From NCBI RefSeq assembly GCF_026125785.1, contig NZ_JAHCKL010000004.1, positions 62,001 to 126,000 of the forward strand: a stretch of DNA of 64,000 nucleotides, written 5' to 3'. A model generated the notes under the pieces. That model made no database searches. It saw only the letters and a program-made list of their open reading frames with translations, and was not told where the DNA came from. This document shows positions 1 through 64,000 of the stretch, piece by piece. Position numbers and translations under genes: made by a program. The first letter of the stretch is position 1. Each line of letters starts with the position of its first letter. The stretch comes from Hydrogenophaga sp. GTDB lineage: Bacteria > Pseudomonadota > Gammaproteobacteria > Burkholderiales > Burkholderiaceae_C.

Positions 1-628
1 CGCAGTGACCCGTTTCAGTCACGGTGCACTCCACGTCGAAAGTTTGCTGGTGCGCCTCACCCAAGGTGGCGACCACCCGGTAGGCAGGCAGTTTCATTTT
101 GCGCCCCTGCAGCCACTCCTGCAATTCCGTCTTGGCGTCCTTGCTCATCGCACTCATCTGGGCATTGAGCTCGACACCGCTGTAGAGGCGTCGGACCACC
201 GCCGCAGCCACCTCGAAGCCGGCATCCAGATAGACCGCACCAATCACGGCCTCCAGCGCATCGGCCAGGATGGATGGCCGCTTGTGCCCACCTGAACGCT
301 TCTCGCCGTCACCGAGGCGCAGGCCCGAAGACAGCCCCAGACCCGTGGCGATCTGCACCAGGGTCTCCTGCTTGACCAGATTGGCCCGAACCCGGGAAAG
401 ATCTCCCTCGGGCAGGTGGCTCAGCTTCTCGAACAGCAGCCCGGAGACGGCCAGACTGAGCACCGAGTCGCCCAGAAACTCCAGGCGTTCGTTGTGGTCG
501 GCGGTAAAGCTGCGGTGGGTCAGCGCGCGCTCCAGCAGGCGCGGGTTGGCGAATTCGTGCTGCAGGCGCTTCTGCAGCACGGTCAGTTCCGGACTCAAGC
601 AGCGCAGCGCCCGCCCGGGCGTGTCCAT
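1..628 (-). CDS. rnc: Ribonuclease III, C-terminus cut by the window edge
   Basis: Endoribonuclease III cleaves double-stranded RNA in rRNA and mRNA processing. I translated it by eye from the ATG at 628. About 30-40 residues in, the catalytic-domain signature appears as [12 protein letters not shown], which carries the metal-binding acidic residues. It is followed by the second conserved stretch around [19 protein letters not shown]. The start of the double-stranded-RNA-binding domain ([10 protein letters not shown]) follows, and the frame then runs off base 1 with about 209 codons visible of the usual 220-230. The gene lies just downstream of lepB and a DUF4845 gene, the usual betaproteobacterial order lepA-lepB-DUF4845-rnc-era. 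An ATG at 645 overlaps the upstream stop but is out of frame, so 628 is the likely start. Confidence 0.95.
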
Positions 629-641
629 CCGACGATCGGGC

Positions 642-1010
642 TCATTTGGAGCGGCCCTCGTACTTCATCACAAGGTGGGCAGGACCGAACAGGGGAATTT
701 CGCGTTGATAGGCATAGGACACGACCACCCGATCGCCTTCCTTCCCGACAGTGAGATCCTTGCCGGAGATGGTGCGGATGTCGTCGATCTGCGCCGCCTT
801 GTCGAAGATGGTCCGCACTTCCGACACCGTGGTGCCCGCAGCGGCCTTGTCCACCGCCTTCTGCACGGCCAGGTACTCGATATAGGTCGGCACGACCTGG
901 GCCAGGATGACGCCGGAATAGGCCAGCAGGATGCCCACGATGAGCAGACCGATGAAAGTCAGTCCTTTTTGTCGACGCTTCAATGCCATGACTTCATTCT
1001 CCTGAGACAA
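642..1010 (-). CDS. DUF4845 family membrane protein between lepB and rnc
   Basis: A 122-residue protein of unknown role. Residues about 15-40 form one strongly hydrophobic segment ([20 protein letters not shown]) after a short basic N-terminus (KRRQKG), so it is predicted to sit in the inner membrane by a single pass. The rest is a small soluble domain, probably periplasmic. The pilin-like N-terminal look and the position between lepB and rnc match the DUF4845 family, which is widespread in Beta- and Gammaproteobacteria and has no established function. It starts 6 bp after the lepB stop and is presumably co-transcribed with lepA-lepB. An ATGGCATTG start (ATG at 989) is a possible alternative to the one used here. 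Confidence 0.85.
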
Positions 1011-1016
1011 GCGTTG

Positions 1017-1994
1017 TCACTCGAACGACCCGATTCGGCCGAGATCACCGAAGTTCATCCACACGAAAAATGCCTTGCCGACAATATTGGCATCCGGGAC
1101 AAAGCCCCAGTACCGGGAATCGAGGGAATTGTCCCGATTGTCGCCCATCATGAAATAGTGCCCCTCTGGCACTTTGCAGGTCACCCCTTCGACCGAATAG
1201 CGGCATTGATCCAGGAAGGGAAAGTCGGTCGATCGGTTGATGAACGCGGCGCGGTCGTCGTCGTTGAGCGTGTTGTAGCTCCGCCCGTCCATGGTCTCGC
1301 GGAACTGGCGCGAGTAACGCATGGAGTCGTTGTCGAAGAAGTCAGGCTGCGCCACACGTGGCACGGGTTTGCCATTGACCGTGAGCTGCTTGTTGATGTA
1401 GGCCACCTCGTCACCGGGAACACCGACCACCCGCTTGATGTAGTCCAGGCTGGGCTGCGGCGGGAAACGGAAGACGATCACATCCCCTCGCTGCGGCTTG
1501 TGGTTCTCCAGCAGCACATTGTTGAACACCGGCATGCGGACGCCGTAGTGAAATTTGTTCACCAGGATGAGGTCACCGACCCGCAGGGTCGGAATCATGG
1601 AGCCAGAGGGGATCTTGAACGGCTCGAACAAAAAAGAGCGCAGGACAAAGACAGCGAGGATCACCGGGAACAGGCCAGCGGTCCAGTCCAGCCACCAGGG
1701 CTGGCGCAGCACCTTCTGGCGGGCGTTGTCCACGTCGCCCTCGATCTGGCTGAAACCCTGTTTGAGCAGCGCCTCCTTGCGCGCGGTGTACTCGTCTTGC
1801 AACTGCTGGGCCGCACGCCGACGTTGCGGCAGGAACACCAGGCGTTCAGCCACCCAGTACACGCCCGTGACCACGGTCGCCAGCATCAGAAGCACCGCGA
1901 AATTGCCTTCGACCGCACCGGTATACCAGGCCACGGCATACGCGCCGAAAGCCGCGAGGATCACCGCGGTGATCGATCCCATGAGCGCCTGCAT
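1017..1994 (-). CDS. lepB: Signal peptidase I
   Basis: Inner-membrane leader peptidase that removes signal peptides from exported preproteins. Of its 325 residues, the N-terminus contains hydrophobic segments at about 5-25 and 30-50, then a cytoplasmic loop and a further membrane-proximal segment (LFPVILAVFVLRSFL). The catalytic serine lies in box B, FKIPSGSMIPTL. The catalytic lysine region is DYIKRVVGVPGD, and box E is GDNRDNSLDSRYWG. All the S26 family boxes are therefore intact. The length agrees with the long proteobacterial form (E. coli 324). Its ATG overlaps the lepA stop as ATGA, which indicates translational coupling. Confidence 0.97.
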   Translation of the reverse strand: MQALMGSITAVILAAFGAYAVAWYTGAVEGNFAVLLMLATVVTGVYWVAERLVFLPQRRRAAQQLQDEYTARKEALLKQGFSQIEGDVDNARQKVLRQPWWLDWTAGLFPVILAVFVLRSFLFEPFKIPSGSMIPTLRVGDLILVNKFHYGVRMPVFNNVLLENHKPQRGDVIVFRFPPQPSLDYIKRVVGVPGDEVAYINKQLTVNGKPVPRVAQPDFFDNDSMRYSRQFRETMDGRSYNTLNDDDRAAFINRSTDFPFLDQCRYSVEGVTCKVPEGHYFMMGDNRDNSLDSRYWGFVPDANIVGKAFFVWMNFGDLGRIGSFE

Positions 1995-3802
1995 CAGTCC
2001 TGCACCTGCAAAATCGCGAGGAAGGCCTCCTGGGGCACCTCGACCGAGCCGATCTGTTTCATGCGCTTCTTGCCTGCTTTCTGTTTTTCGAGAAGTTTGC
2101 GTTTCCGCGTGATGTCACCGCCGTAGCATTTTGCCAGCACGTTCTTGCGCAGCGCCTTGATGGTCTCCCGTGCGATCACATTACCGCCGATGGCCGCCTG
2201 GATGGCGACGTCAAACATCTGGCGGCTGATGATCTCACGCATCTTGGCAGCCACCGCGCGCCCCCGGAACTGCGCCTGCGTGCGGTGCACGATGATGGAC
2301 AAGGCATCCACTTTCTCGCCGTTGAGCAGGATGTCGACCTTGACGACGTCGGAAGGCCGGTACTCCTTGAACTCATAGTCCATGGAGGCATAGCCCCGGC
2401 TGACCGACTTGAGCTTGTCAAAGAAGTCCAACACGATCTCGCCCAGAGGCATGTCGTAGGTCAGCATGACTTGCTTGCCGTGGTAAGCCATGTTCAGTTG
2501 AACCCCGCGCTTCTGGTTGGCCAGGGTCATGACAGCCCCCACATATTCCTGTGGCATGTACAGGTGGACCGTCACGATGGGCTCGCGGATCTCCTCGATG
2601 CGGCCCTGGTCCGGCATCTTGGAGGGGTTTTCCACCATGATGACCTCACCGTCGCCTTTGACGACCTGGTAGACCACGCTGGGTGCCGTGGTGATGAGGT
2701 CCTGGTCGAATTCACGCTCCAGGCGTTCCTGCACGATCTCCATGTGCAGCAGACCGAGAAACCCACAGCGAAAACCAAACCCCAGTGCCTGAGACACCTC
2801 GGGCTCATAGTGCAGCGACGCATCGTTGAGCTTGAGCTTCTCCAAAGCGTCGCGAAGCGCGTCGTACTGGTTGGCTTCGGTGGGGTACAGACCGGCGAAC
2901 ACCTGCGGCTGCACCTCCTTGAAACCGGGAAGAGGCTCCTCAGCCGGGCCGGCATTGTTGGGCAGCTTCTTCTCCAGGGTGATGGTGTCTCCCACCTTGG
3001 CAGCCTGGAGCTCCTTGATGCCAGCGATGATGTAGCCCACCTCGCCCGCGTGAAGCGCCTCGCGCGCCTCATTGGCAGGCGTGAACACGCCAAGGCTGTC
3101 GGCGTTGTAGACCGTATTGGTGGCCATCATCTTGATGCGCTCGCCCTTGAGCAGGTGGCCGTCCACCACCCGGACCAGCATCACCACGCCCACGTAGGCG
3201 TCGTACCAGCTGTCGATGATCATGGCCCGCAGCGGCGCGTCCTGGCGACCGCGCGGTGGCGGGATGCGAGCCACCACCGCCTCCAGAATGTCCTCCACGC
3301 CCATGCCGGTCTTGGCCGAGCAGGGAATCGCATCGCTGGCATCGATGCCGATCACATCCTCGATCTCACGCTTGGCGTTCTCTGGATCGGCATTGGGCAG
3401 ATCCATCTTGTTGAGCACCGGGAGCACCTCCACGCCCAAATCGAGCGCGGTGTAGCAGTTGGCGACGGTCTGCGCCTCCACCCCCTGACTGGCATCCACC
3501 ACCAACAGCGCGCCTTCGCAGGCAGACAGCGAGCGCGAGACCTCGTAGGAAAAGTCCACGTGTCCGGGCGTATCGATCAGGTTGAGGTTGTAGACCTGCC
3601 CATCGCGGGCCTGGTAGCGGAGCGCAGCGGTCTGCGCCTTGATGGTGATACCCCGCTCCTTCTCGATGTCCATGGAGTCGAGCACCTGCTCGCTCATCTC
3701 GCGCTCGGAAAGTCCGCCGCAGCGGGAGATGATGCGATCCGCGAGTGTCGACTTGCCATGGTCGATGTGCGCGATGATCGAAAAATTGCGGATGTGGTTC
3801 AT
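1994..3802 (-). CDS. lepA: Elongation factor 4 (LepA), ribosome back-translocase GTPase
   Basis: A 602-residue translational GTPase of the EF-G-like LepA family, which affects ribosome assembly or initiation and elongation under stress. I chose the ATG at 3802 because the protein then starts [19 protein letters not shown], the universal LepA N-terminus with the G1 P-loop. A longer frame reading back to 3958 would run through the terminator at 3861-3891. Also visible are G3 DTPGHVDF, G4 NKMDLP and the LepA-specific C-terminal domain ending in a Lys/Arg-rich stretch ([17 protein letters not shown]). The length matches E. coli LepA (599). No strong Shine-Dalgarno precedes the start. It heads lepA-lepB-DUF4845-rnc downstream of the rpoE locus, an order also seen in E. 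coli. Confidence 0.97.
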
Positions 3803-3814
3803 CGGGAAAACGGC

Positions 3815-3841
3815 TCGGACACCCCTAAAACCGCGGGTTCC
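3815..3841 (-). promoter_or_regulatory. Possible sigma-E-type promoter before lepA
   Basis: Read on the minus strand, GGAACCC (3835-3841) is followed after 15 bp by TCCGA (3815-3819). This resembles the sigma-E pattern GGAACTT-N15/16-TCTGA with a few mismatches. Against it, transcription would begin only about 6 bases before the lepA ATG, leaving almost no leader. The rpoE locus lies directly upstream, which makes the match tempting but does not prove it. Confidence 0.3.
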
Positions 3842-3860
3842 AGCGGGATCGGGCGGACAT

Positions 3861-3891
3861 AAAAAAGGGCGCGTCAGCTGCTGACGCGCCC
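3861..3891 (-). terminator. Rho-independent terminator between mucD and lepA
   Basis: On the minus strand an 11-bp perfect stem (GGGCGCGTCAG with CTGACGCGCCC, loop of 3) is followed by six T. It points leftward. It lies 418 bp past the mucD stop and 59 bp before the lepA start, so it either ends read-through from the mucD operon or ends a short leader RNA. Confidence 0.88.
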
Positions 3892-3925
3892 GTAACCAAC
3901 AATCAATGGCAACTGCGATAGTTGG
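3861..3925 (-). ncRNA. Possible ~65-nt terminated small RNA or leader ahead of lepA
   Basis: A good -10 hexamer, TACAAT, occurs on the minus strand at 3932-3937. A transcript starting near 3925 would run about 65 nt into the strong terminator at 3861-3891. No open frame of note lies in it. The -35 region is poor (GTTTGC-like at 17 bp). It could be a stand-alone small RNA or an attenuated leader of lepA. The support is only a hexamer plus a terminator. Confidence 0.3.
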
Positions 3926-4006
3926 GGTTTCATTGTAGGCAAAAAGCCTGGAAAGCAAACCACCGAACCCACGAGAAAACCTTGTTGCAGCGCAGCAACG
4001 ATCGAA

Positions 4007-4063
4007 TTATCCACAGAAAATTCACAACCTTGAGAGCGCACCTGTTGACGCGGCTGTGGATGA
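4007..4063. promoter_or_regulatory. DnaA-box pair in the lepA-mucD gap
   Basis: TTATCCACA at 4007-4015 is an exact match to the strict DnaA 9-mer. TGTGGATGA at 4055-4063 is the reverse-strand form with one mismatch. The local sequence is AT-richer than the genes around it. No dnaA, dnaN, rpmH or parAB is near, so this is not called an origin. The rest of the gap from 3938 to 4308 shows no open frame I would defend. Confidence 0.4.
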
Positions 4064-4173
4064 CCTGGGGGCTTCCTGTGAAGCTCCCACATCGTGGACC
4101 GATGGGGGGCAGGGACACAGGAATCCGATCAGAACGGCGCTCATTTTAGCGAAATTGGTCAAGAGCCATCGCG

Positions 4174-4195
4174 TGTTTGTTAGCGATTACAAACA
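4174..4195. repeat. Inverted repeat with 7-bp arms, operator-like
   Basis: TGTTTGT (4174-4180) and ACAAACA (4189-4195) flank an 8-base spacer. The spacing of about 15 bp centre to centre suits a dimeric helix-turn-helix protein, or it could form a weak hairpin. It lies 113 bp past the mucD stop, far upstream of lepA. Confidence 0.45.
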
Positions 4196-4308
4196 TCCGC
4201 TGCCTCCCGAAAGCCAGATGGCTCAGGAAAACCCGGTGTGGCGAAACGACCAACGCCCGGAAAAACCCAAATGCCTTCGAGGGTTATTGGCCAAGGCGGA
4301 TGCCGCCG

Positions 4309-5793
4309 TCAGCGAGACGGCCGGATCACCGCGTATTGGGCCCATTCACCACGGCGGAAGAGCACGTTGATGGGCTTGGTCTTGTCGGCCTTGCCCAGCG
4401 CCGCTTCAAGGTCCTTGACGGTCGCGGTTTCGGTATTGGCAATGGCCACGATCACGTCGCCTTCGCGCAGGCCTGCACGCGCCGCTGCGCCCTCGGCCGT
4501 GACCACACGCACGCCGCCCTTGACGTTGAGCTCCTTCTTCTCGGCCGCCGAGAGATCGGCCAGACTGAGTCCGATGGCCTGCAAGGCATTGCTGGACTGC
4601 GGCTTGTTCGGCTCAGGGGTGGCCGCGCGGGCTTCCTGGCGATCGGGTTCGAGCTCCCCCACGGTGATGGACAAGTCGCGCTGGCTGCCCCTGCGGAACA
4701 CCGTCATGGTGCTGCGGTTGCCGGGCTTGGTATTGGCCACCAGCCGCGGGAGATCGACAGACTTTTCGACGTCCTTGCCGTCGAACTTCAGAATGATGTC
4801 ACCAGGCTCCACGCCAGCCTTGGCCGCGGGCGAGTTCGGCTCCACCCCCCGCACGAGCGCGCCTTTGGGCTGACCAAGGCCTATCGATTCGGCCACGTCC
4901 TTGCTCACTTGGTCGATCTGCACCCCGATGCGGCCCCGCGTGACGCGGCCGGTCGCACGGAGCTGGTCGGACACCCGCACGGCTTCGTCGATCGGGATGG
5001 CAAACGATATCCCCTGAAAGCCGCCAGAGCGCGAATAGATCTGGCTGTTGATGCCGATCACTTCACCCCGCATATTGATCAAGGGCCCGCCCGAATTGCC
5101 TGGGTTGATGGCAACGTCGGTCTGGATGAAAGGCAGGAAGTCTCCCGTGTCGCGCTGTTTGGCGCTCACGATACCGGCGGTCACCGTGTTTTCCAGACCA
5201 AAAGGTGAGCCAATGGCCATCACCCACTCGCCCACCCGCAGACGGTTCACATCCCCGATCCGCACCGCACTCAGACCCGAGGCCTCGATCTTCACGATGG
5301 CCACGTCGGTGCGTTTGTCGGCGCCCACGATCTTGGCCTTGAACTCGCGCTTGTCCGGCAGCGTGACGATCAGTTCGTCTGCCCCGTCGACCACGTGCGC
5401 ATTGGTCATGATCAGGCCATCGGCACTGAGAATGAACCCCGAACCCACCCCCCGTGGCTGAGCTTCGTCGGGCGTCCCGCCGCGGTCACCACGGGGATTG
5501 CGTGGCGTCATGCCAGGCGGGATGGGAATGCCAAACCGGCGGAAGAACTCGAGCATCTGCTCGTCAGCCCCGCTGCCTCCAGCGTTGTTGCTGCTGGCCC
5601 GCTCAAGGGTGCGGATATTGACGACCGAAGGCCCTACCTGGTCCACCAGGTCGGTGAAATCCGGCAGCCCGCGCACGCTCGCCGCCGCAGGAGCCGTCGC
5701 CTGAGCAGCAGCAGGCAGTTGGGCGCCGCCCACCAGCAACACGGCCGTGGCCAGCAGGGAGGTCACCGAGGGACGAAAGGCAGAGCGCATCAT
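4309..5793 (-). CDS. mucD: Periplasmic serine endoprotease of the Do/DegP-MucD family
   Basis: Periplasmic quality-control protease and chaperone (S1C family). Of 494 residues, the first about 30 form a Sec signal peptide (basic start, hydrophobic core, AAAQA-type cleavage region). The trypsin-like domain shows the catalytic triad: His in TNAHVVDGAD, Asp in DKRTDVAIVK and Ser in NPGNSGGPLIN. Two PDZ domains follow, the first near GRIGVQIDQV to PGDIILKFDG and the second near GGVRVVTAEG to EGDVIVAIAN. A clear ribosome-binding site (AAAGGAG) precedes the ATG. It lies directly downstream of rpoE-rseA-rseB, the Pseudomonas algU-mucABD arrangement, so it is probably part of the sigma-E stress operon. 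Confidence 0.95.
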   Translation of the reverse strand: MMRSAFRPSVTSLLATAVLLVGGAQLPAAAQATAPAAASVRGLPDFTDLVDQVGPSVVNIRTLERASSNNAGGSGADEQMLEFFRRFGIPIPPGMTPRNPRGDRGGTPDEAQPRGVGSGFILSADGLIMTNAHVVDGADELIVTLPDKREFKAKIVGADKRTDVAIVKIEASGLSAVRIGDVNRLRVGEWVMAIGSPFGLENTVTAGIVSAKQRDTGDFLPFIQTDVAINPGNSGGPLINMRGEVIGINSQIYSRSGGFQGISFAIPIDEAVRVSDQLRATGRVTRGRIGVQIDQVSKDVAESIGLGQPKGALVRGVEPNSPAAKAGVEPGDIILKFDGKDVEKSVDLPRLVANTKPGNRSTMTVFRRGSQRDLSITVGELEPDRQEARAATPEPNKPQSSNALQAIGLSLADLSAAEKKELNVKGGVRVVTAEGAAARAGLREGDVIVAIANTETATVKDLEAALGKADKTKPINVLFRRGEWAQYAVIRPSR

Positions 5794-5891
5794 GGGACTC
5801 CTTTGCGGTTCAAATGCAGATCAGAAAGCGGGTTGCCAGGACATGCGAAGCCATATGGAGGCGCAACGCCCGCCTGCAAGGGCACATGCGC

Positions 5892-6980
5892 TCAGCGTGC
5901 CCGCTCCAGCGCGGACGCAAACCTGCGCAGCGTCTGGGCAGGCACCTCACCCAGAGCAGTGACCCAGTAGTCGCCAACCCGGCGGCTTACCGAATGGGTG
6001 GCGCCGACCACGGCGACCGATTCCTGCGCGTGGCGTTGCGGATCGAACGGCTCGACAAACAGGGACACCGAGGCCAGTCCGTCGGAGAACACCCATTGCA
6101 TGGGGGCTGTCCCCGGCGGCTGCGGACTCCCCGCGTCGCGGGTATGGCAACTCATGGGTGAGAAGCCCGGCACGGACTCCTTCAGGCGCCAGCCCTCGGC
6201 TTCGGGGGTGGTTTTCTTCAATGCAGGCCTGAGCACCTCATAGCCTCGGGTGTCCTTCATGAGCTTCTTGAGCTTGTCCATGCTCACCGGCGCGTCGAGC
6301 TGCAACTCGGAGAAGGCCACCTGTTCCAGCACACTGCCCTGCTCGCCAAGCGTCTGCAGCTTGACCACCAGTCCGGTCTGCTGCTCTGACCAGATGCGGT
6401 AGCCAAAGCGCAGGTCGTCGCGCGGCAGGATCTCGACCATGTCGGCCAGATGGCCCGCCACGCGCTGCACGCCCACCTCGCGCGATTCGTAGTACTGCGG
6501 AATCAGGTTGGTCGATGCCCGCAGGAAGTCTGGAAACACGCCCAGCGAGTCCCGCTTCTCCACCAATGCCGTCCGGGTTTCCGGTACGAAGGTGATGACT
6601 TCGCTGTTGCGCCGGATGGTGGTGCGTGCGGCTCCCGTCAGCGTATCGATGCGCTCCATCTGCTGAGAGCCATCGCAGACATGCCAGATCTTGGAGGCCG
6701 ACATGGACGAGCCGGCCGACACCACCAGCGTCCCGATGTAGGCTCTTTGCCGGGAGGCCTCATGCATGCGCGTCAGCCATTCGTTGACGGTCCGGGAAGC
6801 CGGCTGCACGGCTGGAGATGTCTGCGCCTGCACGGGCACCCAGAATCCGGAGGTCAGGGCCAGCAGGGTCACCGCCCCCCATCGGCGCAGGCCGGGCCAG
6901 GTGGCATGGATGGTGCCACCACGCGGAGAGAATCGTCGGACGCGGAACAAGGACGGAGACAGGGCCGGCGTCATGGTCAT
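5892..6980 (-). CDS. rseB: Sigma-E regulatory protein RseB/MucB
   Basis: A 362-residue periplasmic protein that binds RseA and shields it from DegS-type cleavage, so it tunes release of sigma-E. The N-terminus is basic, then hydrophobic (WGAVTLLALTSGFWVPVQAQ), a signal peptide with a plausible AQA cleavage site near residue 53. The N-terminal fold (about 65-225) carries the lipid-sensing LolA-like domain, with the conserved YIGTLV and the phrase VCDGSQQMERID. A smaller C-terminal RseA-binding domain follows (about 240-355). The first ATG is adjacent to the rseA stop (6981). An ATG two codons inside at 6974 is equally possible. The long basic N-region before the signal core suggests that the true start may lie further in. 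Confidence 0.92.
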   Translation of the reverse strand: MTMTPALSPSLFRVRRFSPRGGTIHATWPGLRRWGAVTLLALTSGFWVPVQAQTSPAVQPASRTVNEWLTRMHEASRQRAYIGTLVVSAGSSMSASKIWHVCDGSQQMERIDTLTGAARTTIRRNSEVITFVPETRTALVEKRDSLGVFPDFLRASTNLIPQYYESREVGVQRVAGHLADMVEILPRDDLRFGYRIWSEQQTGLVVKLQTLGEQGSVLEQVAFSELQLDAPVSMDKLKKLMKDTRGYEVLRPALKKTTPEAEGWRLKESVPGFSPMSCHTRDAGSPQPPGTAPMQWVFSDGLASVSLFVEPFDPQRHAQESVAVVGATHSVSRRVGDYWVTALGEVPAQTLRRFASALERAR

Positions 6981-7673
6981 TCAGCGTGCAGACGTGTCAT
7001 AGGTGGCGCCCCGGATGAACCCTGTGGGCATCTGCAGGGCAGACATGCCGCCGTGCTGCCGATGCTCGGCCAGCAGCTCCTCGAGCCGTGCATCCCGGAT
7101 CAGCGGTCCTTGACCCGTGTTCACCACCACCTCGGTGGGACGAGACGGGGACATGACCGCAGCCACCGCCTGAGGCTGAGCAGGTGCCGCTGTCACAGGC
7201 GCCGCGGGCGTCGAGCTGGCCAGTTGCGGCCCTGGAGTTGCAACACCGCCGGGCAAGGAGCCGCCCATCAGGTTCCAGCTCACGGCCACGACGGCGGCCA
7301 ACGAAGCGAAGCCCGCCGCCATCTTCCAGCGAAAAACCGCGTCGTTGGCAGCCTGTTCCGAAACCGACTCCTCCAAGGGCGCCAGCACCCGGCCTTGTGG
7401 TGCCGGCGAAGGTCGGCGCCCGTCCTCCGCCTGCAAGCGCTCACGAACCCCAGCCAGGAAATCCGCAGGCCGCTGCGCGCACACCACGCCGGTCGAGCCG
7501 CGCAACACATCGCCGATCACCTGGTATGCGTGCCAGTCGCCCAGTGCCTGTGGTTCGGCGTGCACGGAGGTCAACAGCTTGGCCAGCCCGGCAGCCTCAA
7601 GTTCCCCATCGACGAGCGCGGACAGGGCCTCCTGCGCATTCGACGGGTTCGGATTCATATGTGCGGCGTTCAT
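6981..7673 (-). CDS. rseA: Anti-sigma-E factor RseA/MucA
   Basis: A 230-residue inner-membrane anti-sigma factor. The N-terminal cytoplasmic domain (about 10-60) has the typical opening QEALSALVDGELE and the WHAYQVIGDVLRG stretch that contacts the sigma factor. One transmembrane helix lies at about 112-133 (WKMAAGFASLAAVVAVSWNL), followed by an Ala/Pro-rich periplasmic region of about 95 residues. The start was chosen for the GGGAAG about 6 bp upstream; a second ATG five codons in is an alternative. It lies between rpoE and rseB, with 62 bp to rpoE. Neither rseC nor the protease genes that cleave RseA are in the window. Confidence 0.93.
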   Translation of the reverse strand: MNAAHMNPNPSNAQEALSALVDGELEAAGLAKLLTSVHAEPQALGDWHAYQVIGDVLRGSTGVVCAQRPADFLAGVRERLQAEDGRRPSPAPQGRVLAPLEESVSEQAANDAVFRWKMAAGFASLAAVVAVSWNLMGGSLPGGVATPGPQLASSTPAAPVTAAPAQPQAVAAVMSPSRPTEVVVNTGQGPLIRDARLEELLAEHRQHGGMSALQMPTGFIRGATYDTSAR

Positions 7674-7735
7674 GATGGACTTCCCAATTTCAAGAGACGA
7701 CAGCGGCTGCGCAGGACAGCCCGTCCGTAGCTTCT

Positions 7736-8398
7736 CTACCAGCGTTTACCTGTCTGTCGCTCCAGCATCGGCTTGATACGGCCCGAAATCGCCTCCCGGG
7801 CCCGGAATATCCGGGAACGCACGGTGCCGATGGGACAATCCAGCGCCACGGCGATCTCTTCATAGCTCATGCCCTCGATCTCGCGCAAAGTGATGGCCAT
7901 GCGCAGCTCTTCGGGCAGCGCTTCCATGGCGGCGTTCACCGCCTCGGCAATCTCCTTGCTGGCCAGCACCGCCTCGGGCGTCTCGGTGTCGGCCACTGCT
8001 GAATTTAGTTCGCGTTCCGGGGCGGAAGTTTCATCGTCATCCCCCGATTTCATCTGGGATTGGAAGACCAGCGGGTCGCGCTTGAGTTCCATGAGTTGCT
8101 TCTTGGCCGTATTGACCGCGATGCGGTAGAGCCACGTGTAGAACTGGGCATCGCCGCGGAACTGCGCCAGCGCCCGGTAAGCCCGGATGAACGTCTCCTG
8201 GGCAATGTCCTGGACCAGATCGGTATCGCGCACCATGCGCCCGATCAGGCGCTCCACCCGCCGCTGGTATTTCACCACCAGCATTTCGAAGGCTTTCTGC
8301 TCGCCCGCCAGTGTGCGCTGCACCAGCATGACGTCACTGTCCGGCGGCGGAGGAGCGGTATGGTCTTCGAAGGTCATGCGCGCGAAAATATAACCCAT
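7736..8398 (-). CDS. rpoE: RNA polymerase sigma-E factor (RpoE/AlgU)
   Basis: Extracytoplasmic-function sigma factor for envelope stress. The frame gives 220 residues; E. coli RpoE has 191. Region 2 is seen as QKAFEMLVVKYQRRVERLI through DLVQDIAQETFIRAYRALAQFRGDAQFYTWLYRIAVN. Region 4 is seen as LPEELRMAITLREIEGMSYEEIAVALDCPIGTVRSRIFRAREAI. The start is uncertain: ATG 8398 has only a weak purine run before it, and ATG 8377 (MTFEDH) gives 213 residues with even less. It is followed by its own anti-sigma factor genes rseA and rseB. Confidence 0.95.
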   Translation of the reverse strand: MGYIFARMTFEDHTAPPPPDSDVMLVQRTLAGEQKAFEMLVVKYQRRVERLIGRMVRDTDLVQDIAQETFIRAYRALAQFRGDAQFYTWLYRIAVNTAKKQLMELKRDPLVFQSQMKSGDDDETSAPERELNSAVADTETPEAVLASKEIAEAVNAAMEALPEELRMAITLREIEGMSYEEIAVALDCPIGTVRSRIFRAREAISGRIKPMLERQTGKRW

Positions 8399-8402
8399 GC
8401 AC

Positions 8403-8876
8403 TCAGGAATGCCGGCTCAATGCGCGGCGCAACGGCACCCAAAGGCTGGGCGCCTGTCGGCACTCCACCCAGATCCACGCAACTCCAGCAGGTCCACCGT
8501 TCAACCTGAGCAAGGCGGTGGACTGCAGGTCGAGCATCACGTCCACGCGCTGCAACTCCCGCACCGGAAACGCTTGTGCGGCACTTCGCCATAGCCACAG
8601 ACCTGCAGGGCCTTCGTTCCATGCCGCGCGGGCCTGCGCGTCCCAGCACAGCAGACCGCGAGGTGCGCGCCACCAGACGCGCACTGCTGCAGCCGCCCAG
8701 CACAGCCAGAGCAAGGCGCCCCAGCCCGCCAGCCACCCGTGCATATCGCCCAGCCCGGACGGAAGCAGCCACCATGCCGAGAGCCCACTCAAGCCGCCCA
8801 GCCCCAGCAAGAACACCAACTGGGCGTGTACACGGGAGCGCCCCACCGGGAAGCTCACCGATGGGGCGTTGTGCAT
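8403..8876 (-). CDS. Hypothetical membrane protein between fabF and rpoE
   Basis: A 157-residue protein I cannot assign to a characterised family. The N-terminus (SFPVGRSRVHAQLVFLLGLGG) is followed by two hydrophobic segments at about 20-40 and 47-65, suggesting two inner-membrane helices. A Trp-rich cytoplasmic part follows (WRAPRGLLCWD). The two N-terminal helices and size resemble YgfX/CptA-like membrane proteins, but no motif settles it. It sits 15 bp after fabF and 4 bp before rpoE, so it is probably co-transcribed with both. Any rpoE promoter of its own would have to lie inside it. Confidence 0.75.
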   Translation of the reverse strand: MHNAPSVSFPVGRSRVHAQLVFLLGLGGLSGLSAWWLLPSGLGDMHGWLAGWGALLWLCWAAAAVRVWWRAPRGLLCWDAQARAAWNEGPAGLWLWRSAAQAFPVRELQRVDVMLDLQSTALLRLNGGPAGVAWIWVECRQAPSLWVPLRRALSRHS

Positions 8877-8891
8877 CGATGGGAGAAGCGG

Positions 8892-10136
8892 TCAGACGCG
8901 CTGGAAGACCAACGTTCCGTTGGTACCGCCAAAACCGAAATTGTTTTTCACGGCCACTTCAATCTTCATATCCCGCGCCGTATTGGCGCAGTAATCCAGA
9001 TCGCACTCGGGATCCTGATTGAAGATGTTGATGGTTGGCGGGCTCTTCTGGTGGTGCACCGCCAGCACGGTGAACACGCTCTCGATGCCCCCCGCACCGC
9101 CCAGCAGATGCCCCGTCATGGACTTGGTGGAGTTCACCACGACCTTGCGGGCATGATCGCCCAGCGCCGCCTTGATGGCATTGCTTTCGTTGACGTCACC
9201 CAGCGGCGTCGATGTCCCGTGGGCGTTGAGGTAGTGAACCTGATCGGCGTTGAGTCCCGCGTTGCGCAACGCATTGACCATGGCGCGGCGCGGACCATCC
9301 ATGTTGGGTGCGGTCATATGGCCGGCGTCGGCACTCATGCCATACCCGCTCACTTCCGCGTAGATACGCGCGCCGCGCGCGCGCGCATGCTCGTATTCTT
9401 CCAGCACCATGACACCCGCCCCCTCGCCCAGCACGAAGCCATCACGGTCACGGTCCCAGGGCCGCGACGCTGTCGCGGGATCGTCATTGCGGGTCGAGAG
9501 TGCGCGCATGGCGGCAAACCCACCAATGCCCAGCGGAGAGACGGTTGCCTCAGAGCCGCCGGCGACCATCACGTCCGCATCGCCGTATTCGATCTTGCGT
9601 GCCGCCTCACCGATGCAATGCAGTCCTGTCGTGCAGGCCGTGACCACCGCCAGATTGGGGCCCTTGAAACCGAAGCGGATCGACACATGGCCGGAGATCA
9701 TGTTGATGATCGAAGCGGGCACGAAGAACGGCGAGATGCGGCGCGGCCCGCGGTTCATCAGCTCGGTGTGCGTCTCCTCGATCTGGGGCAACCCACCGAT
9801 GCCCGAGCCGATCAGGCAGCCAATGCGTTGCGAGAGCTCTTCTTCAAGCGCGTCGCCCACCGGAAGGCCCGAATCAACCACCGCCTGGTGAGCTGCGGCA
9901 ATGCCGTAGTGAATGAAGCTGTCCATCGTGCGCGCTTCCTTGGCACCGATGTACGCATTCAAATCAAAGCCCTTGACCTCACCGGCAAAGCGGCAGGCGA
10001 AGTTGCTGGCATCGAACTTGGTGATGAGGTCGATACCCGACTTGCCCGCCAACAGACTGTTCCAGGATTCCTCCACGGTGTTGCCGACGGGACTGATGCA
10101 TCCCAGACCGGTCACGACCACGCGACGACGACTCAT
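8892..10136 (-). CDS. fabF: 3-oxoacyl-ACP synthase II
   Basis: Beta-ketoacyl-ACP synthase II elongates acyl-ACP with malonyl-ACP in type II fatty-acid synthesis in the cytoplasm. The 414 residues match the family length (413 in E. coli). The nucleophile Cys is in [11 protein letters not shown] near residue 163. The two catalytic His residues are in [12 protein letters not shown] (about 303) and SMTGHLLGG (about 340). The glycine-rich C-terminus NNFGFGGTN is typical. It is last in the plsX-fabH-fabD-fabG-acpP-fabF run, 98 bp downstream of acpP. Confidence 0.98.
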
Positions 10137-10234
10137 TCTTGATCCTCAGGGCTGAGCGTTGAATCTTCAACGCGGCGACCCCGGAGCGCCTGGATACTCT
10201 CCGTCTAGGCTGCCCGGTGGTCGAGCGTTCGCAA

Positions 10235-10513
<279 letters not shown>

Positions 10514-10589
10514 TTAGCCACCCCGGGGGGATACCCCCAGATGGCCCGCCGGGCGGCTCACGCGGCGTACGAAGATGAGAAGGGTGGGT

Positions 10590-11351
10590 TCAGGCCATGA
10601 ACATGCCACCATTGACATGCAGTTCCTGACCCGTCACATACGCGGCCTGCGGACTCGCCAGATAGGCCACGGCGTGTGCGATGTCGGCGGGCTTGCCCAG
10701 ATGCCCCAGCGGAATCTGCCCCAGCAGAGCTTTCTGTTGCTCCTCGGGCAACGCAGCTGTCATGTCGGTCTCGATGAACCCCGGAGCGACACAATTGACG
10801 GTGATATTGCGGCTACCCAGCTCGCGCGCCAGCGCACGCGTCATGCCGGCCACGCCGGCCTTGGCCGCTGCGTAGTTGGCTTGCCCGGGGTTGCCAGACG
10901 CCCCCACCACACTGGTGATGCTGATGATGCGGCCATAACGCTGCTTCATCATCGGCCGGATCACGGCTCGGCTCATGCGAAACACGGCTTTGAGATTGGT
11001 GTCCAGCACAGCGTCCCAATCCTCGTCCTTCAGGCGCATGGCCAGCATGTCGCGCGTGATGCCCGCGTTGTTCACCAGAATGTGCAGGCCGCCGTGCGTC
11101 TTCACGATGTCATCGATCACGGCCTCGGCGGCCGTTGCGTTGTTCACATCGAGCACCGCGCCGCGGCAACCGGACGCGGCGCCGTGTACGGCGGCCAACG
11201 TGGTGCCAATGCGCCGGGCACCCTCTTCGCTGGTTGCGGTGCCGATCACGGTCAGGCCACGCGCGGCGAGTTCCTGCGCAATGGCCGCACCGATGCCACG
11301 AGAAGCGCCAGTGACCAGGGCCACCTGGCCCGCGAACTTGGTTTCGGACAT
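10590..11351 (-). CDS. fabG: 3-oxoacyl-ACP reductase
   Basis: NADPH-dependent beta-ketoacyl-ACP reductase of the short-chain dehydrogenase family. The 253 residues are close to the family norm of about 245. It shows the cofactor motif TGASRGIGAAIA near the N-terminus, NNAG at about 95, the catalytic Ser in ITSVVGASGNPGQ, and YAAAK with the catalytic Tyr and Lys. The C-terminal FIETDMTAALPEEQQ is characteristic of FabG within this large family. It lies 18 bp downstream of fabD in the fab cluster. Confidence 0.97.
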   Translation of the reverse strand: MSETKFAGQVALVTGASRGIGAAIAQELAARGLTVIGTATSEEGARRIGTTLAAVHGAASGCRGAVLDVNNATAAEAVIDDIVKTHGGLHILVNNAGITRDMLAMRLKDEDWDAVLDTNLKAVFRMSRAVIRPMMKQRYGRIISITSVVGASGNPGQANYAAAKAGVAGMTRALARELGSRNITVNCVAPGFIETDMTAALPEEQQKALLGQIPLGHLGKPADIAHAVAYLASPQAAYVTGQELHVNGGMFMA

Positions 11352-11369
11352 GTGTGATTCTCCTGGGGT

Positions 11370-12320
11370 TCAGGCCAGCAGGGCCTTGACTTCGGCCAGC
11401 GTCGGAGGGTCAAAGAGTGCCGCCCCGGCCAGGGCGGGATCGATGCGTTTGATGGTGGCTGCCAGCACCTTGCGTGGCCCACATTCCACGATGGTATCCA
11501 CCCCCTGCGCCTGAATCGCCTTGACGCACTCCACCCAACGCACCGGGCCGAATGCCTGGCGGTACAGGGCATCCCGGATGCGGTCGGGATCGGACTCTGC
11601 AGCGACGTCGATGTTGTTGATGACGGCGATGCGCGGTGGCGCAAACGCGGTCACAGCCAGTTGCTCGCGCAGCTTCTCCGCCGCCGGCTTCATGAGGCTG
11701 GAGTGGAAAGGCGCCGACACCGGCAGCGGCAGGGTTCGCTTGGCCCCCAGCGACTTCAGCACCTCACAAGCCTTCTCGACGCCGGCCTTGCTGCCAGCGA
11801 TCACGGTCTGCGCGGGGTCATTGAAGTTCACCGCTTCCACCACTTCCGGGCTGCCCGCCCCAAATCCGGCCTGCGCCTGCGCGCAGCCAGCGATGACCCC
11901 CGCCGCATCCAGCCCGAGCACGGCCGCCATGGCCCCCGTTCCTACCGGCACGGCGTCCTGCATCGCCTGCGCACGAAAACGCACCAGGGGTGCCGCCTGC
12001 GCCAGCGTCAACACACCCGCCGCCACCAGCGCCGAGTACTCGCCCAGCGAGTGGCCGGCCAGCACATGGGGCGTGGCACCACCCTCAGCCTGCCATACGC
12101 GCCAGGCGGCAATGCCCGCCACCAGCATCACGGGTTGGGTGTTGGTGGTCAAGGCCAGCACATCTGCCGGGCCCTGGTGAATCAGTTGCGCCACATCTTC
12201 GCCCAACGCGTCGGAGGCTTCGGCCAGGGTTTCACGCACGGCCGGGTGATCACCCCAGTCGTCGAGCATGCCCACCGATTGAGAGCCCTGACCAGGAAAA
12301 ACGAATGCAAATTTCTTCAT
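11370..12320 (-). CDS. fabD: Malonyl-CoA:ACP transacylase
   Basis: Transfers malonyl from CoA to ACP to supply fatty-acid elongation. The 316 residues match the family. The N-terminus FVFPGQGSQSVGM is diagnostic. The active-site serine is in AGHSLGEYSALVAAG (about residue 92), with the Arg of the VRFRAQAMQ stretch. The catalytic His lies in VSAPFHSSLMKPA. The gene follows fabH by 59 bp and precedes fabG by 18 bp. Confidence 0.97.
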   Translation of the reverse strand: MKKFAFVFPGQGSQSVGMLDDWGDHPAVRETLAEASDALGEDVAQLIHQGPADVLALTTNTQPVMLVAGIAAWRVWQAEGGATPHVLAGHSLGEYSALVAAGVLTLAQAAPLVRFRAQAMQDAVPVGTGAMAAVLGLDAAGVIAGCAQAQAGFGAGSPEVVEAVNFNDPAQTVIAGSKAGVEKACEVLKSLGAKRTLPLPVSAPFHSSLMKPAAEKLREQLAVTAFAPPRIAVINNIDVAAESDPDRIRDALYRQAFGPVRWVECVKAIQAQGVDTIVECGPRKVLAATIKRIDPALAGAALFDPPTLAEVKALLA

Positions 12321-12379
12321 GTGTGATGTCCGCAGACAAACAGGAAACAGGAGAAGCGACGCTGCACGCAGCTCCGGCG

Positions 12380-13357
12380 TCAGAAGTCCAGCAGCGCAGA
12401 ACCCCAGGTAAAGCCGCCGCCCACACCTTCGAGCAACAAGGTGTCACCACGGCGAATCTGGCCCTGTCGCACGCCATGGTCCAGCGCCAATGGGATCGAT
12501 GCCGCCGAGGTGTTGCCGTGCTGGTCCACGGTGACAACCACCTTGTCCATGCCAAGTTTCAACTTGCGCGCGGTGCCTTGCATGATGCGGATATTGGCCT
12601 GATGGGGAATCAGCCAGTCGATGTCTTCCGTGGTGCGGCCCGCCTTCTGCAGCACGGCGCGCGCCGTGTCCTCCAGCACGCCGACAGCCAGCTTGAAAAC
12701 CGCCTGGCCGTCCATCTTGAGCAACGGGTCGCCCAGGACCTGCCCCCCTGAAACATGGCCAGGCACGCACAGGATGCCGGTGTGCTTGCCATCTGCATGG
12801 ATATCGGTTGCCAGAATGCCAGGCGTGTCGGATGCCCGCAGAACCACGGCACCAGCCCCGTCGCCAAACAGCACGCAGGTGGTGCGGTCGTTGAAATCCA
12901 GCAAGCGGCTGAATATCTCTGCCCCGACGACCAACGCGTTGCTGGCGCTGCCCGCCCTGATCATGGCGTCGGCCACGGTCAAGGCATAGATGAAGCCGCT
13001 GCAGACCGCCTGCACATCGAACGCGGGACAGCCGGCGATACCCAGCTTGTGCTGCAGTATGGTGGCGGTGGAGGGAAACACCATGTCTGGCGTGGACGTC
13101 GCGACGATGATGAGATCGATGTCAGAGGCGGGCAGGCCCGCCGCGTCCAGGGCCTGGCGGCTGGCTTGCAACGCGAGATCACTGGCAAAAACGCCGTCGG
13201 CGACAAAATGGCGGGCACGGATCCCTGTGCGCTCCACAATCCAGTCGTCGCTGGTTTCCACCCCTCGCTGAGCCAGCAGAGACACCATGTCGGCATTGGT
13301 CAGGCGCCGGGGAGGCAGGCAACTGCCGGTGCCGGTGATACGGGCGTAGCGTGTCAT
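12380..13357 (-). CDS. fabH: 3-oxoacyl-ACP synthase III
   Basis: Starts fatty-acid chains by condensing acetyl-CoA with malonyl-ACP. It has 325 residues against 317 in E. coli. The Cys-His-Asn triad is complete: Cys in [14 protein letters not shown] (about 120), His in [12 protein letters not shown] (about 252) and Asn in [13 protein letters not shown] (about 282). The N-terminus [16 protein letters not shown] is typical. It lies between plsX (19 bp upstream) and fabD. Confidence 0.97.
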
Positions 13358-13376
13358 GCGGGAAGAATGGAGAGGG

Positions 13377-14438
13377 TCAGAGGGTCGGGATGCTCTTGAG
13401 TTCGCTCGGAAGCGATTCCGGCGAAATCAGCGGCTTGGCGTGCGCGATGCGATCCCGGACGTTGTCCAGCAGTTTGTTTTGGGCCGCATCATAAGCCCGA
13501 CCCAAGGCCTGCTCGAACGCAAAGGCGTCAGCCGAACCATGGCTTTTGAACACCAGGCCTTGGAGGCCCAGCAGGGCGGCGCCGTTGTAGCGACGATGAT
13601 CCAAACGGTGCTTGAACGCAGATAGCACCGGATAGGCAAAGATAGCACCAATTTTTCGAAAAATATTGCGAGAAAACTCTTCTCGCATCACACCAACGAC
13701 CATCGAAGCCAGCCCCTCGCTGGCCTTGAGCGCCACATTACCGACAAAGCCGTCACAGACCACGATGTCGGTGGTGCCCTTGAAGATGTCGTCACCCTCG
13801 ATGTTTCCAAAGAAGTTGAGATCACCGGTGTTGGCCGCATTTCGAAGCAAAATCCCTGCTTTTTTGATGACTTCGCTGCCTTTGATGACTTCTTCACCCA
13901 CATTCAGCAGGCCGACCGTGGGTTCCTGGCGGCCACTGGCGGCAGCCACCAGTGCTGAGCCCATGACCGCGAACTGCAGCAGGTGCTCCGCAGAGCAGTC
14001 CACATTGGCCCCGAGGTCCAGCACGGTGGTAGCTCCCCCGCGTGCGTTGGGCATCTGGGTAGCGATCGCGGGGCGGTCAATGCCCTCCAGCGTCTTGAGC
14101 ACATAGCGCGCGATGGCCATGAGGGCACCGGTGTTGCCGGCAGATACCGCCGCCTGAGCCTCACCAGCCTTCACCTGCTGGATCGCCACCCGCATGGAGG
14201 AATCCTTCTTGCGACGCAGCGCGACCTCCACCGGATCGTCCATGCCCACCACCTCGGTGGCCGGCACCACTCGGCAGCGCACATTGTTCAGAACCTGCGG
14301 CCAAGCCCGAAACACCTCCGGCTTACCCACCAACAGCAACTGGGCCTGAGGGTGACTGGCCAGGAATGCGGCGCACGCAGGCAGCGTTACCGCCGGGCCG
14401 ACGTCGCCACCCATGCAATCGACAGCTATCGTGATCAT
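13377..14438 (-). CDS. plsX: Phosphate acyltransferase PlsX
   Basis: Makes acyl-phosphate from acyl-ACP for phospholipid synthesis and acts as a peripheral membrane enzyme. The 353 residues match the family. The start [14 protein letters not shown] is the diagnostic PlsX N-terminus. Other conserved stretches are [32 protein letters not shown] and [16 protein letters not shown]. It follows rpmF in the usual yceD-rpmF-plsX-fabH order. An intrinsic terminator at 14462-14489 separates it from rpmF, so it may have its own promoter or depend on partial read-through. Confidence 0.97.
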
Positions 14439-14461
14439 GTCGACATCATCCCAGAAGAGCG

Positions 14462-14489
14462 AAAAAAAGCCCGCAGCGGATGCGGGCTT
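14462..14489 (-). terminator. Rho-independent terminator between rpmF and plsX
   Basis: On the minus strand AAGCCCGCA pairs with TGCGGGCTT (9-bp stem, 5-base loop) and is followed directly by a run of seven T. It ends the yceD-rpmF message, probably only partly, giving more L32 than PlsX. Confidence 0.88.
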
Positions 14490-14555
14490 CTGCCTCGATC
14501 ACCACCCGCCTCCCCCGATCGCGATGACGCGGCGAGGCCGGTGGCAGCCCTTCAT

Positions 14556-14738
14556 TCAGGCTTCGGACTTGTTCTTCAGAACCTGGCGGCCACGGTAGAA
14601 CCCGTTGGGGCTGATGTGGTGGCGCAGGTGGGTTTCACCGGTGGTCGGCTCCACAGCGATGCCCGGAACATTGAGGGCATTGTGCGAACGGTGCATGCCT
14701 CGCTTGGAGGGCGACTTCTTGTTTTGCTGGACGGCCAT
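14556..14738 (-). CDS. rpmF: 50S ribosomal protein L32
   Basis: A 60-residue basic ribosomal protein of the large subunit. The start [19 protein letters not shown] is the typical L32 N-terminus, and the C-terminal half [14 protein letters not shown] fits the family. The zinc-binding cysteines present in some L32 forms are absent, as in E. coli. It lies between yceD and plsX, an arrangement conserved across Proteobacteria. A minus-strand TATAAT at 14870-14875 is probably its own promoter. Confidence 0.97.
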
Positions 14739-14869
14739 GTTGGGCTCCTGGAATCGATAAGGTCAGAACAGGTGCGCCTCAACCGCACACCCCTCGTGCC
14801 GGACTTGTTCCGGACAGCCGCTTCTGCAGCGACGGGTAGGGGCCTATGGATGCCAGCGCAAAGCCAAGC

Positions 14870-14875
14870 ATTATA
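14870..14875 (-). promoter_or_regulatory. -10 box of a probable rpmF promoter
   Basis: A perfect TATAAT on the minus strand in the yceD-rpmF gap. The nearest -35-like hexamer, TTGATG, lies 20 bp upstream, longer than ideal. A transcript from about 14863 would have a leader of about 125 nt before the rpmF ATG. Confidence 0.5.
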
Positions 14876-14905
14876 GCCCGAAGCGGCCCGCCCGCCATCA
14901 AAAGC

Positions 14906-15463
14906 CTATTTCTTGAGCTTTTGCAAGACCGCAAAGGGATTGGGGCGCCCTGAGCCCTCCTCGTCAGGCACCGCCGGGTCCCTGGCCTGCATCGGCCATT
15001 GAACGGGGCAGATGCCGTGCACCGGAACCAAGGGAAGTGCCATCAGAAGCTCGTCCTCAAGAACTTCGTACAGGTTGGGGCGCGGCTCCAGCGCCAGCAG
15101 GTCTTCCTCACAATCGTCGTCCTGGGCCTCTGCGGCGGCCTCGTCCGCAACGAAGCGGAACCAGCGATCCACCTCGAGATCGGTCTCGACGGGTCCCAGA
15201 CAGCGCTGGCAGGTCAGCGGCAGCTTGGTGCCCGCGCGCATGTGCATCCACGGCTCTGGGGAAGCGCCTGCAGGTCCCGGGCGCATTTCGCCCAGGATCT
15301 CCCACTGAACGGGCCCTGGGGATGGCGCTTCGCCAGCGGCTTCGCTCAACAGGCGCGGCAGCAGGGCCATCGGTGTTTCCAGGGTCAGACGAGCACCAGC
15401 TTGCGCAAAACCTCGGGCGTCCAGCCGTTCCGGGCTCCAGGCGAATGTCGGGGCGGATTTCAT
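14906..15463 (-). CDS. yceD: YceD family protein (DUF177), 23S rRNA/L32-linked
   Basis: A 185-residue protein of the YceD/DUF177 family. It is linked by genome position to ribosomal protein L32 and in plants to 23S rRNA accumulation; its biochemical role is not settled. I start it at the ATG at 15463 (MKSAPTFAWSPERLDARGFA). A longer frame exists but would overlap the divergent maf gene. Two cysteines in LPLTCQRCLGPVE form the conserved CxxC. The acidic middle (EDLLALEP) and a further conserved stretch, LVPVHGICP, fit the family. It is first in yceD-rpmF and divergent from the maf gene 36 bp away. Confidence 0.9.
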   Translation of the reverse strand: MKSAPTFAWSPERLDARGFAQAGARLTLETPMALLPRLLSEAAGEAPSPGPVQWEILGEMRPGPAGASPEPWMHMRAGTKLPLTCQRCLGPVETDLEVDRWFRFVADEAAAEAQDDDCEEDLLALEPRPNLYEVLEDELLMALPLVPVHGICPVQWPMQARDPAVPDEEGSGRPNPFAVLQKLKK

Positions 15464-15499
15464 CCCGGCAGTGTAAAAGAATGCGGGGAAAATACCGGG

Positions 15500-16111
15500 A
15501 TGTCGACGACCAAGAACCTCATCCGCACCGGCACGCGCCGCCTCATCCTGGGCTCTACGTCCCGCTACCGGCGCGAGTTGCTCTCGCGGCTTCAGGTGCC
15601 GTTCGAGGCCGTTGCACCCGATGTGGACGAAACCCCGGCACCCGGCGAGGCTCCGGCCACCCTGGCCACAAGGCTCGCGCAAGCCAAGGCACGCGAGGTG
15701 GCTCGCCGGCATCCCGACGCGGTGGTGATCGGCAGCGACCAGGTCGCCGATCTGCGCGGCCTGCCGCTGGGCAAGCCTGGTGACCATGCGCGCGCGGTGG
15801 CGCAGTTGCGCAGCATGAGCGGCCAGACCGTGGTGTTCCAGACGGCGCTGACCGTGGTTTGCCTGGAAACCGGCTTTGAGCAGAGCGACCTGGCCTCGGT
15901 GCGGGTGGTGTTTCGCGACCTGGACGATGAGGAAATCGAACGCTATCTGCGCGCTGAGCAGCCCTACGACTGTGCTGGCAGCGCCAAGAGTGAAGGTCTG
16001 GGCATCGCCCTGCTGGAGCGCATTGACAACGACGACCCCACGGCGCTGGTGGGCCTGCCTTTGATTCGCACCTGCCGCATGATCCGCGCAGCCGGCCTCC
16101 TACTGCCGTGA
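15500..16111 (+). CDS. Maf/YceF-type nucleotide pyrophosphatase
   Basis: House-cleaning pyrophosphatase that removes modified nucleotides; the YceF subgroup prefers 7-methyl-GTP. It has 203 residues from the ATG at 15500. The Maf signature LILGSTSRYRRELLSRL lies near the N-terminus, followed by VAPDVDE, the catalytic region VIGSDQV and LGKPG, and the closing SAKSEGLGIALLERI. A much longer upstream frame is a shadow of yceD on the other strand, so the start is placed where the Maf homology begins. The next gene starts within its stop codon (GTGA). Confidence 0.92.
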   Translation: MSTTKNLIRTGTRRLILGSTSRYRRELLSRLQVPFEAVAPDVDETPAPGEAPATLATRLAQAKAREVARRHPDAVVIGSDQVADLRGLPLGKPGDHARAVAQLRSMSGQTVVFQTALTVVCLETGFEQSDLASVRVVFRDLDDEEIERYLRAEQPYDCAGSAKSEGLGIALLERIDNDDPTALVGLPLIRTCRMIRAAGLLLP

Positions 16112-16908
16112 GCACCCACTCCCAGAACCCGGGCACCCTTTTCCTGGTGCCCACGCCGCTGGACTTCGGCATGGACGCAGCGCCCGCGACGCCGCTCGAT
16201 CAATGGCTCCCCGGCGAAACCCTGGCAACGGCCCGCCGCCTGACCTACTGGATCTCGGAGAATGCCAAGAGCACCCGCGCCTTTCTCAAACGGGTCGAAA
16301 GCGTGGGAAATCTCGCGGCGCCGTTGCAGGCACAACACATCGCCGCCTTGCCAAGAGCCGCCCACAAGCGGGGTGATCACACACCAGAGGCCGAACTCGA
16401 AGCGCAGGCACGCGCGCTGCTGATACCGGCCCTACAAGGCCACGATATCGGGCTGGTCAGCGAAGCAGGGATGCCTGCGATCGCCGACCCTGGAAGCTCC
16501 ATCGTGCGCGCGGCACATGCCCTGGGTATGCGGGTCGTCCCTTTGACGGGGCCGATCTCGTTGATGCTCGCGCTCGCTGCGAGCGGCCTGAACGGGCAGA
16601 GCTTCGCGTTCGTCGGGTACGTGCCGCAGGAGGCGTCCGAACGCGCGAGGCGCCTGCGCGAACTGGAAGCACTCGCGCTGAAATCCGGTCAGACGCAAAT
16701 CCTCATTGAAACGCCGTACCGAAACAGCGCTCTGCTGCAGTCCTTGTTTCAAACACTGCAGCCCGGCACCCGTCTGGCGGTGAGTGCGGCGCTCTCGCTC
16801 ACGCAGCAGGTCAGCCGCAGCGCCCTGATCAGCGAATGGCGGCGCCACCGTGCGCTGCCGGACAGTCTTCCGCTGCAGGCCCCCTGCGTGTTCCTGCTGG
16901 GGCGCTGA
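16108..16908 (+). CDS. RsmI-like SAM-dependent methyltransferase (tetrapyrrole-methylase fold)
   Basis: A 266-residue methyltransferase related to RsmI, which 2'-O-methylates C1402 of 16S rRNA. It begins with GTG overlapping the maf stop. TLFLVPTPLDFG is the family N-terminus, normally LYLVPTPIGNL. GLVSEAGMPAIADPGSSIVRAAHALGMRVVPLTGPIS is the SAM-binding core. It differs from classical RsmI in the N-terminal LDFGMDAAPA insertion and in ending without the usual C-terminal helix-turn-helix. It is therefore probably a paralogue often found beside maf in Burkholderiales, and its target may not be C1402. Confidence 0.82.
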   Translation: MSTHSQNPGTLFLVPTPLDFGMDAAPATPLDQWLPGETLATARRLTYWISENAKSTRAFLKRVESVGNLAAPLQAQHIAALPRAAHKRGDHTPEAELEAQARALLIPALQGHDIGLVSEAGMPAIADPGSSIVRAAHALGMRVVPLTGPISLMLALAASGLNGQSFAFVGYVPQEASERARRLRELEALALKSGQTQILIETPYRNSALLQSLFQTLQPGTRLAVSAALSLTQQVSRSALISEWRRHRALPDSLPLQAPCVFLLGR

Positions 16909-16910
16909 CC

Positions 16911-17798
16911 TCAGGCGACGGAAAGGCGCTGCAGGTGCGCGCGCACCGAGCCACTGAGGTCGGGATTGGCCAGCGCGAGATCGATCGTGGCCTCCAGGAA
17001 ACCTTCCTTGCTGCCGCAGTCGTAGCGCTTGCCTTCGTAGCGAAAGGCCTGCACCTTTTCCTGACCGATCAAGGCTGCGATGCCATCGGTCAGTTGGATT
17101 TCGCCGCCCGCACCGCGCGGCTGGCGCCGGATGCTTTCGAACACCGCTGGGGTGAGCACGTAGCGACCAGCCACCGCCAACGTGGAGGGCGCGACGTCCG
17201 GCGCAGGCTTCTCCACCATGGCAAACACCTCGGCGAGTTGCTGGTTGACGCCGTGCACGTCCACCACCCCGTAGCGCCGGGTCTCGGCGCGCGGCACATC
17301 CTGCACAGCCAACACCGTACCCGGACTGGCCGAGTAGGCCTGCACCATCTGCTGCAGCACGGTCGTGCCTCCAGCCAACTGGTCCTTCCCCATCATCAGG
17401 TCGTCGGCCAGCAAGACGGCGAAAGGCTCATCCCCCACCAGACGTTCGGCACACAGCACCGCGTGTCCCAGCCCCAGCGCGCGCGGCTGCCGCACGTAGA
17501 CGCAGTCCATGTCGTCGGGCTTGATCGAATGCACGAGTTGGAGCAATGCCCCCTTGCCCGCCGATTCCAGTTCCATCTCGAGTTCGTACGCGGTATCGAA
17601 ATGGTCTTCAATTGCGCGCTTGTGCCGACCGGTCACGAAGATCATTTCCCTGATGCCGGCCGCGTAGGCCTCTTCCACCGCGTACTGGATCAGGGGCTTG
17701 TCCACCACCGGCAACATCTCCTTGGGGATCGCCTTGGTGGCGGGAAGAAATCGGGTACCAAGGCCACCCACGGGGAATACGGCTTTGCGGATCGTCAT
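16911..17798 (-). CDS. galU: UTP-glucose-1-phosphate uridylyltransferase
   Basis: Makes UDP-glucose from UTP and glucose-1-phosphate for envelope polysaccharides. It has 295 residues, near the family norm of 290-300. The nucleotide-binding start is [40 protein letters not shown]. The conserved [15 protein letters not shown] and LADDLM (with the metal-binding Asp) follow. It is convergent with the methyltransferase gene (2 bp apart) and divergent from manC across a 166-bp gap. It forms a sugar-nucleotide group with manC and galE. Confidence 0.96.
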
Positions 17799-17964
17799 GT
17801 CGATGTGTTCTTTCGCAGGTTCGTGAAGAAAGACGCACCATGTTAACTGCGTGTGCGCCAGCGTCGCCTCAAACGATACACTGCATTACGTCATTGATCG
17901 AGTGTCTTGAAGGCCAGTCCTGACGCGGGTTCCAGGCCGACATCGCACCCCCTATCTACTGCTC

Positions 17965-19410
17965 ATGAGCATCACTCCCGTCATCCTTTGCGGAGGCTCG
18001 GGCACACGTCTGTGGCCCCTGAGCCGGCAAGGCTTCCCCAAACAGTTCGTGCCGCTCGTGGGTGACAAGAGCCTGCTGCGCCTCACCCTGGAACGTCTGT
18101 CCTGGACAGCCCAGCCCCCCATCTGCGTGGCCAGTGAGGACCATCGATTCCTGGTGGCCGACTCGCTGGAAGCCGAGCGCATGGCAGGCACCGTGCTGCT
18201 TGAGCCCGCGGCGCGCAATACCGCAGCCGCGATGGCACTGGCCGCGCTGCATGCCCGCAGCCAGGGCGACCCTTTGCTGTTGTTCTGCCCCTCGGACCAT
18301 CACATTCCCGACACACAGGCCTTTGCGCGCACCATCCAACTGGGAGTGGCCGCGGCCGAAAGTGGCGCCATCGTGACATTTGGCGTGGTGCCCAGTTTCC
18401 CAAGCAGTGCCTATGGCTACATCCAGCAAGGCGATGCGCGAACCGATGGCAGCCGCAGCGTGGCACGCTTCATTGAGAAGCCCGCACCCGCGGCCGCGCA
18501 AGCCCTGCTGCTGCAGGGGCATGTGCTTTGGAACGCCGGTATCTTCCTCGTGCGCGCCAGCGTCATGCTGGCCGCACTCACCCGCCATGCGGCCGACATC
18601 CTCCAGGCCTGCGAAGGGGCCATGGCCCAGCCCCGTACGGAGAGTGTGGGTGAGGTGGTTTTCGTGCGTCCGGAGAAGGAAGTCTTCCTCGCCTGCCGGT
18701 CGCAGAGCATCGACTATGCCGTGATGGAACGCCATGACAACGTGGCCGTGGTGCCCTTTCAAGGCCAATGGAGCGACGTCGGCAGCTGGAACGCGGTTGC
18801 CGAACTCAGCGACGCCGACGACGACGGCAACCGCATCACCGGCCAGGGACATGCGCTGCAGTCGCGCAACACCTTCATCCACGCACCGGGCCGCACGGTG
18901 GTGGCGCTGGGCACCCAGGACTTGCTCATCATCGATACGCCCGACGCGCTGCTGGTGGCCCAGCGGGACCATGCCGAGCAGGTCAAGGACGTGGTCTCGC
19001 ACCTGAGCCAGCGCAAGATTCCACAAGCCGCCGAACACCGGCGCGTGGCCCGCCCCTGGGGTTGGTACGACAGCGTCGACATGGGCGAGCGCTTCCAGGT
19101 CAAACGCATAGGCGTGAAGCCCGGCGCCTCGCTGAGCCTGCAGAAGCACCATCACCGCGCGGAGCACTGGATCGTCGTCAAGGGTACGGCGGAAGTCACG
19201 CGCGGGCAGGAGGTCTACCTGCTGGCAGAGAACCAGTCGACCTACATCCCGATCGGCGAAGTGCACCGGCTGCACAACCCCGGCAAGATGGTGCTCGAAA
19301 TGATCGAGGTGCAGTCCGGCAGCTACCTGGGCGAAGACGACATCGTTCGGCTGGAGGATCTGTATGGCCGCCAGCCGGCCACCACACCGGACGGCCGCAA
19401 GACCTCATGA
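17965..19410 (+). CDS. manC: Mannose-1-phosphate guanylyltransferase / mannose-6-phosphate isomerase
   Basis: Bifunctional type II enzyme (also called CpsB, AlgA or XanB) of GDP-mannose synthesis. It has 481 residues, the usual length. The guanylyltransferase domain opens with PVILCGGSGTRLWPLSRQGFPKQF and carries FIEKP about 150 residues in. The C-terminal cupin isomerase domain starts near RPWGWYDSVDMGERFQVKRI and has the metal-binding LSLQKHHHRAEHWIVVKG and YIPIGEVHRL. It overlaps galE by ATGA, so the two are translated together. No glycosyltransferase cluster follows, so the polysaccharide served is unknown. Confidence 0.95.
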   Translation: MSITPVILCGGSGTRLWPLSRQGFPKQFVPLVGDKSLLRLTLERLSWTAQPPICVASEDHRFLVADSLEAERMAGTVLLEPAARNTAAAMALAALHARSQGDPLLLFCPSDHHIPDTQAFARTIQLGVAAAESGAIVTFGVVPSFPSSAYGYIQQGDARTDGSRSVARFIEKPAPAAAQALLLQGHVLWNAGIFLVRASVMLAALTRHAADILQACEGAMAQPRTESVGEVVFVRPEKEVFLACRSQSIDYAVMERHDNVAVVPFQGQWSDVGSWNAVAELSDADDDGNRITGQGHALQSRNTFIHAPGRTVVALGTQDLLIIDTPDALLVAQRDHAEQVKDVVSHLSQRKIPQAAEHRRVARPWGWYDSVDMGERFQVKRIGVKPGASLSLQKHHHRAEHWIVVKGTAEVTRGQEVYLLAENQSTYIPIGEVHRLHNPGKMVLEMIEVQSGSYLGEDDIVRLEDLYGRQPATTPDGRKTS

Positions 19411-20441
19411 AGACCATTCTGCTCACCGGCGGCGCCGGCTACATCGGCAGCCACACCGCACTGGCGCTCATCGCCGCCGGCTTCGAGCCAGTGGTGCTCG
19501 ACAACTTCGCCAACAGCCACCCGGTGGTGCTGGACCGCCTGGCCCGCATTGCCGGACGCCCTCTGGTGCTGGAGCAGGGCGACGTGCTCGACACCGACTG
19601 GCTTCAGGACGTGCTGCGCCGGCACCGGCCGGCTGGCGTGGTTCACTTTGCGGGGGACAAGGCCGTGGGGGAAAGCGTGGCCCAACCGCTGAAGTATTTC
19701 CACAACAACATCAGCGGCGCCGTCAGCCTGCTGCGAGCGATGGAGGCGGCGCACGCCGAAGACCCGACGACAGCGCCCACGCTGGTCTTCTCCAGCAGCG
19801 CCACCGTCTACGGCGATCCGGCCAGCGTGCCCATCACGGAAGATTTCCCGCGCAGCCACACCAATCCGTACGGCCACACGAAGCTGGTGATCGAGGACAT
19901 GCTGTACGCGCTCAATGCCGCCCGCCCGGCATGGCGCATGGGTGTGCTGCGCTATTTCAACCCGGTTGGCGCCCATCCCAGCGGCCTGATCGGTGAGGAC
20001 CCCGCAGGCATTCCCAACAACCTCATGCCTTTCGTCGCGCAAGTGGCGGTTGGCCAACGCGAACACCTCAACGTCTTCGGCGACGACTACCCCACGCCAG
20101 ACGGCACCGGCGTGCGCGACTACATCCATGTACAGGATCTGGCCGCGGGCCACGTCGCCGCCATCCGGGCCCTTCTTGACCGGGGTGAGAGCTTCACCGT
20201 CAACCTGGGCACCGGGCGTGGGCACAGTGTGCTGGAAGTGGTGCGCGCCTTCGAGAAGGCCAGCGGCCGCCCCGTTCCCTACCGCATTGCGCCCCGCCGC
20301 CCCGGAGATGTGGCTCAGTGCTGGGCCGATCCGGGACTGGCCCAGCGCCTGCTGGGTTGGCAAGCGAAGCACACGCTGGAGGAGATGTGCACCGACGCGT
20401 GGCGCTGGCAGAGCGGGAACCCTGCCGGCTACCGCAGCTGA
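19407..20441 (+). CDS. galE: UDP-glucose 4-epimerase
   Basis: Interconverts UDP-glucose and UDP-galactose with bound NAD. I start it at the ATG overlapping the manC stop, giving 344 residues. The Rossmann motif ILLTGGAGYIGSHTALAL is at the start. VVHFAGDKAVGESV, the catalytic Ser/Thr in VFSSSATVYGDP and the YxxxK in NPYGHTKLVIEDML follow. RYFNPVGAHPSGLIGEDP and GTGVRDYIHVQDLA are GalE hallmarks. Its stop is 10 bp from the convergent sppA stop. Confidence 0.96.
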   Translation: MKTILLTGGAGYIGSHTALALIAAGFEPVVLDNFANSHPVVLDRLARIAGRPLVLEQGDVLDTDWLQDVLRRHRPAGVVHFAGDKAVGESVAQPLKYFHNNISGAVSLLRAMEAAHAEDPTTAPTLVFSSSATVYGDPASVPITEDFPRSHTNPYGHTKLVIEDMLYALNAARPAWRMGVLRYFNPVGAHPSGLIGEDPAGIPNNLMPFVAQVAVGQREHLNVFGDDYPTPDGTGVRDYIHVQDLAAGHVAAIRALLDRGESFTVNLGTGRGHSVLEVVRAFEKASGRPVPYRIAPRRPGDVAQCWADPGLAQRLLGWQAKHTLEEMCTDAWRWQSGNPAGYRS

Positions 20442-20450
20442 GGCACGCGA

Positions 20451-21428
20451 TCAGCGCAGTTGTACGCCCGCCGCACGGGCCGCAAAGAAGACTCCCTCGC
20501 CCACACTGGCGCCGAAGCGTTTGGCCAGCCGCAGGCCAACGTTCTCGCGCTGCGTGTAGTCCACGATGTCCTCTGCCTTGACGATCTCGCGCGCCACGTA
20601 GTCCAAGCTGCCCAGGCCATCGGCCAGCCCCAGGCTCACCGCCTGCTGCCCATTCCACACCAGGCCGCTGAACGTGTCGGTGGTCTCCTTGAGGCGCTCG
20701 CCTCGACCCTTCTTGACCACGGCAATGAACTGGGCGTGGATCTGGCCCAGCATGCTCTGGATATAGGCCTTCTGCGCCTCGTCCTGAGGACTGAAAGGGT
20801 CCATCATGGCCTTGTTCGCACCGGCGGTCATGAGCCGGCGTTCAATGCCCAGCTTGTCCATCAGACCGGTGAAACCAAAGCCGTCCATGAGCACGCCGAT
20901 GCTGCCGACCAGACTGGCCTTGTCGACGTAGATGTCATCGGCCGCCGCCGCAATGTAGTAGGCGGCCGAGGCGCAGGTTTCCTCCACCACCGCATACACC
21001 TTCTTCTGGTGCAGGCCCTTGAGGCGGGTGAGCTCATCGTTGATGATGCCTGCCTGCACCGGGCTGCCGCCCGGAGAGTTGATGAGCACCACCACCGCCT
21101 GCGCTCCAGCGTCCTCGAATGCCGAGCGCAGGGCGGGAATCACATACTCGGCGCTGGCCTCGGCGCCCGAGGCGATTTCGCCCTTGATTTCCACCACCGC
21201 GGTATGCGGTTTGCTGACCGACGTGGTCGCCATGTTGGCGCTGTACACCATCCAGGCGATCGCACCCAGCAGCACCAGCCACAACAGGCGGAAAAAGATC
21301 TTCCATCGGCGCGCGGATTGCTGCTCGCGAATGGTGGCGAACACCAGCTTTTCGATCGTCTCGCGTTCCCACACACCTTTGGCGGCGCGCGGGGCATCGG
21401 GGATCAGGGGATCGTCGTTCATGGTCAC
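20451..21428 (-). CDS. sppA: S49 family signal peptide peptidase
   Basis: Inner-membrane peptidase that degrades cleaved signal peptides; the short form has 325 residues. One membrane helix lies at about 42-62 (IFFRLLWLVLLGAIAWMVY). The protease core shows EIKGEIASGAEASAEYV and VVLINSPGGSPVQAG. The nucleophile serine lies in ETCASAAYYIAAAADDIYVDKASLVGSIGV, and the general-base lysine is the K within the same DKASLVGSIGV stretch. The family has both short (SohB/SppA36-like) and long forms; this is the short one. It is followed by a Rieske protein gene 6 bp away in the same direction of transcription, upstream of it. Confidence 0.93.
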   Translation of the reverse strand: MTMNDDPLIPDAPRAAKGVWERETIEKLVFATIREQQSARRWKIFFRLLWLVLLGAIAWMVYSANMATTSVSKPHTAVVEIKGEIASGAEASAEYVIPALRSAFEDAGAQAVVVLINSPGGSPVQAGIINDELTRLKGLHQKKVYAVVEETCASAAYYIAAAADDIYVDKASLVGSIGVLMDGFGFTGLMDKLGIERRLMTAGANKAMMDPFSPQDEAQKAYIQSMLGQIHAQFIAVVKKGRGERLKETTDTFSGLVWNGQQAVSLGLADGLGSLDYVAREIVKAEDIVDYTQRENVGLRLAKRFGASVGEGVFFAARAAGVQLR

Positions 21429-21434
21429 GGGCTC

Positions 21435-21815
21435 TCAGAATTCAACAGGTTTGAGGTGGTATTGTGACCGCCAGTGGACCACGCCATCGCGCTCCACCAG
21501 TTCGATCTTGAACAGGCCTCCACGGCATGGGCCGCCCCGGCAGGCGCCCGTATCGGGCTCGTAGACAGCGCCGTGCGTGGCACACAGCAACCAGCGCCCC
21601 GAGTCATCGAAGAAGCGGTCGGGCTGCCAGTCCATTTCCATGGCCACATGGGCGCAGCGGTTGAGGTAGGCGTGCACCTGCCCATGGAAGCGGATGGCAA
21701 AGGCGCGGCAGGTCTGGCCAGCGTAGTTGACGTCGAAGGACACGGCACGCCCACCGTCAACGAGGTCACGGCTGTTGCACAAGGCATGGATGGGATCTTC
21801 GCCAAGACGGTCCAT
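21435..21815 (-). CDS. Small Rieske [2Fe-2S] protein
   Basis: A 126-residue soluble Rieske-type ferredoxin. The cluster ligands are visible as CAH (in LNRCAHVAMEMDW) and CATH (in WLLCATHGAVYEPDTGAC), with 15-20 residues between them. The two extra cysteines in TGACRGGPCRGG follow immediately. There is no membrane helix or oxygenase domain, so it is an electron carrier or an assembly-type Rieske protein rather than a bc1 subunit. Its partner is not evident. It sits between the HAD phosphatase and sppA, a grouping I associate with Burkholderiales, and could be co-transcribed with both. Confidence 0.88.
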   Translation of the reverse strand: MDRLGEDPIHALCNSRDLVDGGRAVSFDVNYAGQTCRAFAIRFHGQVHAYLNRCAHVAMEMDWQPDRFFDDSGRWLLCATHGAVYEPDTGACRGGPCRGGLFKIELVERDGVVHWRSQYHLKPVEF

Positions 21816-21830
21816 GGTGACTCCTGTTGC

Positions 21831-22490
21831 TCAGGCATTGGCATCCAGCCAGTCGTGCAGTTCCTGCACAGAGTGGGCCACGTGCAAGGGCCCCAGCGCC
21901 CCGAAGGACGCGGGCTCATGCGCGCCGTAGCTCACGCCCAGGCTGGCGCAGCCTGCGTTTCGCGCCATCTGCAGGTCGTGCGTGGTGTCACCGATCATGA
22001 GCGTGCGCTGCGGTGACACGCCGAATTCGCGCATGAGTTCGTGCAGCATGCGCGGGTCCGGCTTGCCGGCTGTCTCGTCCGCCGTGCGCGAACTGTCGAA
22101 CACCCCTTGCAACGCTTGGGTTCGCAGGACTTCATCGAGACCGGCGCGGTTTTTCCCGGTAGCCACCGCCAGCCAGTGCTGACGTTCCCGGAGGGTGGCC
22201 AGCAGCGGGAGCACGCCATCGAACAGACTGAGGTCGTTCTGGTGCGCCGTGTAGTGGAAGCGGAAGCGCTCACCCAGCAGCGGGTAGCGTTCGCTGGGCA
22301 CGTCCGGCGCCGCATGTGCCAGGGCCTGCATCAATCCCATGCCAATCACGTAGCTGGCGGCCTCGCGGCTGGGCGGCGTGCCGCCCACGTCCGCCACCGA
22401 CAGCTGGATGCAGTGCGCTATCACGGCCGTGGAATCGAACAGGGTGCCGTCCCAGTCGAAGGCGATGAGGTCAAAACGGCGTGTTCGCAT
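21831..22490 (-). CDS. HAD hydrolase, phosphoglycolate-phosphatase-like
   Basis: A 219-residue haloacid-dehalogenase-type phosphatase. I start it at the ATG at 22490, just after the fghA stop. A longer frame would overlap fghA. Motif I is FDWDGTLFDS with both aspartates. A cap domain follows. Motif II/III region LAVATGKNRAGLDEVL and motif IV region GKPDPRMLHELMREFGVSPQRTLMIGDTTHDLQMARNAG complete the fold. It is most like Gph-type phosphatases, or those often found beside rluC, but the substrate cannot be read from the sequence. Confidence 0.9.
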   Translation of the reverse strand: MRTRRFDLIAFDWDGTLFDSTAVIAHCIQLSVADVGGTPPSREAASYVIGMGLMQALAHAAPDVPSERYPLLGERFRFHYTAHQNDLSLFDGVLPLLATLRERQHWLAVATGKNRAGLDEVLRTQALQGVFDSSRTADETAGKPDPRMLHELMREFGVSPQRTLMIGDTTHDLQMARNAGCASLGVSYGAHEPASFGALGPLHVAHSVQELHDWLDANA

Positions 22491-22494
22491 GGTG

Positions 22495-23346
22495 TCAGGC
22501 GGCTGCGAGTGCGCGCGCATGGTGGCGCAGATGGTCTTCGACGAAGCTGGCGATGAAGTAGTACCCGTGGTCGTAGCCTTCATGGCGGCGCAGGGTGAGC
22601 GGCTGGCCAGCGGCAGCACAGGCGGCCTCGAACAGATGCGGGTGCAGTTGGCTGACCAGGAACTGATCCGCCATACCCTGGTCGATCAGCAGCGGTGGCG
22701 CGCGGTGCCCTGCTTTCACCAGCTCGGTGGCGTCGTGTGCCGCCCAGGTCTTCCTGTCGTTTCCGAGGTAACCCGAGAAGGCTTTTTCTCCCCAGGCGCA
22801 TTGCATGGGCGCAGCGATCGGCGCAAAGGCCGAGACGCTCTGGAACAGACCAGGATGGCGCAACGCCAGCGTCAGCGCGCCGTGGCCTCCCATGGAATGG
22901 CCGAACACGCCGACGCGGTCGGCGCGGGCCGGGAAATGCGCCAGCACCAGCGTACGCAACTCCTGCGTGACCCAACTCTCCATGCGGAAATGCCGCGACC
23001 ACGGCGCCATGGTGGCGTCCAAATAAAAGCCCGCGCCATGGCCAAAGTCCCAGGCGGCATTCGCTTCCTCTATACCGGTTTCACGCGGACTGGTGTCGGG
23101 CGTAACCAGCATGAGCCCGAGCTCGGCAGCCACGCGCTGAGCCCCGGCCTTGATGGCGAAGGTCTCCTCGGTACAGGTCAGGCCTGCGAGGTAGAAGAGC
23201 ACTGGAACCGGCCCTTGCGCGGCCTGTGGCGGCACGAACACGCCGAACTTCATGGGCAGGCCGATCTCGGAGGCGTCGTGCCGGTAGAAGCCTTGTATGC
23301 CCCCGAAGCAGCGGTGAGATGACAGGGTGGTGAGGCTTCGGCTCAT
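22495..23346 (-). CDS. fghA: S-formylglutathione hydrolase
   Basis: Hydrolyses S-formylglutathione to glutathione and formate, the second step of glutathione-dependent formaldehyde oxidation. It has 283 residues as usual for the family. The esterase-D pattern is seen: VLFYLAGLTCTEETFAIKAGAQR, the nucleophile Ser in FGHSMGGHGALTLAL, and the His in RRHEGYDHGYYFIASFVEDHL. It shares its ATG with the stop of the alpha/beta hydrolase gene (ATGA) and lies two genes downstream of frmA. Confidence 0.96.
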   Translation of the reverse strand: MSRSLTTLSSHRCFGGIQGFYRHDASEIGLPMKFGVFVPPQAAQGPVPVLFYLAGLTCTEETFAIKAGAQRVAAELGLMLVTPDTSPRETGIEEANAAWDFGHGAGFYLDATMAPWSRHFRMESWVTQELRTLVLAHFPARADRVGVFGHSMGGHGALTLALRHPGLFQSVSAFAPIAAPMQCAWGEKAFSGYLGNDRKTWAAHDATELVKAGHRAPPLLIDQGMADQFLVSQLHPHLFEAACAAAGQPLTLRRHEGYDHGYYFIASFVEDHLRHHARALAAA

Positions 23347-24266
23347 GGGTTCGGCTCTGCAGAAAGGACTAGTTCTTTGACCGCGTCGGCAAAGGCGCCA
23401 GGCGCTTCCTGCGGCATGTTGTGCCCCACCCCTGGCACCAGACGGTGCGAGCGCGGGCCGGAGAACCGGTCGGCGTGCACGCTGGCATCCGCCGGTGGGC
23501 GTACGCCGTCGTCCATGCCATCGAACGTGATGGAAGGCACCGTGATCACGGGCTGAGCGGCCAGGCGCCGCTCCATCTGCGCATAGGCGGGGTCACCCGC
23601 TACCAGACCGAAACGATGGCGGTAGGAGTGGATCACCACGTCCACGAAGTCCGGGTTGTCGAAGGCTCGCGCGCTGCGCTCGAAGGTGGCGTCGTCGAAA
23701 TGCCAGGTGGGCGACCACTGCCGCCACAGCAGGCCGCACACATCCCGCCGGTCCGCGGTGAGCGCCGCCCGCCCACGCTCGCTGTGAAAGAAGTACTGGT
23801 ACCAGAGCTTGTGCTCGCGCACGGCGCGCTCAGGCGCCATGGCGCGTGCAATGTTCTGGATGTTGTAGCTGTTGAAGGACACCAGCCCCGCGCAGCGCTC
23901 GGGCCACAGCGCCGCCACCACACAGGCGGCGCGGCCGCCCCAGTCGTATCCAGCCAGCACCGCGCGGGCTATGCCCAGCGCATCCATCAAGGCCAGCAGG
24001 TCTGCCCCCAGCGCGGCCTGCTCGCCGGAGCGCGGCGTGGCTTCGCTGATGAAGCGTGTCGGCCCGTAGCCACGCAGATACGGCACCACCACACGGCAAC
24101 CCGCCGCAGCCAGCCGTGGTGCGACTTCGGCATAAGCGTGGATGTCGTAGGGGAAGCCGTGCATCAGCAGCACCGCGGGCCCGTCGACCGGCCCGGCCTC
24201 CACGTAGCCGATGTCCAGAACGCCGGCACGCACGTGCCGCACAGGGCCCATGGATGGCATGCCCAT
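23343..24266 (-). CDS. Alpha/beta hydrolase, epoxide-hydrolase/dehalogenase-like
   Basis: A 307-residue alpha/beta hydrolase from the ATG at 24266; ATGs at 24260 and 24251 are alternatives. The oxyanion motif is LLMHGFPYDIHAY. The nucleophile elbow is LAGYDWGGRAAC, with Asp in the nucleophile position as in epoxide hydrolases and haloalkane dehalogenases. The catalytic His is in PGVGHNMPQEAPG. It sits between frmA (6 bp) and fghA (overlapping), which suggests a role linked to formaldehyde-releasing substrates, but that link is inference only. Confidence 0.88.
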   Translation of the reverse strand: MGMPSMGPVRHVRAGVLDIGYVEAGPVDGPAVLLMHGFPYDIHAYAEVAPRLAAAGCRVVVPYLRGYGPTRFISEATPRSGEQAALGADLLALMDALGIARAVLAGYDWGGRAACVVAALWPERCAGLVSFNSYNIQNIARAMAPERAVREHKLWYQYFFHSERGRAALTADRRDVCGLLWRQWSPTWHFDDATFERSARAFDNPDFVDVVIHSYRHRFGLVAGDPAYAQMERRLAAQPVITVPSITFDGMDDGVRPPADASVHADRFSGPRSHRLVPGVGHNMPQEAPGAFADAVKELVLSAEPNP

Positions 24267-24271
24267 CGCGG

Positions 24272-25378
24272 TCAATAGACCACCACACCGCGGATCGATT
24301 CGCCGCGCTTCATGAGGTCGAAGCCCTTGTTGATGTCGGCCAGGGGCATGGTGTGGGTGATCAGGTCGTCGATGTTGATCTTGCCTTCCATGTACCAGTC
24401 GACGATCCTGGGTACGTCGGTGCGTCCACGCGCGCCGCCGAAGGCCGAACCCTCCCACTTGCGGCCGGTCACCAGTTGGAATGGCCGCGTGCTGATCTCG
24501 GCACCGGCTTCGGCCACGCCGATGATGATGCTGCGGCCCCAGCCCTTGTGCGTGCACTCCAGCGCCTGGCGCATCACTTGCGTGTTGCCAATGCATTCGA
24601 AGCTGTAGTCGGCGCCGCCATCGGTGAGCTGCACGATGGCATCGACGACGTTGTCGACCTCCTTCGGGTTGATGAAGTGCGTCATCCCGAACTTGCGTGC
24701 CATGGCCTGACGGGCCGGGTTGATGTCCACGCCGATGATCTTGTCCGCGCCCACCATCTTCGCGCCCTGGATCACATTCAGGCCGATGCCGCCCAGGCCG
24801 AACACCACCACGTTGGCGCCCGCTTCCACCTTGGCGGTAAAGATCACCGCGCCGATACCGGTGGTCACGCCACAGCCGATGTAGCAGACCTTGTCGAACG
24901 GCGCATCCTCCCGGATCTTGGCCAGCGCAATCTCGGGTGCCACGGTGTAATTGCTGAAGGTGCTGGTGCCCATGTAGTGAAAGATGGGTTTGCCATCGAA
25001 GCTGAAGCGGCTCGTCGCATCGGGCATCAGGCCCTTGCCCTGCGTGCCACGGATGAGCTGGCAGAGGTTGGTCTTGCGGCTCAGGCAGAACTTGCACTGG
25101 CGGCATTCGGGCGTATAGAGCGGAATCACATGGTCGCCCTTCTTGAGCGAAGTCACGCCAGGCCCTACGTCCACCACCACGCCGGCACCTTCGTGGCCCA
25201 GGATCGCGGGGAAAATGCCCTCGGGGTCCGCGCCAGAGAGCGTGTAGTAGTCGGTGTGGCAGATACCGGTGGCCTTGATCTCCACCAGCACCTCACCCAG
25301 CCTGGGACCCTGCAGGTCCACGGTTTCGATGGTGAGTGGCTGGCCCGCTTTCCAGGCAACGGCGGCTTGTGTCTTCAT
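24272..25378 (-). CDS. frmA: S-(hydroxymethyl)glutathione dehydrogenase, class III alcohol dehydrogenase
   Basis: Oxidises the formaldehyde-glutathione adduct with NAD. It has 368 residues from the ATG at 25378 (MKTQAAVAWKAGQPL). The catalytic zinc site is GICHTDYYTLSG and LGHEGAGVV. The structural zinc loop is CRQCKFCLSRKTNLC. The nucleotide fold is VFGLGGIGLNVIQGAKM. GGARGRTDVPRIVDWYM is characteristic of class III. It leads frmA-hydrolase-fghA. Paired GGCGGTT/AACCGCC inverted repeats lie 24-86 bp upstream and may be regulatory. Confidence 0.97.
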   Translation of the reverse strand: MKTQAAVAWKAGQPLTIETVDLQGPRLGEVLVEIKATGICHTDYYTLSGADPEGIFPAILGHEGAGVVVDVGPGVTSLKKGDHVIPLYTPECRQCKFCLSRKTNLCQLIRGTQGKGLMPDATSRFSFDGKPIFHYMGTSTFSNYTVAPEIALAKIREDAPFDKVCYIGCGVTTGIGAVIFTAKVEAGANVVVFGLGGIGLNVIQGAKMVGADKIIGVDINPARQAMARKFGMTHFINPKEVDNVVDAIVQLTDGGADYSFECIGNTQVMRQALECTHKGWGRSIIIGVAEAGAEISTRPFQLVTGRKWEGSAFGGARGRTDVPRIVDWYMEGKINIDDLITHTMPLADINKGFDLMKRGESIRGVVVY

Positions 25379-25401
25379 GGGTTCTCGGTGTGGAAGGTGG
25401 C

Positions 25402-25464
25402 GGCGGTTCCGCGTTCGCAAACCGCCAGACACGCAATCTGGACAAGGCGGTTTTCACAACCGCC
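25402..25464. repeat. Two GGCGGTT...AACCGCC inverted repeats upstream of frmA
   Basis: GGCGGTT (25402-25408) pairs with AACCGCC (25420-25426). The same arms recur closer together at 25446-25452 and 25458-25464. Each right arm is followed by AG, so AACCGCCAG is also a direct repeat 38 bp apart. Neither hairpin is followed by a T run, so operators are more likely than terminators. Confidence 0.45.
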
Positions 25465-25478
25465 AGCGAACCCTGAGT

Positions 25479-25982
25479 CTACCCCGCAGCGTCCCCTGCG
25501 CCGATGGAATCCACACCGTTGCCATAGAGCGCCAGCGCCTCAAACAGCACACGGGACGCCGGCTCTCCCACCTGTTCGCGAAGTTCCCTCTCCGCCTTGC
25601 GCAACGCGCGGCCAAACGCCGCCAGCCACAGACGGCCAGCCGGCGTGAAATGCACGATGCGGGCGCGGCGGTCGGCCGGGTCGGCCTCGCGCACCACCAA
25701 ACCCAGCACTTCGCACTGGTCGATGAGCTCGGTCATGGCCGCATTGGTCATGGCGGCGCGTCGTGCCAGCACGGTGATGCGCGTGCCGCCCAGGTCGAGA
25801 TGGCGCGTGAGGTGGATGTGCGGCAGGCGTGTCTGCGCGTGCCCGGACTGCACCATCAGCGCCAGCACGCGCGACTCGAACTGCGCCAGGGCATTGCCCA
25901 GGATACGGCCGGCGTTGTGCCTGCGCCAGGCATCTGCGGTGCGCTGCGGACTGGACTTGCGGGGGGTTTTCGATACACTCAA
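25479..25982 (-). CDS. MarR family transcriptional regulator
   Basis: A winged-helix regulator of about 167 residues. No ATG fits; the best start is TTG at 25982 (LSVSKTPRKS), because further upstream the frame runs into the divergent monooxygenase gene. The DNA-binding part shows ITVLARRAAMTNAAMTELIDQCEVLGLVVREADPADRRARIVHFTPAGR, the MarR recognition helix followed by the DRR wing. It is divergent from the flavin monooxygenase 28 bp away, so it probably controls that gene from the shared promoter, where GGTTACC lies at 25991-25997. Confidence 0.85.
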   Translation of the reverse strand: MSVSKTPRKSSPQRTADAWRRHNAGRILGNALAQFESRVLALMVQSGHAQTRLPHIHLTRHLDLGGTRITVLARRAAMTNAAMTELIDQCEVLGLVVREADPADRRARIVHFTPAGRLWLAAFGRALRKAERELREQVGEPASRVLFEALALYGNGVDSIGAGDAAG

Positions 25983-26010
25983 GATACTTTGGTTACCTAA
26001 GCAATTCCCA

Positions 26011-27700
<1,690 letters not shown>

Positions 27701-27708
<8 letters not shown>

Positions 27709-28900
27709 GCTTGGCCCCGCTCTTGAACCACTGACCGATCAAGGCCCGTTCTTCTTCGGTGATGCCGGTGGCGTTGTTCATGGGCATCAGGCGCTGCACC
27801 ACCACCTGCTGATACACCGTTTGCGCGTGCTGCGCAACGGCCTCGGGCGAGTCCAGGCGCACGTTCTTGGACTGCAGCGCGGCACCGTGGCACATCACGC
27901 AGCGTTGCTCCAGCACGGGCTTGAGCTCGGCATAGCCCACGCTCTGCGGTGCGGCAGCCACTGGTGCACTGGGCGCGGGCCTGAGCCAGGCGATGAGGGC
28001 CAGCAGCACCACCACCCCCACGGCCGCATAGGGCCAGGGATGCGCATTGCGGCCGAGCTTGTGGCCATGGCGCATGACAAAGAACTGCCGGATGGCCGCA
28101 CCTGCAAACATCATGCCGATGAGGATCGCCCAGTTGTACGGATGGGCATAGGTGAAGCTGTAGTGGTTGCTGAGCATCGCAAACAGAACCGGCAGCGTGA
28201 AGTAGGTGTTGTGCACGCTGCGCTGCTTGCCGCGCTGGCCATGGATCGGGTCCACCGGTCGCCCGGCCTTGAGGTCGGCCACCACCGTGCGCTGCCCCGG
28301 AATGATCCAGAAGAACACATTGGCACTCATGGCGGTGGCGATCATCGCGCCCATCAGCAGGAAGGCGGCCCGGCCCGCAAACAACTGGGTAGCCAGCCAG
28401 GCCGCCACGCACACCAGCAGCAGCACCAGTGCACCGACCTTCGCGTCTCCATTCTTCGTCTGGCCCAGCGTGCGGCAGATGGCGTCGTACAGCAGCCAGA
28501 ACACCACCAGGAAGGCCAGGGCCGCCGAGATCGCAGCGGCCGGGCTCCAGTCCATCACCTTGGGATCGATGAGGTAGACGCTGGGGCTCCAGAGATAAGA
28601 CACCAGGAACAGCGCGAAACCGGACAACCAGGTGGAGTAGCTCTCCCAATAGAACCAATGCAGGTGATCCGGCAGCTTGGGTGGAGAGACGGCGAACTTC
28701 ACCGGATGGTAGAAGCCGCCGCCGTGCACGGCCCAGAGCTCACCCGTCACGCCATCCTTCTTCAAGGACTCGTCCTGCGGCGGCGTGAGGCTGCTGTCCA
28801 GGAAGACAAAGTAGAAAGAAGAACCGATCCAGGCGATGGCCACGATCACATGCAGCCAGCGCAACAGCAGATTCGCCCAATCCAGCAGATAAGTTTCCAT
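27701..28900 (-). CDS. puuD: Urate hydroxylase PuuD, membrane urate oxidase with cytochrome c domain
   Basis: Converts urate to 5-hydroxyisourate and passes electrons to the respiratory chain. Of 399 residues, the N-terminal part has about eight membrane helices (residues about 10-300), starting WANLLLRWLHVIVAIAWIGSSFYFVFLD. HGGGFYHPVKF and HWFYWESYSTWLSGF follow, both PuuD hallmarks. The C-terminal about 80 residues are a cytochrome c domain with the haem motif CVMCH. The operator-overlapped promoter at 29015-29044 lies upstream and suggests control by the local GntR protein. Confidence 0.94.
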
Positions 28901-29014
28901 GGCACCTCAAGGCAAGGTCAGAACTTGCGACTCACCACCGCGGGCGCTCTGAGTCGTGTGAGGGCCGCGTATGAGTGCTGCTGGCAACACCCGCTCCGCT
29001 GCGACCGATTCCAG

Positions 29015-29044
29015 AAAGTGTATACACTTTTTGAGAACATTCAA
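29015..29044 (-). promoter_or_regulatory. puuD promoter with GntR-type operator
   Basis: AAAGTGTATACACTTT at 29015-29030 is a perfect 16-bp palindrome. On the minus strand a -35 TTGAAT (29039-29044), a 16-bp spacer and a -10 TACACT (29017-29022) can be read, so the palindrome covers the -10 and would block polymerase. The same 16-mer recurs in front of gntR/uraH. Confidence 0.75.
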
Positions 29045-29883
29045 GACCCGATAACCCTGGGCAAACCCGCCCCGCTTTCAAGCAACAACTGCGCCACGAC
29101 CGACGCCGCGATAACGGCGGGCTCCTTGCCCGTGATGCCTGGCAGCCCGATGGGACAGGTGACGCGCTGAAGGGCCTCTTCGCTGAAACCGCGCTGCCGC
29201 AGCCGGCTGCGGAAGGTGGCCCATTTGGTGCGGCTGCCGATGAGGCCGATGAAACCCAGGTCCTCCTGCTCATGCACTCGCCGCAGGCAGGTTGCGACGA
29301 TGTCCAGATCCTCCGCATGGGAGAAGCTCATGATGAGCACGGCACTGCCTGAGGCCAACTCACGCACCGCGGACTGCACCGGGTCGGAGTGCTCGGTCCG
29401 GACGTGCGCGGGCAGATCCGATGGAAACACTTCGTCGCGGCTGTCGATCCAGGTCACATCGAAAGGCAGGGGTGCCAGCGCCCGCACGATGGCGCAGCCC
29501 ACATGACCACCACCAAACAGCGCCAGAGGCCGATGACGTGCACGCAGGCGCTGGCGCAAAGCATCGGCCTGCGATGCATCGACACGCTCGAACGACAGCA
29601 CCAAGGCGCCGCCGCAGCATTGCCCCAGGCTAGGGCCAAGGACGACCTCCTGCCGCCATGCCGACGGCGCGGCGCCCGCCAGCGCCTCGCGGGCCTGCCG
29701 CATGGCCTCCCACTCCAGATGTCCGCCGCCTATCGTGCCGACCACGCCGCCCGTCGATGCCGCGAAAACCGCCATCCAGGCCCCCGGTTCGCGCGGCACA
29801 GACCCTCGCGCCTCAGCCACCACCACCAGCACCGCCGGCGCCGATTGCAGACGCAGTAAAAAGGATTCAAGCTCTGCGGACAT
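29041..29883 (-). CDS. xdhC: Xanthine dehydrogenase accessory protein XdhC
   Basis: Inserts or sulfurates the molybdenum cofactor of xanthine dehydrogenase. It has 280 residues from the ATG at 29883 (MSAELESFLLRLQ); a TTG at 29901 would add six. The N-terminal XdhC/CoxI domain shows VVVAEARGSVPREPGAWMAV and GTIGGGHLEWEAM. The C-terminal Rossmann domain shows LALFGGGHVGCAIVRAL and LGFIGLIGSRTKWATFRSRL. The catalytic subunits xdhA and xdhB are not in the window, which is unusual because xdhC normally ends the xdhABC operon. It is followed by puuD. Confidence 0.92.
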   Translation of the reverse strand: MSAELESFLLRLQSAPAVLVVVAEARGSVPREPGAWMAVFAASTGGVVGTIGGGHLEWEAMRQAREALAGAAPSAWRQEVVLGPSLGQCCGGALVLSFERVDASQADALRQRLRARHRPLALFGGGHVGCAIVRALAPLPFDVTWIDSRDEVFPSDLPAHVRTEHSDPVQSAVRELASGSAVLIMSFSHAEDLDIVATCLRRVHEQEDLGFIGLIGSRTKWATFRSRLRQRGFSEEALQRVTCPIGLPGITGKEPAVIAASVVAQLLLESGAGLPRVIGS

Positions 29884-29900
29884 CTGTGGCGCGCACGTCA

Positions 29901-29989
29901 AAAAATGTGTATGGATACGTAATGGGCATCAAGGCCGAACAGTATCGGCCGTACTGTACGCATGCCCTGTTCAAAAGACCCATACACTT
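29901..29989. promoter_or_regulatory. Upstream region of xdhC with imperfect operator-like repeats
   Basis: TGTGTATGGATACG at about 29906-29919 is a spaced relative of the TGTATACA box. On the minus strand, bases 29972-29989 begin AAGTGTAT and end CTTTTG, like the outer parts of the GntR box. Between them ACAGTA (29939-29944) and TACTGT (29952-29957) form an inverted repeat with a 7-base spacer. None is a full match. Confidence 0.3.
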
Positions 29990-30060
29990 CATCCGCTTCG
30001 CCATATGGTCCGACCGAAGTCCTGAGCGACGCAACCGATCTGATACAGAGGCTTCCCAAC

Positions 30061-30624
30061 ATGAGAGACATCGAACCCGCACCGCGTCCGGCACAGGGCG
30101 CCGGCACCTGCCCGCCGCCCCGCAGTCCGTGGGCCTGGCTGGGCGTATGCACCGCTGCGCTGCTGGCCGCATGCGCAGCCCCCCTGCCCCCGCCTCCGCC
30201 GCCGCCCCCACCACCGCCACCGGCACCGGTCCCCGCGCCACCACCACCCGTCAGTGCACGCCCCGCGCCCAAACTCGTTTCCCAGGCCAGCACGCCACTG
30301 GACTACCGCAAGGACGGCGCGCGCCATATCTACGAGCACAACAGCGAGCGCATCTACAAAGGCCAGCTCCCGCCGCTGATGCACGCCGTGGGCGTGCTTC
30401 AGGTCGAAGTGGACGATCTGGGACATGTCCGCAACATGAGCTGGATGCGCGCACCCAGCCACGTCCCGGACGTGATGCGCGAGATCGAACGCACGGTGCG
30501 CGCCGCTTCGCCCTTCCCTGCGCCGGTGCGCATGGGACGGGTGGTCTACACCGACGTCTGGCTCTGGGACAAGAGCGGTCGCTTCCAGCTCGACACGCTG
30601 ACCGAAGGACAGCGGTCCAAATAG
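30061..30624 (+). CDS. Proline-rich lipoprotein with TonB-C-like domain
   Basis: A 187-residue predicted lipoprotein. The signal segment WAWLGVCTAALLAACAAP ends in a lipobox (LLAAC). An unbroken run of about a dozen prolines and a Pro/Ala stretch follow (residues about 40-70), able to span part of the periplasm. The C-terminal about 110 residues, with VGVLQVEVDDLGHVRNMSWM and FPAPVRMGRVVYTDVWLW, resemble the C-terminal fold of TonB-like energy transducers. The function is unknown. It ends in a strong terminator. Confidence 0.78.
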   Translation: MRDIEPAPRPAQGAGTCPPPRSPWAWLGVCTAALLAACAAPLPPPPPPPPPPPPAPVPAPPPPVSARPAPKLVSQASTPLDYRKDGARHIYEHNSERIYKGQLPPLMHAVGVLQVEVDDLGHVRNMSWMRAPSHVPDVMREIERTVRAASPFPAPVRMGRVVYTDVWLWDKSGRFQLDTLTEGQRSK

Positions 30625-30644
30625 ACCGGACTCCATGCAGGAAA

Positions 30645-30674
30645 AGGCCCGCCACCGGCGGGCCTCTTTTTTTT
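30645..30674 (+). terminator. Rho-independent terminator after the lipoprotein gene
   Basis: AGGCCCGCC and GGCGGGCCT form a 9-bp perfect stem with a 3-base loop, followed by CTTTTTTTT. It points rightward and lies 21 bp past the stop. It ends the transcript before the convergent uraH. Confidence 0.93.
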
Positions 30675-30682
30675 GCAGCCGG

Positions 30683-31036
30683 TCAACTCCCGCGGTACGT
30701 GGCATAGCTCCACGGGCTCACCAGCAGCGGCACGTGGTAGTGCTGGTCGGTGTGCGCCACACCGAAATCGAGCGCCACGCGGTTGAGGAAATTCGGCTCG
30801 GGCAAGGCCACGCCCCTGGCCGCGAAATAGCCCTTCACATCGAACACCAGCCGGTAGGTCCCCACGCGCAGGCTGGCGTTGTCGTACAGCGGGCCATCCG
30901 GATTGCGGCCATCCTGGTTGAGGTTGAAGCGCTTGACCAGCGTGGCTTGCTCACCCTGCGTGGTGTACAGCTCCACCTGCATGCCTGCGGCGGGGCAGCC
31001 ATGCATGGTGTCCAGAACGTGCGTGCTCAAGCCCAT
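30683..31036 (-). CDS. uraH: 5-hydroxyisourate hydrolase (transthyretin-like)
   Basis: Hydrolyses 5-hydroxyisourate to OHCU, the step after PuuD. It has 117 residues, the family length. It starts GLSTHVLDTMHGCPAAGM with the active-site His, contains the conserved Arg in LYDNASLRVGTYRLVFDVKGYF and ends YHVPLLVSPWSYATYRGS. The C-terminal YRGS tetrapeptide and its preceding His are signature residues that separate it from true transthyretin. It is divergent from gntR, with a perfect TGTATACA operator between them. Confidence 0.97.
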   Translation of the reverse strand: MGLSTHVLDTMHGCPAAGMQVELYTTQGEQATLVKRFNLNQDGRNPDGPLYDNASLRVGTYRLVFDVKGYFAARGVALPEPNFLNRVALDFGVAHTDQHYHVPLLVSPWSYATYRGS

Positions 31037-31081
31037 GGTGCGTCCTTTGAATGAGATGACATGAGGGAATACGGTCTACCG

Positions 31082-31097
31082 AAAGTGTATACACTTT
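31082..31097. promoter_or_regulatory. GntR-type operator between uraH and gntR
   Basis: AAAGTGTATACACTTT, the same perfect 16-bp palindrome as at 29015-29030. On the plus strand its TATACA lies 17 bp before a good -10 TATGAT (31111-31116), so it overlaps a likely -35 of gntR. This fits autoregulation, and joint control of uraH on the other strand. Confidence 0.78.
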
Positions 31098-31122
31098 TTG
31101 TTTTTCTGGATATGATGACCGC

Positions 31123-31788
31123 ATGGAAACATCCAGCACCCACCACATCGTCGAGTCGCTGACTCGGGCCATCGTGGAGCACCGGCTGCACCCGGGCACC
31201 AAGCTGGCGGAGCAGAAACTGGCGGACCATTTCGGGGTCTCGCGCACGCTGGTGCGGCAGGCCCTGTTCCAGTTGTCCCAGAACCGGTTGATCCGGCTCG
31301 AACCGGCGCGCGGCGCCTTCGTGGCCACACCCTCGGTGGAGGAAGCGCAACAGGTGTTCGCCGTGCGGCGGATGCTGGAGGTGGAGATGACACGCAGCTT
31401 TGCGCGCACCGTGACCAACGCCAAGATCAAGGCTCTGCGCGAGCACGTGGCACAGGAAAAGCAGGCCGTCAGCAGCGACGACGTGACGGGCCGCACCGAA
31501 CTGCTCGGTGACTTCCACGTGCGCATGGCCGAACTCATGGGCAACCAGGTGCTGGCCGAGTTGTTGCGTGATCTCATCTCGCGCTGCGCATTGATCACGC
31601 TGATGTATCAGAGCAACCAGGCCGCCGAACACTCCAGCGATGAGCATGCCGACATCGTGAAGGCGCTGGCTGCGCGCGATGAGGAGCTGGCCGTTCGCCT
31701 GATGAACGAGCACCTGCTGCACGTGGAGGAAAACCTCACCTTTGACCGCAAGGTGCCGACCAACGACATCTCCATGGCACTGTCATGA
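31123..31788 (+). CDS. GntR family regulator (FCD subgroup) of purine genes
   Basis: A 221-residue GntR-type transcription factor. The N-terminal winged helix shows HHIVESLTRAIVEHRLHPGTKLAEQKLADHFGVSRTLVRQALFQLSQNRLIRLEPARGAFVA, the standard GntR fold. The C-terminal FCD ligand domain (about 90-215) keeps metal- or ligand-site histidines in DFHVRMAEL, EHADIVKALAARD and NEHLLHVEENL. It is likely to be the repressor acting on the TGTATACA boxes because one lies over its own promoter and three more precede purine genes. The inducer is probably a purine catabolite; this is inference. It overlaps puuE by 4 bp. Confidence 0.9.
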   Translation: METSSTHHIVESLTRAIVEHRLHPGTKLAEQKLADHFGVSRTLVRQALFQLSQNRLIRLEPARGAFVATPSVEEAQQVFAVRRMLEVEMTRSFARTVTNAKIKALREHVAQEKQAVSSDDVTGRTELLGDFHVRMAELMGNQVLAELLRDLISRCALITLMYQSNQAAEHSSDEHADIVKALAARDEELAVRLMNEHLLHVEENLTFDRKVPTNDISMALS

Positions 31789-32738
31789 CGCTCTACGACT
31801 CGACCCTGCCCTATCCCCGTGACCTGGCCGGCTACGGTCGCAATGTTCCCCATGCACGCTGGCCTGGTGGCGCACGCATCGCCGTCCAATTCGTGCTGAA
31901 CTACGAAGAAGGTGGCGAGAACTGCGTACTGCACGGGGACGAAGCTTCTGAACAGTTTCTCTCCGAGATGTTCAACCCGGCGGCCTTCCCCACGCGCCAC
32001 ATCAGCATGGAAGGCATCTACGAGTACGGCTCGCGTGCTGGCGTATGGCGCATCCTGCGCGAGTTCGAGCGGCGCGGCCTGCCGCTCACGGTCTTTGGCG
32101 TGGCCACCGCATTGCAGCGCAGCCCGGACGTCACCGCGGCTTTCCTCGAACTCGGGCACGACATCGCCTGCCACGGCTGGAAGTGGATTCACTACCAGAA
32201 CGTCGACGAGGCCACCGAGCGGGCCCATATGGCGATGGCGATGAAGACCATCCAGGAACTCACCGGCAGCCGGCCGCTGGGCTGGTACACCGGACGCGAC
32301 AGTCCGCACACCCGCCGGCTGGTCGCCGACTTCGGCGGCTTCGAGTACGACAGCGACTACTACGGCGACGATCTGCCCTTCTGGATGAAGGTGCGCAAGA
32401 CCGATGGCGGCGACGCGCACCAGCTCATCGTGCCCTATACGCTGGACTGCAACGACATGCGCTTTGCCCTGCCCCAGGGCTATTCACACGCCGACCCCTT
32501 CTTCCAGTACATGCGCGACACTTTCGACGCCCTGTACGCGGAGGGCGATCCCGCAGGCCTGGACCGCCCCAAGATGATGAGCATTGGCATGCACTGCCGC
32601 CTGCTCGGCCGTCCTGGCCGCATCACCGCCCTGCAGCGTTTCCTCGACCACATCCAGAGCCACGACAAGGTCTGGGTGGCGCGCCGGCTGGACATCGCTC
32701 GCCACTGGAAACAGACGCACCCACTCAACGCCGCCTGA
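31785..32738 (+). CDS. puuE: Allantoinase PuuE (polysaccharide-deacetylase type)
   Basis: Cofactor-light allantoinase that converts allantoin to allantoate. Unlike the amidohydrolase-type AllB, it belongs to the NodB-like deacetylase fold. It has 317 residues. Recognisable family stretches are YPRDLAGYGRNVPHARWPGGARIAVQFVLNYEEGGE, EGIYEYGSRAGVWRILREFE, the metal or active-site His in DIACHGWKWIHYQNV, and GWYTGRDSPHTRRLV. It starts inside the gntR stop (ATGA) and is followed 10 bp later by the uraD fusion. Confidence 0.95.
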   Translation: MTLYDSTLPYPRDLAGYGRNVPHARWPGGARIAVQFVLNYEEGGENCVLHGDEASEQFLSEMFNPAAFPTRHISMEGIYEYGSRAGVWRILREFERRGLPLTVFGVATALQRSPDVTAAFLELGHDIACHGWKWIHYQNVDEATERAHMAMAMKTIQELTGSRPLGWYTGRDSPHTRRLVADFGGFEYDSDYYGDDLPFWMKVRKTDGGDAHQLIVPYTLDCNDMRFALPQGYSHADPFFQYMRDTFDALYAEGDPAGLDRPKMMSIGMHCRLLGRPGRITALQRFLDHIQSHDKVWVARRLDIARHWKQTHPLNAA

Positions 32739-32748
32739 AGGCACCGCC

Positions 32749-34530
32749 ATGCCCATCACACTGGAACAACTCAACCACGCTTCGCTGGCGGATGCCGCGC
32801 AGATGCTGGACGGCCTGTACGAACACTCCCCCTGGATCGCCGAGCAGGCCCTGGCCCAGCGGCCATTTGTCTCGCTGGCGGCACTCAAGCACGCCATGGT
32901 CGTGGTGCTGGAGAAGGCCGGCCTGCAGGCGCAGCTCGCCCTCATTCGAGCCCACCCGGAACTCGCGGGCAAGGCCATGGTGAGCCAGACGCTCACCGCG
33001 GAGTCCACCCACGAACAAACCAAGGCTGGCCTGACGAACTGCACCCCCGAGGAGTTCGCTCACATCCAGTCGCTCAATGCGCGCTACAACGACAAGTTCG
33101 GCTTCCCCTTCATCCTGGCCGTGCGCGGCCCGCGGGGCACGGGGCTGACCAAGCGCGAGATCATCGCCACCTTTGAACGGCGGCTGAACCATCCCGTCGA
33201 TTTCGAGCGCGCGGAATGCCTGCGCAACATCCATCGCATCGCGGAAATCCGCCTCAACGACAAGTTCGGCTTCGAGCCCGTGCTGGGCCAGCAGGTCTGG
33301 GACTGGCACGAGCAGTTGGCCCGCCACAGCGACCCCGGCTTCGCCGAGCAGGGTCAGCTCACCGTCACCTACCTGACCGATGCGCACCGTGCGTGCGCAG
33401 CCGAGATAGCGGCCCGCATGCGCGCCAGTGGCTTCGACGAAGTGAGCATCGATGCGGTCGGCAACGTCGTGGGCCGCTACCACGGCAGCGCACCGGGCGC
33501 GCCGGCCTTGCTCACCGGAAGCCACTACGACACGGTCCGCAATGGTGGCAAGTACGACGGCCGGCTGGGCATCTTCGTGCCCATTGCCTGCGTGCAACAG
33601 CTGCATGCCGCCGGCCGCCGCCTGCCCTTCGCTTTCGAGGTGGTCGGCTTCGCCGAGGAAGAAGGTCAACGCTACAAGGCCACTTTCCTGGGGTCCGGCG
33701 CGCTCACTGGCCACTTCAACCCGGTCTGGCTGGACCAGCAGGATGCCGACGGCGTCACCATGCGCACGGCCATGCAGAACGCCGGCCTGCCCGCCACACT
33801 GGCGGCCATCGCAGCGCTGCGCCGGGATCCGGCGAAGTACCTGGGTTTCGTGGAGGTGCACATCGAGCAGGGCCCGGTGCTCAACGAGATGGACCTGCCG
33901 CTGGGCGTGGTCACCTCGATCAACGCCAGCGTGCGCTACGTCTGCGAAGCCATTGGCATGGCCAGCCATGCCGGCACCACGCCCATGAACCGGCGCCGCG
34001 ACGCGGCGGCCGCGGTGGCCGAACTCGCCCTCTACGCGGAACAGCGTGCCGGCATGGACGGCGACTCCGTCGCCACGATCGGCATGCTGCAGGTGCCAGG
34101 CGGTTCGATCAACGTGGTGCCTGGCCGATGCAGTTTCTCGCTCGACCTGCGCGCGCCCAGCGATGCGCAACGCGATGCGCTGGAGCGCGACATCCTGGCG
34201 CGCCTGCGCGCCATTGGCGAACGCCGCGGCATCGGGTTCACCTCCGAAGAAACCATGCGCGCCGCCGCTGCACCCAGTGCCGCGGACTGGCAAACCCGCT
34301 GGGAACGTGCGGTGGCCGCGCTGGGTGTTCCCTTGCACCGCATGCCCAGCGGCGCAGGGCACGACGCGATGAAACTGCATGAGGTCATGCCACAGGCCAT
34401 GTTGTTCGTGCGCGGCCAGAACAGCGGCATCAGCCACAACCCCCTGGAATCCACCACCTGCGACGACATGGACCTGTGCGTGCGCGCGTTCTCGCACCTG
34501 CTCGAACAACTCGCAGCGCAAGGCGCCTGA
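32749..34530 (+). CDS. Fusion: OHCU decarboxylase (UraD) + allantoate amidohydrolase-like domain
   Basis: A 593-residue two-domain enzyme read in one unbroken frame. Residues about 1-165 are OHCU decarboxylase: the hallmark RAHPELAGKAM, LTAESTHEQTKAGL and FGFPFILAVRG. Residues about 180-590 are an M20/M40 amidohydrolase of the AllC/HyuC group: GSHYDTVRNGGKYDGRLG with metal His and Asp, EEEG, VHIEQGPVLNEMDLPLGVVTSI and GAGHDAM. Together these would give (S)-allantoin from OHCU and split allantoate. PuuE, which acts between the two steps, is the gene before. The ATG at 32749 was chosen because the UraD domain starts there; an upstream extension would overlap puuE. Confidence 0.92.
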   Translation: MPITLEQLNHASLADAAQMLDGLYEHSPWIAEQALAQRPFVSLAALKHAMVVVLEKAGLQAQLALIRAHPELAGKAMVSQTLTAESTHEQTKAGLTNCTPEEFAHIQSLNARYNDKFGFPFILAVRGPRGTGLTKREIIATFERRLNHPVDFERAECLRNIHRIAEIRLNDKFGFEPVLGQQVWDWHEQLARHSDPGFAEQGQLTVTYLTDAHRACAAEIAARMRASGFDEVSIDAVGNVVGRYHGSAPGAPALLTGSHYDTVRNGGKYDGRLGIFVPIACVQQLHAAGRRLPFAFEVVGFAEEEGQRYKATFLGSGALTGHFNPVWLDQQDADGVTMRTAMQNAGLPATLAAIAALRRDPAKYLGFVEVHIEQGPVLNEMDLPLGVVTSINASVRYVCEAIGMASHAGTTPMNRRRDAAAAVAELALYAEQRAGMDGDSVATIGMLQVPGGSINVVPGRCSFSLDLRAPSDAQRDALERDILARLRAIGERRGIGFTSEETMRAAAAPSAADWQTRWERAVAALGVPLHRMPSGAGHDAMKLHEVMPQAMLFVRGQNSGISHNPLESTTCDDMDLCVRAFSHLLEQLAAQGA

Positions 34531-34632
34531 AACATCCACCGTTAGGCCGGCTCTCCAACGGACTCCGGGCGAACGCTCTCTTCTCCACCCACCCCACCGT
34601 TTGGGCTGAGCCCGCCGAAGCCCTCGCCAACC

Positions 34633-35877
34633 ATGACTTCTCTGACCCAACTGGATGCCTGGATCGACGCCCACTTCGACGAGGAGGTGCGCTTCCTGCA
34701 GGAACTGGTGCGCGTGCCCACCGACACGCCGCCAGGCAACAACGCGCCGCACGCCGAACGCACCGCCGAACTGCTGGCGGCCATGGGCATCGAGGCGGAG
34801 CGGCACGCTGTGCCCGCGGCCGAAGTGCAGGCCGCCGGCCTGCAGAGCATCACCAACCTGATCGCGCGACGACGCTACGGCCCCGGCCGCACCATCGCCC
34901 TGAACGCCCACGGGGACGTGGTGCCTCCGGGTGAGGGCTGGACGCACGATCCGTATGGGGGCGAGATCGCCGATGGCCGCATCTACGGCCGCGCCACAGC
35001 CGTCAGCAAGAGCGACATCGCCAGCTTCACTTTTGCCATTCGCGCGCTGGAATCGCTGGGCGAACGATTGGCCGGCAGTGTGGAGCTGCATGTGACCTAT
35101 GACGAGGAGTACGGCGGCGAAGTGGGGCCGGACTGGCTGCTGCGCCACGGCCTGACCCAGCCCGACCTGATGATCGCCGCGGGTTTCAGCTACCAAGTGG
35201 TGGTGGCACACAACGGCTGCCTGCAACTGGAGGTGACGGTGCACGGCGACATGGCGCATGCAGCCATACCCGACAGTGGAACCGACGCCTTGCAGGGCGC
35301 CACCCACATCCTCAACGCGCTCTATGCCCTGAATGCCGAGTACCTGAAAGTCTCCTCCCAGGTCGAAGGGATCACCCACCCCTACCTCAACGTGGGCCTC
35401 ATCCAGGGAGGCACCAACACCAATGTCATTCCCGGCAAGGTGGTGCTCAAGATCGACCGCCGCATGATCCCCGAGGAAGACCCGGCCGAGGTAGAGGCGG
35501 CTCTGCGCCGCACCATCGAGCAGGCCGCCGCCAGCTTCCAGCCTCCGCGTGGCGGCAGGCAGCTCACGGTGGACGTGCGCCGCATCCTGCTGGCGCGCGC
35601 CATGAAACCACTGCCCGGCAACCAGCCCCTGGTTCAGGCCATCCAGAAACATGGCGAAGCCGTGTTCGGCGAAAAAATTCCCGCCGTGGGAACCCCCCTC
35701 TACACCGACGTGCGTCTGTACGTCGAGCGCGGCATCCCTGGTGTGATCTACGGAGCCGGACCGCGTACCGTGCGCGAGTCGAACGCCAAACGCGCCGACG
35801 AGCACCTGGAGCTCGAAGACCTGCGACGCGCTACCAAGGTCATCGCACGCACGCTGCACGACCTCCTGCAGCCCTGA
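34633..35877 (+). CDS. M20 family metallohydrolase (ArgE/DapE-like deacylase)
   Basis: A 414-residue dinuclear-metal hydrolase. The HxD metal motif is IALNAHGDVVPPGEGW. The catalytic and metal glutamates are in VTYDEEYGGEVGPDWLL. The dimerisation domain is around LEVTVHGDMAHAAIPDSGTDALQGATHIL, and the last metal ligand region is GTPLYTDVRLYVERGIPGVIYGAG. The substrate is unknown. Its place right after the UraD-amidohydrolase fusion makes an N-carbamoyl or ureido substrate plausible, and the window lacks any other candidate to cleave ureidoglycolate. A 102-bp gap separates it from the fusion gene. Confidence 0.85.
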   Translation: MTSLTQLDAWIDAHFDEEVRFLQELVRVPTDTPPGNNAPHAERTAELLAAMGIEAERHAVPAAEVQAAGLQSITNLIARRRYGPGRTIALNAHGDVVPPGEGWTHDPYGGEIADGRIYGRATAVSKSDIASFTFAIRALESLGERLAGSVELHVTYDEEYGGEVGPDWLLRHGLTQPDLMIAAGFSYQVVVAHNGCLQLEVTVHGDMAHAAIPDSGTDALQGATHILNALYALNAEYLKVSSQVEGITHPYLNVGLIQGGTNTNVIPGKVVLKIDRRMIPEEDPAEVEAALRRTIEQAAASFQPPRGGRQLTVDVRRILLARAMKPLPGNQPLVQAIQKHGEAVFGEKIPAVGTPLYTDVRLYVERGIPGVIYGAGPRTVRESNAKRADEHLELEDLRRATKVIARTLHDLLQP

Positions 35878-35969
35878 GAAACCGTGGCGCGCACCTTGCG
35901 CGACAATGCCAGCCCTGCGCGATGCCGTGACACAATGGTCCGGCATCCTGGCCCCTTGGAGACACCACA

Positions 35970-38264
<2,295 letters not shown>

Positions 38265-38287
38265 AGCGGTTCAACCGCAGGGTCGTG

Positions 38288-38309
38288 GAGGGCGCTTCGG
38301 CGCCCTCTT
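38288..38309 (+). terminator. Hairpin after maeB, weak terminator
   Basis: GAGGGCGC and GCGCCCTC form an 8-bp stem closed by a stable TTCG tetraloop, 23 bp after the maeB stop. Only two T follow directly, so termination may be inefficient. Confidence 0.6.
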
Positions 38310-38377
38310 GCATTTCCGGACGAACGGTGTCCTGTGCGAGGGTTTTCCCCATGATTTGCAGACATTCGTGTTCACAT

Positions 38378-38393
38378 AATGTGTATACAGTTT
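38378..38393. promoter_or_regulatory. GntR-type operator before the nucleobase permease
   Basis: AATGTGTATACAGTTT keeps the TGTATACA core and most of the flanks of the perfect box at 31082-31097. It lies 29-44 bp before the permease ATG, where it would cover the promoter or the transcription start. Confidence 0.7.
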
Positions 38394-38421
38394 TGCATAC
38401 GTAGTGCACCAGGAGCGCCTC

Positions 38422-39903
38422 ATGTCCTCATCCGTCCACCCCGTCGACGAAGTCCTGCCCACCGGAAAACTCACCGCGCTGGGCCTGCAGCATGTGCTGG
38501 TGATGTACGCCGGCGCAGTCGCCGTGCCGCTGATCGTGGGCCGTGCGCTCAAGCTCAGCCCCGAACAAGTGGCCATGCTGATCTCGGCAGACCTGTTCTG
38601 CTGCGGCCTGGTCACGCTGATCCAGTCGCTGGGGGCCACGCAGTGGTTCGGCATCAAGCTGCCGGTGATGATGGGCGTGACCTTTGCCTCCGTCGCGCCC
38701 ATGGTGGCCATGGCCAACAGCAACCCGGGCGTGCAGGGCGCAGGGCTGATCTTCGGCTCCATCATGGGTGCGGGCGTGGTCTCCATCCTCATGGCCCCCA
38801 TCGTCAGCCGCATGCTGCGCTTCTTCCCGCCGGTGGTCACCGGCACCATCATCGCGGTGATCGGCATCAGCCTGATGCGCATCGGCATCAACTGGATTTT
38901 CGGCAATCCTTTCGGGCCCACCGCGCCCAGCATTCCCAGCCCGGAACACCTGCAGTGGCTCGACACCGTCAAGCAGGCGGCCGCCAGCGGCGCGGTGCCC
39001 GAGGTGCCCAAGGGCCTGGCCGTCGTGGGCAGCGTGCCCAACCCGGCGTATGCGCAAACCTCGCACATCGTCATTGCTGCCATCGTGCTGGCCGCAATCC
39101 TGCTGATCGCCAAGTACGCACGCGGTTTCATCGCCAACATCTCGGTCCTGCTAGGCATCGTCATCGGCGGCGTGATCGCCACCGCGGCGGGGCTGATGAG
39201 CTTCGAGAAAGTCGGCAAGGCCCACTGGTTCGACTTCGTGCTGCCCTTCGAGATCGCCACACCCATCTTCGACCCCATCCTGATTCTCACCATGAGCCTG
39301 GTGATGATCGTGGTGATGATCGAGTCCACCGGCATGTTCCTCGCCCTGGGCGAGATGACGGACCGCAAGGTGGACCAGAAGGCGCTGACCGCCGGCCTGC
39401 GCACCGATGGCCTGGGCACCCTCATCGGCGGCATCTTCAACACCTTCCCCTACACCAGCTTCTCCCAGAACGTGGGGCTCGTGGGCGTCACCGGCGTGAA
39501 GAGCCGTTTCGTCTGCGTGGCCGGTGGAGTGATCCTCATCGTGCTGGGCCTGCTGCCCAAGATGGCGGCCCTGGTCGAGTCCCTGCCCACTTTCGTGCTC
39601 GGCGGCGCGGGCCTGGTGATGTTCGGCATGGTCGCCGCCACCGGCATCCGCATCCTGGCCGGCGTGGACTACAAGGGCAACCGCAACAACCTCTTCATCG
39701 TGGCGATTTCCATCGGCATCGGCATGATCCCGCTGGTCGCCCCGAACTTCAAGCAATGGATGCCGCACACCATTCACCCGCTGATCGAGTCCGGCATCCT
39801 GCTGGCCTCGCTGAGTGCCGTGCTGCTCAACCTCTATTTCAACGGTGGCCGGGGCGACACAGCGGCCGCCGTGGATGCCGCGCGCCAGGCCGAAGCGCAC
39901 TGA
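38422..39903 (+). CDS. Nucleobase:cation symporter-2 family permease (xanthine/urate type)
   Basis: A 493-residue inner-membrane purine transporter of the NCS2 (NAT) family. I use the ATG at 38422 because AGGAG lies 6 bp before it; a GTG at 38404 is further from any ribosome-binding site. The protein is hydrophobic, with about 12-14 helices beginning LGLQHVLVMYAGAVAVPLIVG. The family signature SQNVGLVGVTGVKSRFVC lies in the later third, and the substrate loop EMTDRKVDQ precedes it. Its context of urate genes and a GntR box favours xanthine or urate over uracil. Confidence 0.93.
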   Translation: MSSSVHPVDEVLPTGKLTALGLQHVLVMYAGAVAVPLIVGRALKLSPEQVAMLISADLFCCGLVTLIQSLGATQWFGIKLPVMMGVTFASVAPMVAMANSNPGVQGAGLIFGSIMGAGVVSILMAPIVSRMLRFFPPVVTGTIIAVIGISLMRIGINWIFGNPFGPTAPSIPSPEHLQWLDTVKQAAASGAVPEVPKGLAVVGSVPNPAYAQTSHIVIAAIVLAAILLIAKYARGFIANISVLLGIVIGGVIATAAGLMSFEKVGKAHWFDFVLPFEIATPIFDPILILTMSLVMIVVMIESTGMFLALGEMTDRKVDQKALTAGLRTDGLGTLIGGIFNTFPYTSFSQNVGLVGVTGVKSRFVCVAGGVILIVLGLLPKMAALVESLPTFVLGGAGLVMFGMVAATGIRILAGVDYKGNRNNLFIVAISIGIGMIPLVAPNFKQWMPHTIHPLIESGILLASLSAVLLNLYFNGGRGDTAAAVDAARQAEAH

Positions 39904-39925
39904 CCTGTCATCCCCTCAACCAGCC

Positions 39926-39952
39926 AGGCCCTTCGGGGCCTTCGGCGTTTTT
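39926..39952 (+). terminator. Probable weak terminator after the permease gene
   Basis: AGGCCC and GGGCCT close a TTCG tetraloop (39926-39941). A run of five T appears six bases later at 39948-39952. The stem is short and the T run is displaced. Confidence 0.5.
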
Positions 39953-39964
39953 GGGGCATCATCC

Positions 39965-39994
39965 CCATGCCGGTGCAGGCACCGGCATGGTGCG
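39965..39994. promoter_or_regulatory. 26-bp palindrome and NtrC-like enhancer before the ABC operon
   Basis: CCATGCCGGTGC (39965-39976) and GCACCGGCATGG (39979-39990) form a perfect palindrome with a 2-base centre. Within and beyond it, GGCACC-N5-GGTGCG (39978-39994) matches 10 of 12 fixed bases of the NtrC site TGCACC-N5-GGTGCA. It is centred about 148 bp upstream of the start predicted from the sigma-54-type element at 40108, a normal enhancer distance. Confidence 0.5.
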
Positions 39995-40041
39995 CACCAT
40001 TCAGGGTTGGCCCGGATGACGGGCCGTCGCTGGGGCACAAG

Positions 40042-40057
40042 AATCTGTATACACATT
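40042..40057. promoter_or_regulatory. GntR-type operator before the first ABC binding protein
   Basis: AATCTGTATACACATT keeps the TGTATACA core with partly symmetric flanks. It lies between the NtrC-like site (39978-39994) and the sigma-54-type promoter (40108-40123), where a bound repressor could hinder activator contact. Confidence 0.65.
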
Positions 40058-40107
40058 CTGTGCTCAAACGGGCCTGATGCGGCCGCCGGCCCGTCGTGCG
40101 GCCTTGC

Positions 40108-40123
40108 TGGCACCTTTATTGCT
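40108..40123 (+). promoter_or_regulatory. Sigma-54-type promoter of the first NMT1-type ABC operon
   Basis: TGGCACCTTTATTGCT matches 11 of 12 fixed positions of the -24/-12 consensus TGGCACGNNNNTTGCW, with GG and GC at the right spacing. Transcription would start near 40134, leaving a leader of about 60 nt before the ATG at 40194. Confidence 0.72.
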
Positions 40124-40193
40124 GACACCTGGCCGGCATGTCCGGGTGACAGCAGCGCCTCTCACCACAACCCAGACCCACCTTGGAGAAACC

Positions 40194-41225
40194 ATGAACA
40201 AACGCGCCTTCATCAAGACCACCGCCGCTCTGGCCCTGGCCGCCGCCTTCGGTGGCGCCCATGCCCAGACGCCCATCAAGTTCCAGCTCGACTGGCGCTT
40301 TGAAGGCCCGGCGGCGCTCTTCCTGCAGCCCGCGGCCAAGGGCCACTTCAAAGCCGCTGGCCTGGACGTGACGATCGACTCCGGCAACGGTTCGGGCGGC
40401 ACGGTCACGCGCGTGGCCTCCGGCACCTACGACATGGGCTTCGCCGACATGGCCGCCCTGATGGAGTTCCATGCCAACAACCCGGACGCACCGAACAAGC
40501 CGGTGGCCGTGATGATGGTCTACAACAACACGCCGGCCGCCGTGCTCACCCTCAAGAAGAACGGCATCACCAAGCCAGCGGACCTCAATGGCAAGAAGCT
40601 GGGCGCACCGGTGTTCGACGCCGGCCGCAAGGCCTTCCCCATCTTCCAGAAGGCCAACAGCGTGACCAACGTGGCCTGGACGTCGATGGATCCGCCGCTG
40701 CGCGAGACCATGCTGGTGCGCGGCGACATCGACGCCATCACCGGCTTCTCCTTCACCTCGCTGCTCAACCTGGAGGCGCGCGGCGTCAAGGCCGAGGACG
40801 TGGTCATCATGCCCTACGCCGACTATGGCGTGAAGCTGTATGGCAACGTCATCATTGCCTCGCCCAAGATGATCAAGGACAACCCGGCCGCGGTGAAGGC
40901 GTTCCTGACCGCATTCGCCAAGGGCGCCAAGGAAGTCATGGCCAATCCGGCCGCGAGCATCGACACCGTGAAGGCGCGCGACGGCATCATCAACGTGCCG
41001 CTGGAAACACGCCGCCTGCAACTCGCCATCGATTCGGTGGTGGCCAGCCCCGACGCGCGCAGGGAAGGCTTCGGCCAGATCAACCCCGGCCGCATGGCGC
41101 TGATGGCCTCGCAGGTGTCCGATGCCTATGGCACCAAGACGCGCATCGACCCGGCCGCGGTCTGGAACGGCAGCATGCTGCCCAGCGCCGCCGAGCTCAA
41201 TGTGCTGCCGCCCGCCAAGAAGTAA
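40194..41225 (+). CDS. NMT1/TauA-type ABC substrate-binding protein
   Basis: A 343-residue periplasmic solute-binding protein. The N-terminus MNKRAFIKTTAALALAAAFGGAHAQ is a signal peptide cleaved after AHA; the RAFIKT start is twin-arginine-like but has one Arg. The mature start IKFQLDWRFEGPAALFLQPAAKGHFKAAGLDV and DSGNGSGGTVTRVASGTYDMGFAD are typical of the NMT1/THI5-like group that carries thiazole or pyrimidine precursors and, by context, purines. GGAGA precedes the ATG. It is the first gene of binding protein-ATPase-permease-deaminase, which strongly suggests a nucleobase or its breakdown product as ligand. Confidence 0.9.
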   Translation: MNKRAFIKTTAALALAAAFGGAHAQTPIKFQLDWRFEGPAALFLQPAAKGHFKAAGLDVTIDSGNGSGGTVTRVASGTYDMGFADMAALMEFHANNPDAPNKPVAVMMVYNNTPAAVLTLKKNGITKPADLNGKKLGAPVFDAGRKAFPIFQKANSVTNVAWTSMDPPLRETMLVRGDIDAITGFSFTSLLNLEARGVKAEDVVIMPYADYGVKLYGNVIIASPKMIKDNPAAVKAFLTAFAKGAKEVMANPAASIDTVKARDGIINVPLETRRLQLAIDSVVASPDARREGFGQINPGRMALMASQVSDAYGTKTRIDPAAVWNGSMLPSAAELNVLPPAKK

Positions 41226-41259
41226 AACAAGCACCCACCCGCCGAGCCTGCCCGGCACA

Positions 41260-41291
41260 GGCCAGCCTCCGCAAGGCGGCTGGCCTTTTTT
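41260..41291 (+). terminator. Internal terminator between binding protein and ATPase
   Basis: GGCCAGCC and GGCTGGCC form an 8-bp stem (41260-41285) followed by six T (41286-41291). It lies inside the operon, 16 bp before the ATPase start, so partial read-through would give more binding protein than membrane components. Confidence 0.8.
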
Positions 41292-41306
41292 CAGGAAGAA
41301 CATCCC

Positions 41307-42128
41307 ATGGAAGCAAGCACCAGCGACAAGCCCTTCGTGGACTTCGACCAGGTCTGGCTGGCCTACAACGACGACCTGCTGGCCAAGAACGTGTTCGCGG
41401 TAGAGGACATCAACCTCAAGGTGCCCAAGGGCGCGTTCATCGCCATCGTGGGCCCTTCGGGTTGCGGCAAGTCCACCTTCATGAAGCTCACCACCGGGCT
41501 GCGCATGCCCAGCATGGGCAAGATCCTCATCGACGGCCAGGCCGTCACGGGCCCGCTCAAGATCTCAGGCATGGCGTTCCAGGCGCCGTCGTTGCTGCCA
41601 TGGCGCACCACGCTGGACAACGTGCTGCTGCCCCTGGAGATCGTGGAGCCCTACCGCAGCCAGTTCAAGGACCGGCGCAAGGAATACGAGGAGCGCGCGA
41701 AGAAGCTGCTGGCCAGCGTGGGCCTGGGTGGCATGGAGAAGAAGTTTCCCTGGGAACTCTCGGGCGGCATGCAGCAGCGCGCCAGCATCTGCCGCGCGCT
41801 GATCCACGAGCCCAAGATGCTGCTGCTCGACGAACCCTTTGGCGCACTGGACGCCTTCACGCGCGAAGAACTCTGGTGCACCCTGCGTGACCTCTGGGAG
41901 GCGCAGCGCTTCAACGTCATCCTGGTCACGCACGACCTGCGGGAGTCGGTCTTCCTGGCCGACACGGTGTACTGCATGAGCAAGAGCCCCGGCCGCTTCG
42001 TGGTGCAGCGCGACATCCCCATCCCGCGCACGCGCGACCTTGAGGTGACCTACACCAAGGAATTCTCCGACATCGTCCTGGAGCTGCGCGGCCACATCGG
42101 CGCCATGCGCACGCCCGTCAACCAGTAA
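41307..42128 (+). CDS. ABC transporter ATPase (TauB/SsuB-like)
   Basis: A 273-residue nucleotide-binding subunit. Walker A is GPSGCGKST, the Q-loop is near FQAPSLLPWRTTLDNVLLP, the signature is LSGGMQQRASICRAL, and Walker B is LLLDEPFGALDAFTREEL, followed by VTHDLRESVFLAD. This pattern is that of the nitrate/taurine/thiamine-precursor group that pairs with NMT1-like binding proteins. The gene lies 13 bp before the permease gene. It probably serves both binding proteins of the region, since the second (44690) has no ATPase beside it. Confidence 0.95.
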   Translation: MEASTSDKPFVDFDQVWLAYNDDLLAKNVFAVEDINLKVPKGAFIAIVGPSGCGKSTFMKLTTGLRMPSMGKILIDGQAVTGPLKISGMAFQAPSLLPWRTTLDNVLLPLEIVEPYRSQFKDRRKEYEERAKKLLASVGLGGMEKKFPWELSGGMQQRASICRALIHEPKMLLLDEPFGALDAFTREELWCTLRDLWEAQRFNVILVTHDLRESVFLADTVYCMSKSPGRFVVQRDIPIPRTRDLEVTYTKEFSDIVLELRGHIGAMRTPVNQ

Positions 42129-42141
42129 ACGGAGCCTTTCC

Positions 42142-42909
42142 ATGAGCAAGAAACACATGGAGCGCTGGTCCCCGCTGCTCCTGCTGCTGGCGATCATCAT
42201 CATCTGGGAAGTCATCACCAGCGGCTTCGGCGTCTCCGAGTTCATCTTCCCCAGCCCTTCTCGCATCTGGGAACAGACGCTGGAGCACAAGACGACCATC
42301 CTGGGTCATGCCTGGCGCACCTTCTGGGTGACCATGGCCGGCTTCGGCATCGCCATCGTGGTCGGCGTCCTGCTGGGTTTCCTGATCGGCAGTTCCCGCC
42401 TGGCCTACGCCGCCATCTACCCGCTGATGACCGCCTTCAACGCGTTGCCCAAGGCCGCCTTCGTGCCCATCCTGGTGGTCTGGTTCGGCATCGGCATCGG
42501 GCCGGCCATTCTCACCGCCTTCCTGATCTCCTTCTTTCCCATCATGGTCAACATCGCCACCGGGCTGGCCACGCTGGAACCCGAGCTGGAGGATGTGCTG
42601 AGGGTGCTGGGTGCCAAACGCTGGGACGTGCTGATCAAGGTGGGCCTGCCGCGCTCTCTGCCCTACTTCTACGGATCGCTGAAAGTGGCGATCACCCTGG
42701 CCTTCGTCGGTACCACGGTGTCTGAAATGACCGCCTCGAACGAGGGCATCGGTTACCTGCTGATCTCGGCCGGTTCCTCCATGCAGATGGGCCTGGCCTT
42801 CAGCGGCCTGCTGGTGGTGGGCATCATGGCCATGGTGATGTACGAGCTGTTCAGCTTCGTCGAGAAGCACACCACGGCCTGGGCCCACAGGGGCTCGCAG
42901 AATACGTGA
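42142..42909 (+). CDS. ABC transporter permease (TauC/SsuC-like)
   Basis: A 255-residue inner-membrane subunit with about six helices, beginning WSPLLLLLAIIIIWEVITSGFGV. The EAA-type cytoplasmic loop that contacts the ATPase is seen as ATLEPELEDVLRVLGAKRWDVLIKVGLPRSLPYFYGSLKVAI. The size and loop fit the BPD type I family of the taurine/NMT1 group. The downstream deaminase begins within its stop codon (GTGA). Confidence 0.95.
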   Translation: MSKKHMERWSPLLLLLAIIIIWEVITSGFGVSEFIFPSPSRIWEQTLEHKTTILGHAWRTFWVTMAGFGIAIVVGVLLGFLIGSSRLAYAAIYPLMTAFNALPKAAFVPILVVWFGIGIGPAILTAFLISFFPIMVNIATGLATLEPELEDVLRVLGAKRWDVLIKVGLPRSLPYFYGSLKVAITLAFVGTTVSEMTASNEGIGYLLISAGSSMQMGLAFSGLLVVGIMAMVMYELFSFVEKHTTAWAHRGSQNT

Positions 42910-43382
42910 ACGCGGAACAGATCGCGCGGCATCTGCGGCATGCGAATGCCGTGGCGCAGCGCGCCGCCGGCATGGGCCGCCACCCCTTTGGCGCCCTGCT
43001 GGTTGCACCCGACGGCGAGACGGTACTCGCCGAGCAGGGCAACCTCGACACGGTGAACCACGCCGAGTCCACGCTGGCGCGCATGGCGGCCGGCAACTGG
43101 CCTGGCGAATACCTCGTGCGCTGCACCCTGGTGACCACCTTCGAGCCGTGCGCCATGTGCACCGGCACACTCTATTGGGCCAACATCGGGCGGGTGGTCT
43201 ACGGCGCGAGCGAGGAGACGCTGCTCGCGCTCACCGGCAACCACAGCGAGAACCCCACCCTGTCCCTGCCCTGCCGCGAGGTACTGGCACGCGGGCAAAA
43301 ATCCATCGAAGTGATCGGTCCGGTGCCCGAGCTGGAGGCCGAAATGCTCGAACCCCACCGGGGGTTCTGGGCTTCGCGCTGA
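42906..43382 (+). CDS. Nucleobase/nucleoside deaminase, guanine-deaminase-like
   Basis: A 158-residue zinc deaminase of the cytidine/deoxycytidylate deaminase fold. The zinc site has His and the catalytic Glu in NHAESTLARMA and the two Cys in FEPCAMCTGTLYWANIGRVVYG. The start is a GTG overlapping the permease stop. The short form of guanine deaminase and tRNA adenosine deaminase share this fold. Here the place at the end of a purine-type ABC operon favours a nucleobase substrate taken up by that transporter, such as guanine or an analogue. It is a paralogue of the deaminase at 45718. Confidence 0.88.
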   Translation: MNAEQIARHLRHANAVAQRAAGMGRHPFGALLVAPDGETVLAEQGNLDTVNHAESTLARMAAGNWPGEYLVRCTLVTTFEPCAMCTGTLYWANIGRVVYGASEETLLALTGNHSENPTLSLPCREVLARGQKSIEVIGPVPELEAEMLEPHRGFWASR

Positions 43383-43386
43383 ACCC

Positions 43387-44406
43387 TCAGCGGTGCACCT
43401 CGGCCTCGCCCGCGGCGGACAGCAAGGCCATCAGCTTGCGGCGAATGAGGATGCCAGGCCGGTCCGAGTCCATGGAGTACTCCACGCCGCGCCGCCGCAG
43501 GTCCACCACCGCGTCCGGGTCGGTGGACTCCAGGATGTCCTTGTCCTCGCGGGTGATCTCATCGTCGAAATCGATCAGCATCTGCGCCGGGCAATCCGCT
43601 TCCGTGTCGTTGCGGAACAGCCATTGGCACAACTGCATGCGCCCATCGTCGATCGGAGTGAACGCGTTGATGATGACGTGCCGGATGCCGCTGGGGTACT
43701 CGATGTCGAGCCGGCGGGAAAACGGCAGGAAGTAGGCGTTGCGCATATGGCGCTGCGTGACCGGGTCCTTGACACCGCTGATGCGCCGGAAGCGCTCGGG
43801 ATTCGCAGCGTCGATCACCGTTTCCGCGGTGAAACCTGTCGGGTTCTCGGTCAGTTCGTACTTGCTCGGCGTGGGCGCATCGGCCACGCCGAAGGTGGCG
43901 CGGTGCACGAAGCTGAAATGAGAGTTGTCGAAAGAGTTCTCCAGCGCGCGCACGGGGCTGGTGTTCCAGGTCTCGTAGAACTGGAAGATCGTGCGCCAGC
44001 CCGGTGCACCGAACTCGGGCATGTCCGGTATCTCGGCCACCGGGTCTTCCAGCGCCACCCACGCGTAGCCATGGCGCGCCACGCAATGGTAGGCCGTGGT
44101 GCCGTAGTCCTTGGGGATCTCGCGTTCCGTCGGGTACTGCGGTATTTCGATCACGCGCCCGCTGCGGTTGTACACCCAGCCGTGGTAGCCGCACTGGATA
44201 TGGCCGTTCTTGCACCAGCCCTTGCTCAGGCGCGCGGTGCGGTGGCAGCAGCGGTCCTTCAGGGCCGCCGGCTCACCGTGTTCGTCGAGAAAGAGGACCA
44301 GTTGTTCACCCAGCAAGGTGAAGGGCCGGGGGCCTTGGGCCAGCTCCGTCAACGGCATGACGGCGTGCCAATAGCGGCGGAATACGGGCTGTTGAGTAAC
44401 CAGCAT
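43387..44406 (-). CDS. Rieske non-haem iron oxygenase under a riboswitch
   Basis: A 339-residue single-component oxygenase subunit. The Rieske cluster ligands are in DRCCHRTARLSKGWCKNGHIQCGYHGW (Cys-x-His and Cys-x-x-His). The mononuclear iron site is in ALENSFDNSHFSFVHRATFGV, with the bridging Asp and two His. The layout is like the VanA/NdmA group of demethylases and hydroxylases. Its reductase is not in the window. It stands divergent from the second NMT1-type binding protein, and its leader carries the RNA element at 44433-44490, so a purine or methylpurine substrate is likely. The exact reaction is unknown. Confidence 0.88.
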   Translation of the reverse strand: MLVTQQPVFRRYWHAVMPLTELAQGPRPFTLLGEQLVLFLDEHGEPAALKDRCCHRTARLSKGWCKNGHIQCGYHGWVYNRSGRVIEIPQYPTEREIPKDYGTTAYHCVARHGYAWVALEDPVAEIPDMPEFGAPGWRTIFQFYETWNTSPVRALENSFDNSHFSFVHRATFGVADAPTPSKYELTENPTGFTAETVIDAANPERFRRISGVKDPVTQRHMRNAYFLPFSRRLDIEYPSGIRHVIINAFTPIDDGRMQLCQWLFRNDTEADCPAQMLIDFDDEITREDKDILESTDPDAVVDLRRRGVEYSMDSDRPGILIRRKLMALLSAAGEAEVHR

Positions 44407-44432
44407 GGAAGCGCTCCTGAAGAAATGACTCT

Positions 44433-44490
44433 GGGTCCAAGAGCAATTTCCGGCCTCGCAGGACGCGAGGTTGAACGCTTCTACTCCGTG
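44433..44490 (-). ncRNA. Xanthine-I (NMT1 motif) riboswitch-like element, leftward copy
   Basis: Read on the minus strand: GAGTAGAAGCGTTCA, then a 6-bp hairpin (CCTCGC, loop GTCCT, GCGAGG), then CCGGAAATTGCTC. GAG and CTC at the ends can pair as the outer stem. The conserved internal-loop halves are identical in the rightward copy while the hairpin sequence differs but still pairs, which supports a structured RNA. They match my memory of the xanthine-I/NMT1 class, reported to sense xanthine and uric acid. It ends 27 bases before the oxygenase ATG, just before AGGAG, so control of translation is likely. Confidence 0.85.
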
Positions 44491-44501
44491 GCCTGCATGC
44501 T

Positions 44502-44517
44502 AGCAAATCGCAGGCCA
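44502..44517 (-). promoter_or_regulatory. Sigma-54-type promoter of the Rieske oxygenase gene
   Basis: On the minus strand TGGCCTGCGATTTGCT matches 10 of 12 fixed bases of the -24/-12 consensus with exact GG/GC spacing. The predicted start is about 44491, which is the 5' end of the leftward riboswitch-like element. It overlaps an inverted repeat with arms TGGCCTGC and GCAGGCCA (44489-44517). Confidence 0.62.
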
Positions 44518-44523
44518 TGGCGG

Positions 44524-44540
44524 TGCACGGCTTCGGTGCG
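44524..44540. promoter_or_regulatory. NtrC-like site midway between two divergent promoters
   Basis: TGCACG-N5-GGTGCG agrees with TGCACC-N5-GGTGCA at 10 of 12 fixed bases. Its centre is about 41-42 bp upstream of both predicted starts, closer than usual for NtrC enhancers. Confidence 0.35.
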
Positions 44541-44547
44541 CGCAGGC

Positions 44548-44563
44548 TGGCATGGCTTGTGCA
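44548..44563 (+). promoter_or_regulatory. Sigma-54-type promoter of the second binding-protein operon
   Basis: TGGCATGGCTTGTGCA matches 10 of 12 fixed bases of the -24/-12 consensus with exact GG/GC spacing. The predicted start is about 44574, exactly where the rightward riboswitch-like element begins. Confidence 0.65.
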
Positions 44564-44574
44564 AGGCAAGACGC

Positions 44575-44627
44575 GCAGAGTAGAAGCGTTCAGCGGCGCC
44601 ATGGCACCGCCCGGAAATTGCTCTTGT
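44575..44627 (+). ncRNA. Xanthine-I (NMT1 motif) riboswitch-like element, rightward copy
   Basis: GAGTAGAAGCGTTCA, then a hairpin (GCGGCGCC with GGCACCGC, one C-A mismatch), then CCGGAAATTGCTC. Both internal-loop halves are identical to the leftward copy, and the hairpin differs while keeping its pairing. It precedes a gene of the NMT1-type binding-protein group, the class after which the motif is named. It ends 62 bases before the ATG at 44690. The sensed ligand is inferred to be xanthine or urate. Confidence 0.87.
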
Positions 44628-44689
44628 ACGTCCTCGCGGGCCGACCTCGGCATCCGCCAGGTTTGAACAAGTTCCACCGGAGCCTTGCC

Positions 44690-45721
44690 ATGCAACGCCG
44701 CAGCTTCCTCGCCTCCTCCGTCGCCGCCGCCTCTTCCCTCGCCGCCCCCGCCTTGTGGGCACAGCCGGGCGGCAAACCCATCCCCATCAAGTTCACGCTG
44801 GACTTCCGCATCACCGGCCAGACCTCGCCCTTCTTTCTTGCACAGAGCAAGGGCTACTACCGGGACGAGGGGCTGGACGTCAGCATCGACGTGGGCTCGG
44901 GCTCCGTGGCGTCGATCACCCGCATCGCCAGCGGCGTCTACCAGATGGGACTGGGCGACATCAGTTCCCTCATCGAATTCCAGGCCGCCCAGGCCGGAAC
45001 CCCGCTGGTGCAGGCCGTCTACCAGTACTACAACCGCGCGCCCTTTGCCATCATCGGCCGCAAGGACCGTGGCATCACCACCGACTTTCGCAGCCTGCAA
45101 GGCAAGAAGATCGCCGCGGCGGCCGTCGAGTCCACTCGACGCGCCTGGCCCATGGTGGCGCGCAGGCTGCGCATCAAGGACGATCTCTTCCAGTGGTCCA
45201 CCACCGATTTCGCCTCGCGTGACAACGTGGTGGTGCGCGGCGATGTGGACGGTGCGACCTACTTCCACGATTCCGCGGTATCGCTGTTTGCTCGCATGAA
45301 GCTCGACGACCTCGTGGTGCTGCAGTACACGCAGGCAGGCGTGAACCTTTACGGCAACGCCATCCTCGCCAGCAACGCCATGGTCACGCAGCAACCCGCC
45401 GCCGTGGCGGCCTTCCTGCGCGCCACCAACCGCGCCATCCTGGAGAGCATGGCAGACCCCGCCGCAGCCATCGCGGCCACCCGGCAGCGTGAGCCCATCC
45501 TGAATGAAGCCGTAGAGCTTGAGCGCTGGCGCATCACCCGCCAGTACATCGCCGCGCCCGACACGCGCAGCCATGGCCTGGGCGACGTGCTCAAGCGCAC
45601 ACTGGAGCAACAGGTGGACGAGGTTGTCGACGTGTTCGGCCTGAAGACCCGCCCCGGCGTGGAGGGCCTGTTCAACCGCGCCATGCTGCCCGCCGCCAGC
45701 GAACGCACCGTCATCGCATGA
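44690..45721 (+). CDS. Second NMT1/TauA-type ABC substrate-binding protein
   Basis: A 343-residue periplasmic binding protein. The signal peptide begins MQRRSFLASSVAAASSLAAPALWAQ; RRSFL is a good twin-arginine motif. The mature protein opens IKFTLDFRITGQTSPFFLAQSKGYYRDEGLDVSIDVGSGS and resembles the binding protein at 40194 in length and layout. No ATPase or permease lies beside it, so it probably shares the 41307/42142 components. It overlaps the next gene, a deaminase, by ATGA. Expression is probably set by the upstream riboswitch and sigma-54-type promoter. Confidence 0.9.
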   Translation: MQRRSFLASSVAAASSLAAPALWAQPGGKPIPIKFTLDFRITGQTSPFFLAQSKGYYRDEGLDVSIDVGSGSVASITRIASGVYQMGLGDISSLIEFQAAQAGTPLVQAVYQYYNRAPFAIIGRKDRGITTDFRSLQGKKIAAAAVESTRRAWPMVARRLRIKDDLFQWSTTDFASRDNVVVRGDVDGATYFHDSAVSLFARMKLDDLVVLQYTQAGVNLYGNAILASNAMVTQQPAAVAAFLRATNRAILESMADPAAAIAATRQREPILNEAVELERWRITRQYIAAPDTRSHGLGDVLKRTLEQQVDEVVDVFGLKTRPGVEGLFNRAMLPAASERTVIA

Positions 45722-46242
45722 TCGCACCCGCACAACCCCGCCGCCCGGCACCTCCCGAGGCGGTACTGGACGAACGCGATGGCGCCTACCTTCGACAGGC
45801 CATCGCCTGGTCGCAGGTGGCCCGCGAGCGGGGCAACCGGCCCTTTGGCGCCATCGTGGTGGCTGCCGATGGCCGGGTGCTGGCCGAGGCCTGGTGCAAC
45901 ACCGCAGAGACCGGCGACTGCACCGGGCATGCGGAAACCAATGCGGTGCGGCAGCTCGGTTCGGCGGTGGACCGCAAGACGCTTGCAAGCGCCACGTTGT
46001 ACTCGTCGGCCGAACCTTGCGTCATGTGCGCAGGCGCCATCTTCTGGAGCAACATCGGCCGCGTCGTCTTCGGCATCGACGCGGTGAGCTTGCGCGTGTT
46101 CCGCGGTGAACGGCCCGAACAACGCGACGCGGAACTGTCCTGCCGTGACGTGTTCGACGCCTCGCCACACCCCATCGAGTGTGTGGGGCCCGCGCTCATC
46201 GACGAAGCCCGCCTTGCGCACCAGGGCTTCTGGAAAAGCTGA
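45718..46242 (+). CDS. Nucleobase/nucleoside deaminase, second paralogue
   Basis: A 174-residue zinc deaminase. His and the catalytic Glu are in CTGHAETNAVRQLGS, and the two zinc Cys are in SSAEPCVMCAGAIFWSNIGRVVFGID. RPFGAIVVAADGRVLAEAWCN is the family N-terminal region. It resembles short guanine deaminases and the paralogue at 42906; both follow an NMT1-type binding protein gene. Its start overlaps the binding-protein stop, and ureD begins 17 bp after its stop, so the three appear to be one transcript. Confidence 0.88.
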   Translation: MIAPAQPRRPAPPEAVLDERDGAYLRQAIAWSQVARERGNRPFGAIVVAADGRVLAEAWCNTAETGDCTGHAETNAVRQLGSAVDRKTLASATLYSSAEPCVMCAGAIFWSNIGRVVFGIDAVSLRVFRGERPEQRDAELSCRDVFDASPHPIECVGPALIDEARLAHQGFWKS

Positions 46243-46259
46243 GCGCGTAAACTCCCCGC

Positions 46260-47096
46260 ATGCCCTGGCACGCCCAACTCGACCTCCGCTACCAGAGCAC
46301 CGGCCACGGACGCACCACGCTGCACCACACCCACACGGGTCCGCTGCGCATCCTCAAGAGTCTCTACCCGGAAGGCGACACGATCTGCCACAACGTGATC
46401 GTGCATCCCCCTGGCGGCCTGGTGGGCGGCGACACGCTGGACTTGCGGGTAAGAGCCGAAGGCGGTGCGCATGGCTTGCTGTCCACGCCTGGGGCCACGC
46501 GTTTCTACCGCTCCGACGGCCCGGCCGCCTCGCAACAGGTCACGCTCGATCTGGCCGCTGGTGCCCGCTTGGAATGGCTGCCCCTGGAGACCATCGTCTA
46601 TCCCGGTTGCCTGGCGCGCAACACCCTTTGCGCCACACTGGCCGAGGGCGCGGAATGGCTGGGCTGGGACGTCTGCGCCCTGGGCCTGCCTGCGGCCGGC
46701 CAGGCCTTTGACCGCGGCGTGCTGGAGCAGCGCCTGGAGATCCCGGGCCTGTGGCTGGAGCAGGCGCGCATCGACGCTGCGGACACGCGGCTCCTCGACT
46801 CCCCCCTGGGTCTGGGGGGGCAGCGCTGCATGGGCACCCTGTGGCTGGCCACCGGCACGCCACTGGAGCGCCAGCGGCGCGAGGACCTGCTGGCCTGCGT
46901 GCGCTCGGTCCTGGACCAGGACTGCCCCGCGCAGGTGCAGGCCGGCATCACCAGCCCGAACGGCCAGATGCTGGTGTTGCGCGCGCTCGCCCCGCTGGTG
47001 GAGCCGCTGATGACCTTGTTCCAGCGCACCTGGGCCGAACTGCGCCGGCAAGCCTGGGGCCTCCCGTCCGTGCCACCGCGCATCTGGCGCGTGTGA
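46260..47096 (+). CDS. ureD: Urease accessory protein UreD
   Basis: Scaffold for nickel delivery to urease with UreF and UreG. It has 278 residues. Family features are LKSLYPEGDTICHNVIVHPPGGLVGGDTLDLRV, TPGATRFYRSDGPAASQQVTLDLAAGARLEWLPLETIVYPG and GQRCMGTLWLATG. It is 17 bp after the deaminase gene and has no promoter of its own that I can see. The rest of the urease genes lie 12.7 kb away at 59823-64000, separated by the oppositely oriented urt operon and regulators. This is unusual because ureD normally adjoins ureA. Confidence 0.95.
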   Translation: MPWHAQLDLRYQSTGHGRTTLHHTHTGPLRILKSLYPEGDTICHNVIVHPPGGLVGGDTLDLRVRAEGGAHGLLSTPGATRFYRSDGPAASQQVTLDLAAGARLEWLPLETIVYPGCLARNTLCATLAEGAEWLGWDVCALGLPAAGQAFDRGVLEQRLEIPGLWLEQARIDAADTRLLDSPLGLGGQRCMGTLWLATGTPLERQRREDLLACVRSVLDQDCPAQVQAGITSPNGQMLVLRALAPLVEPLMTLFQRTWAELRRQAWGLPSVPPRIWRV

Positions 47097-47126
47097 GGCG
47101 CGCGGCCGCCTCGCCCGCGCCGGTCC

Positions 47127-47825
47127 TCAGATCGCCACCAGTTGGCGCACGCCCTTCTGGGCCATCTCGCTGCCAGGCCCCGAGGCAATCACCTCGCCGC
47201 GCTCCATGACCACATAGCGATCGGCCAGCGCCTCGGCAAAATCGTAGTACTGCTCGACCAGCACGATGGCCATGTTGCCGCGATCGGCCAGCATGCGGAT
47301 CACCCGGCCGATGTCCTTGATGATGTTGGGCTGTATGCCTTCGGTGGGCTCGTCCAGGATCAACAGCTTCGGCCCCGCCGCCAGCGCCCGCGCAATGGCC
47401 AGTTGCTGCTGCTGGCCGCCCGAAAGATCGCCTCCACGCCGTCCCAGCATCTGCTTCAGCACCGGGAACAGCTCGAACAACTCCGCCGGTATCGGCGTGC
47501 CACCCTTCTTGGTCGCCAGCCCCATGAGCAGGTTCTCCTGCACCGTGAGGCGGGCAAAAATCTCACGTCCTTGCGGCACGAAGCCCACGCCCATGCGCGC
47601 ACGCTCATAGGGCGTCGCCCCGGCAATGGAGACACCGTCCAGCGCGATGCTCCCACTCTTGATGGGCACCAGCCCCATGAGCGACTTCAGCAGCGTGGTC
47701 TTGCCCACGCCATTGCGGCCCAGCACCACGGTGACCTGGCCCAACTCGGCCGTGAGGCTGACGTTGCGCAGGATGTGGCTGCCGCCGTAGTACTGGTTGA
47801 TGTCTTTGACTTCGAGCAGGCTCAT
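47127..47825 (-). CDS. urtE: Urea ABC transporter ATPase UrtE
   Basis: A 232-residue LivF-type ATPase of the high-affinity urea importer. Walker A is LGRNGVGKTTLLKSLMGL, the signature is DLSGGQQQQLAIARAL and Walker B is KLLILDEPTEGIQPNIIKDIG. YYGGSHILRNVSL at the N-terminus and the TEGIQPNI phrase separate UrtE from the amino-acid LivF. It is last in urtABCDE but cut off from urtD by a 360-bp gap holding a repeat element. It is convergent with ureD, 30 bp apart. Confidence 0.95.
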   Translation of the reverse strand: MSLLEVKDINQYYGGSHILRNVSLTAELGQVTVVLGRNGVGKTTLLKSLMGLVPIKSGSIALDGVSIAGATPYERARMGVGFVPQGREIFARLTVQENLLMGLATKKGGTPIPAELFELFPVLKQMLGRRGGDLSGGQQQQLAIARALAAGPKLLILDEPTEGIQPNIIKDIGRVIRMLADRGNMAIVLVEQYYDFAEALADRYVVMERGEVIASGPGSEMAQKGVRQLVAI

Positions 47826-47865
47826 GGGCGCTGTCCTCCAGTGGGATTCCTATCGTGGCAAGCCT

Positions 47866-48155
47866 GGTCTCGGCCGGGCGACCGGCTGACTTTCTTTTGC
47901 TTCGCCAAAAGAAGGAAAGCAAAGAGAGATCGAGCCGAAGTCCGGGGCCCTTCTGGCGGTGCCGAGGAGCACAGCGGCGGGCGGATCAGGGCTGCGCATG
48001 TTTGAGCGAAGCGAGTTTGCGCAGACCCCGCCCGACGCGCGCACCGCAGGTTGCCCGGAGCGCAGCGGAGGGACACAGCCAGCAGGGTCGCCTTTCTTTT
48101 GGCTACTTTTCTTTGGCGAAGCAAAGAAAAGTGGCTCGGCCGCCGGGCCGAGACC
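47866..48155. repeat. 290-bp repeat element with ~50-bp inverted ends between urtD and urtE
   Basis: The ends are imperfect inverted copies: both begin GGTCTCGGCC from outside and continue through ACTTT and CTTCGCCAAA blocks for about 50 bp. The interior carries shorter phrases (TTTGAGCGAAGCGAG, CACCGCAGGTTGCCCGGAG, GAGCGCAGCGGAG) that I recall as widespread intergenic repeats in Comamonadaceae. No open frame of note and no transposase. It fills most of the 360-bp gap; the 41 bp on the left and 30 bp on the right hold nothing evident. It looks like a small non-coding mobile or extragenic palindromic element. Confidence 0.75.
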
Positions 48156-48185
48156 CGGCCAAACCCAGCCGCCCGAAGGGAAAAT

Positions 48186-49061
48186 TCAACGGCCAAGGTA
48201 GACCTCGATCACACGCTCGTCGGCCTGCACCTGGTCCAGCGTGCCCTCCGCCAGAACCGCACCGTCGCACAGCACCGTGACCTTCTCGGAAATCGTGCGG
48301 ATGAAGCTCATGTCGTGCTCCACCACCATCAGCGAATGCCGGCCTTTGAGCGAGAGGAAGAGCTGCGCGGTGCGTTCGGTCTCTTCATCGGTCATGCCGG
48401 CCACGGGCTCGTCGAGCAGCAGCAGCTTGGGGTCCTGCATCAGCAGCATGCCAATCTCCAGCCATTGCTTCTGGCCGTGGCTGAGGTTGCCGGCCAGGCG
48501 CGCAGCGCTGTCGGCCAGGTGGATGGTCTGCAGCACCTCGCCCAGGCGGTCCTTTTCTTCCCCGTTGAGCCGGAAGACCATGGAGCGGCGCACACGCTTG
48601 TCGGTCGCCAGCGCCAGTTCCAGGTTTTCGAACACGCTCAGGTGCTCGAAAACCGTGGGTTTCTGGAACTTGCGGCCTATGCCCATGGCGGCGATCTCGG
48701 CCTCCCGGTAGCGCAGCAGGTCGATGGTGCTGCCGAAGAACACCTGGCCCGAGTCAGGCCGTGTCTTGCCGGTGATGATGTCCATCATCGTGGTTTTTCC
48801 CGCGCCATTGGGGCCGATGATGCAACGCAGTTCACCCGGCGCGATGTCCAACGACAGGTGGTTGATGGCCTTGAAGCCGTCGAAGCTCACGTTCACATCC
48901 TCCAGGTAGAGAATGCGGCCGTGCGCGGTGTCCACCTCGCCCGGCGTGACCAGGCGCGAGAAGCCCGCGGCACGGCCACCGGACTCGGTGTTCCCGCCCG
49001 GCGCCGGACCCCGGTGTTTCTCCAGGCGCCGAGCGCCCTCTTCCATCAGGTCCGGTGTCAT
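48186..49061 (-). CDS. urtD: Urea ABC transporter ATPase UrtD
   Basis: A 291-residue LivG-type ATPase. The first about 45 residues are a non-conserved extension. From LYLEDVNVSFDGFKAINHLSLDI the family fold runs on: Walker A CIIGPNGAGKTTMMDIITGKTRP, signature NLSHGQKQWLEIGMLLMQDP (SHGQKQ in place of SGGQ, which is normal for UrtD), and Walker B LLLLDEPVAGMTDEETE. Its ATG overlaps the urtC stop. The repeat element begins just past its stop. Confidence 0.95.
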   Translation of the reverse strand: MTPDLMEEGARRLEKHRGPAPGGNTESGGRAAGFSRLVTPGEVDTAHGRILYLEDVNVSFDGFKAINHLSLDIAPGELRCIIGPNGAGKTTMMDIITGKTRPDSGQVFFGSTIDLLRYREAEIAAMGIGRKFQKPTVFEHLSVFENLELALATDKRVRRSMVFRLNGEEKDRLGEVLQTIHLADSAARLAGNLSHGQKQWLEIGMLLMQDPKLLLLDEPVAGMTDEETERTAQLFLSLKGRHSLMVVEHDMSFIRTISEKVTVLCDGAVLAEGTLDQVQADERVIEVYLGR

Positions 49062-50188
49062 GCGCGTTCTCCCTTCACCCCACGGAGCTTCTTCGCCAGC
49101 CCCACCACCCCCTGTGGCATGAACAGGGTCACGACGATGAACAGGGCACCGAGAAAGTACAGCCAGTACTCGGGAAAACTCACCGTGAGCCAGCTCTTGG
49201 CGCCGTTGACGATGAAAGCGCCGAGGATCGGGCCCACCAGCGTGGCGCGCCCGCCCACGGCCGCCCAGATGGCAATCTCGATGCTGTTGGCCGTGCTCAT
49301 TTCACCCGGGTTGATGATGCCCACCTGCGGCACGTACAAGGCCCCGGCCACGCCACACATGACAGCGGAGAGGGTCCAGATGGTGAGCTTGTAGGGCAAG
49401 GGGTTGTAGCCGCAGAACATGACGCGGCTCTCGGCGTCGCGCACCGCCTGCAGCACGCGCCCGAACTTGCTGCCGACCAGCCAGCGCGCGAAGAGGAAGA
49501 AGCCCAGCAGCGTCAGGCCCGTCAGCACGAAGAGCGTCATGCGCATGCCCTGCGTGGCGATGGGCAGGCCGAGGATGCGCTTGAAGTCCGTGAAACCGTT
49601 GTTGCCGCCGAAGCCGGTCTCGTTGCGAAAGAACAGCAGCAGCGCGGCAAAGGTGAGGGCCTGCGTGATGATGGAGAAGTACACGCCCTTGATACGCGAA
49701 CGGAAGGCGAAGTAGCCGAACACGAAGGCCACCAGCCCTGGCACCAGCACCACCAGCAGCAGCGTGGCGACGAAGCTGTCGGACAGCGCCCAGTGCCACG
49801 GCAGCTCCTTCCAGTCCAGGAACACCATGAAGTCCGGCAGCTCGCTCTTGTAGTTGCCGTCGGTACCGATCTGGCGCATGAGGTACATGCCCATCACGTA
49901 GCCGCCCAGCGCAAAGAACAGGCCATGCCCCAGGCTGAGGATGCCGGTGTAGCCCCAGATGAGGTCCATGGCCAGCGCGCAGATGGCGTAGCACATGATC
50001 TTGCCCAGCAGGGCCACCATGTAGTCGCTGAGATGGAAGGCGCTGCTCTCGGGCACGAACAGGTTGAGTAGCGGCGCCACGGCACACACCACCAGCAGGG
50101 CGACGATGAAGGCGCTCCAGCCGCCCCGTGTGAGCAGGGGGCCAGGGCTGGGCAGGGTCACGGCGGTGGAGGCGGACGGGGCGCTCAT
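49058..50188 (-). CDS. urtC: Urea ABC transporter permease UrtC
   Basis: A 376-residue LivM-type permease with about nine to ten membrane helices. Recognisable stretches are KIMCYAICALAMDLIWGYTGILSLGHGLFFALGGYVMGMYLMRQ, FRNETGFGGNNGFTDFK and YKLTIWTLSAVMCGVAGALYVPQVGIINPGEMSTANSIEIAIWAAVGGRATLVGP. FGGNNGFTDF is a UrtC mark. It overlaps both urtB and urtD by 4 bp, consistent with a single transcript. Confidence 0.96.
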   Translation of the reverse strand: MSAPSASTAVTLPSPGPLLTRGGWSAFIVALLVVCAVAPLLNLFVPESSAFHLSDYMVALLGKIMCYAICALAMDLIWGYTGILSLGHGLFFALGGYVMGMYLMRQIGTDGNYKSELPDFMVFLDWKELPWHWALSDSFVATLLLVVLVPGLVAFVFGYFAFRSRIKGVYFSIITQALTFAALLLFFRNETGFGGNNGFTDFKRILGLPIATQGMRMTLFVLTGLTLLGFFLFARWLVGSKFGRVLQAVRDAESRVMFCGYNPLPYKLTIWTLSAVMCGVAGALYVPQVGIINPGEMSTANSIEIAIWAAVGGRATLVGPILGAFIVNGAKSWLTVSFPEYWLYFLGALFIVVTLFMPQGVVGLAKKLRGVKGERA

Positions 50189-51792
50189 GCCTCTCTTCCT
50201 TTCATGGCGAAGATGCCCTGGGGACGTTTCTGGATGAAGACGATGATGAACACCAGCACCGCGATCTTGGCAAGAACGGCACCGGCCCAGCCTTCGATGA
50301 ACTTGTTTAGAACCCCCAGGCCGAGCGCGGCGTACACCGTGCCGGCGAGCTGGCCCACGCCGCCGAGCACCACCACCATGAAGGAGTCGACGATGTAGTT
50401 CTGGCCGAGGTCGGGTCCGACGTTGCCGATCTGGCTCAACGCGCAGCCGGCCAGGCCGGCAATGCCCGATCCCAGCGCGAAGGCATAGGTGTCGATGCGC
50501 GCCGTGTTCACGCCCATGCAGGAGGCAATGGGCCGGTTCTGCGTGACCCCGCGCACGAACAGGCCCAGGCGCGTCTTGCCGATCAGCAGCGCCACGCCCA
50601 GCAGTACCGCGAGCGCGAAGCCGATGATGATGATGCGGTTCCAGGGCAGGTTGAGATTGCCCAGCAGGGTGACGCCCCCGCTCATCCAGGACGGGTTTTC
50701 AACCCCCACGTTCTGCGCGCCAAACAGGCTGCGCACGGCCTGCATCAGCACCAGGCTGATGCCCCAGGTGGCCAGCAGGGTTTCCAGCGGACGGCCGTAG
50801 AGGAACCGGATCACCGAGCGCTCCATGGCAGCCCCGACCAGGCCCGAGGCGATGAAAGCCACCGGCATGGCCACCAGCAGGTACCAGTCAAAGTACGCCG
50901 GCAGCGACTGGCGGAAGAAGGTCTGCACCAGCCAGGTCGCGTAGGCGCCGATCATGATCAGCTCGCCGTGCGCCATGTTGATCACGCCCATGAGGCCGTA
51001 GGTGATGGCCAGGCCCAGCGCGGCCAGCAGCAGGATGCTGCCCAGGCTCACGCCGGTGAACACCTGCGCCAGCGCATTGCCCAGGGCCAGCGTGCGGTTG
51101 ATGCGCTCCAGCGAATCGGCCAGCGCCGCCTTGACCTTGGCGTCGCTCTCTTTCTCGATCTGCTGCTGCAGCAAGGGCCGCACGATGGGCTGGCGCGCCT
51201 CACCCAGTTTCTGCGCGGCAGACAGGCGCTCTGCCGCATCCTCGCTGGCCAGCAGCACGGCGGCCTGCGCCAGTTCCAGGCTTTGGCGCGCGCGCTCATC
51301 CAGTTGCCCTGCCAGGGCTTTCGCGATCAGCGGCAACTGGCTTGAATCCGGTTCCTCGAACGCCGTGCGCTGCAACGTACGCGCCGCCTCGCGCTGGCGC
51401 TCGGGCGAAGCGCCCAGCAGTTCCATGCCCGCCAGCGCATTCTCCATAGCGCCGCGCAGGCGGTTGTTGATCATGATGTCGCTGGCGTCTTCCGGCAGCG
51501 TGGCCAGCTTCTCGCCAGTCACCGCATCGATGGCGCCGTCGCCATCCACCAGCAGCACGCGCTCGCCCTGCACACGCACCGCCTCTTCGGACATCGCCTT
51601 GATCAGCGCGGTGGCCCGCTCATCCGGCTCCACCGCCAGGCGGTTGATCGTGTCGATGCGGGTATCGGTGTCGCCATCCACCACCGCAAGCGCATCGGCC
51701 GGCGTGAGCGCATGGGCCACGCCCAGCGACATGCACACCACAAGCCCCAGCCCCACGCTGCGGAGCCACCAAGTCTTCATAACAAATCCCAT
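50185..51792 (-). CDS. urtB: Urea ABC transporter permease UrtB
   Basis: A 535-residue LivH-type permease. The first about 25 residues are a signal sequence, and about 200 further residues form a periplasmic Ala/Leu/Glu-rich helical domain typical of long UrtB proteins. Membrane helices then start at AQVFTGVSLGSILLLAALGLAITYGLMGVINMAHGELIMIGAYATW. VENPSWMSGGVTLLGNLNLPWNRI and GMNT-like SCMGVNTARID follow. The start is 128 bp after urtA in a gap that carries a hairpin-rich repeat. Confidence 0.95.
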   Translation of the reverse strand: MGFVMKTWWLRSVGLGLVVCMSLGVAHALTPADALAVVDGDTDTRIDTINRLAVEPDERATALIKAMSEEAVRVQGERVLLVDGDGAIDAVTGEKLATLPEDASDIMINNRLRGAMENALAGMELLGASPERQREAARTLQRTAFEEPDSSQLPLIAKALAGQLDERARQSLELAQAAVLLASEDAAERLSAAQKLGEARQPIVRPLLQQQIEKESDAKVKAALADSLERINRTLALGNALAQVFTGVSLGSILLLAALGLAITYGLMGVINMAHGELIMIGAYATWLVQTFFRQSLPAYFDWYLLVAMPVAFIASGLVGAAMERSVIRFLYGRPLETLLATWGISLVLMQAVRSLFGAQNVGVENPSWMSGGVTLLGNLNLPWNRIIIIGFALAVLLGVALLIGKTRLGLFVRGVTQNRPIASCMGVNTARIDTYAFALGSGIAGLAGCALSQIGNVGPDLGQNYIVDSFMVVVLGGVGQLAGTVYAALGLGVLNKFIEGWAGAVLAKIAVLVFIIVFIQKRPQGIFAMKGREA

Positions 51793-51839
51793 CCGAATGA
51801 AGGCGCATCTGCCAGAGGCATCAAGGGTCCGGCTTTGCC

Positions 51840-51918
51840 GGCCCGAGATGCCGTCCCCCCTCGAAGCGCCGAAGGCGCGCCACAGAGGGGGGAAGCCGCG
51901 TCAGCGGCGCAGGGGGGT
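51840..51918. repeat. Hairpin-rich extragenic repeat between urtA and urtB
   Basis: CCCCCCTC (51855-51862) pairs with GAGGGGGG (51885-51892), enclosing a GCGCC/GGCGC hairpin. A second hairpin GCCGC-GTCA-GCGGC follows at 51895-51908. It has the look of an extragenic palindromic repeat; I recall similar ones in Comamonadaceae. It could stabilise the urtA message or lower downstream expression. Confidence 0.65.
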
Positions 51919-51919
51919 G

Positions 51920-53209
51920 TTACTTCTTCTCCGGCACGTTCTTCTTGCCCTTGTTCTCGGGGATGTAGTCGCTCCACGGATCCGCGACCACGGGACCCGG
52001 CGTCTTCCACACCACGTTGAACTGGCCATCGGCACGCACCTCGCCGATGAACACCGGCTTGTGCAGGTGGTGGTTTTCCTTGTCCATGGTGCTGGTGAAG
52101 CCACCCGGCGCCTTGAAGGTCTGGCCGGCCATGGCGGCGATGACCTTGTCGGTATCGGTCGACTTGGCCTTGGTCACGGCCTGGGCCCACATGTTGACGC
52201 CGATGTAGGTGGCTTCCATCGGATCGTTGGTCAGCGGCTTGTCCTTGTGGCCGGGGATGTTCTTGGCCTTGGCGTAGGCGCTCCACTTCTTCACGAACTC
52301 GGTGTTGGCCGGGCTCTTGATGCTCATGAAGTAATTCCATGCAGCCAGGTGGCCCACCAGCGGCTTGGTGTCCACGCCGCGCAGCTCTTCCTCGCCCACG
52401 GAGAAGGCCACCACCGGCACGTCCTTGGCGGACAGGCCTGCATTGCCCAGTTCCTTGTAGAAGGGCACGTTGGAGTCGCCGTTGATGGTGGAGACCACCG
52501 CCGTCTTCTTGCCAGCCGACGCGAACTTCTTGATGTTGGCGATGATGGTCTGGTAGTCGCTGTGGCCGAAGGGGGTGTACTCCTCCATGATGTCGGCATC
52601 GGCCACGCCCTTGCTCTTGAGGAAGGCGCGCAGGATCTTGTTGGTGGTGCGCGGGTACACATAGTCGGTGCCCAGCAGCACCCAGCGCTTGGCGGAGCCA
52701 CCGTCCTTGCTCATCAGGTATTCCACCGCCGGAATGGCCTGCTGGTTGGGCGCGGCGCCGGTGTAGAACACGTTCTTGCTCAGTTCCTCGCCCTCGTACT
52801 GCACGGGATAGAACAGCAGGCCGTTGTTCTCTTCCACCACCGGCAGCACCGACTTGCGCGACACCGAGGTCCAGCAACCGAAGATCACCGCCACCTTGTC
52901 CTGCGTCAGCAATTGCTTGGTCTTCTCGGCGAACAGCGGCCAGTTGGAGGCCGGGTCCACCACCACGGGTTCGAGCTTCTTGCCCAGCACGCCGCCCTTG
53001 GCGTTGATCTCGTCGATGGCCATGAGCACCGTGTCCTTGAGCACGGTTTCAGAGATGGCCATGGTGCCGGAGAGGCTGTGCAGCACGCCGACCTTGATGG
53101 TCTCCTGGGCGTGGGCAGGCAGGGCGGACAGGCCGCCCAGCGTGGCCACCATGGCGGCGGCCGAAAGGGTCTTGAGGGTGATACGACGGGTGTTCTGAGA
53201 TTGGGACAT
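51920..53209 (-). CDS. urtA: Urea ABC transporter substrate-binding protein UrtA
   Basis: Periplasmic urea-binding protein of 429 residues. The N-terminus NTRRITLKTLSAAAMVATLGGLSALPAHAQ is a signal peptide with a twin-arginine-like RRITLK and an AHAQ cleavage region. The mature start ETIKVGVLHSLSGTMAISETVLKDTVLMAIDEINAKGGVLGKKLEPVVVDPASNWPLFAEKTKQLL is the UrtA/FmdD hallmark. LFYPVQYEGEELSKNVFYTGAAPNQQ and NPGRKIGLMLAN-free C-terminal FTSTMDKENHHLHKPVFIGE fit as well. It leads the urt operon. Palindromes at 53325-53352 lie 116-143 bp before the ATG. Confidence 0.96.
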   Translation of the reverse strand: MSQSQNTRRITLKTLSAAAMVATLGGLSALPAHAQETIKVGVLHSLSGTMAISETVLKDTVLMAIDEINAKGGVLGKKLEPVVVDPASNWPLFAEKTKQLLTQDKVAVIFGCWTSVSRKSVLPVVEENNGLLFYPVQYEGEELSKNVFYTGAAPNQQAIPAVEYLMSKDGGSAKRWVLLGTDYVYPRTTNKILRAFLKSKGVADADIMEEYTPFGHSDYQTIIANIKKFASAGKKTAVVSTINGDSNVPFYKELGNAGLSAKDVPVVAFSVGEEELRGVDTKPLVGHLAAWNYFMSIKSPANTEFVKKWSAYAKAKNIPGHKDKPLTNDPMEATYIGVNMWAQAVTKAKSTDTDKVIAAMAGQTFKAPGGFTSTMDKENHHLHKPVFIGEVRADGQFNVVWKTPGPVVADPWSDYIPENKGKKNVPEKK

Positions 53210-53324
53210 CGCGCTTCTCCAGTGTTCCTGTGGTCCCCGTGAGGGGGTGGTGTGTTGGCGCCGCCGGCTGCCCTCTTCGGACGTGGCACAGCGGACGAAC
53301 TGGATGCTAGGGATGCTCCGCCGC

Positions 53325-53352
53325 GGCGTATGTACGCCGGGTGGCGTACGCC
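53325..53352. promoter_or_regulatory. Two GGCGTA palindromes upstream of urtA
   Basis: GGCGTA-TG-TACGCC (53325-53338) and GGCGTACGCC (53343-53352) share half-sites GGCGTA/TACGCC and lie side by side on one face of DNA, about 16 bp centre to centre. They are candidates for the LuxR-type regulator encoded at 55174-56196. Confidence 0.5.
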
Positions 53353-53367
53353 GCCTTCTGTCTTGAG

Positions 53368-55023
53368 CTATATGTCCCCGCGCGGACTCCAGCCGATACC
53401 CGAGCGAGCCACGCTCGCATCGGCCTGAGACACCTTTTCGAGCGTCGGCAATAGCGCGTCAAAGGTGTCTTGGCACAGTTGCTTCCGGTACATCTGATCC
53501 CCTGTCTGGCTGTAGCCTCGGTACTGGATCAGCCGCTTGAGCGCGAGCCCTGCGTCCTGGGGAGAAGCTTGAACACGAAGGGGAAATTCCCTCAAAAGGA
53601 CTTCGTGGTGTCTGCGGATCAAGCGCTCGCTGCTCAAGCCCAATGTCAGCGCGACGAGATCCTGCATCGCAGTCGGCGAGTTCACACCAAACCACCGCTC
53701 TCGGCAGGTGTTAAGACGGTTTTCAAAGGCCACCATCAATGGATGTTGCGGGTTCGGAGGAATGTGGCGATTCCTGTGCGAAAGCACCTTGTCCTCCAAC
53801 AAGCCCAGCGCGTTGTCCAGTTTGCGTGCAACTTGGACAACGCCCGAAGGTGCATTGCCAATGGGCGAGGACAGTTCGCGGGCCACATGGTGATCGAACC
53901 GCCTTAGCGCCGCGTCCGCAGTTGAAGCGGTCTGGTCCGAATAGAAGGAAGCGGCAGCAAGCAAATGCAGCCATTGCCCTTGCTCCTCGGACGAAATGCT
54001 CTCGATAAGTGCCAGGCAGGCCGAGGGCAATCGGGTCCAGTAGTCACCACTTGGATCACCGTACCGAAACAAGCAATCCAAGGCGCGCAGGCGGGACTCG
54101 ACGCTTGCGCCCGGAGTATCCAAGGTCCATACGACCAGTAGCGCACTCATGGGCGCCAGCAAACTGTCCACAGCCACCCCAAGCGAAACGCTGCGATCAT
54201 TTCCCAGAAGCTTCAACGCCGTATTGAAAATCGCCTGTCGCAGCATCTCCTCCGAGAACTCTCTTCGAAACGGCCGAAAGCGGGTAGCCAACTGGTAGGC
54301 CAGTTCGGGGCTTTCGTGGAAATAGAGCGGAAAGAAGACGGCGGATCCCCCACTGCTTTTCCAATGCTCATCGACAAACGCCGCTGCGGCCTCCGTGTCC
54401 CTGCTCACAACCTCCAGCAAAAGGCCCCATGTCAGTCGTCGCAGATCAAGCAAGTCTCGTCCGTTGCCTTCATGTAACAGTGATCGGATCGCAGCCCTCA
54501 GTCTGACTTCTGGCGGTACGCGGCCATCTTTGACCCACTGCTGCGCAGCCAGAGTGAGACGCTTTTCCAAAAAAACTCGCGTCCACTCGCGCCCCAGTTC
54601 GACTTGCAACAAACGGAAGAACAGGAGCACACCGAGCGCGGTGTCTTCTTGAGCATTCACATCCGACTCATCCGCGATCTTGGAAATGAACTGCTCGTGA
54701 AGCCAATGCGAGTACCTATCCTCGGCCTTACCCCTTGCCACGTTGAGTTGGGCCAGACCTCGCACCAGCAAGTTGGGCTTGGGAAGTCCGTGCAATGGAA
54801 AGAGCAACTGATTCGAAACCGCCATTGAACTCCTGTTCAGGAGCTCGATAGCTGGCAGCAACGACTGCTTGCGTATCGCGTACCAGTCCGCCAGTCGCAG
54901 TACACACTGCTGCTCTTCGGACGACAGATATGAGTACAGGCTGTCTCGCCGCTCGATGAATGCGCGACGCGCATTCTCATTGAGCGCACGAACCGGCAAG
55001 AAAGCTTGATCGGACAGTTTCAC
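53368..55023 (-). CDS. Hypothetical 551-residue helical protein of unusual composition
   Basis: I do not recognise this protein. It starts with GTG (KLSDQAFLPVRALNENARRAF). It has no signal peptide, no membrane helix, no cysteine-rich or P-loop motif, and reads as a long series of amphipathic helices rich in Leu, Arg, Glu and Ala, suggesting a helical-repeat scaffold. Base use differs from its neighbours, with more A and T at third positions, which hints at horizontal gain. It sits between the urtA promoter region and the response-regulator gene, 150 bp downstream of the latter, in the same direction as both. No transposase or integrase flanks it. Confidence 0.8.
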   Translation of the reverse strand: MKLSDQAFLPVRALNENARRAFIERRDSLYSYLSSEEQQCVLRLADWYAIRKQSLLPAIELLNRSSMAVSNQLLFPLHGLPKPNLLVRGLAQLNVARGKAEDRYSHWLHEQFISKIADESDVNAQEDTALGVLLFFRLLQVELGREWTRVFLEKRLTLAAQQWVKDGRVPPEVRLRAAIRSLLHEGNGRDLLDLRRLTWGLLLEVVSRDTEAAAAFVDEHWKSSGGSAVFFPLYFHESPELAYQLATRFRPFRREFSEEMLRQAIFNTALKLLGNDRSVSLGVAVDSLLAPMSALLVVWTLDTPGASVESRLRALDCLFRYGDPSGDYWTRLPSACLALIESISSEEQGQWLHLLAAASFYSDQTASTADAALRRFDHHVARELSSPIGNAPSGVVQVARKLDNALGLLEDKVLSHRNRHIPPNPQHPLMVAFENRLNTCRERWFGVNSPTAMQDLVALTLGLSSERLIRRHHEVLLREFPLRVQASPQDAGLALKRLIQYRGYSQTGDQMYRKQLCQDTFDALLPTLEKVSQADASVARSGIGWSPRGDI

Positions 55024-55173
55024 AACAACGCGCCCTCGCCTGAGTCTGGTCTAACGCAACCCGTTCGCCTTGAACTCGGTCAGCATCCTAACCGAGGCGC
55101 CGCCGGGAACATCCACCAAGCGCTGCCGCTTCATCCTTCGTGAAAACCGCCGGCTCCCAGATAGGACATAGCA

Positions 55174-56196
55174 TCAACCGACAGGCAAATCGAGCTGACG
55201 CACCCGGTTGATCGCCATAGCCGCTGCCGCGGTGCGCGTCTCCACGCCCAGCTTGGCGTAGATGCGTTCCAGGTGCTTCTTCACCGTGGCGGGGCTTGCG
55301 CCCAGGATGTCGCCGATGTCGCGGTTGATCTTGCCTTTGACCACCCAGTACAGCACCTCAGCCTCTCGCGCCGTCAGGCCAAAGGCGGCGGCCAGGCCGG
55401 AAAGCACGCTGGCGTCGGAGGTCTCCTGCATCACGATCAACCAGTCTCCACCTTCGCCATTCACCTCGTCGCCCACGCACTGGTGCAGGCGGAAGGTCAG
55501 GCGGCGCGGGCCGTTTTCGATGCTCAGGCGTGGCGGCTCGCGTTGCTCTCGCGCATCGGCCAGGTGGCGCCGCAGCCATTGCAGCACCTCGGGCGGCGTC
55601 ACGGGCGCTTCGGTGCCGCAGTGGTGGCGCAACAGGTCGCGCGCCAGCGGTGTCTGCCACATCAGGCGGCCGTCGCGCTCGCGCACGGTGATGGTGGCGT
55701 AGCCAAAGGCGTCGAGCGCATTGCGCGCCTGGCTGCGCTCCACCGCGCCCTGGCGCACGTGGCGCGCGGTGCGCAGGTGCACACCCATGCGCGCCATCAC
55801 TTCGCGCGGCTTGATCGGCTTGGTCACATAGTCCACGCCTCCCGCATCCAACGCCGCCACCAGGTGCTCGGTGTCGGTGAGCCCGGTCATGAAGATGATG
55901 GGAATGTTCGCCGTGGCGGGCTGACCCTTGAGCCGGCGCGCCACCTCGAAGCCATCCAGACCGGGCATGACGGCGTCGAGCAGCACCACGTCGGGCAAGG
56001 CCTGCGTGGCGCGCCGGATCGCGCTCTCTCCGTCCAGTGCCACCAGCACGGTGTAGCCCGCCTCGTCCAGCGCGTCGTGCAGGGGCGCCACGTTGTCGGG
56101 CACGTCGTCGACGATGAGGACCACCAGACTGTCCGTCAGCGGCAGGCTCAGGCCGGCGACGGGCGTAGGCGCGAGGGGCTCAACCGGATGCGGCAT
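55174..56196 (-). CDS. Response regulator with receiver and LuxR-type HTH
   Basis: A 340-residue two-domain regulator from the ATG at 56196, overlapping the kinase gene by 17 bp. The receiver domain (about 25-145) shows LVVLIVDDVPDN, the phosphoacceptor Asp in VVLLDAVMPGLDGFEVARRL, the Thr in IIFMTGLTD and the Lys in YVTKPIKPREVM. A middle PAS-like region (about 165-260) follows, then the helix-turn-helix: LTAREAEVLYWVVKGKINRDIGDILGASPATVKKHLERIYAKLGVETRTAA. It is the natural partner of the kinase just upstream and probably activates urtA and perhaps the urease genes. Confidence 0.94.
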   Translation of the reverse strand: MPHPVEPLAPTPVAGLSLPLTDSLVVLIVDDVPDNVAPLHDALDEAGYTVLVALDGESAIRRATQALPDVVLLDAVMPGLDGFEVARRLKGQPATANIPIIFMTGLTDTEHLVAALDAGGVDYVTKPIKPREVMARMGVHLRTARHVRQGAVERSQARNALDAFGYATITVRERDGRLMWQTPLARDLLRHHCGTEAPVTPPEVLQWLRRHLADAREQREPPRLSIENGPRRLTFRLHQCVGDEVNGEGGDWLIVMQETSDASVLSGLAAAFGLTAREAEVLYWVVKGKINRDIGDILGASPATVKKHLERIYAKLGVETRTAAAAMAINRVRQLDLPVG

Positions 56197-59100
56197 GGTG
56201 TTGCAGCAATTGCTGTTCGATGGCTTCGAAACGGAACTCACGCGCCAGGGCGCGCAACGACTGGGCAAAGGCGGCCTGCTCGGGATGGCGCGACACCCAT
56301 TCGTCCAGCCATTGCACGATGCCCTTGTAGTACCCCAGGCGGACCAGCTCCAGCAGGGGTTCGATCTCGGCGCGGCTGGCCGGGGCGGGCGCTGCCGGCG
56401 CCGGGACCGGGGTGGGTTGCGCCGGCTCGATGCCAGCGCCCAGCCAGTCGAGCGAGAGCTTCTGGCCCAGCCAGTTCAGCAGGTCGTCGCGCCGCACCGG
56501 CTTGACGAAGAAATCCTGCGGGCGATGGCCCTGGTCGCCGTCTTCCGCCTGCAGGCCCTTGTCGAAGGCATTGGCCGAAACGATGGCCAGGGGCACGGCA
56601 CCCCACCCACGCGCCCGCAGGCGGCGCAGCGTCTCCCAGCCGTCGATGCCGGGCATGGCCAGGTCCATGAAGACCGCGTGCGGCGCCTGCGGCCCACCGG
56701 GCTGCAGGTCATCGAGCAGGGCCAGCGCATCGAGGCCGCTGGTGGCCAACATCACCTCGAACCCCAGCGGCGCCAGCCAGCGCGAGAGCAGTTCCCGGTC
56801 GGCCTCCTCGTTGTCCACCACCAGCACGCGGCGGCGCTCGCCCGTGTAGCCGGTGAACTGCAGGGCCGCCTGCGGCCCGGGCAGCACCGCGCCGTGCAAC
56901 TCCGGCAGGAACAGGCGAACCGTGAACACCGTGCCCTGCCCGGGTGCGCTGCGCACGGTCATCTCGCCGCCCATGAGGTCGGTGAGCATCTTGGCGATGG
57001 TCAGGCCCAGCCCGGTGCCCGCGCCAGCCGCCGAGGCGGCGTCACCCTGCCCGCGCGCGAAAGGCTCGAACACACGTTCAAGCTCCTGCGCGCTCATGCC
57101 TGGCCCGGTGTCGTGCACCTCGAACTGGGCCATCTCGCGCTGGTGCGTGACGCGCAGCCGCACCTGGCCCTGGCGGGTGAACTTGACCGCATTGCCCAGC
57201 AGGTTGATCAGGATCTGCCGCAGGCGCTTCTCGTCGGCGCGCACCGCGTCCGGCAGACGCCCACCGGTCTCGAATGCAAAGCGCAGGCCCTTGGCGGCGG
57301 CCTGCAGCTCGAACATGCTGGCCACCTCCTGCATGGTCCCGGCGAAGGCCATGGGCCGCACGTCCAGCGCCAGCTTGCCCGACTCGATGCGCGCGATGTC
57401 CAGCGTGCCATCGATCAGCGAAAGCAGGTGCTCGCCGCCGCGGTGGATCACACGGATGGCCTGCGCCCGGTGCGGTGCCATGCCGGTGTCCTCCTGCAAC
57501 AGTTGCGCGTAGCCCAGGATGCTGTTGAGCGGCGTGCGCAGTTCGTGGCTGATGGTGGAGATGTAGCGTGTCTTGGCCTGGTTGGCCTGTTCGGCTGCGT
57601 GGCGTGCCTGCTGCAGGGCTTCGTCGGTGCGCTGGTGCGACTCGATCTCCTGCATCAGCAGACGCGTCTGGCGGTTGGACTCCTCCTGTGCCACCTCACG
57701 GCTCTTGTGCGCCAGCACCAGCCACCAGGCCACGGTGGCGGCGATCAGCAGCAGCACCGCGTAGACGCGCACGAAACCTGAGCGCAGCGCGGCATCGAGC
57801 AGCGAGACGTTGGCGGCCACGCCCAGCCCCTGGCTCAGGCCCTCCACTTCCTGGCGGTACAGCAGCCCCAGCACCGCCGCCAGCACGGGTGCGATCACCA
57901 GCATGAGCAGCAGGTAGTGCGCCAGACCCGCTTCCAGGTAGGGCCACACGGTGCGCGGCATCACGTGGCGCAGCGCCCCCATCCACTGCTCGGACAGGCG
58001 CGCATGCGGCTTGCAGAGGTCGCCGCAGCGCGCATCCAGCGTGCAGCACAGCGAGCAGATGTGGCCCTGGTAGGCCGGGCAGTGCGCCATGTCGGGGGCC
58101 TCGTATTCGCGCTCGCATATGACGCAGGTGTGGGTGACACCCCCGGCGCGGCCTGCGGCGTCGGGGGTCGCACTGGCCACCTGGCGCAGCCAGATCCCCG
58201 GCGCGGCCGTGCGCGCCTCGCCACCGCTTCTGGCGATGTAGTAGCGCCCCTGGGTGATCCAGGCGATCGCCGGGGCCGCCACCAGCGCCGTCACCATCGC
58301 GATCAGGGCCGAAAAGGCCTGCGGCCCCGGCCCCATGAGCCCGGTGTGCGCCAGGATCGACAGCGCCGATGCCAGGCCCATGGCGCCCACACCCACGGGG
58401 TTGATGTCGTACAGGTAGGCGCGCTTGAACTCGATGCCCTTGGGCGACCAGCCCAGCGGCTTGTTGATCACCAGGTCTGCCACCACCGCCATGATCCAGG
58501 CGATGGCGATGTTGGAGTACACGCCCAGCACCTCGCCCAAGGCCTGGAACACGTTCATCTCCATCAGCATGAAGGCGATCAGTGTGTTGAACACCACCCA
58601 CACCACGCGCCCTGGGTGGCTGTGCGTGATGCGGGAGAAGAAGTTGCTCCACGCCAGCGAACCGGCGTAGGCGTTGGTGACGTTGATCTTGAGCTGGGAC
58701 ACCACCACGAAAAGCGCCGTCGCGGCCACCGCCCAGCCGTAGTCCGTGAACACGAACTCGTAGGCCGCTAGGTACATCTGGTTGGGGTCGACCGCGCGCT
58801 CGGGCGGCACCATGTGGCTGATGGCCAGGTAGGCCAGCAGGGCGCCGCCCAGCATTTTGATCACGCCGATCACCACCCAACCCGGGCCACCGGCGAGCAC
58901 GCCGGCCCACCAGCGCCAGGCCTTGCCCGGCACGCGGGCGGGCATGAAGCGCAGGTAGTCGGCCTGCTCGCCCATCTGGGTGATGAGCGCGATGCCCACC
59001 GTCAGAGCCGCACCAAACAAGTGCCAATCGAAGCGGGTGCCTGCACCAGATTCGCCTCCGTAATGCACCACGTTGGTGAATGTCTCTGGCGCCATCCAGG

Positions 59101-59728
59101 CCACCGCGGCGAAAGGCACCACCATCATCACCAGCCACAAGGGCTGCGTCCAGACCTGGAAGCGGCTGATGACCGACACCCCGTGCGTCACGAGCGGAAT
59201 GACCACCAGCGCGCAGATCAGGTAGCCCCAGGCGGGCGGAATGTCCAGCGCGAGTTCCAGCGCATAGGCCATCACCGCGGCCTCCAGCGCGAAGAAGATG
59301 AAGGTGAACGAGGCGTAGATCAGCGAGGTGATGGTGGAGCCGATGTACCCGAACCCCGCCCCCCGCGTGAGCAGGTCCATGTCGATGCCGTGGCGTGCGG
59401 CATAGACGCTGATGGGCAACCCGGCCAGGAAGATGATGAGGCCGGTGCACAGGATGGCCAGGGCGGCGTTGATGAAGCCGTACTGCACCAGCAGGGTCGC
59501 GCCCACCGCTTCCAGGATCAGGAAGGAGGCGGCGCCGAAGGCGGTGTTGGCCACCCGCCATTCCGACCACTTGCGAAAGCGCTGCGGCGTGTAGCGCAGC
59601 GCATAGTCCTCCATGGTCTCGCTGCCCACCCAGCTGTTGTAGTCGCGGCGCACCTTTATGATGCGCTGCGGCGCCGCGGGCTCGGCCGAAACCGGCAACG
59701 GAGAAAGGTCGGACGGGGCGTTGTTCAC
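56180..59728 (-). CDS. NCS1-type permease fused to a hybrid histidine kinase
   Basis: A 1182-residue multidomain sensor. Residues about 25-505 are an NCS1 (cytosine/purine/allantoin) permease-like domain with about 12 helices. About 530-575 is a Cys/His-rich segment with [21 protein letters not shown] and CGDLCKPH, a likely zinc or iron site. Two further helices lie at about 595-618 and 650-668. HisKA with the phospho-His in [20 protein letters not shown] is near 728, the ATPase domain is about 835-945, and a receiver with Asp in [14 protein letters not shown] is near 1020. A helical C-terminal tail follows. The GTG start lacks a clear ribosome-binding site; a GTG 25 codons in is possible. 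It probably senses a nitrogen compound through the permease fold. Confidence 0.93.
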
Positions 59729-59738
59729 ACCGGGTTTG

Positions 59739-59754
59739 TGCAGCTTTCATGCCA
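59739..59754 (-). promoter_or_regulatory. Sigma-54-like element before the kinase gene
   Basis: On the minus strand TGGCATGAAAGCTGCA matches 10 of 12 fixed bases of the -24/-12 consensus. The predicted start falls at about 59728, the annotated GTG itself, so either the true start codon is further in, or the message is leaderless, or the match is chance. Confidence 0.35.
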
Positions 59755-59766
59755 CGCCGGCGCGTG

Positions 59767-59782
59767 GGGCACGGGAATTGCT
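59767..59782 (+). promoter_or_regulatory. Sigma-54-type promoter of the urease operon
   Basis: GGGCACGGGAATTGCT matches 11 of 12 fixed bases of TGGCACGNNNNTTGCW, with exact GG/GC spacing. Transcription would start near 59793, 30 bp before the ureA ATG. A 9-of-12 NtrC-like site (59726-59742) lies just upstream. Confidence 0.7.
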
Positions 59783-59822
59783 GACCCGGTCTGCCAGACA
59801 GATCGAAAGCGCCCGCACCACC

Positions 59823-60125
59823 ATGGAACTCACGCCCCGAGAAAAAGATAAGCTGCTGCTGTTCACCGCCGCGCTGCTGGCCGAGAGGCGCCGCGCGCGC
59901 GGGCTCAAGCTCAACCACCCGGAAGCCATCGCCCTGATCAGCGCCGCCGTGCTGGAGGGCGCACGCGACGGCAAGACCGTGGCCCAGCTCATGAGCGAAG
60001 GCCGGCAGGTGCTCACACGGGCCGACGTGATGGACGGCATCGCCGAAATGATCCCGGACATCCAGGTGGAAGCCACCTTCCCCGACGGCACCAAGCTGGT
60101 GACGGTTCACCAGCCCATCACCTGA
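59823..60125 (+). CDS. ureA: Urease gamma subunit
   Basis: Smallest structural subunit of the nickel enzyme urease, 100 residues as expected. It starts [51 protein letters not shown] and has [40 protein letters not shown]. The frame could extend upstream, but the family begins at this methionine. It is first in ureA-ureJ-ureB-ureC-ureE-ureF, with a sigma-54-type promoter before it. Confidence 0.98.
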
Positions 60126-60207
60126 AGTGCATCCAGCCGGGCCATGCCATGGGGCTTGCGGGCAGCCGACATGCGCCAGGCCTCTTTTTGACATTGGAGA
60201 ACCTTTC

Positions 60208-60783
60208 ATGAAAACCAAACACCTTCTGGCGCTGGCCTTTGGCACCTTGCTCAGTACCTCCGTCCTCGCGCACGTGGGTGCCGATGGCGGCGGACACCAT
60301 GGATTCCTCACCGGCTTCTTCCACCCCATCACCGGGCTGGACCACCTGGCCGCGATGCTGGCGGTGGGCGTGTGGAGCGCCATGACGGCGCGGCGAATCT
60401 GGGCCGCGCCGCTGGCGTTCGCCTCTCTGCTGCTGGTGGGTGCACTGCTGGCGCAGGCAGGCATCGCCTTCCCGGCCATCGAGCCCATGATCGCGGCGTC
60501 CATGCTGGTGGTTGGCTTGCTGCTGGCGGCGCAGGTGAAACTGCCCGAGGCGGCGGGCGCCGTGCTGGTAGGGGCGTTCGCACTGTTCCACGGCGCGGCG
60601 CACGGCCAGGAACTCGCGGGCGCGGGCGCACTGCTGGGCATGGTGGCCGGCACGGCGCTGCTGCACGTCGCTGGCATGGGCGTGGGCCTGGTGATGCGCC
60701 GGCACAGCGCCTGGTTGCCGCGCGCGGCGGGCGCCGCGGTCGCGCTGTTCGGGCTGAACATGGCCTGGTCGCTCATGGCCTGA
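60208..60783 (+). CDS. ureJ: HupE/UreJ family nickel transporter
   Basis: A 191-residue membrane protein thought to import nickel for urease. The signal-like N-terminus [21 protein letters not shown] is followed by a His-rich loop and [22 protein letters not shown], the HupE/UreJ signature with its metal-binding His and Asp. [12 protein letters not shown] carries further His ligands. Six helices follow the signal. GGAGA precedes the ATG. Its position between ureA and ureB is common in Burkholderiales. Confidence 0.93.
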
Positions 60784-60809
60784 ACCGAAGCTGCGCGAGG
60801 CAACACCCC

Positions 60810-61115
60810 ATGATCCCCGGCGAACTGATCATCGACACAGGCGAGCACGAACTCAACCCGGGCCGCCGCACGCTCACCCTGGTGGTAAAGAACGGCGCCG
60901 ACCGCCCCATCCAGGTGGGCTCGCACTACCACTTCGCCGAGACCAACGCGGCGCTGGACTTTGACCGCGATGCCGCGCGCGGCATGCGCCTGAACATCGC
61001 CTCCGGCACGGCGGTGCGCTTCGAACCCGGCCAGCAGCGCACCGTGGAACTGGTGGACTACGCGGGCGAACGCATCGTCTATGGGTTCCGCGGATTGACG
61101 CAAAACAAACTCTGA
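60810..61115 (+). CDS. ureB: Urease beta subunit
   Basis: Structural urease subunit of 101 residues. It starts [82 protein letters not shown], the standard UreB sequence including GSHYHF. The next gene, ureC, begins 13 bp after the stop. Confidence 0.98.
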
Positions 61116-61128
61116 GGACGAACCGCCC

Positions 61129-62847
61129 ATGGCCCACATTGCCCGAAGCGCCTACGCCGACATGTTCGGCCCCACCGTGGGCGACCGCCTGCGCCTGGCC
61201 GACACCGGCCTGGTGATCGAGATCGAGAAGGATTTCACCCTCTCTGCCGGCGGCTACGGCGAGGAAGTCAAGTTCGGCGGCGGCAAGACCATCCGCGACG
61301 GCATGGCACAGAGCCAGCGCACGCGCGCCGAAGGCGCAGTGGACACCGTGCTGACCAACGCCGTCGTCATCGACCACTGGGGCATCGTCAAGGCCGACAT
61401 CGGCCTCAAGGGCGGGCGCATCGTGGCCATCGGCAAGGCCGGCAATCCGGACACCATGCCGGGGGTGGACATCGTCATCGGCCCGGGCACCGAAGTCATC
61501 AGCTGCGAAGGCAGCATCGTCACCGCGGGCGGCATCGACAGCCACATCCATTTCATCTGCCCGCAGCAGGTGGACGAGGCCCTGGCCTCGGGCGTCACCA
61601 CCATGCTCGGCGGCGGCACTGGCCCTGCCACCGGTACCTTCGCCACCACCTGCACGCCCGGCCCCTGGCACATCGAACGCATACTGCAGGCCGCCGATGG
61701 GCTGCCCATGAACCTGGGTTTCCTCGGCAAGGGCAACGCCAGCCTGCCGAATGCGCTGCACGAACAGATCAACGCCGGCGTCATCGGCCTCAAGCTGCAC
61801 GAGGACTGGGGCACCACGCCCTCGGCCATCGACAACTGCCTGGCCGTGGCCGAACAGGCCGACGTGCAGGTGGCCATCCACAGCGACACCCTCAACGAGT
61901 CCGGCTTCGTGGAAAACACCATCGCCGCCACCCGGGGGCGCACGCTGTGCGCCTTCCACACCGAGGGGGCGGGCGGCGGCCATGCGCCAGACATCCTGCG
62001 CGTGGTGGGCGAAGGCAACTTCCTGCCCTCCTCCACCAACCCCACCATGCCCTACACCGTGAACACGCTGGACGAGCACGTGGACATGCTGATGGTGTGC
62101 CACCACCTGGACGCGGGCATCGCCGAAGACCTCGCCTTCGCGGAAAGCCGCATCCGCCGCGAGACGATCGCCGCCGAGGACATCCTGCACGACATGGGCG
62201 CCATCAGCATGATGAGCAGCGACAGCCAGGCCATGGGCCGGGTCGGCGAGGTCATCATCCGCACCTGGCAGACCGCCGACAAAATGAAGACCCAGCGCGG
62301 CGTGCTGCCCGAGGACAGCGCGCGCAACGACAACTTCCGCGTCAAGCGCTACATCGCCAAGTACACGATCAACCCGGCCATCGCGCACGGTGTCTCGCAC
62401 GTGGTGGGCTCGCTGGAGGTCGGCAAGTGGGCCGACCTGGTGATCTGGAAACCCGCCTTCTTCGGCGTCAAGCCCGCGCTGGTGCTCAAGGGCGGCAGCA
62501 TCGCGCTGGCCGCCATGGGCGACCCGAACGCCTCCATCCCCACGCCGCAGCCGGTGCACTACCGGCCCATGTTCGGCAGCTACGGCGGCGCCACCGCCCG
62601 GGGCAGCCTGACCTTCGTCTCGCAGGCCGCGCTTTCGGCCGGTGTGGGTGAGCGCTTCGGCCTGCACAAACCGCTGGTGGCGGTGCAGGGCTGCCGGGGC
62701 GTCACCAAGGCGCAGATGGTGCACAACAGCCTGCTGCCCCGCATGGAAATCGACGCGCAGACCTATTCGGTGCGCGCCGACGGCCAGTTGCTCACCTGCG
62801 AACCCGCCAGCAAGCTGCCCATGGCCCAACGCTACTTCCTGTTCTGA
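61129..62847 (+). CDS. ureC: Urease alpha subunit (catalytic)
   Basis: Catalytic nickel subunit, 572 residues (family about 567-572). The metal-binding His pair is in [14 protein letters not shown]. The carbamylated Lys bridging the two nickels is in [19 protein letters not shown]. Further His ligands are in [13 protein letters not shown] and [13 protein letters not shown]. The flap with catalytic His is [37 protein letters not shown], and the Asp ligand is in [12 protein letters not shown]. All are intact, so urease should be active if matured. ureE follows 4 bp later. Confidence 0.99.
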
Positions 62848-62851
62848 CCCC

Positions 62852-63424
62852 ATGCTGCAGGTCTCCCGCATCGTTCCCCAGGGCAAAGGCCTGGCGCCCG
62901 TGCTGGTGCAGCGCGCCGCCCAACTGGTGCTGGACTGGGACGTCCGCCAGAAAAGCCGCTTCGACGCCACCGCCTCGGACGAACGCCACGTCGGCGTCTT
63001 CCTGCCGCGCGGCACCGTGGTGCGCGGCGGCGACGTGCTGATCACGCAAGACGGCTCGCTGTTGCGTGTGGTGGCCGCGCCGCAGCCTGTGATGCGCATC
63101 ACCGCCTGCCCCGACCATCCCCCACAGGAGCAGGCCTTTGACCTCATGCGCGCCGCCTACCACCTGGGCAACCGCCATGTCCCCATCGAGTTGCGCCCCG
63201 ATCACCTCAAGATCGAGCCCGATCACGTGCTGGCCGACATGCTGCGCGCCATGCATCTCACGGTAGAAGAAGCACGCGAGCCCTTCGAACCCGAAGGCGG
63301 TGCCTACGGTGGGCATGGCCACGGACAGGCCGCGCACGGTCACAGCCACAGCAACAGCCACAGCCACGATCACCACCACCCTCACCACGACGCCCACCAC
63401 CCGCACGGCCACAGCCATGGCTGA
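62852..63424 (+). CDS. ureE: Urease accessory protein UreE, nickel metallochaperone
   Basis: Delivers nickel to the UreDFG complex. It has 190 residues. The N-terminal domain (about 1-75) shows [28 protein letters not shown]. The metal-binding domain (about 80-150) shows [14 protein letters not shown] with the conserved His. The C-terminal about 35 residues are dominated by His alternating with Gly, Ser and Asp, a nickel-storage tail of the kind seen in Klebsiella UreE. It overlaps ureF by 8 bp. Confidence 0.96.
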
Positions 63425-64000
63425 GTCCACCACGGGTCTGCTGCAGATCCTCTGGCTGGCCTCGCCGGCCTTGCCGGTGGGCGGCTTTTCCTACTCCGAA
63501 GGCCTGGAAGCGGCAGTGGACGCCGGCCAGGTGCACGACGAGGCCAGCGCCGCCGCCTGGCTGGGCGACCAGTTGCACCTGGGCCTGGCGCGCGCCGACC
63601 TCGCCGTCGTCGCGCAGGCCATCCCCGCCTGGCGCAACAACGACCTCGCGCGCGTGAACGAACTCAACCAGTGGGTGCTGTGCACGCGTGAAACCCAGGA
63701 GTTCCGCCTGCAGACCGAGCAGATGGGCCGCTCCTTGCTCGAATGGGCGCGCCAGCTCGGCGAGCTGGGCGGCGGCGTGTTCGAGCGTTTGCTGGCGGCC
63801 GAGCTGAACCCGCCCACCTACCCCGTGGCCAGCGCCTGCGCCGCCGCCCACACCGACGCCAGCGTGCGGGACTGTCTCATCGGCTATGCCTTCGGCTGGA
63901 GCGAGAACATGGTGCAGGCCGCCATCAAGTCCGTGCCTCTGGGCCAGAGCGCCGGCCAGCGCATGCTGGCCCGTCTGGCCGCCGACATCCCCGCCGCCGT
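63417..64000 (+). CDS. ureF: Urease accessory protein UreF, C-terminus cut by the window edge
   Basis: Part of the UreD-UreF-UreG maturation complex. It begins with ATG at 63417, inside the ureE coding end ([39 protein letters not shown]). [14 protein letters not shown] is the UreF hallmark. About 194 of the usual 220-230 codons are present before base 64000, including [21 protein letters not shown] and [22 protein letters not shown]. ureG would be expected next, outside the window. Confidence 0.96.

Follow-up and report, generated by a model that had tools for sequence, protein, structure and literature searches.

Sigma-54-type promoter sites at a fixed position beside two facing xanthine riboswitch aptamers in Hydrogenophaga

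Introduction

In a Hydrogenophaga genome, two copies of a conserved RNA face each other across the intergenic region between a Rieske oxygenase gene and a divergent gene for an NMT1-type binding protein, which raises the questions of what these RNAs respond to and from which promoters they are transcribed. The first-pass annotation of the window (the whole stretch of DNA analysed here, 64,000 nucleotides long) had named them xanthine (NMT1) riboswitches and had called their arrangement unusual. In print, the ligands of this class are xanthine (approximately 3.7 uM) and uric acid (approximately 25 uM), binding turns translation off and, according to the available part of the structural literature, the structure of an RNA–xanthine complex has been solved.

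Results

Two aptamers of the xanthine riboswitch class in a divergent control region

The region was compared with the Rfam family RF03054 (NMT1 RNA; curated cut-off 36 bits) by using Infernal, and the following aptamers and genes were located.

43387..44406, minus strand: Rieske non-haem iron oxygenase gene (PF00355, PF19112; Rieske/VanA_C), ATG at 44406
44436..44491, minus strand: xanthine (NMT1) riboswitch aptamer in the Rieske leader; full-length RF03054 match, 53.2 bits, E 5.2e-9
44573..44628, plus strand: xanthine (NMT1) riboswitch aptamer in the leader of the NMT1-type binding-protein gene; full-length RF03054 match, 51.9 bits, E 1.2e-8
44690..45721, plus strand: NMT1/THI5-like substrate-binding protein gene (PF09084), ATG at 44690
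45718..46242, plus strand: deaminase gene, cytidine/TadA fold, which overlaps the binding-protein gene at its stop

These matches bore out most of the first-pass annotation. The conserved halves, which it had described as occurring twice on opposite strands with each pair around a hairpin, were found at 44436-44491 (minus) and 44573-44628 (plus); the hairpin sequence differs between the copies and still pairs in both matches; the class name and ligand agree with RF03054 and with the published xanthine/uric acid class; and domain matches at 43387-44406 (minus) and 44690-45721 (plus) identify the neighbours as the Rieske oxygenase and the NMT1-type binding protein that it had named. The lack of a covariance-model match, which it had given as refuting its claim, did not occur on either strand (53.2 and 51.9 bits vs. 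36).

Each strand of the 64-kb window contains a single GAGTAGAAGCGTTCA and a single CCGGAAATTGCTC, within the two aptamers. Both aptamers also keep GAGUAGAAGCGUUCA and CCGGAAAUUGCUC, as does the crystallised Ideonella RNA; in the accessible text of the crystal-structure paper, the xanthine pocket is formed by J1 and J2 nucleotides located in these halves. The P2b hairpin differs in sequence between the two copies with its pairing intact, and across aptamers changes on both sides with pairing kept were seen at 5 of 13 pairs. Sequence comparison supports the assignment of both RNAs to the known xanthine riboswitch class RF03054 and, by analogy with its published members, these two predicted riboswitches would bind xanthine or urate and repress translation. 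With a full-length match, both conserved halves and the same gene associations, the aptamer itself is no different from the class; what this locus adds is promoter context.

Both aptamers lie 5' of purine oxidation, transport or deaminase genes, the gene context expected of the class. The Rieske gene has an AGGAG ribosome site 7 nt 5' of its ATG, and its end (43387) adjoins a convergent gene (43382), so that this arm looks monocistronic. On the other arm, the TadA-fold deaminase gene is probably on one transcript with the binding-protein gene. No intrinsic terminator was found at 44380-44720, in line with the published translational mechanism. According to Infernal, the two copies at this locus are the sole RF03054 copies in the genome (4.17 Mb, 94% complete), and a permissive Rfam scan of 34-64 kb, which takes in the xanthine permease and the first NMT1 operon, gave no extra aptamers.

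The facing arrangement is common among carriers

A facing pair of NMT1 motifs in Hydrogenophaga intermedia S1 is already described in the legend of Fig. 5 of Yu and Breaker 2020 (PMC7373994), and one arm of that pair is, in the available text of the same paper, a published OFF switch. It shares genus and facing orientation with our locus, the flanking-gene homologues are 86% (Rieske) and 80% (NMT1) identical, and the intergenic region aligns throughout; judged by sequence, this locus is the published H. intermedia locus in another species. From the wording 'right-most' and the orientation of the contig, we infer that the arm tested in print was the NMT1 side. The reporter ran from the E. coli thiC promoter, not the native one (PMC7373994).

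The RNA was present in 30 of the 67 genomes of the genus, with a facing pair in 28 of these 30 carriers, and the spacer between the two aptamers, 81 bp at our locus, measured exactly 81 nt in 10 of the 28 pairs. In the family sample, 75 of 399 genomes carried the RNA and 44 of the 75 had a facing pair (42 of 72 carriers without the own genus). Aptamers also occur singly in some carriers of the genus and family samples, and no other orientation was found in either set for matches less than 600 bases apart. Carriers numbered 4 of 369 genomes in the class sample (two from the own genus, the own genome included, and two weak) and 17 of 398 in the phylum sample; searches over 40 genomes used stricter filters, by which weak matches were lost. 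The annotated view of the arrangement as unusual does not hold, since the facing pair is the majority among carriers in genus and family and was already in print. The riboswitch class and the facing arrangement are thus known, and in these respects the locus only adds a member. Taken overall, the first-pass annotation was right about class and ligand, wrong about the rarity of the arrangement, and overlooked two sigma-54-type sites in the spacer.

Two sigma-54-type sites in the spacer

The two sites lie back to back within the 81-bp spacer.

44502..44517, minus strand: sigma-54 (-24/-12) promoter-like site TGGCCTGCGATTTGCT; 9/11 consensus positions, predicted RNA start at about 44491
44548..44563, plus strand: sigma-54 (-24/-12) promoter-like site TGGCATGGCTTGTGCA; 9/11 consensus positions, predicted RNA start at about 44574

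At both, the -24 GG and the -12 GC are ten bases apart and the flanking consensus is present. When the GC is set at -13/-12, the predicted starts, 44574 (plus) and 44491 (minus), fall 4 and 5 nt 5' of the first invariant G of the respective aptamer. Alignment of 24 Rieske/NMT1 intergenic regions revealed two conserved inter-aptamer blocks, one per strand, with the sequence TGGCNYG-N4-NTGCW, which, as a sequence pattern, is that of the sigma-54 (-24/-12) promoter. The consensus appears in the available text of the literature as TGGCACnnTTnTTGC and, in a second form, as TGGCAC-N5-7-TTGCT; the 11-position consensus used for scoring agrees with the printed one.

Each of the 28 facing pairs in the genus carried a site scoring 8/11 or better at this position on each arm (56 of 56 aptamers), a count that excludes two single-copy carriers (G007 and G047). 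The window as a whole holds 35 sites of at least 9/11, vs. 14-31 in ten shuffles. As single sites of this quality are not rare and lie near background, it is their position and conservation that carry the argument. Genome-wide, rpoN gave one match and sigma-54 activator domains gave eight strong ones.

Some further sites were noted elsewhere in the window. The only 11/11 sigma-54 site, TGGCACCTTTATTGCT, at 40108-40123 (plus), lies approximately 70 nt 5' of the inferred start (ATG 40194) of the operon of the first NMT1-type gene and an ABC transporter, which is without a riboswitch. The adjoining purine block may share this promoter type; sites of at least 10/11 were not enriched window-wide (3 vs. 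1-8 in shuffles). In or near the presumed urease region, two sigma-54-like sites (9/11 and 10/11) point apart at 59739-59782, and an NtrC-box-like sequence matches at 13/14 positions at 59064-59080. An Rfam match to the 5'ureB sRNA (RF02514, 75.4 bits) at 61293-61577 (minus) runs antisense inside a 572-aa open reading frame (61129-62847) that has the size of urease alpha; it probably reflects coding conservation and not a true sRNA.

The site is locked to the aptamer in betaproteobacteria

A covariance model of our own was built and loci from named genomes (at least 120 stretches, with the exact core required in at least one copy per locus) were searched, giving 217 matches among those listed. 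The 184 listed matches of at least 35 bits, from 110 named loci, were used, and the removal of two near an end left 182; weaker matches and matches in unnamed loci were left out. Alpha-, beta- and gammaproteobacterial labels were assigned from record titles and taxonomy; the 28 betaproteobacterial ones include unplaced MAGs, and Hydrogenophaga appears under two of them. A preliminary pattern count over 289 aptamers drew on overlapping sets and served as a first look only.

Of the 128 betaproteobacterial aptamers among the matches listed, 125 carried the site with its GC 7-12 nt ahead of model position 1, as against 1 and 2 of the 128 for two equal-width control windows further upstream. The three exceptions among these 128 listed aptamers were L066, with the site slightly further up, and two from Pseudacidovorax without any. 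All 28 betaproteobacterial labels among the matches listed had at least one site, which was found in 25 of 26 non-divergent and 100 of 102 divergent copies. Since non-divergent copies carry it too, the site is a feature of the riboswitch rather than of the facing arrangement.

A pattern test free of any sigma-54 assumption, covering 3,328 gapped dinucleotide patterns, gave GG-N10-GC, tied with the overlapping GG-N9-TG, as the commonest (26 of 28 labels among the matches listed; 3 and 7 labels in the control windows). Aptamers of other classes from the same family showed no such peak: a site within 5-45 nt was seen in 2 of 26 TPP leaders and 2 of 29 glycine aptamers, after too-short loci had been dropped (4 of 30 and 1 of 30, respectively). 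The TPP control is the better one, because glycine aptamers are often tandem and their upstream stretch is sometimes the other aptamer.

In gammaproteobacteria, 2 of 30 aptamers among the matches listed had the site at the core position, and 20 of 30 more had one 15-45 nt upstream, in a window of roughly three times the width; as 11-nt control windows gave 1-2 of 30 among the matches listed, chance may account for a few of the 20. Where gammaproteobacterial boxes are clear, their position varies separately from that of the RNA, an argument against counting them as aptamer sequence. The site was present in 9 of 20 alphaproteobacterial aptamers and in 1 of 4 unplaced ones (plus one further up) among the matches listed. 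The near-universal coupling is limited to betaproteobacteria.

Two other configurations were observed. In Pseudomonas and Halopseudomonas (L096, L115, L119, L167 and L179), the site of one arm lies approximately 20 nt further upstream than in betaproteobacteria, and the extra leader sequence (e.g., GCCGCAGGATTATCCTCGGC) looks like an added 5' hairpin. In Chelativorans, Rhizobium, Aquibium and Ciceribacter (L080, L107, L116, L128 and L132), two aptamers lie on the same strand, 2.8-4.1 kb apart, with a sigma-54-like site at the upstream copy and none at the downstream copy.

A candidate activator site

Between the two promoter-like sites, at the midpoint of the spacer, we noted one further feature.

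44524..44540, no strand assigned: NtrC-box-like dyad TGCAC-N7-GTGCg (tentative), 1 mismatch in 10 half-site positions

At -42, this dyad is close for an enhancer. Against the full NtrC box, printed as TGCACCAnnnTGGTGCA in the available text of PMC8743547, it fits 10 of 14 positions, and scores of at least 11 are reached at 12 other places in the window. Within the genus, a dyad with at most one mismatch was present in 5 of 28 spacers (200 shuffles: mean 0.65, maximum 4) and one with two mismatches in 10 of 28, inside the shuffle range (mean 4.5, maximum 11). The best dyad lay at most 1 nt from the midpoint in 10 of the 28 genus spacers, half of those with three mismatches. In a wider upstream count, the dyad was found in 9 of 41 genus labels among the matches listed, vs. 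0-5 in 12 shuffles; dyads rich in G+C equalled or exceeded this frequency (up to 12 of 41 labels among the matches listed, shuffle maximum 12-14).

A universal NtrC box in the spacer was rejected: GCAC-N7-GTGC occurred in 4 loci among the 58 named spacers listed (own shuffle mean 0.54, maximum 3; for the best dyad of any kind, mean 6.3 and maximum 8). Some Variovorax spacers measure only 55-64 nt, leaving no room for a box. NtrC-like scores do cluster 50-200 nt upstream of predicted starts, with 50 hits of at least 10/12 for 136 promoters among the matches listed, where a site in a facing pair was scored once for each arm. NtrC-like hits of 11/12 near +430 and -500 recur in four Variovorax loci and are taken to be coding conservation.

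By analogy, NtrC is a plausible activator. The review PMC9240774 (citing de la Riva 2008), in the part available to us, reports NtrC activation of the hpx purine genes of Klebsiella, and the nitrogen-limitation control of purine oxidation genes described there is likewise proposed here. Directly after NtrC and hpx, that passage goes on to NMT1-motif xanthine riboswitches, which it presents as an adaptation of K. pneumoniae; it describes no sigma-54 promoter at the riboswitch and leaves NtrC and riboswitch unlinked.

Ligand response and alternative explanations

Folding of the leaders bears on the direction of the response. On the Rieske arm, the pocket strand GAAGCG is complementary to CGCTTCC, located between the ribosome site and the ATG (44403-44425, minus), and among the 24 aligned loci some relatives vary at this stretch yet keep the pairing through G-U. 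An opposite polarity, in which xanthine would activate the Rieske arm but repress the NMT1 arm as the ligand-free GAAGCG pairs with CGCUUC before the start codon, is suggested by the folding model: pairing between the pocket strand and the ribosome-site region averaged 0.64 on the Rieske side, vs. 0.08 with shuffled tails, and exceeded the shuffle in 20 of 24 related leaders, with values of 0.06 vs. 0.04 on the NMT1 side. We nevertheless consider this polarity unlikely. L016, L029, L040 and L052 lack the pairing, L045 shows it weakly (0.24), and the 24 leaders, being relatives, are not independent. Moreover, with ligand bound, this model predicts that the ribosome site is less occluded on each of the two arms (on the NMT1 side in 14 of 24 leaders). 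The published OFF direction is thus reproduced on neither, and we draw no polarity from folding.

Two other explanations concern the nature of the sites and of the repeat. That these are ordinary xanthine riboswitches behind sigma-70 promoters, with the TGGC and TGC boxes present by chance or as part of a longer RNA motif, would fit the roughly background frequency of single 9/11 sites in the window and the absence of a core-position site from 11 of 20 alphaproteobacterial copies among the matches listed. It is quite improbable given that the offset is constant in 125 of the 128 betaproteobacterial aptamers among the matches listed and that several gammaproteobacteria have boxes which, about 20 nt further upstream, look like a separate module; further, 44380-44720 holds no sigma-70-type consensus site. 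The halves also form an inverted repeat around the spacer, as they would if the facing aptamers were mainly a DNA element bound by a regulator, and not RNA switches. To this we give almost no credence, given that single aptamers occur, that pairing is kept through the two-sided changes at 5 of 13 pairs and that the class has the solved RNA–xanthine structure mentioned above.

Discussion

Our results make it very probable that the two xanthine riboswitches form the extreme 5' ends of divergent mRNAs, each transcribed from its own sigma-54 promoter and each turned off by xanthine. The aptamers, the genes and the promoter-like sites, with their fixed position and conservation, were observed here; ligand binding and the OFF action of one H. 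intermedia arm come from the literature. From these we infer the use of sigma-54, the identity of the activator and the OFF action at this locus. Under nitrogen limitation, an enhancer-binding protein, most likely NtrC, would fire both sigma-54 promoters, and each transcript would open with its aptamer, starting 4-5 nt before the first invariant base. On a build-up of xanthine or urate, the aptamer would close and translation would be lowered, the net gate being nitrogen-limited AND NOT xanthine-rich.

At a more general level, we regard it as reasonably likely that the betaproteobacterial xanthine riboswitch is a composite module, in which a sigma-54 start is fused to the 5' edge of the aptamer and, in facing pairs, one activator site midway fires both arms as an AND NOT gate; the Rieske arm may respond oppositely.

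Searches of the main text of PMC7373994 for sigma, RpoN and NtrC terms found no sigma factor, and a term search of the available text of the crystal-structure paper found none either. Across the main texts, titles and abstract openings searched, no description of a coupling between sigma-54 and the xanthine riboswitch was found, and an earlier mention is possible.

The promoter link predicts RpoN dependence and exact start sites. It also suggests that reporter work driven from the E. coli thiC promoter left out half of the native control. If the link is true, transcription of nearly the entire riboswitch class would depend, at least in betaproteobacteria, on a single alternative sigma factor; its confirmation would tie a riboswitch class closely to a single such factor and would explain when these switches get transcribed at all. 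The OFF switch would then be a second-tier brake on genes already turned on for nitrogen scavenging.
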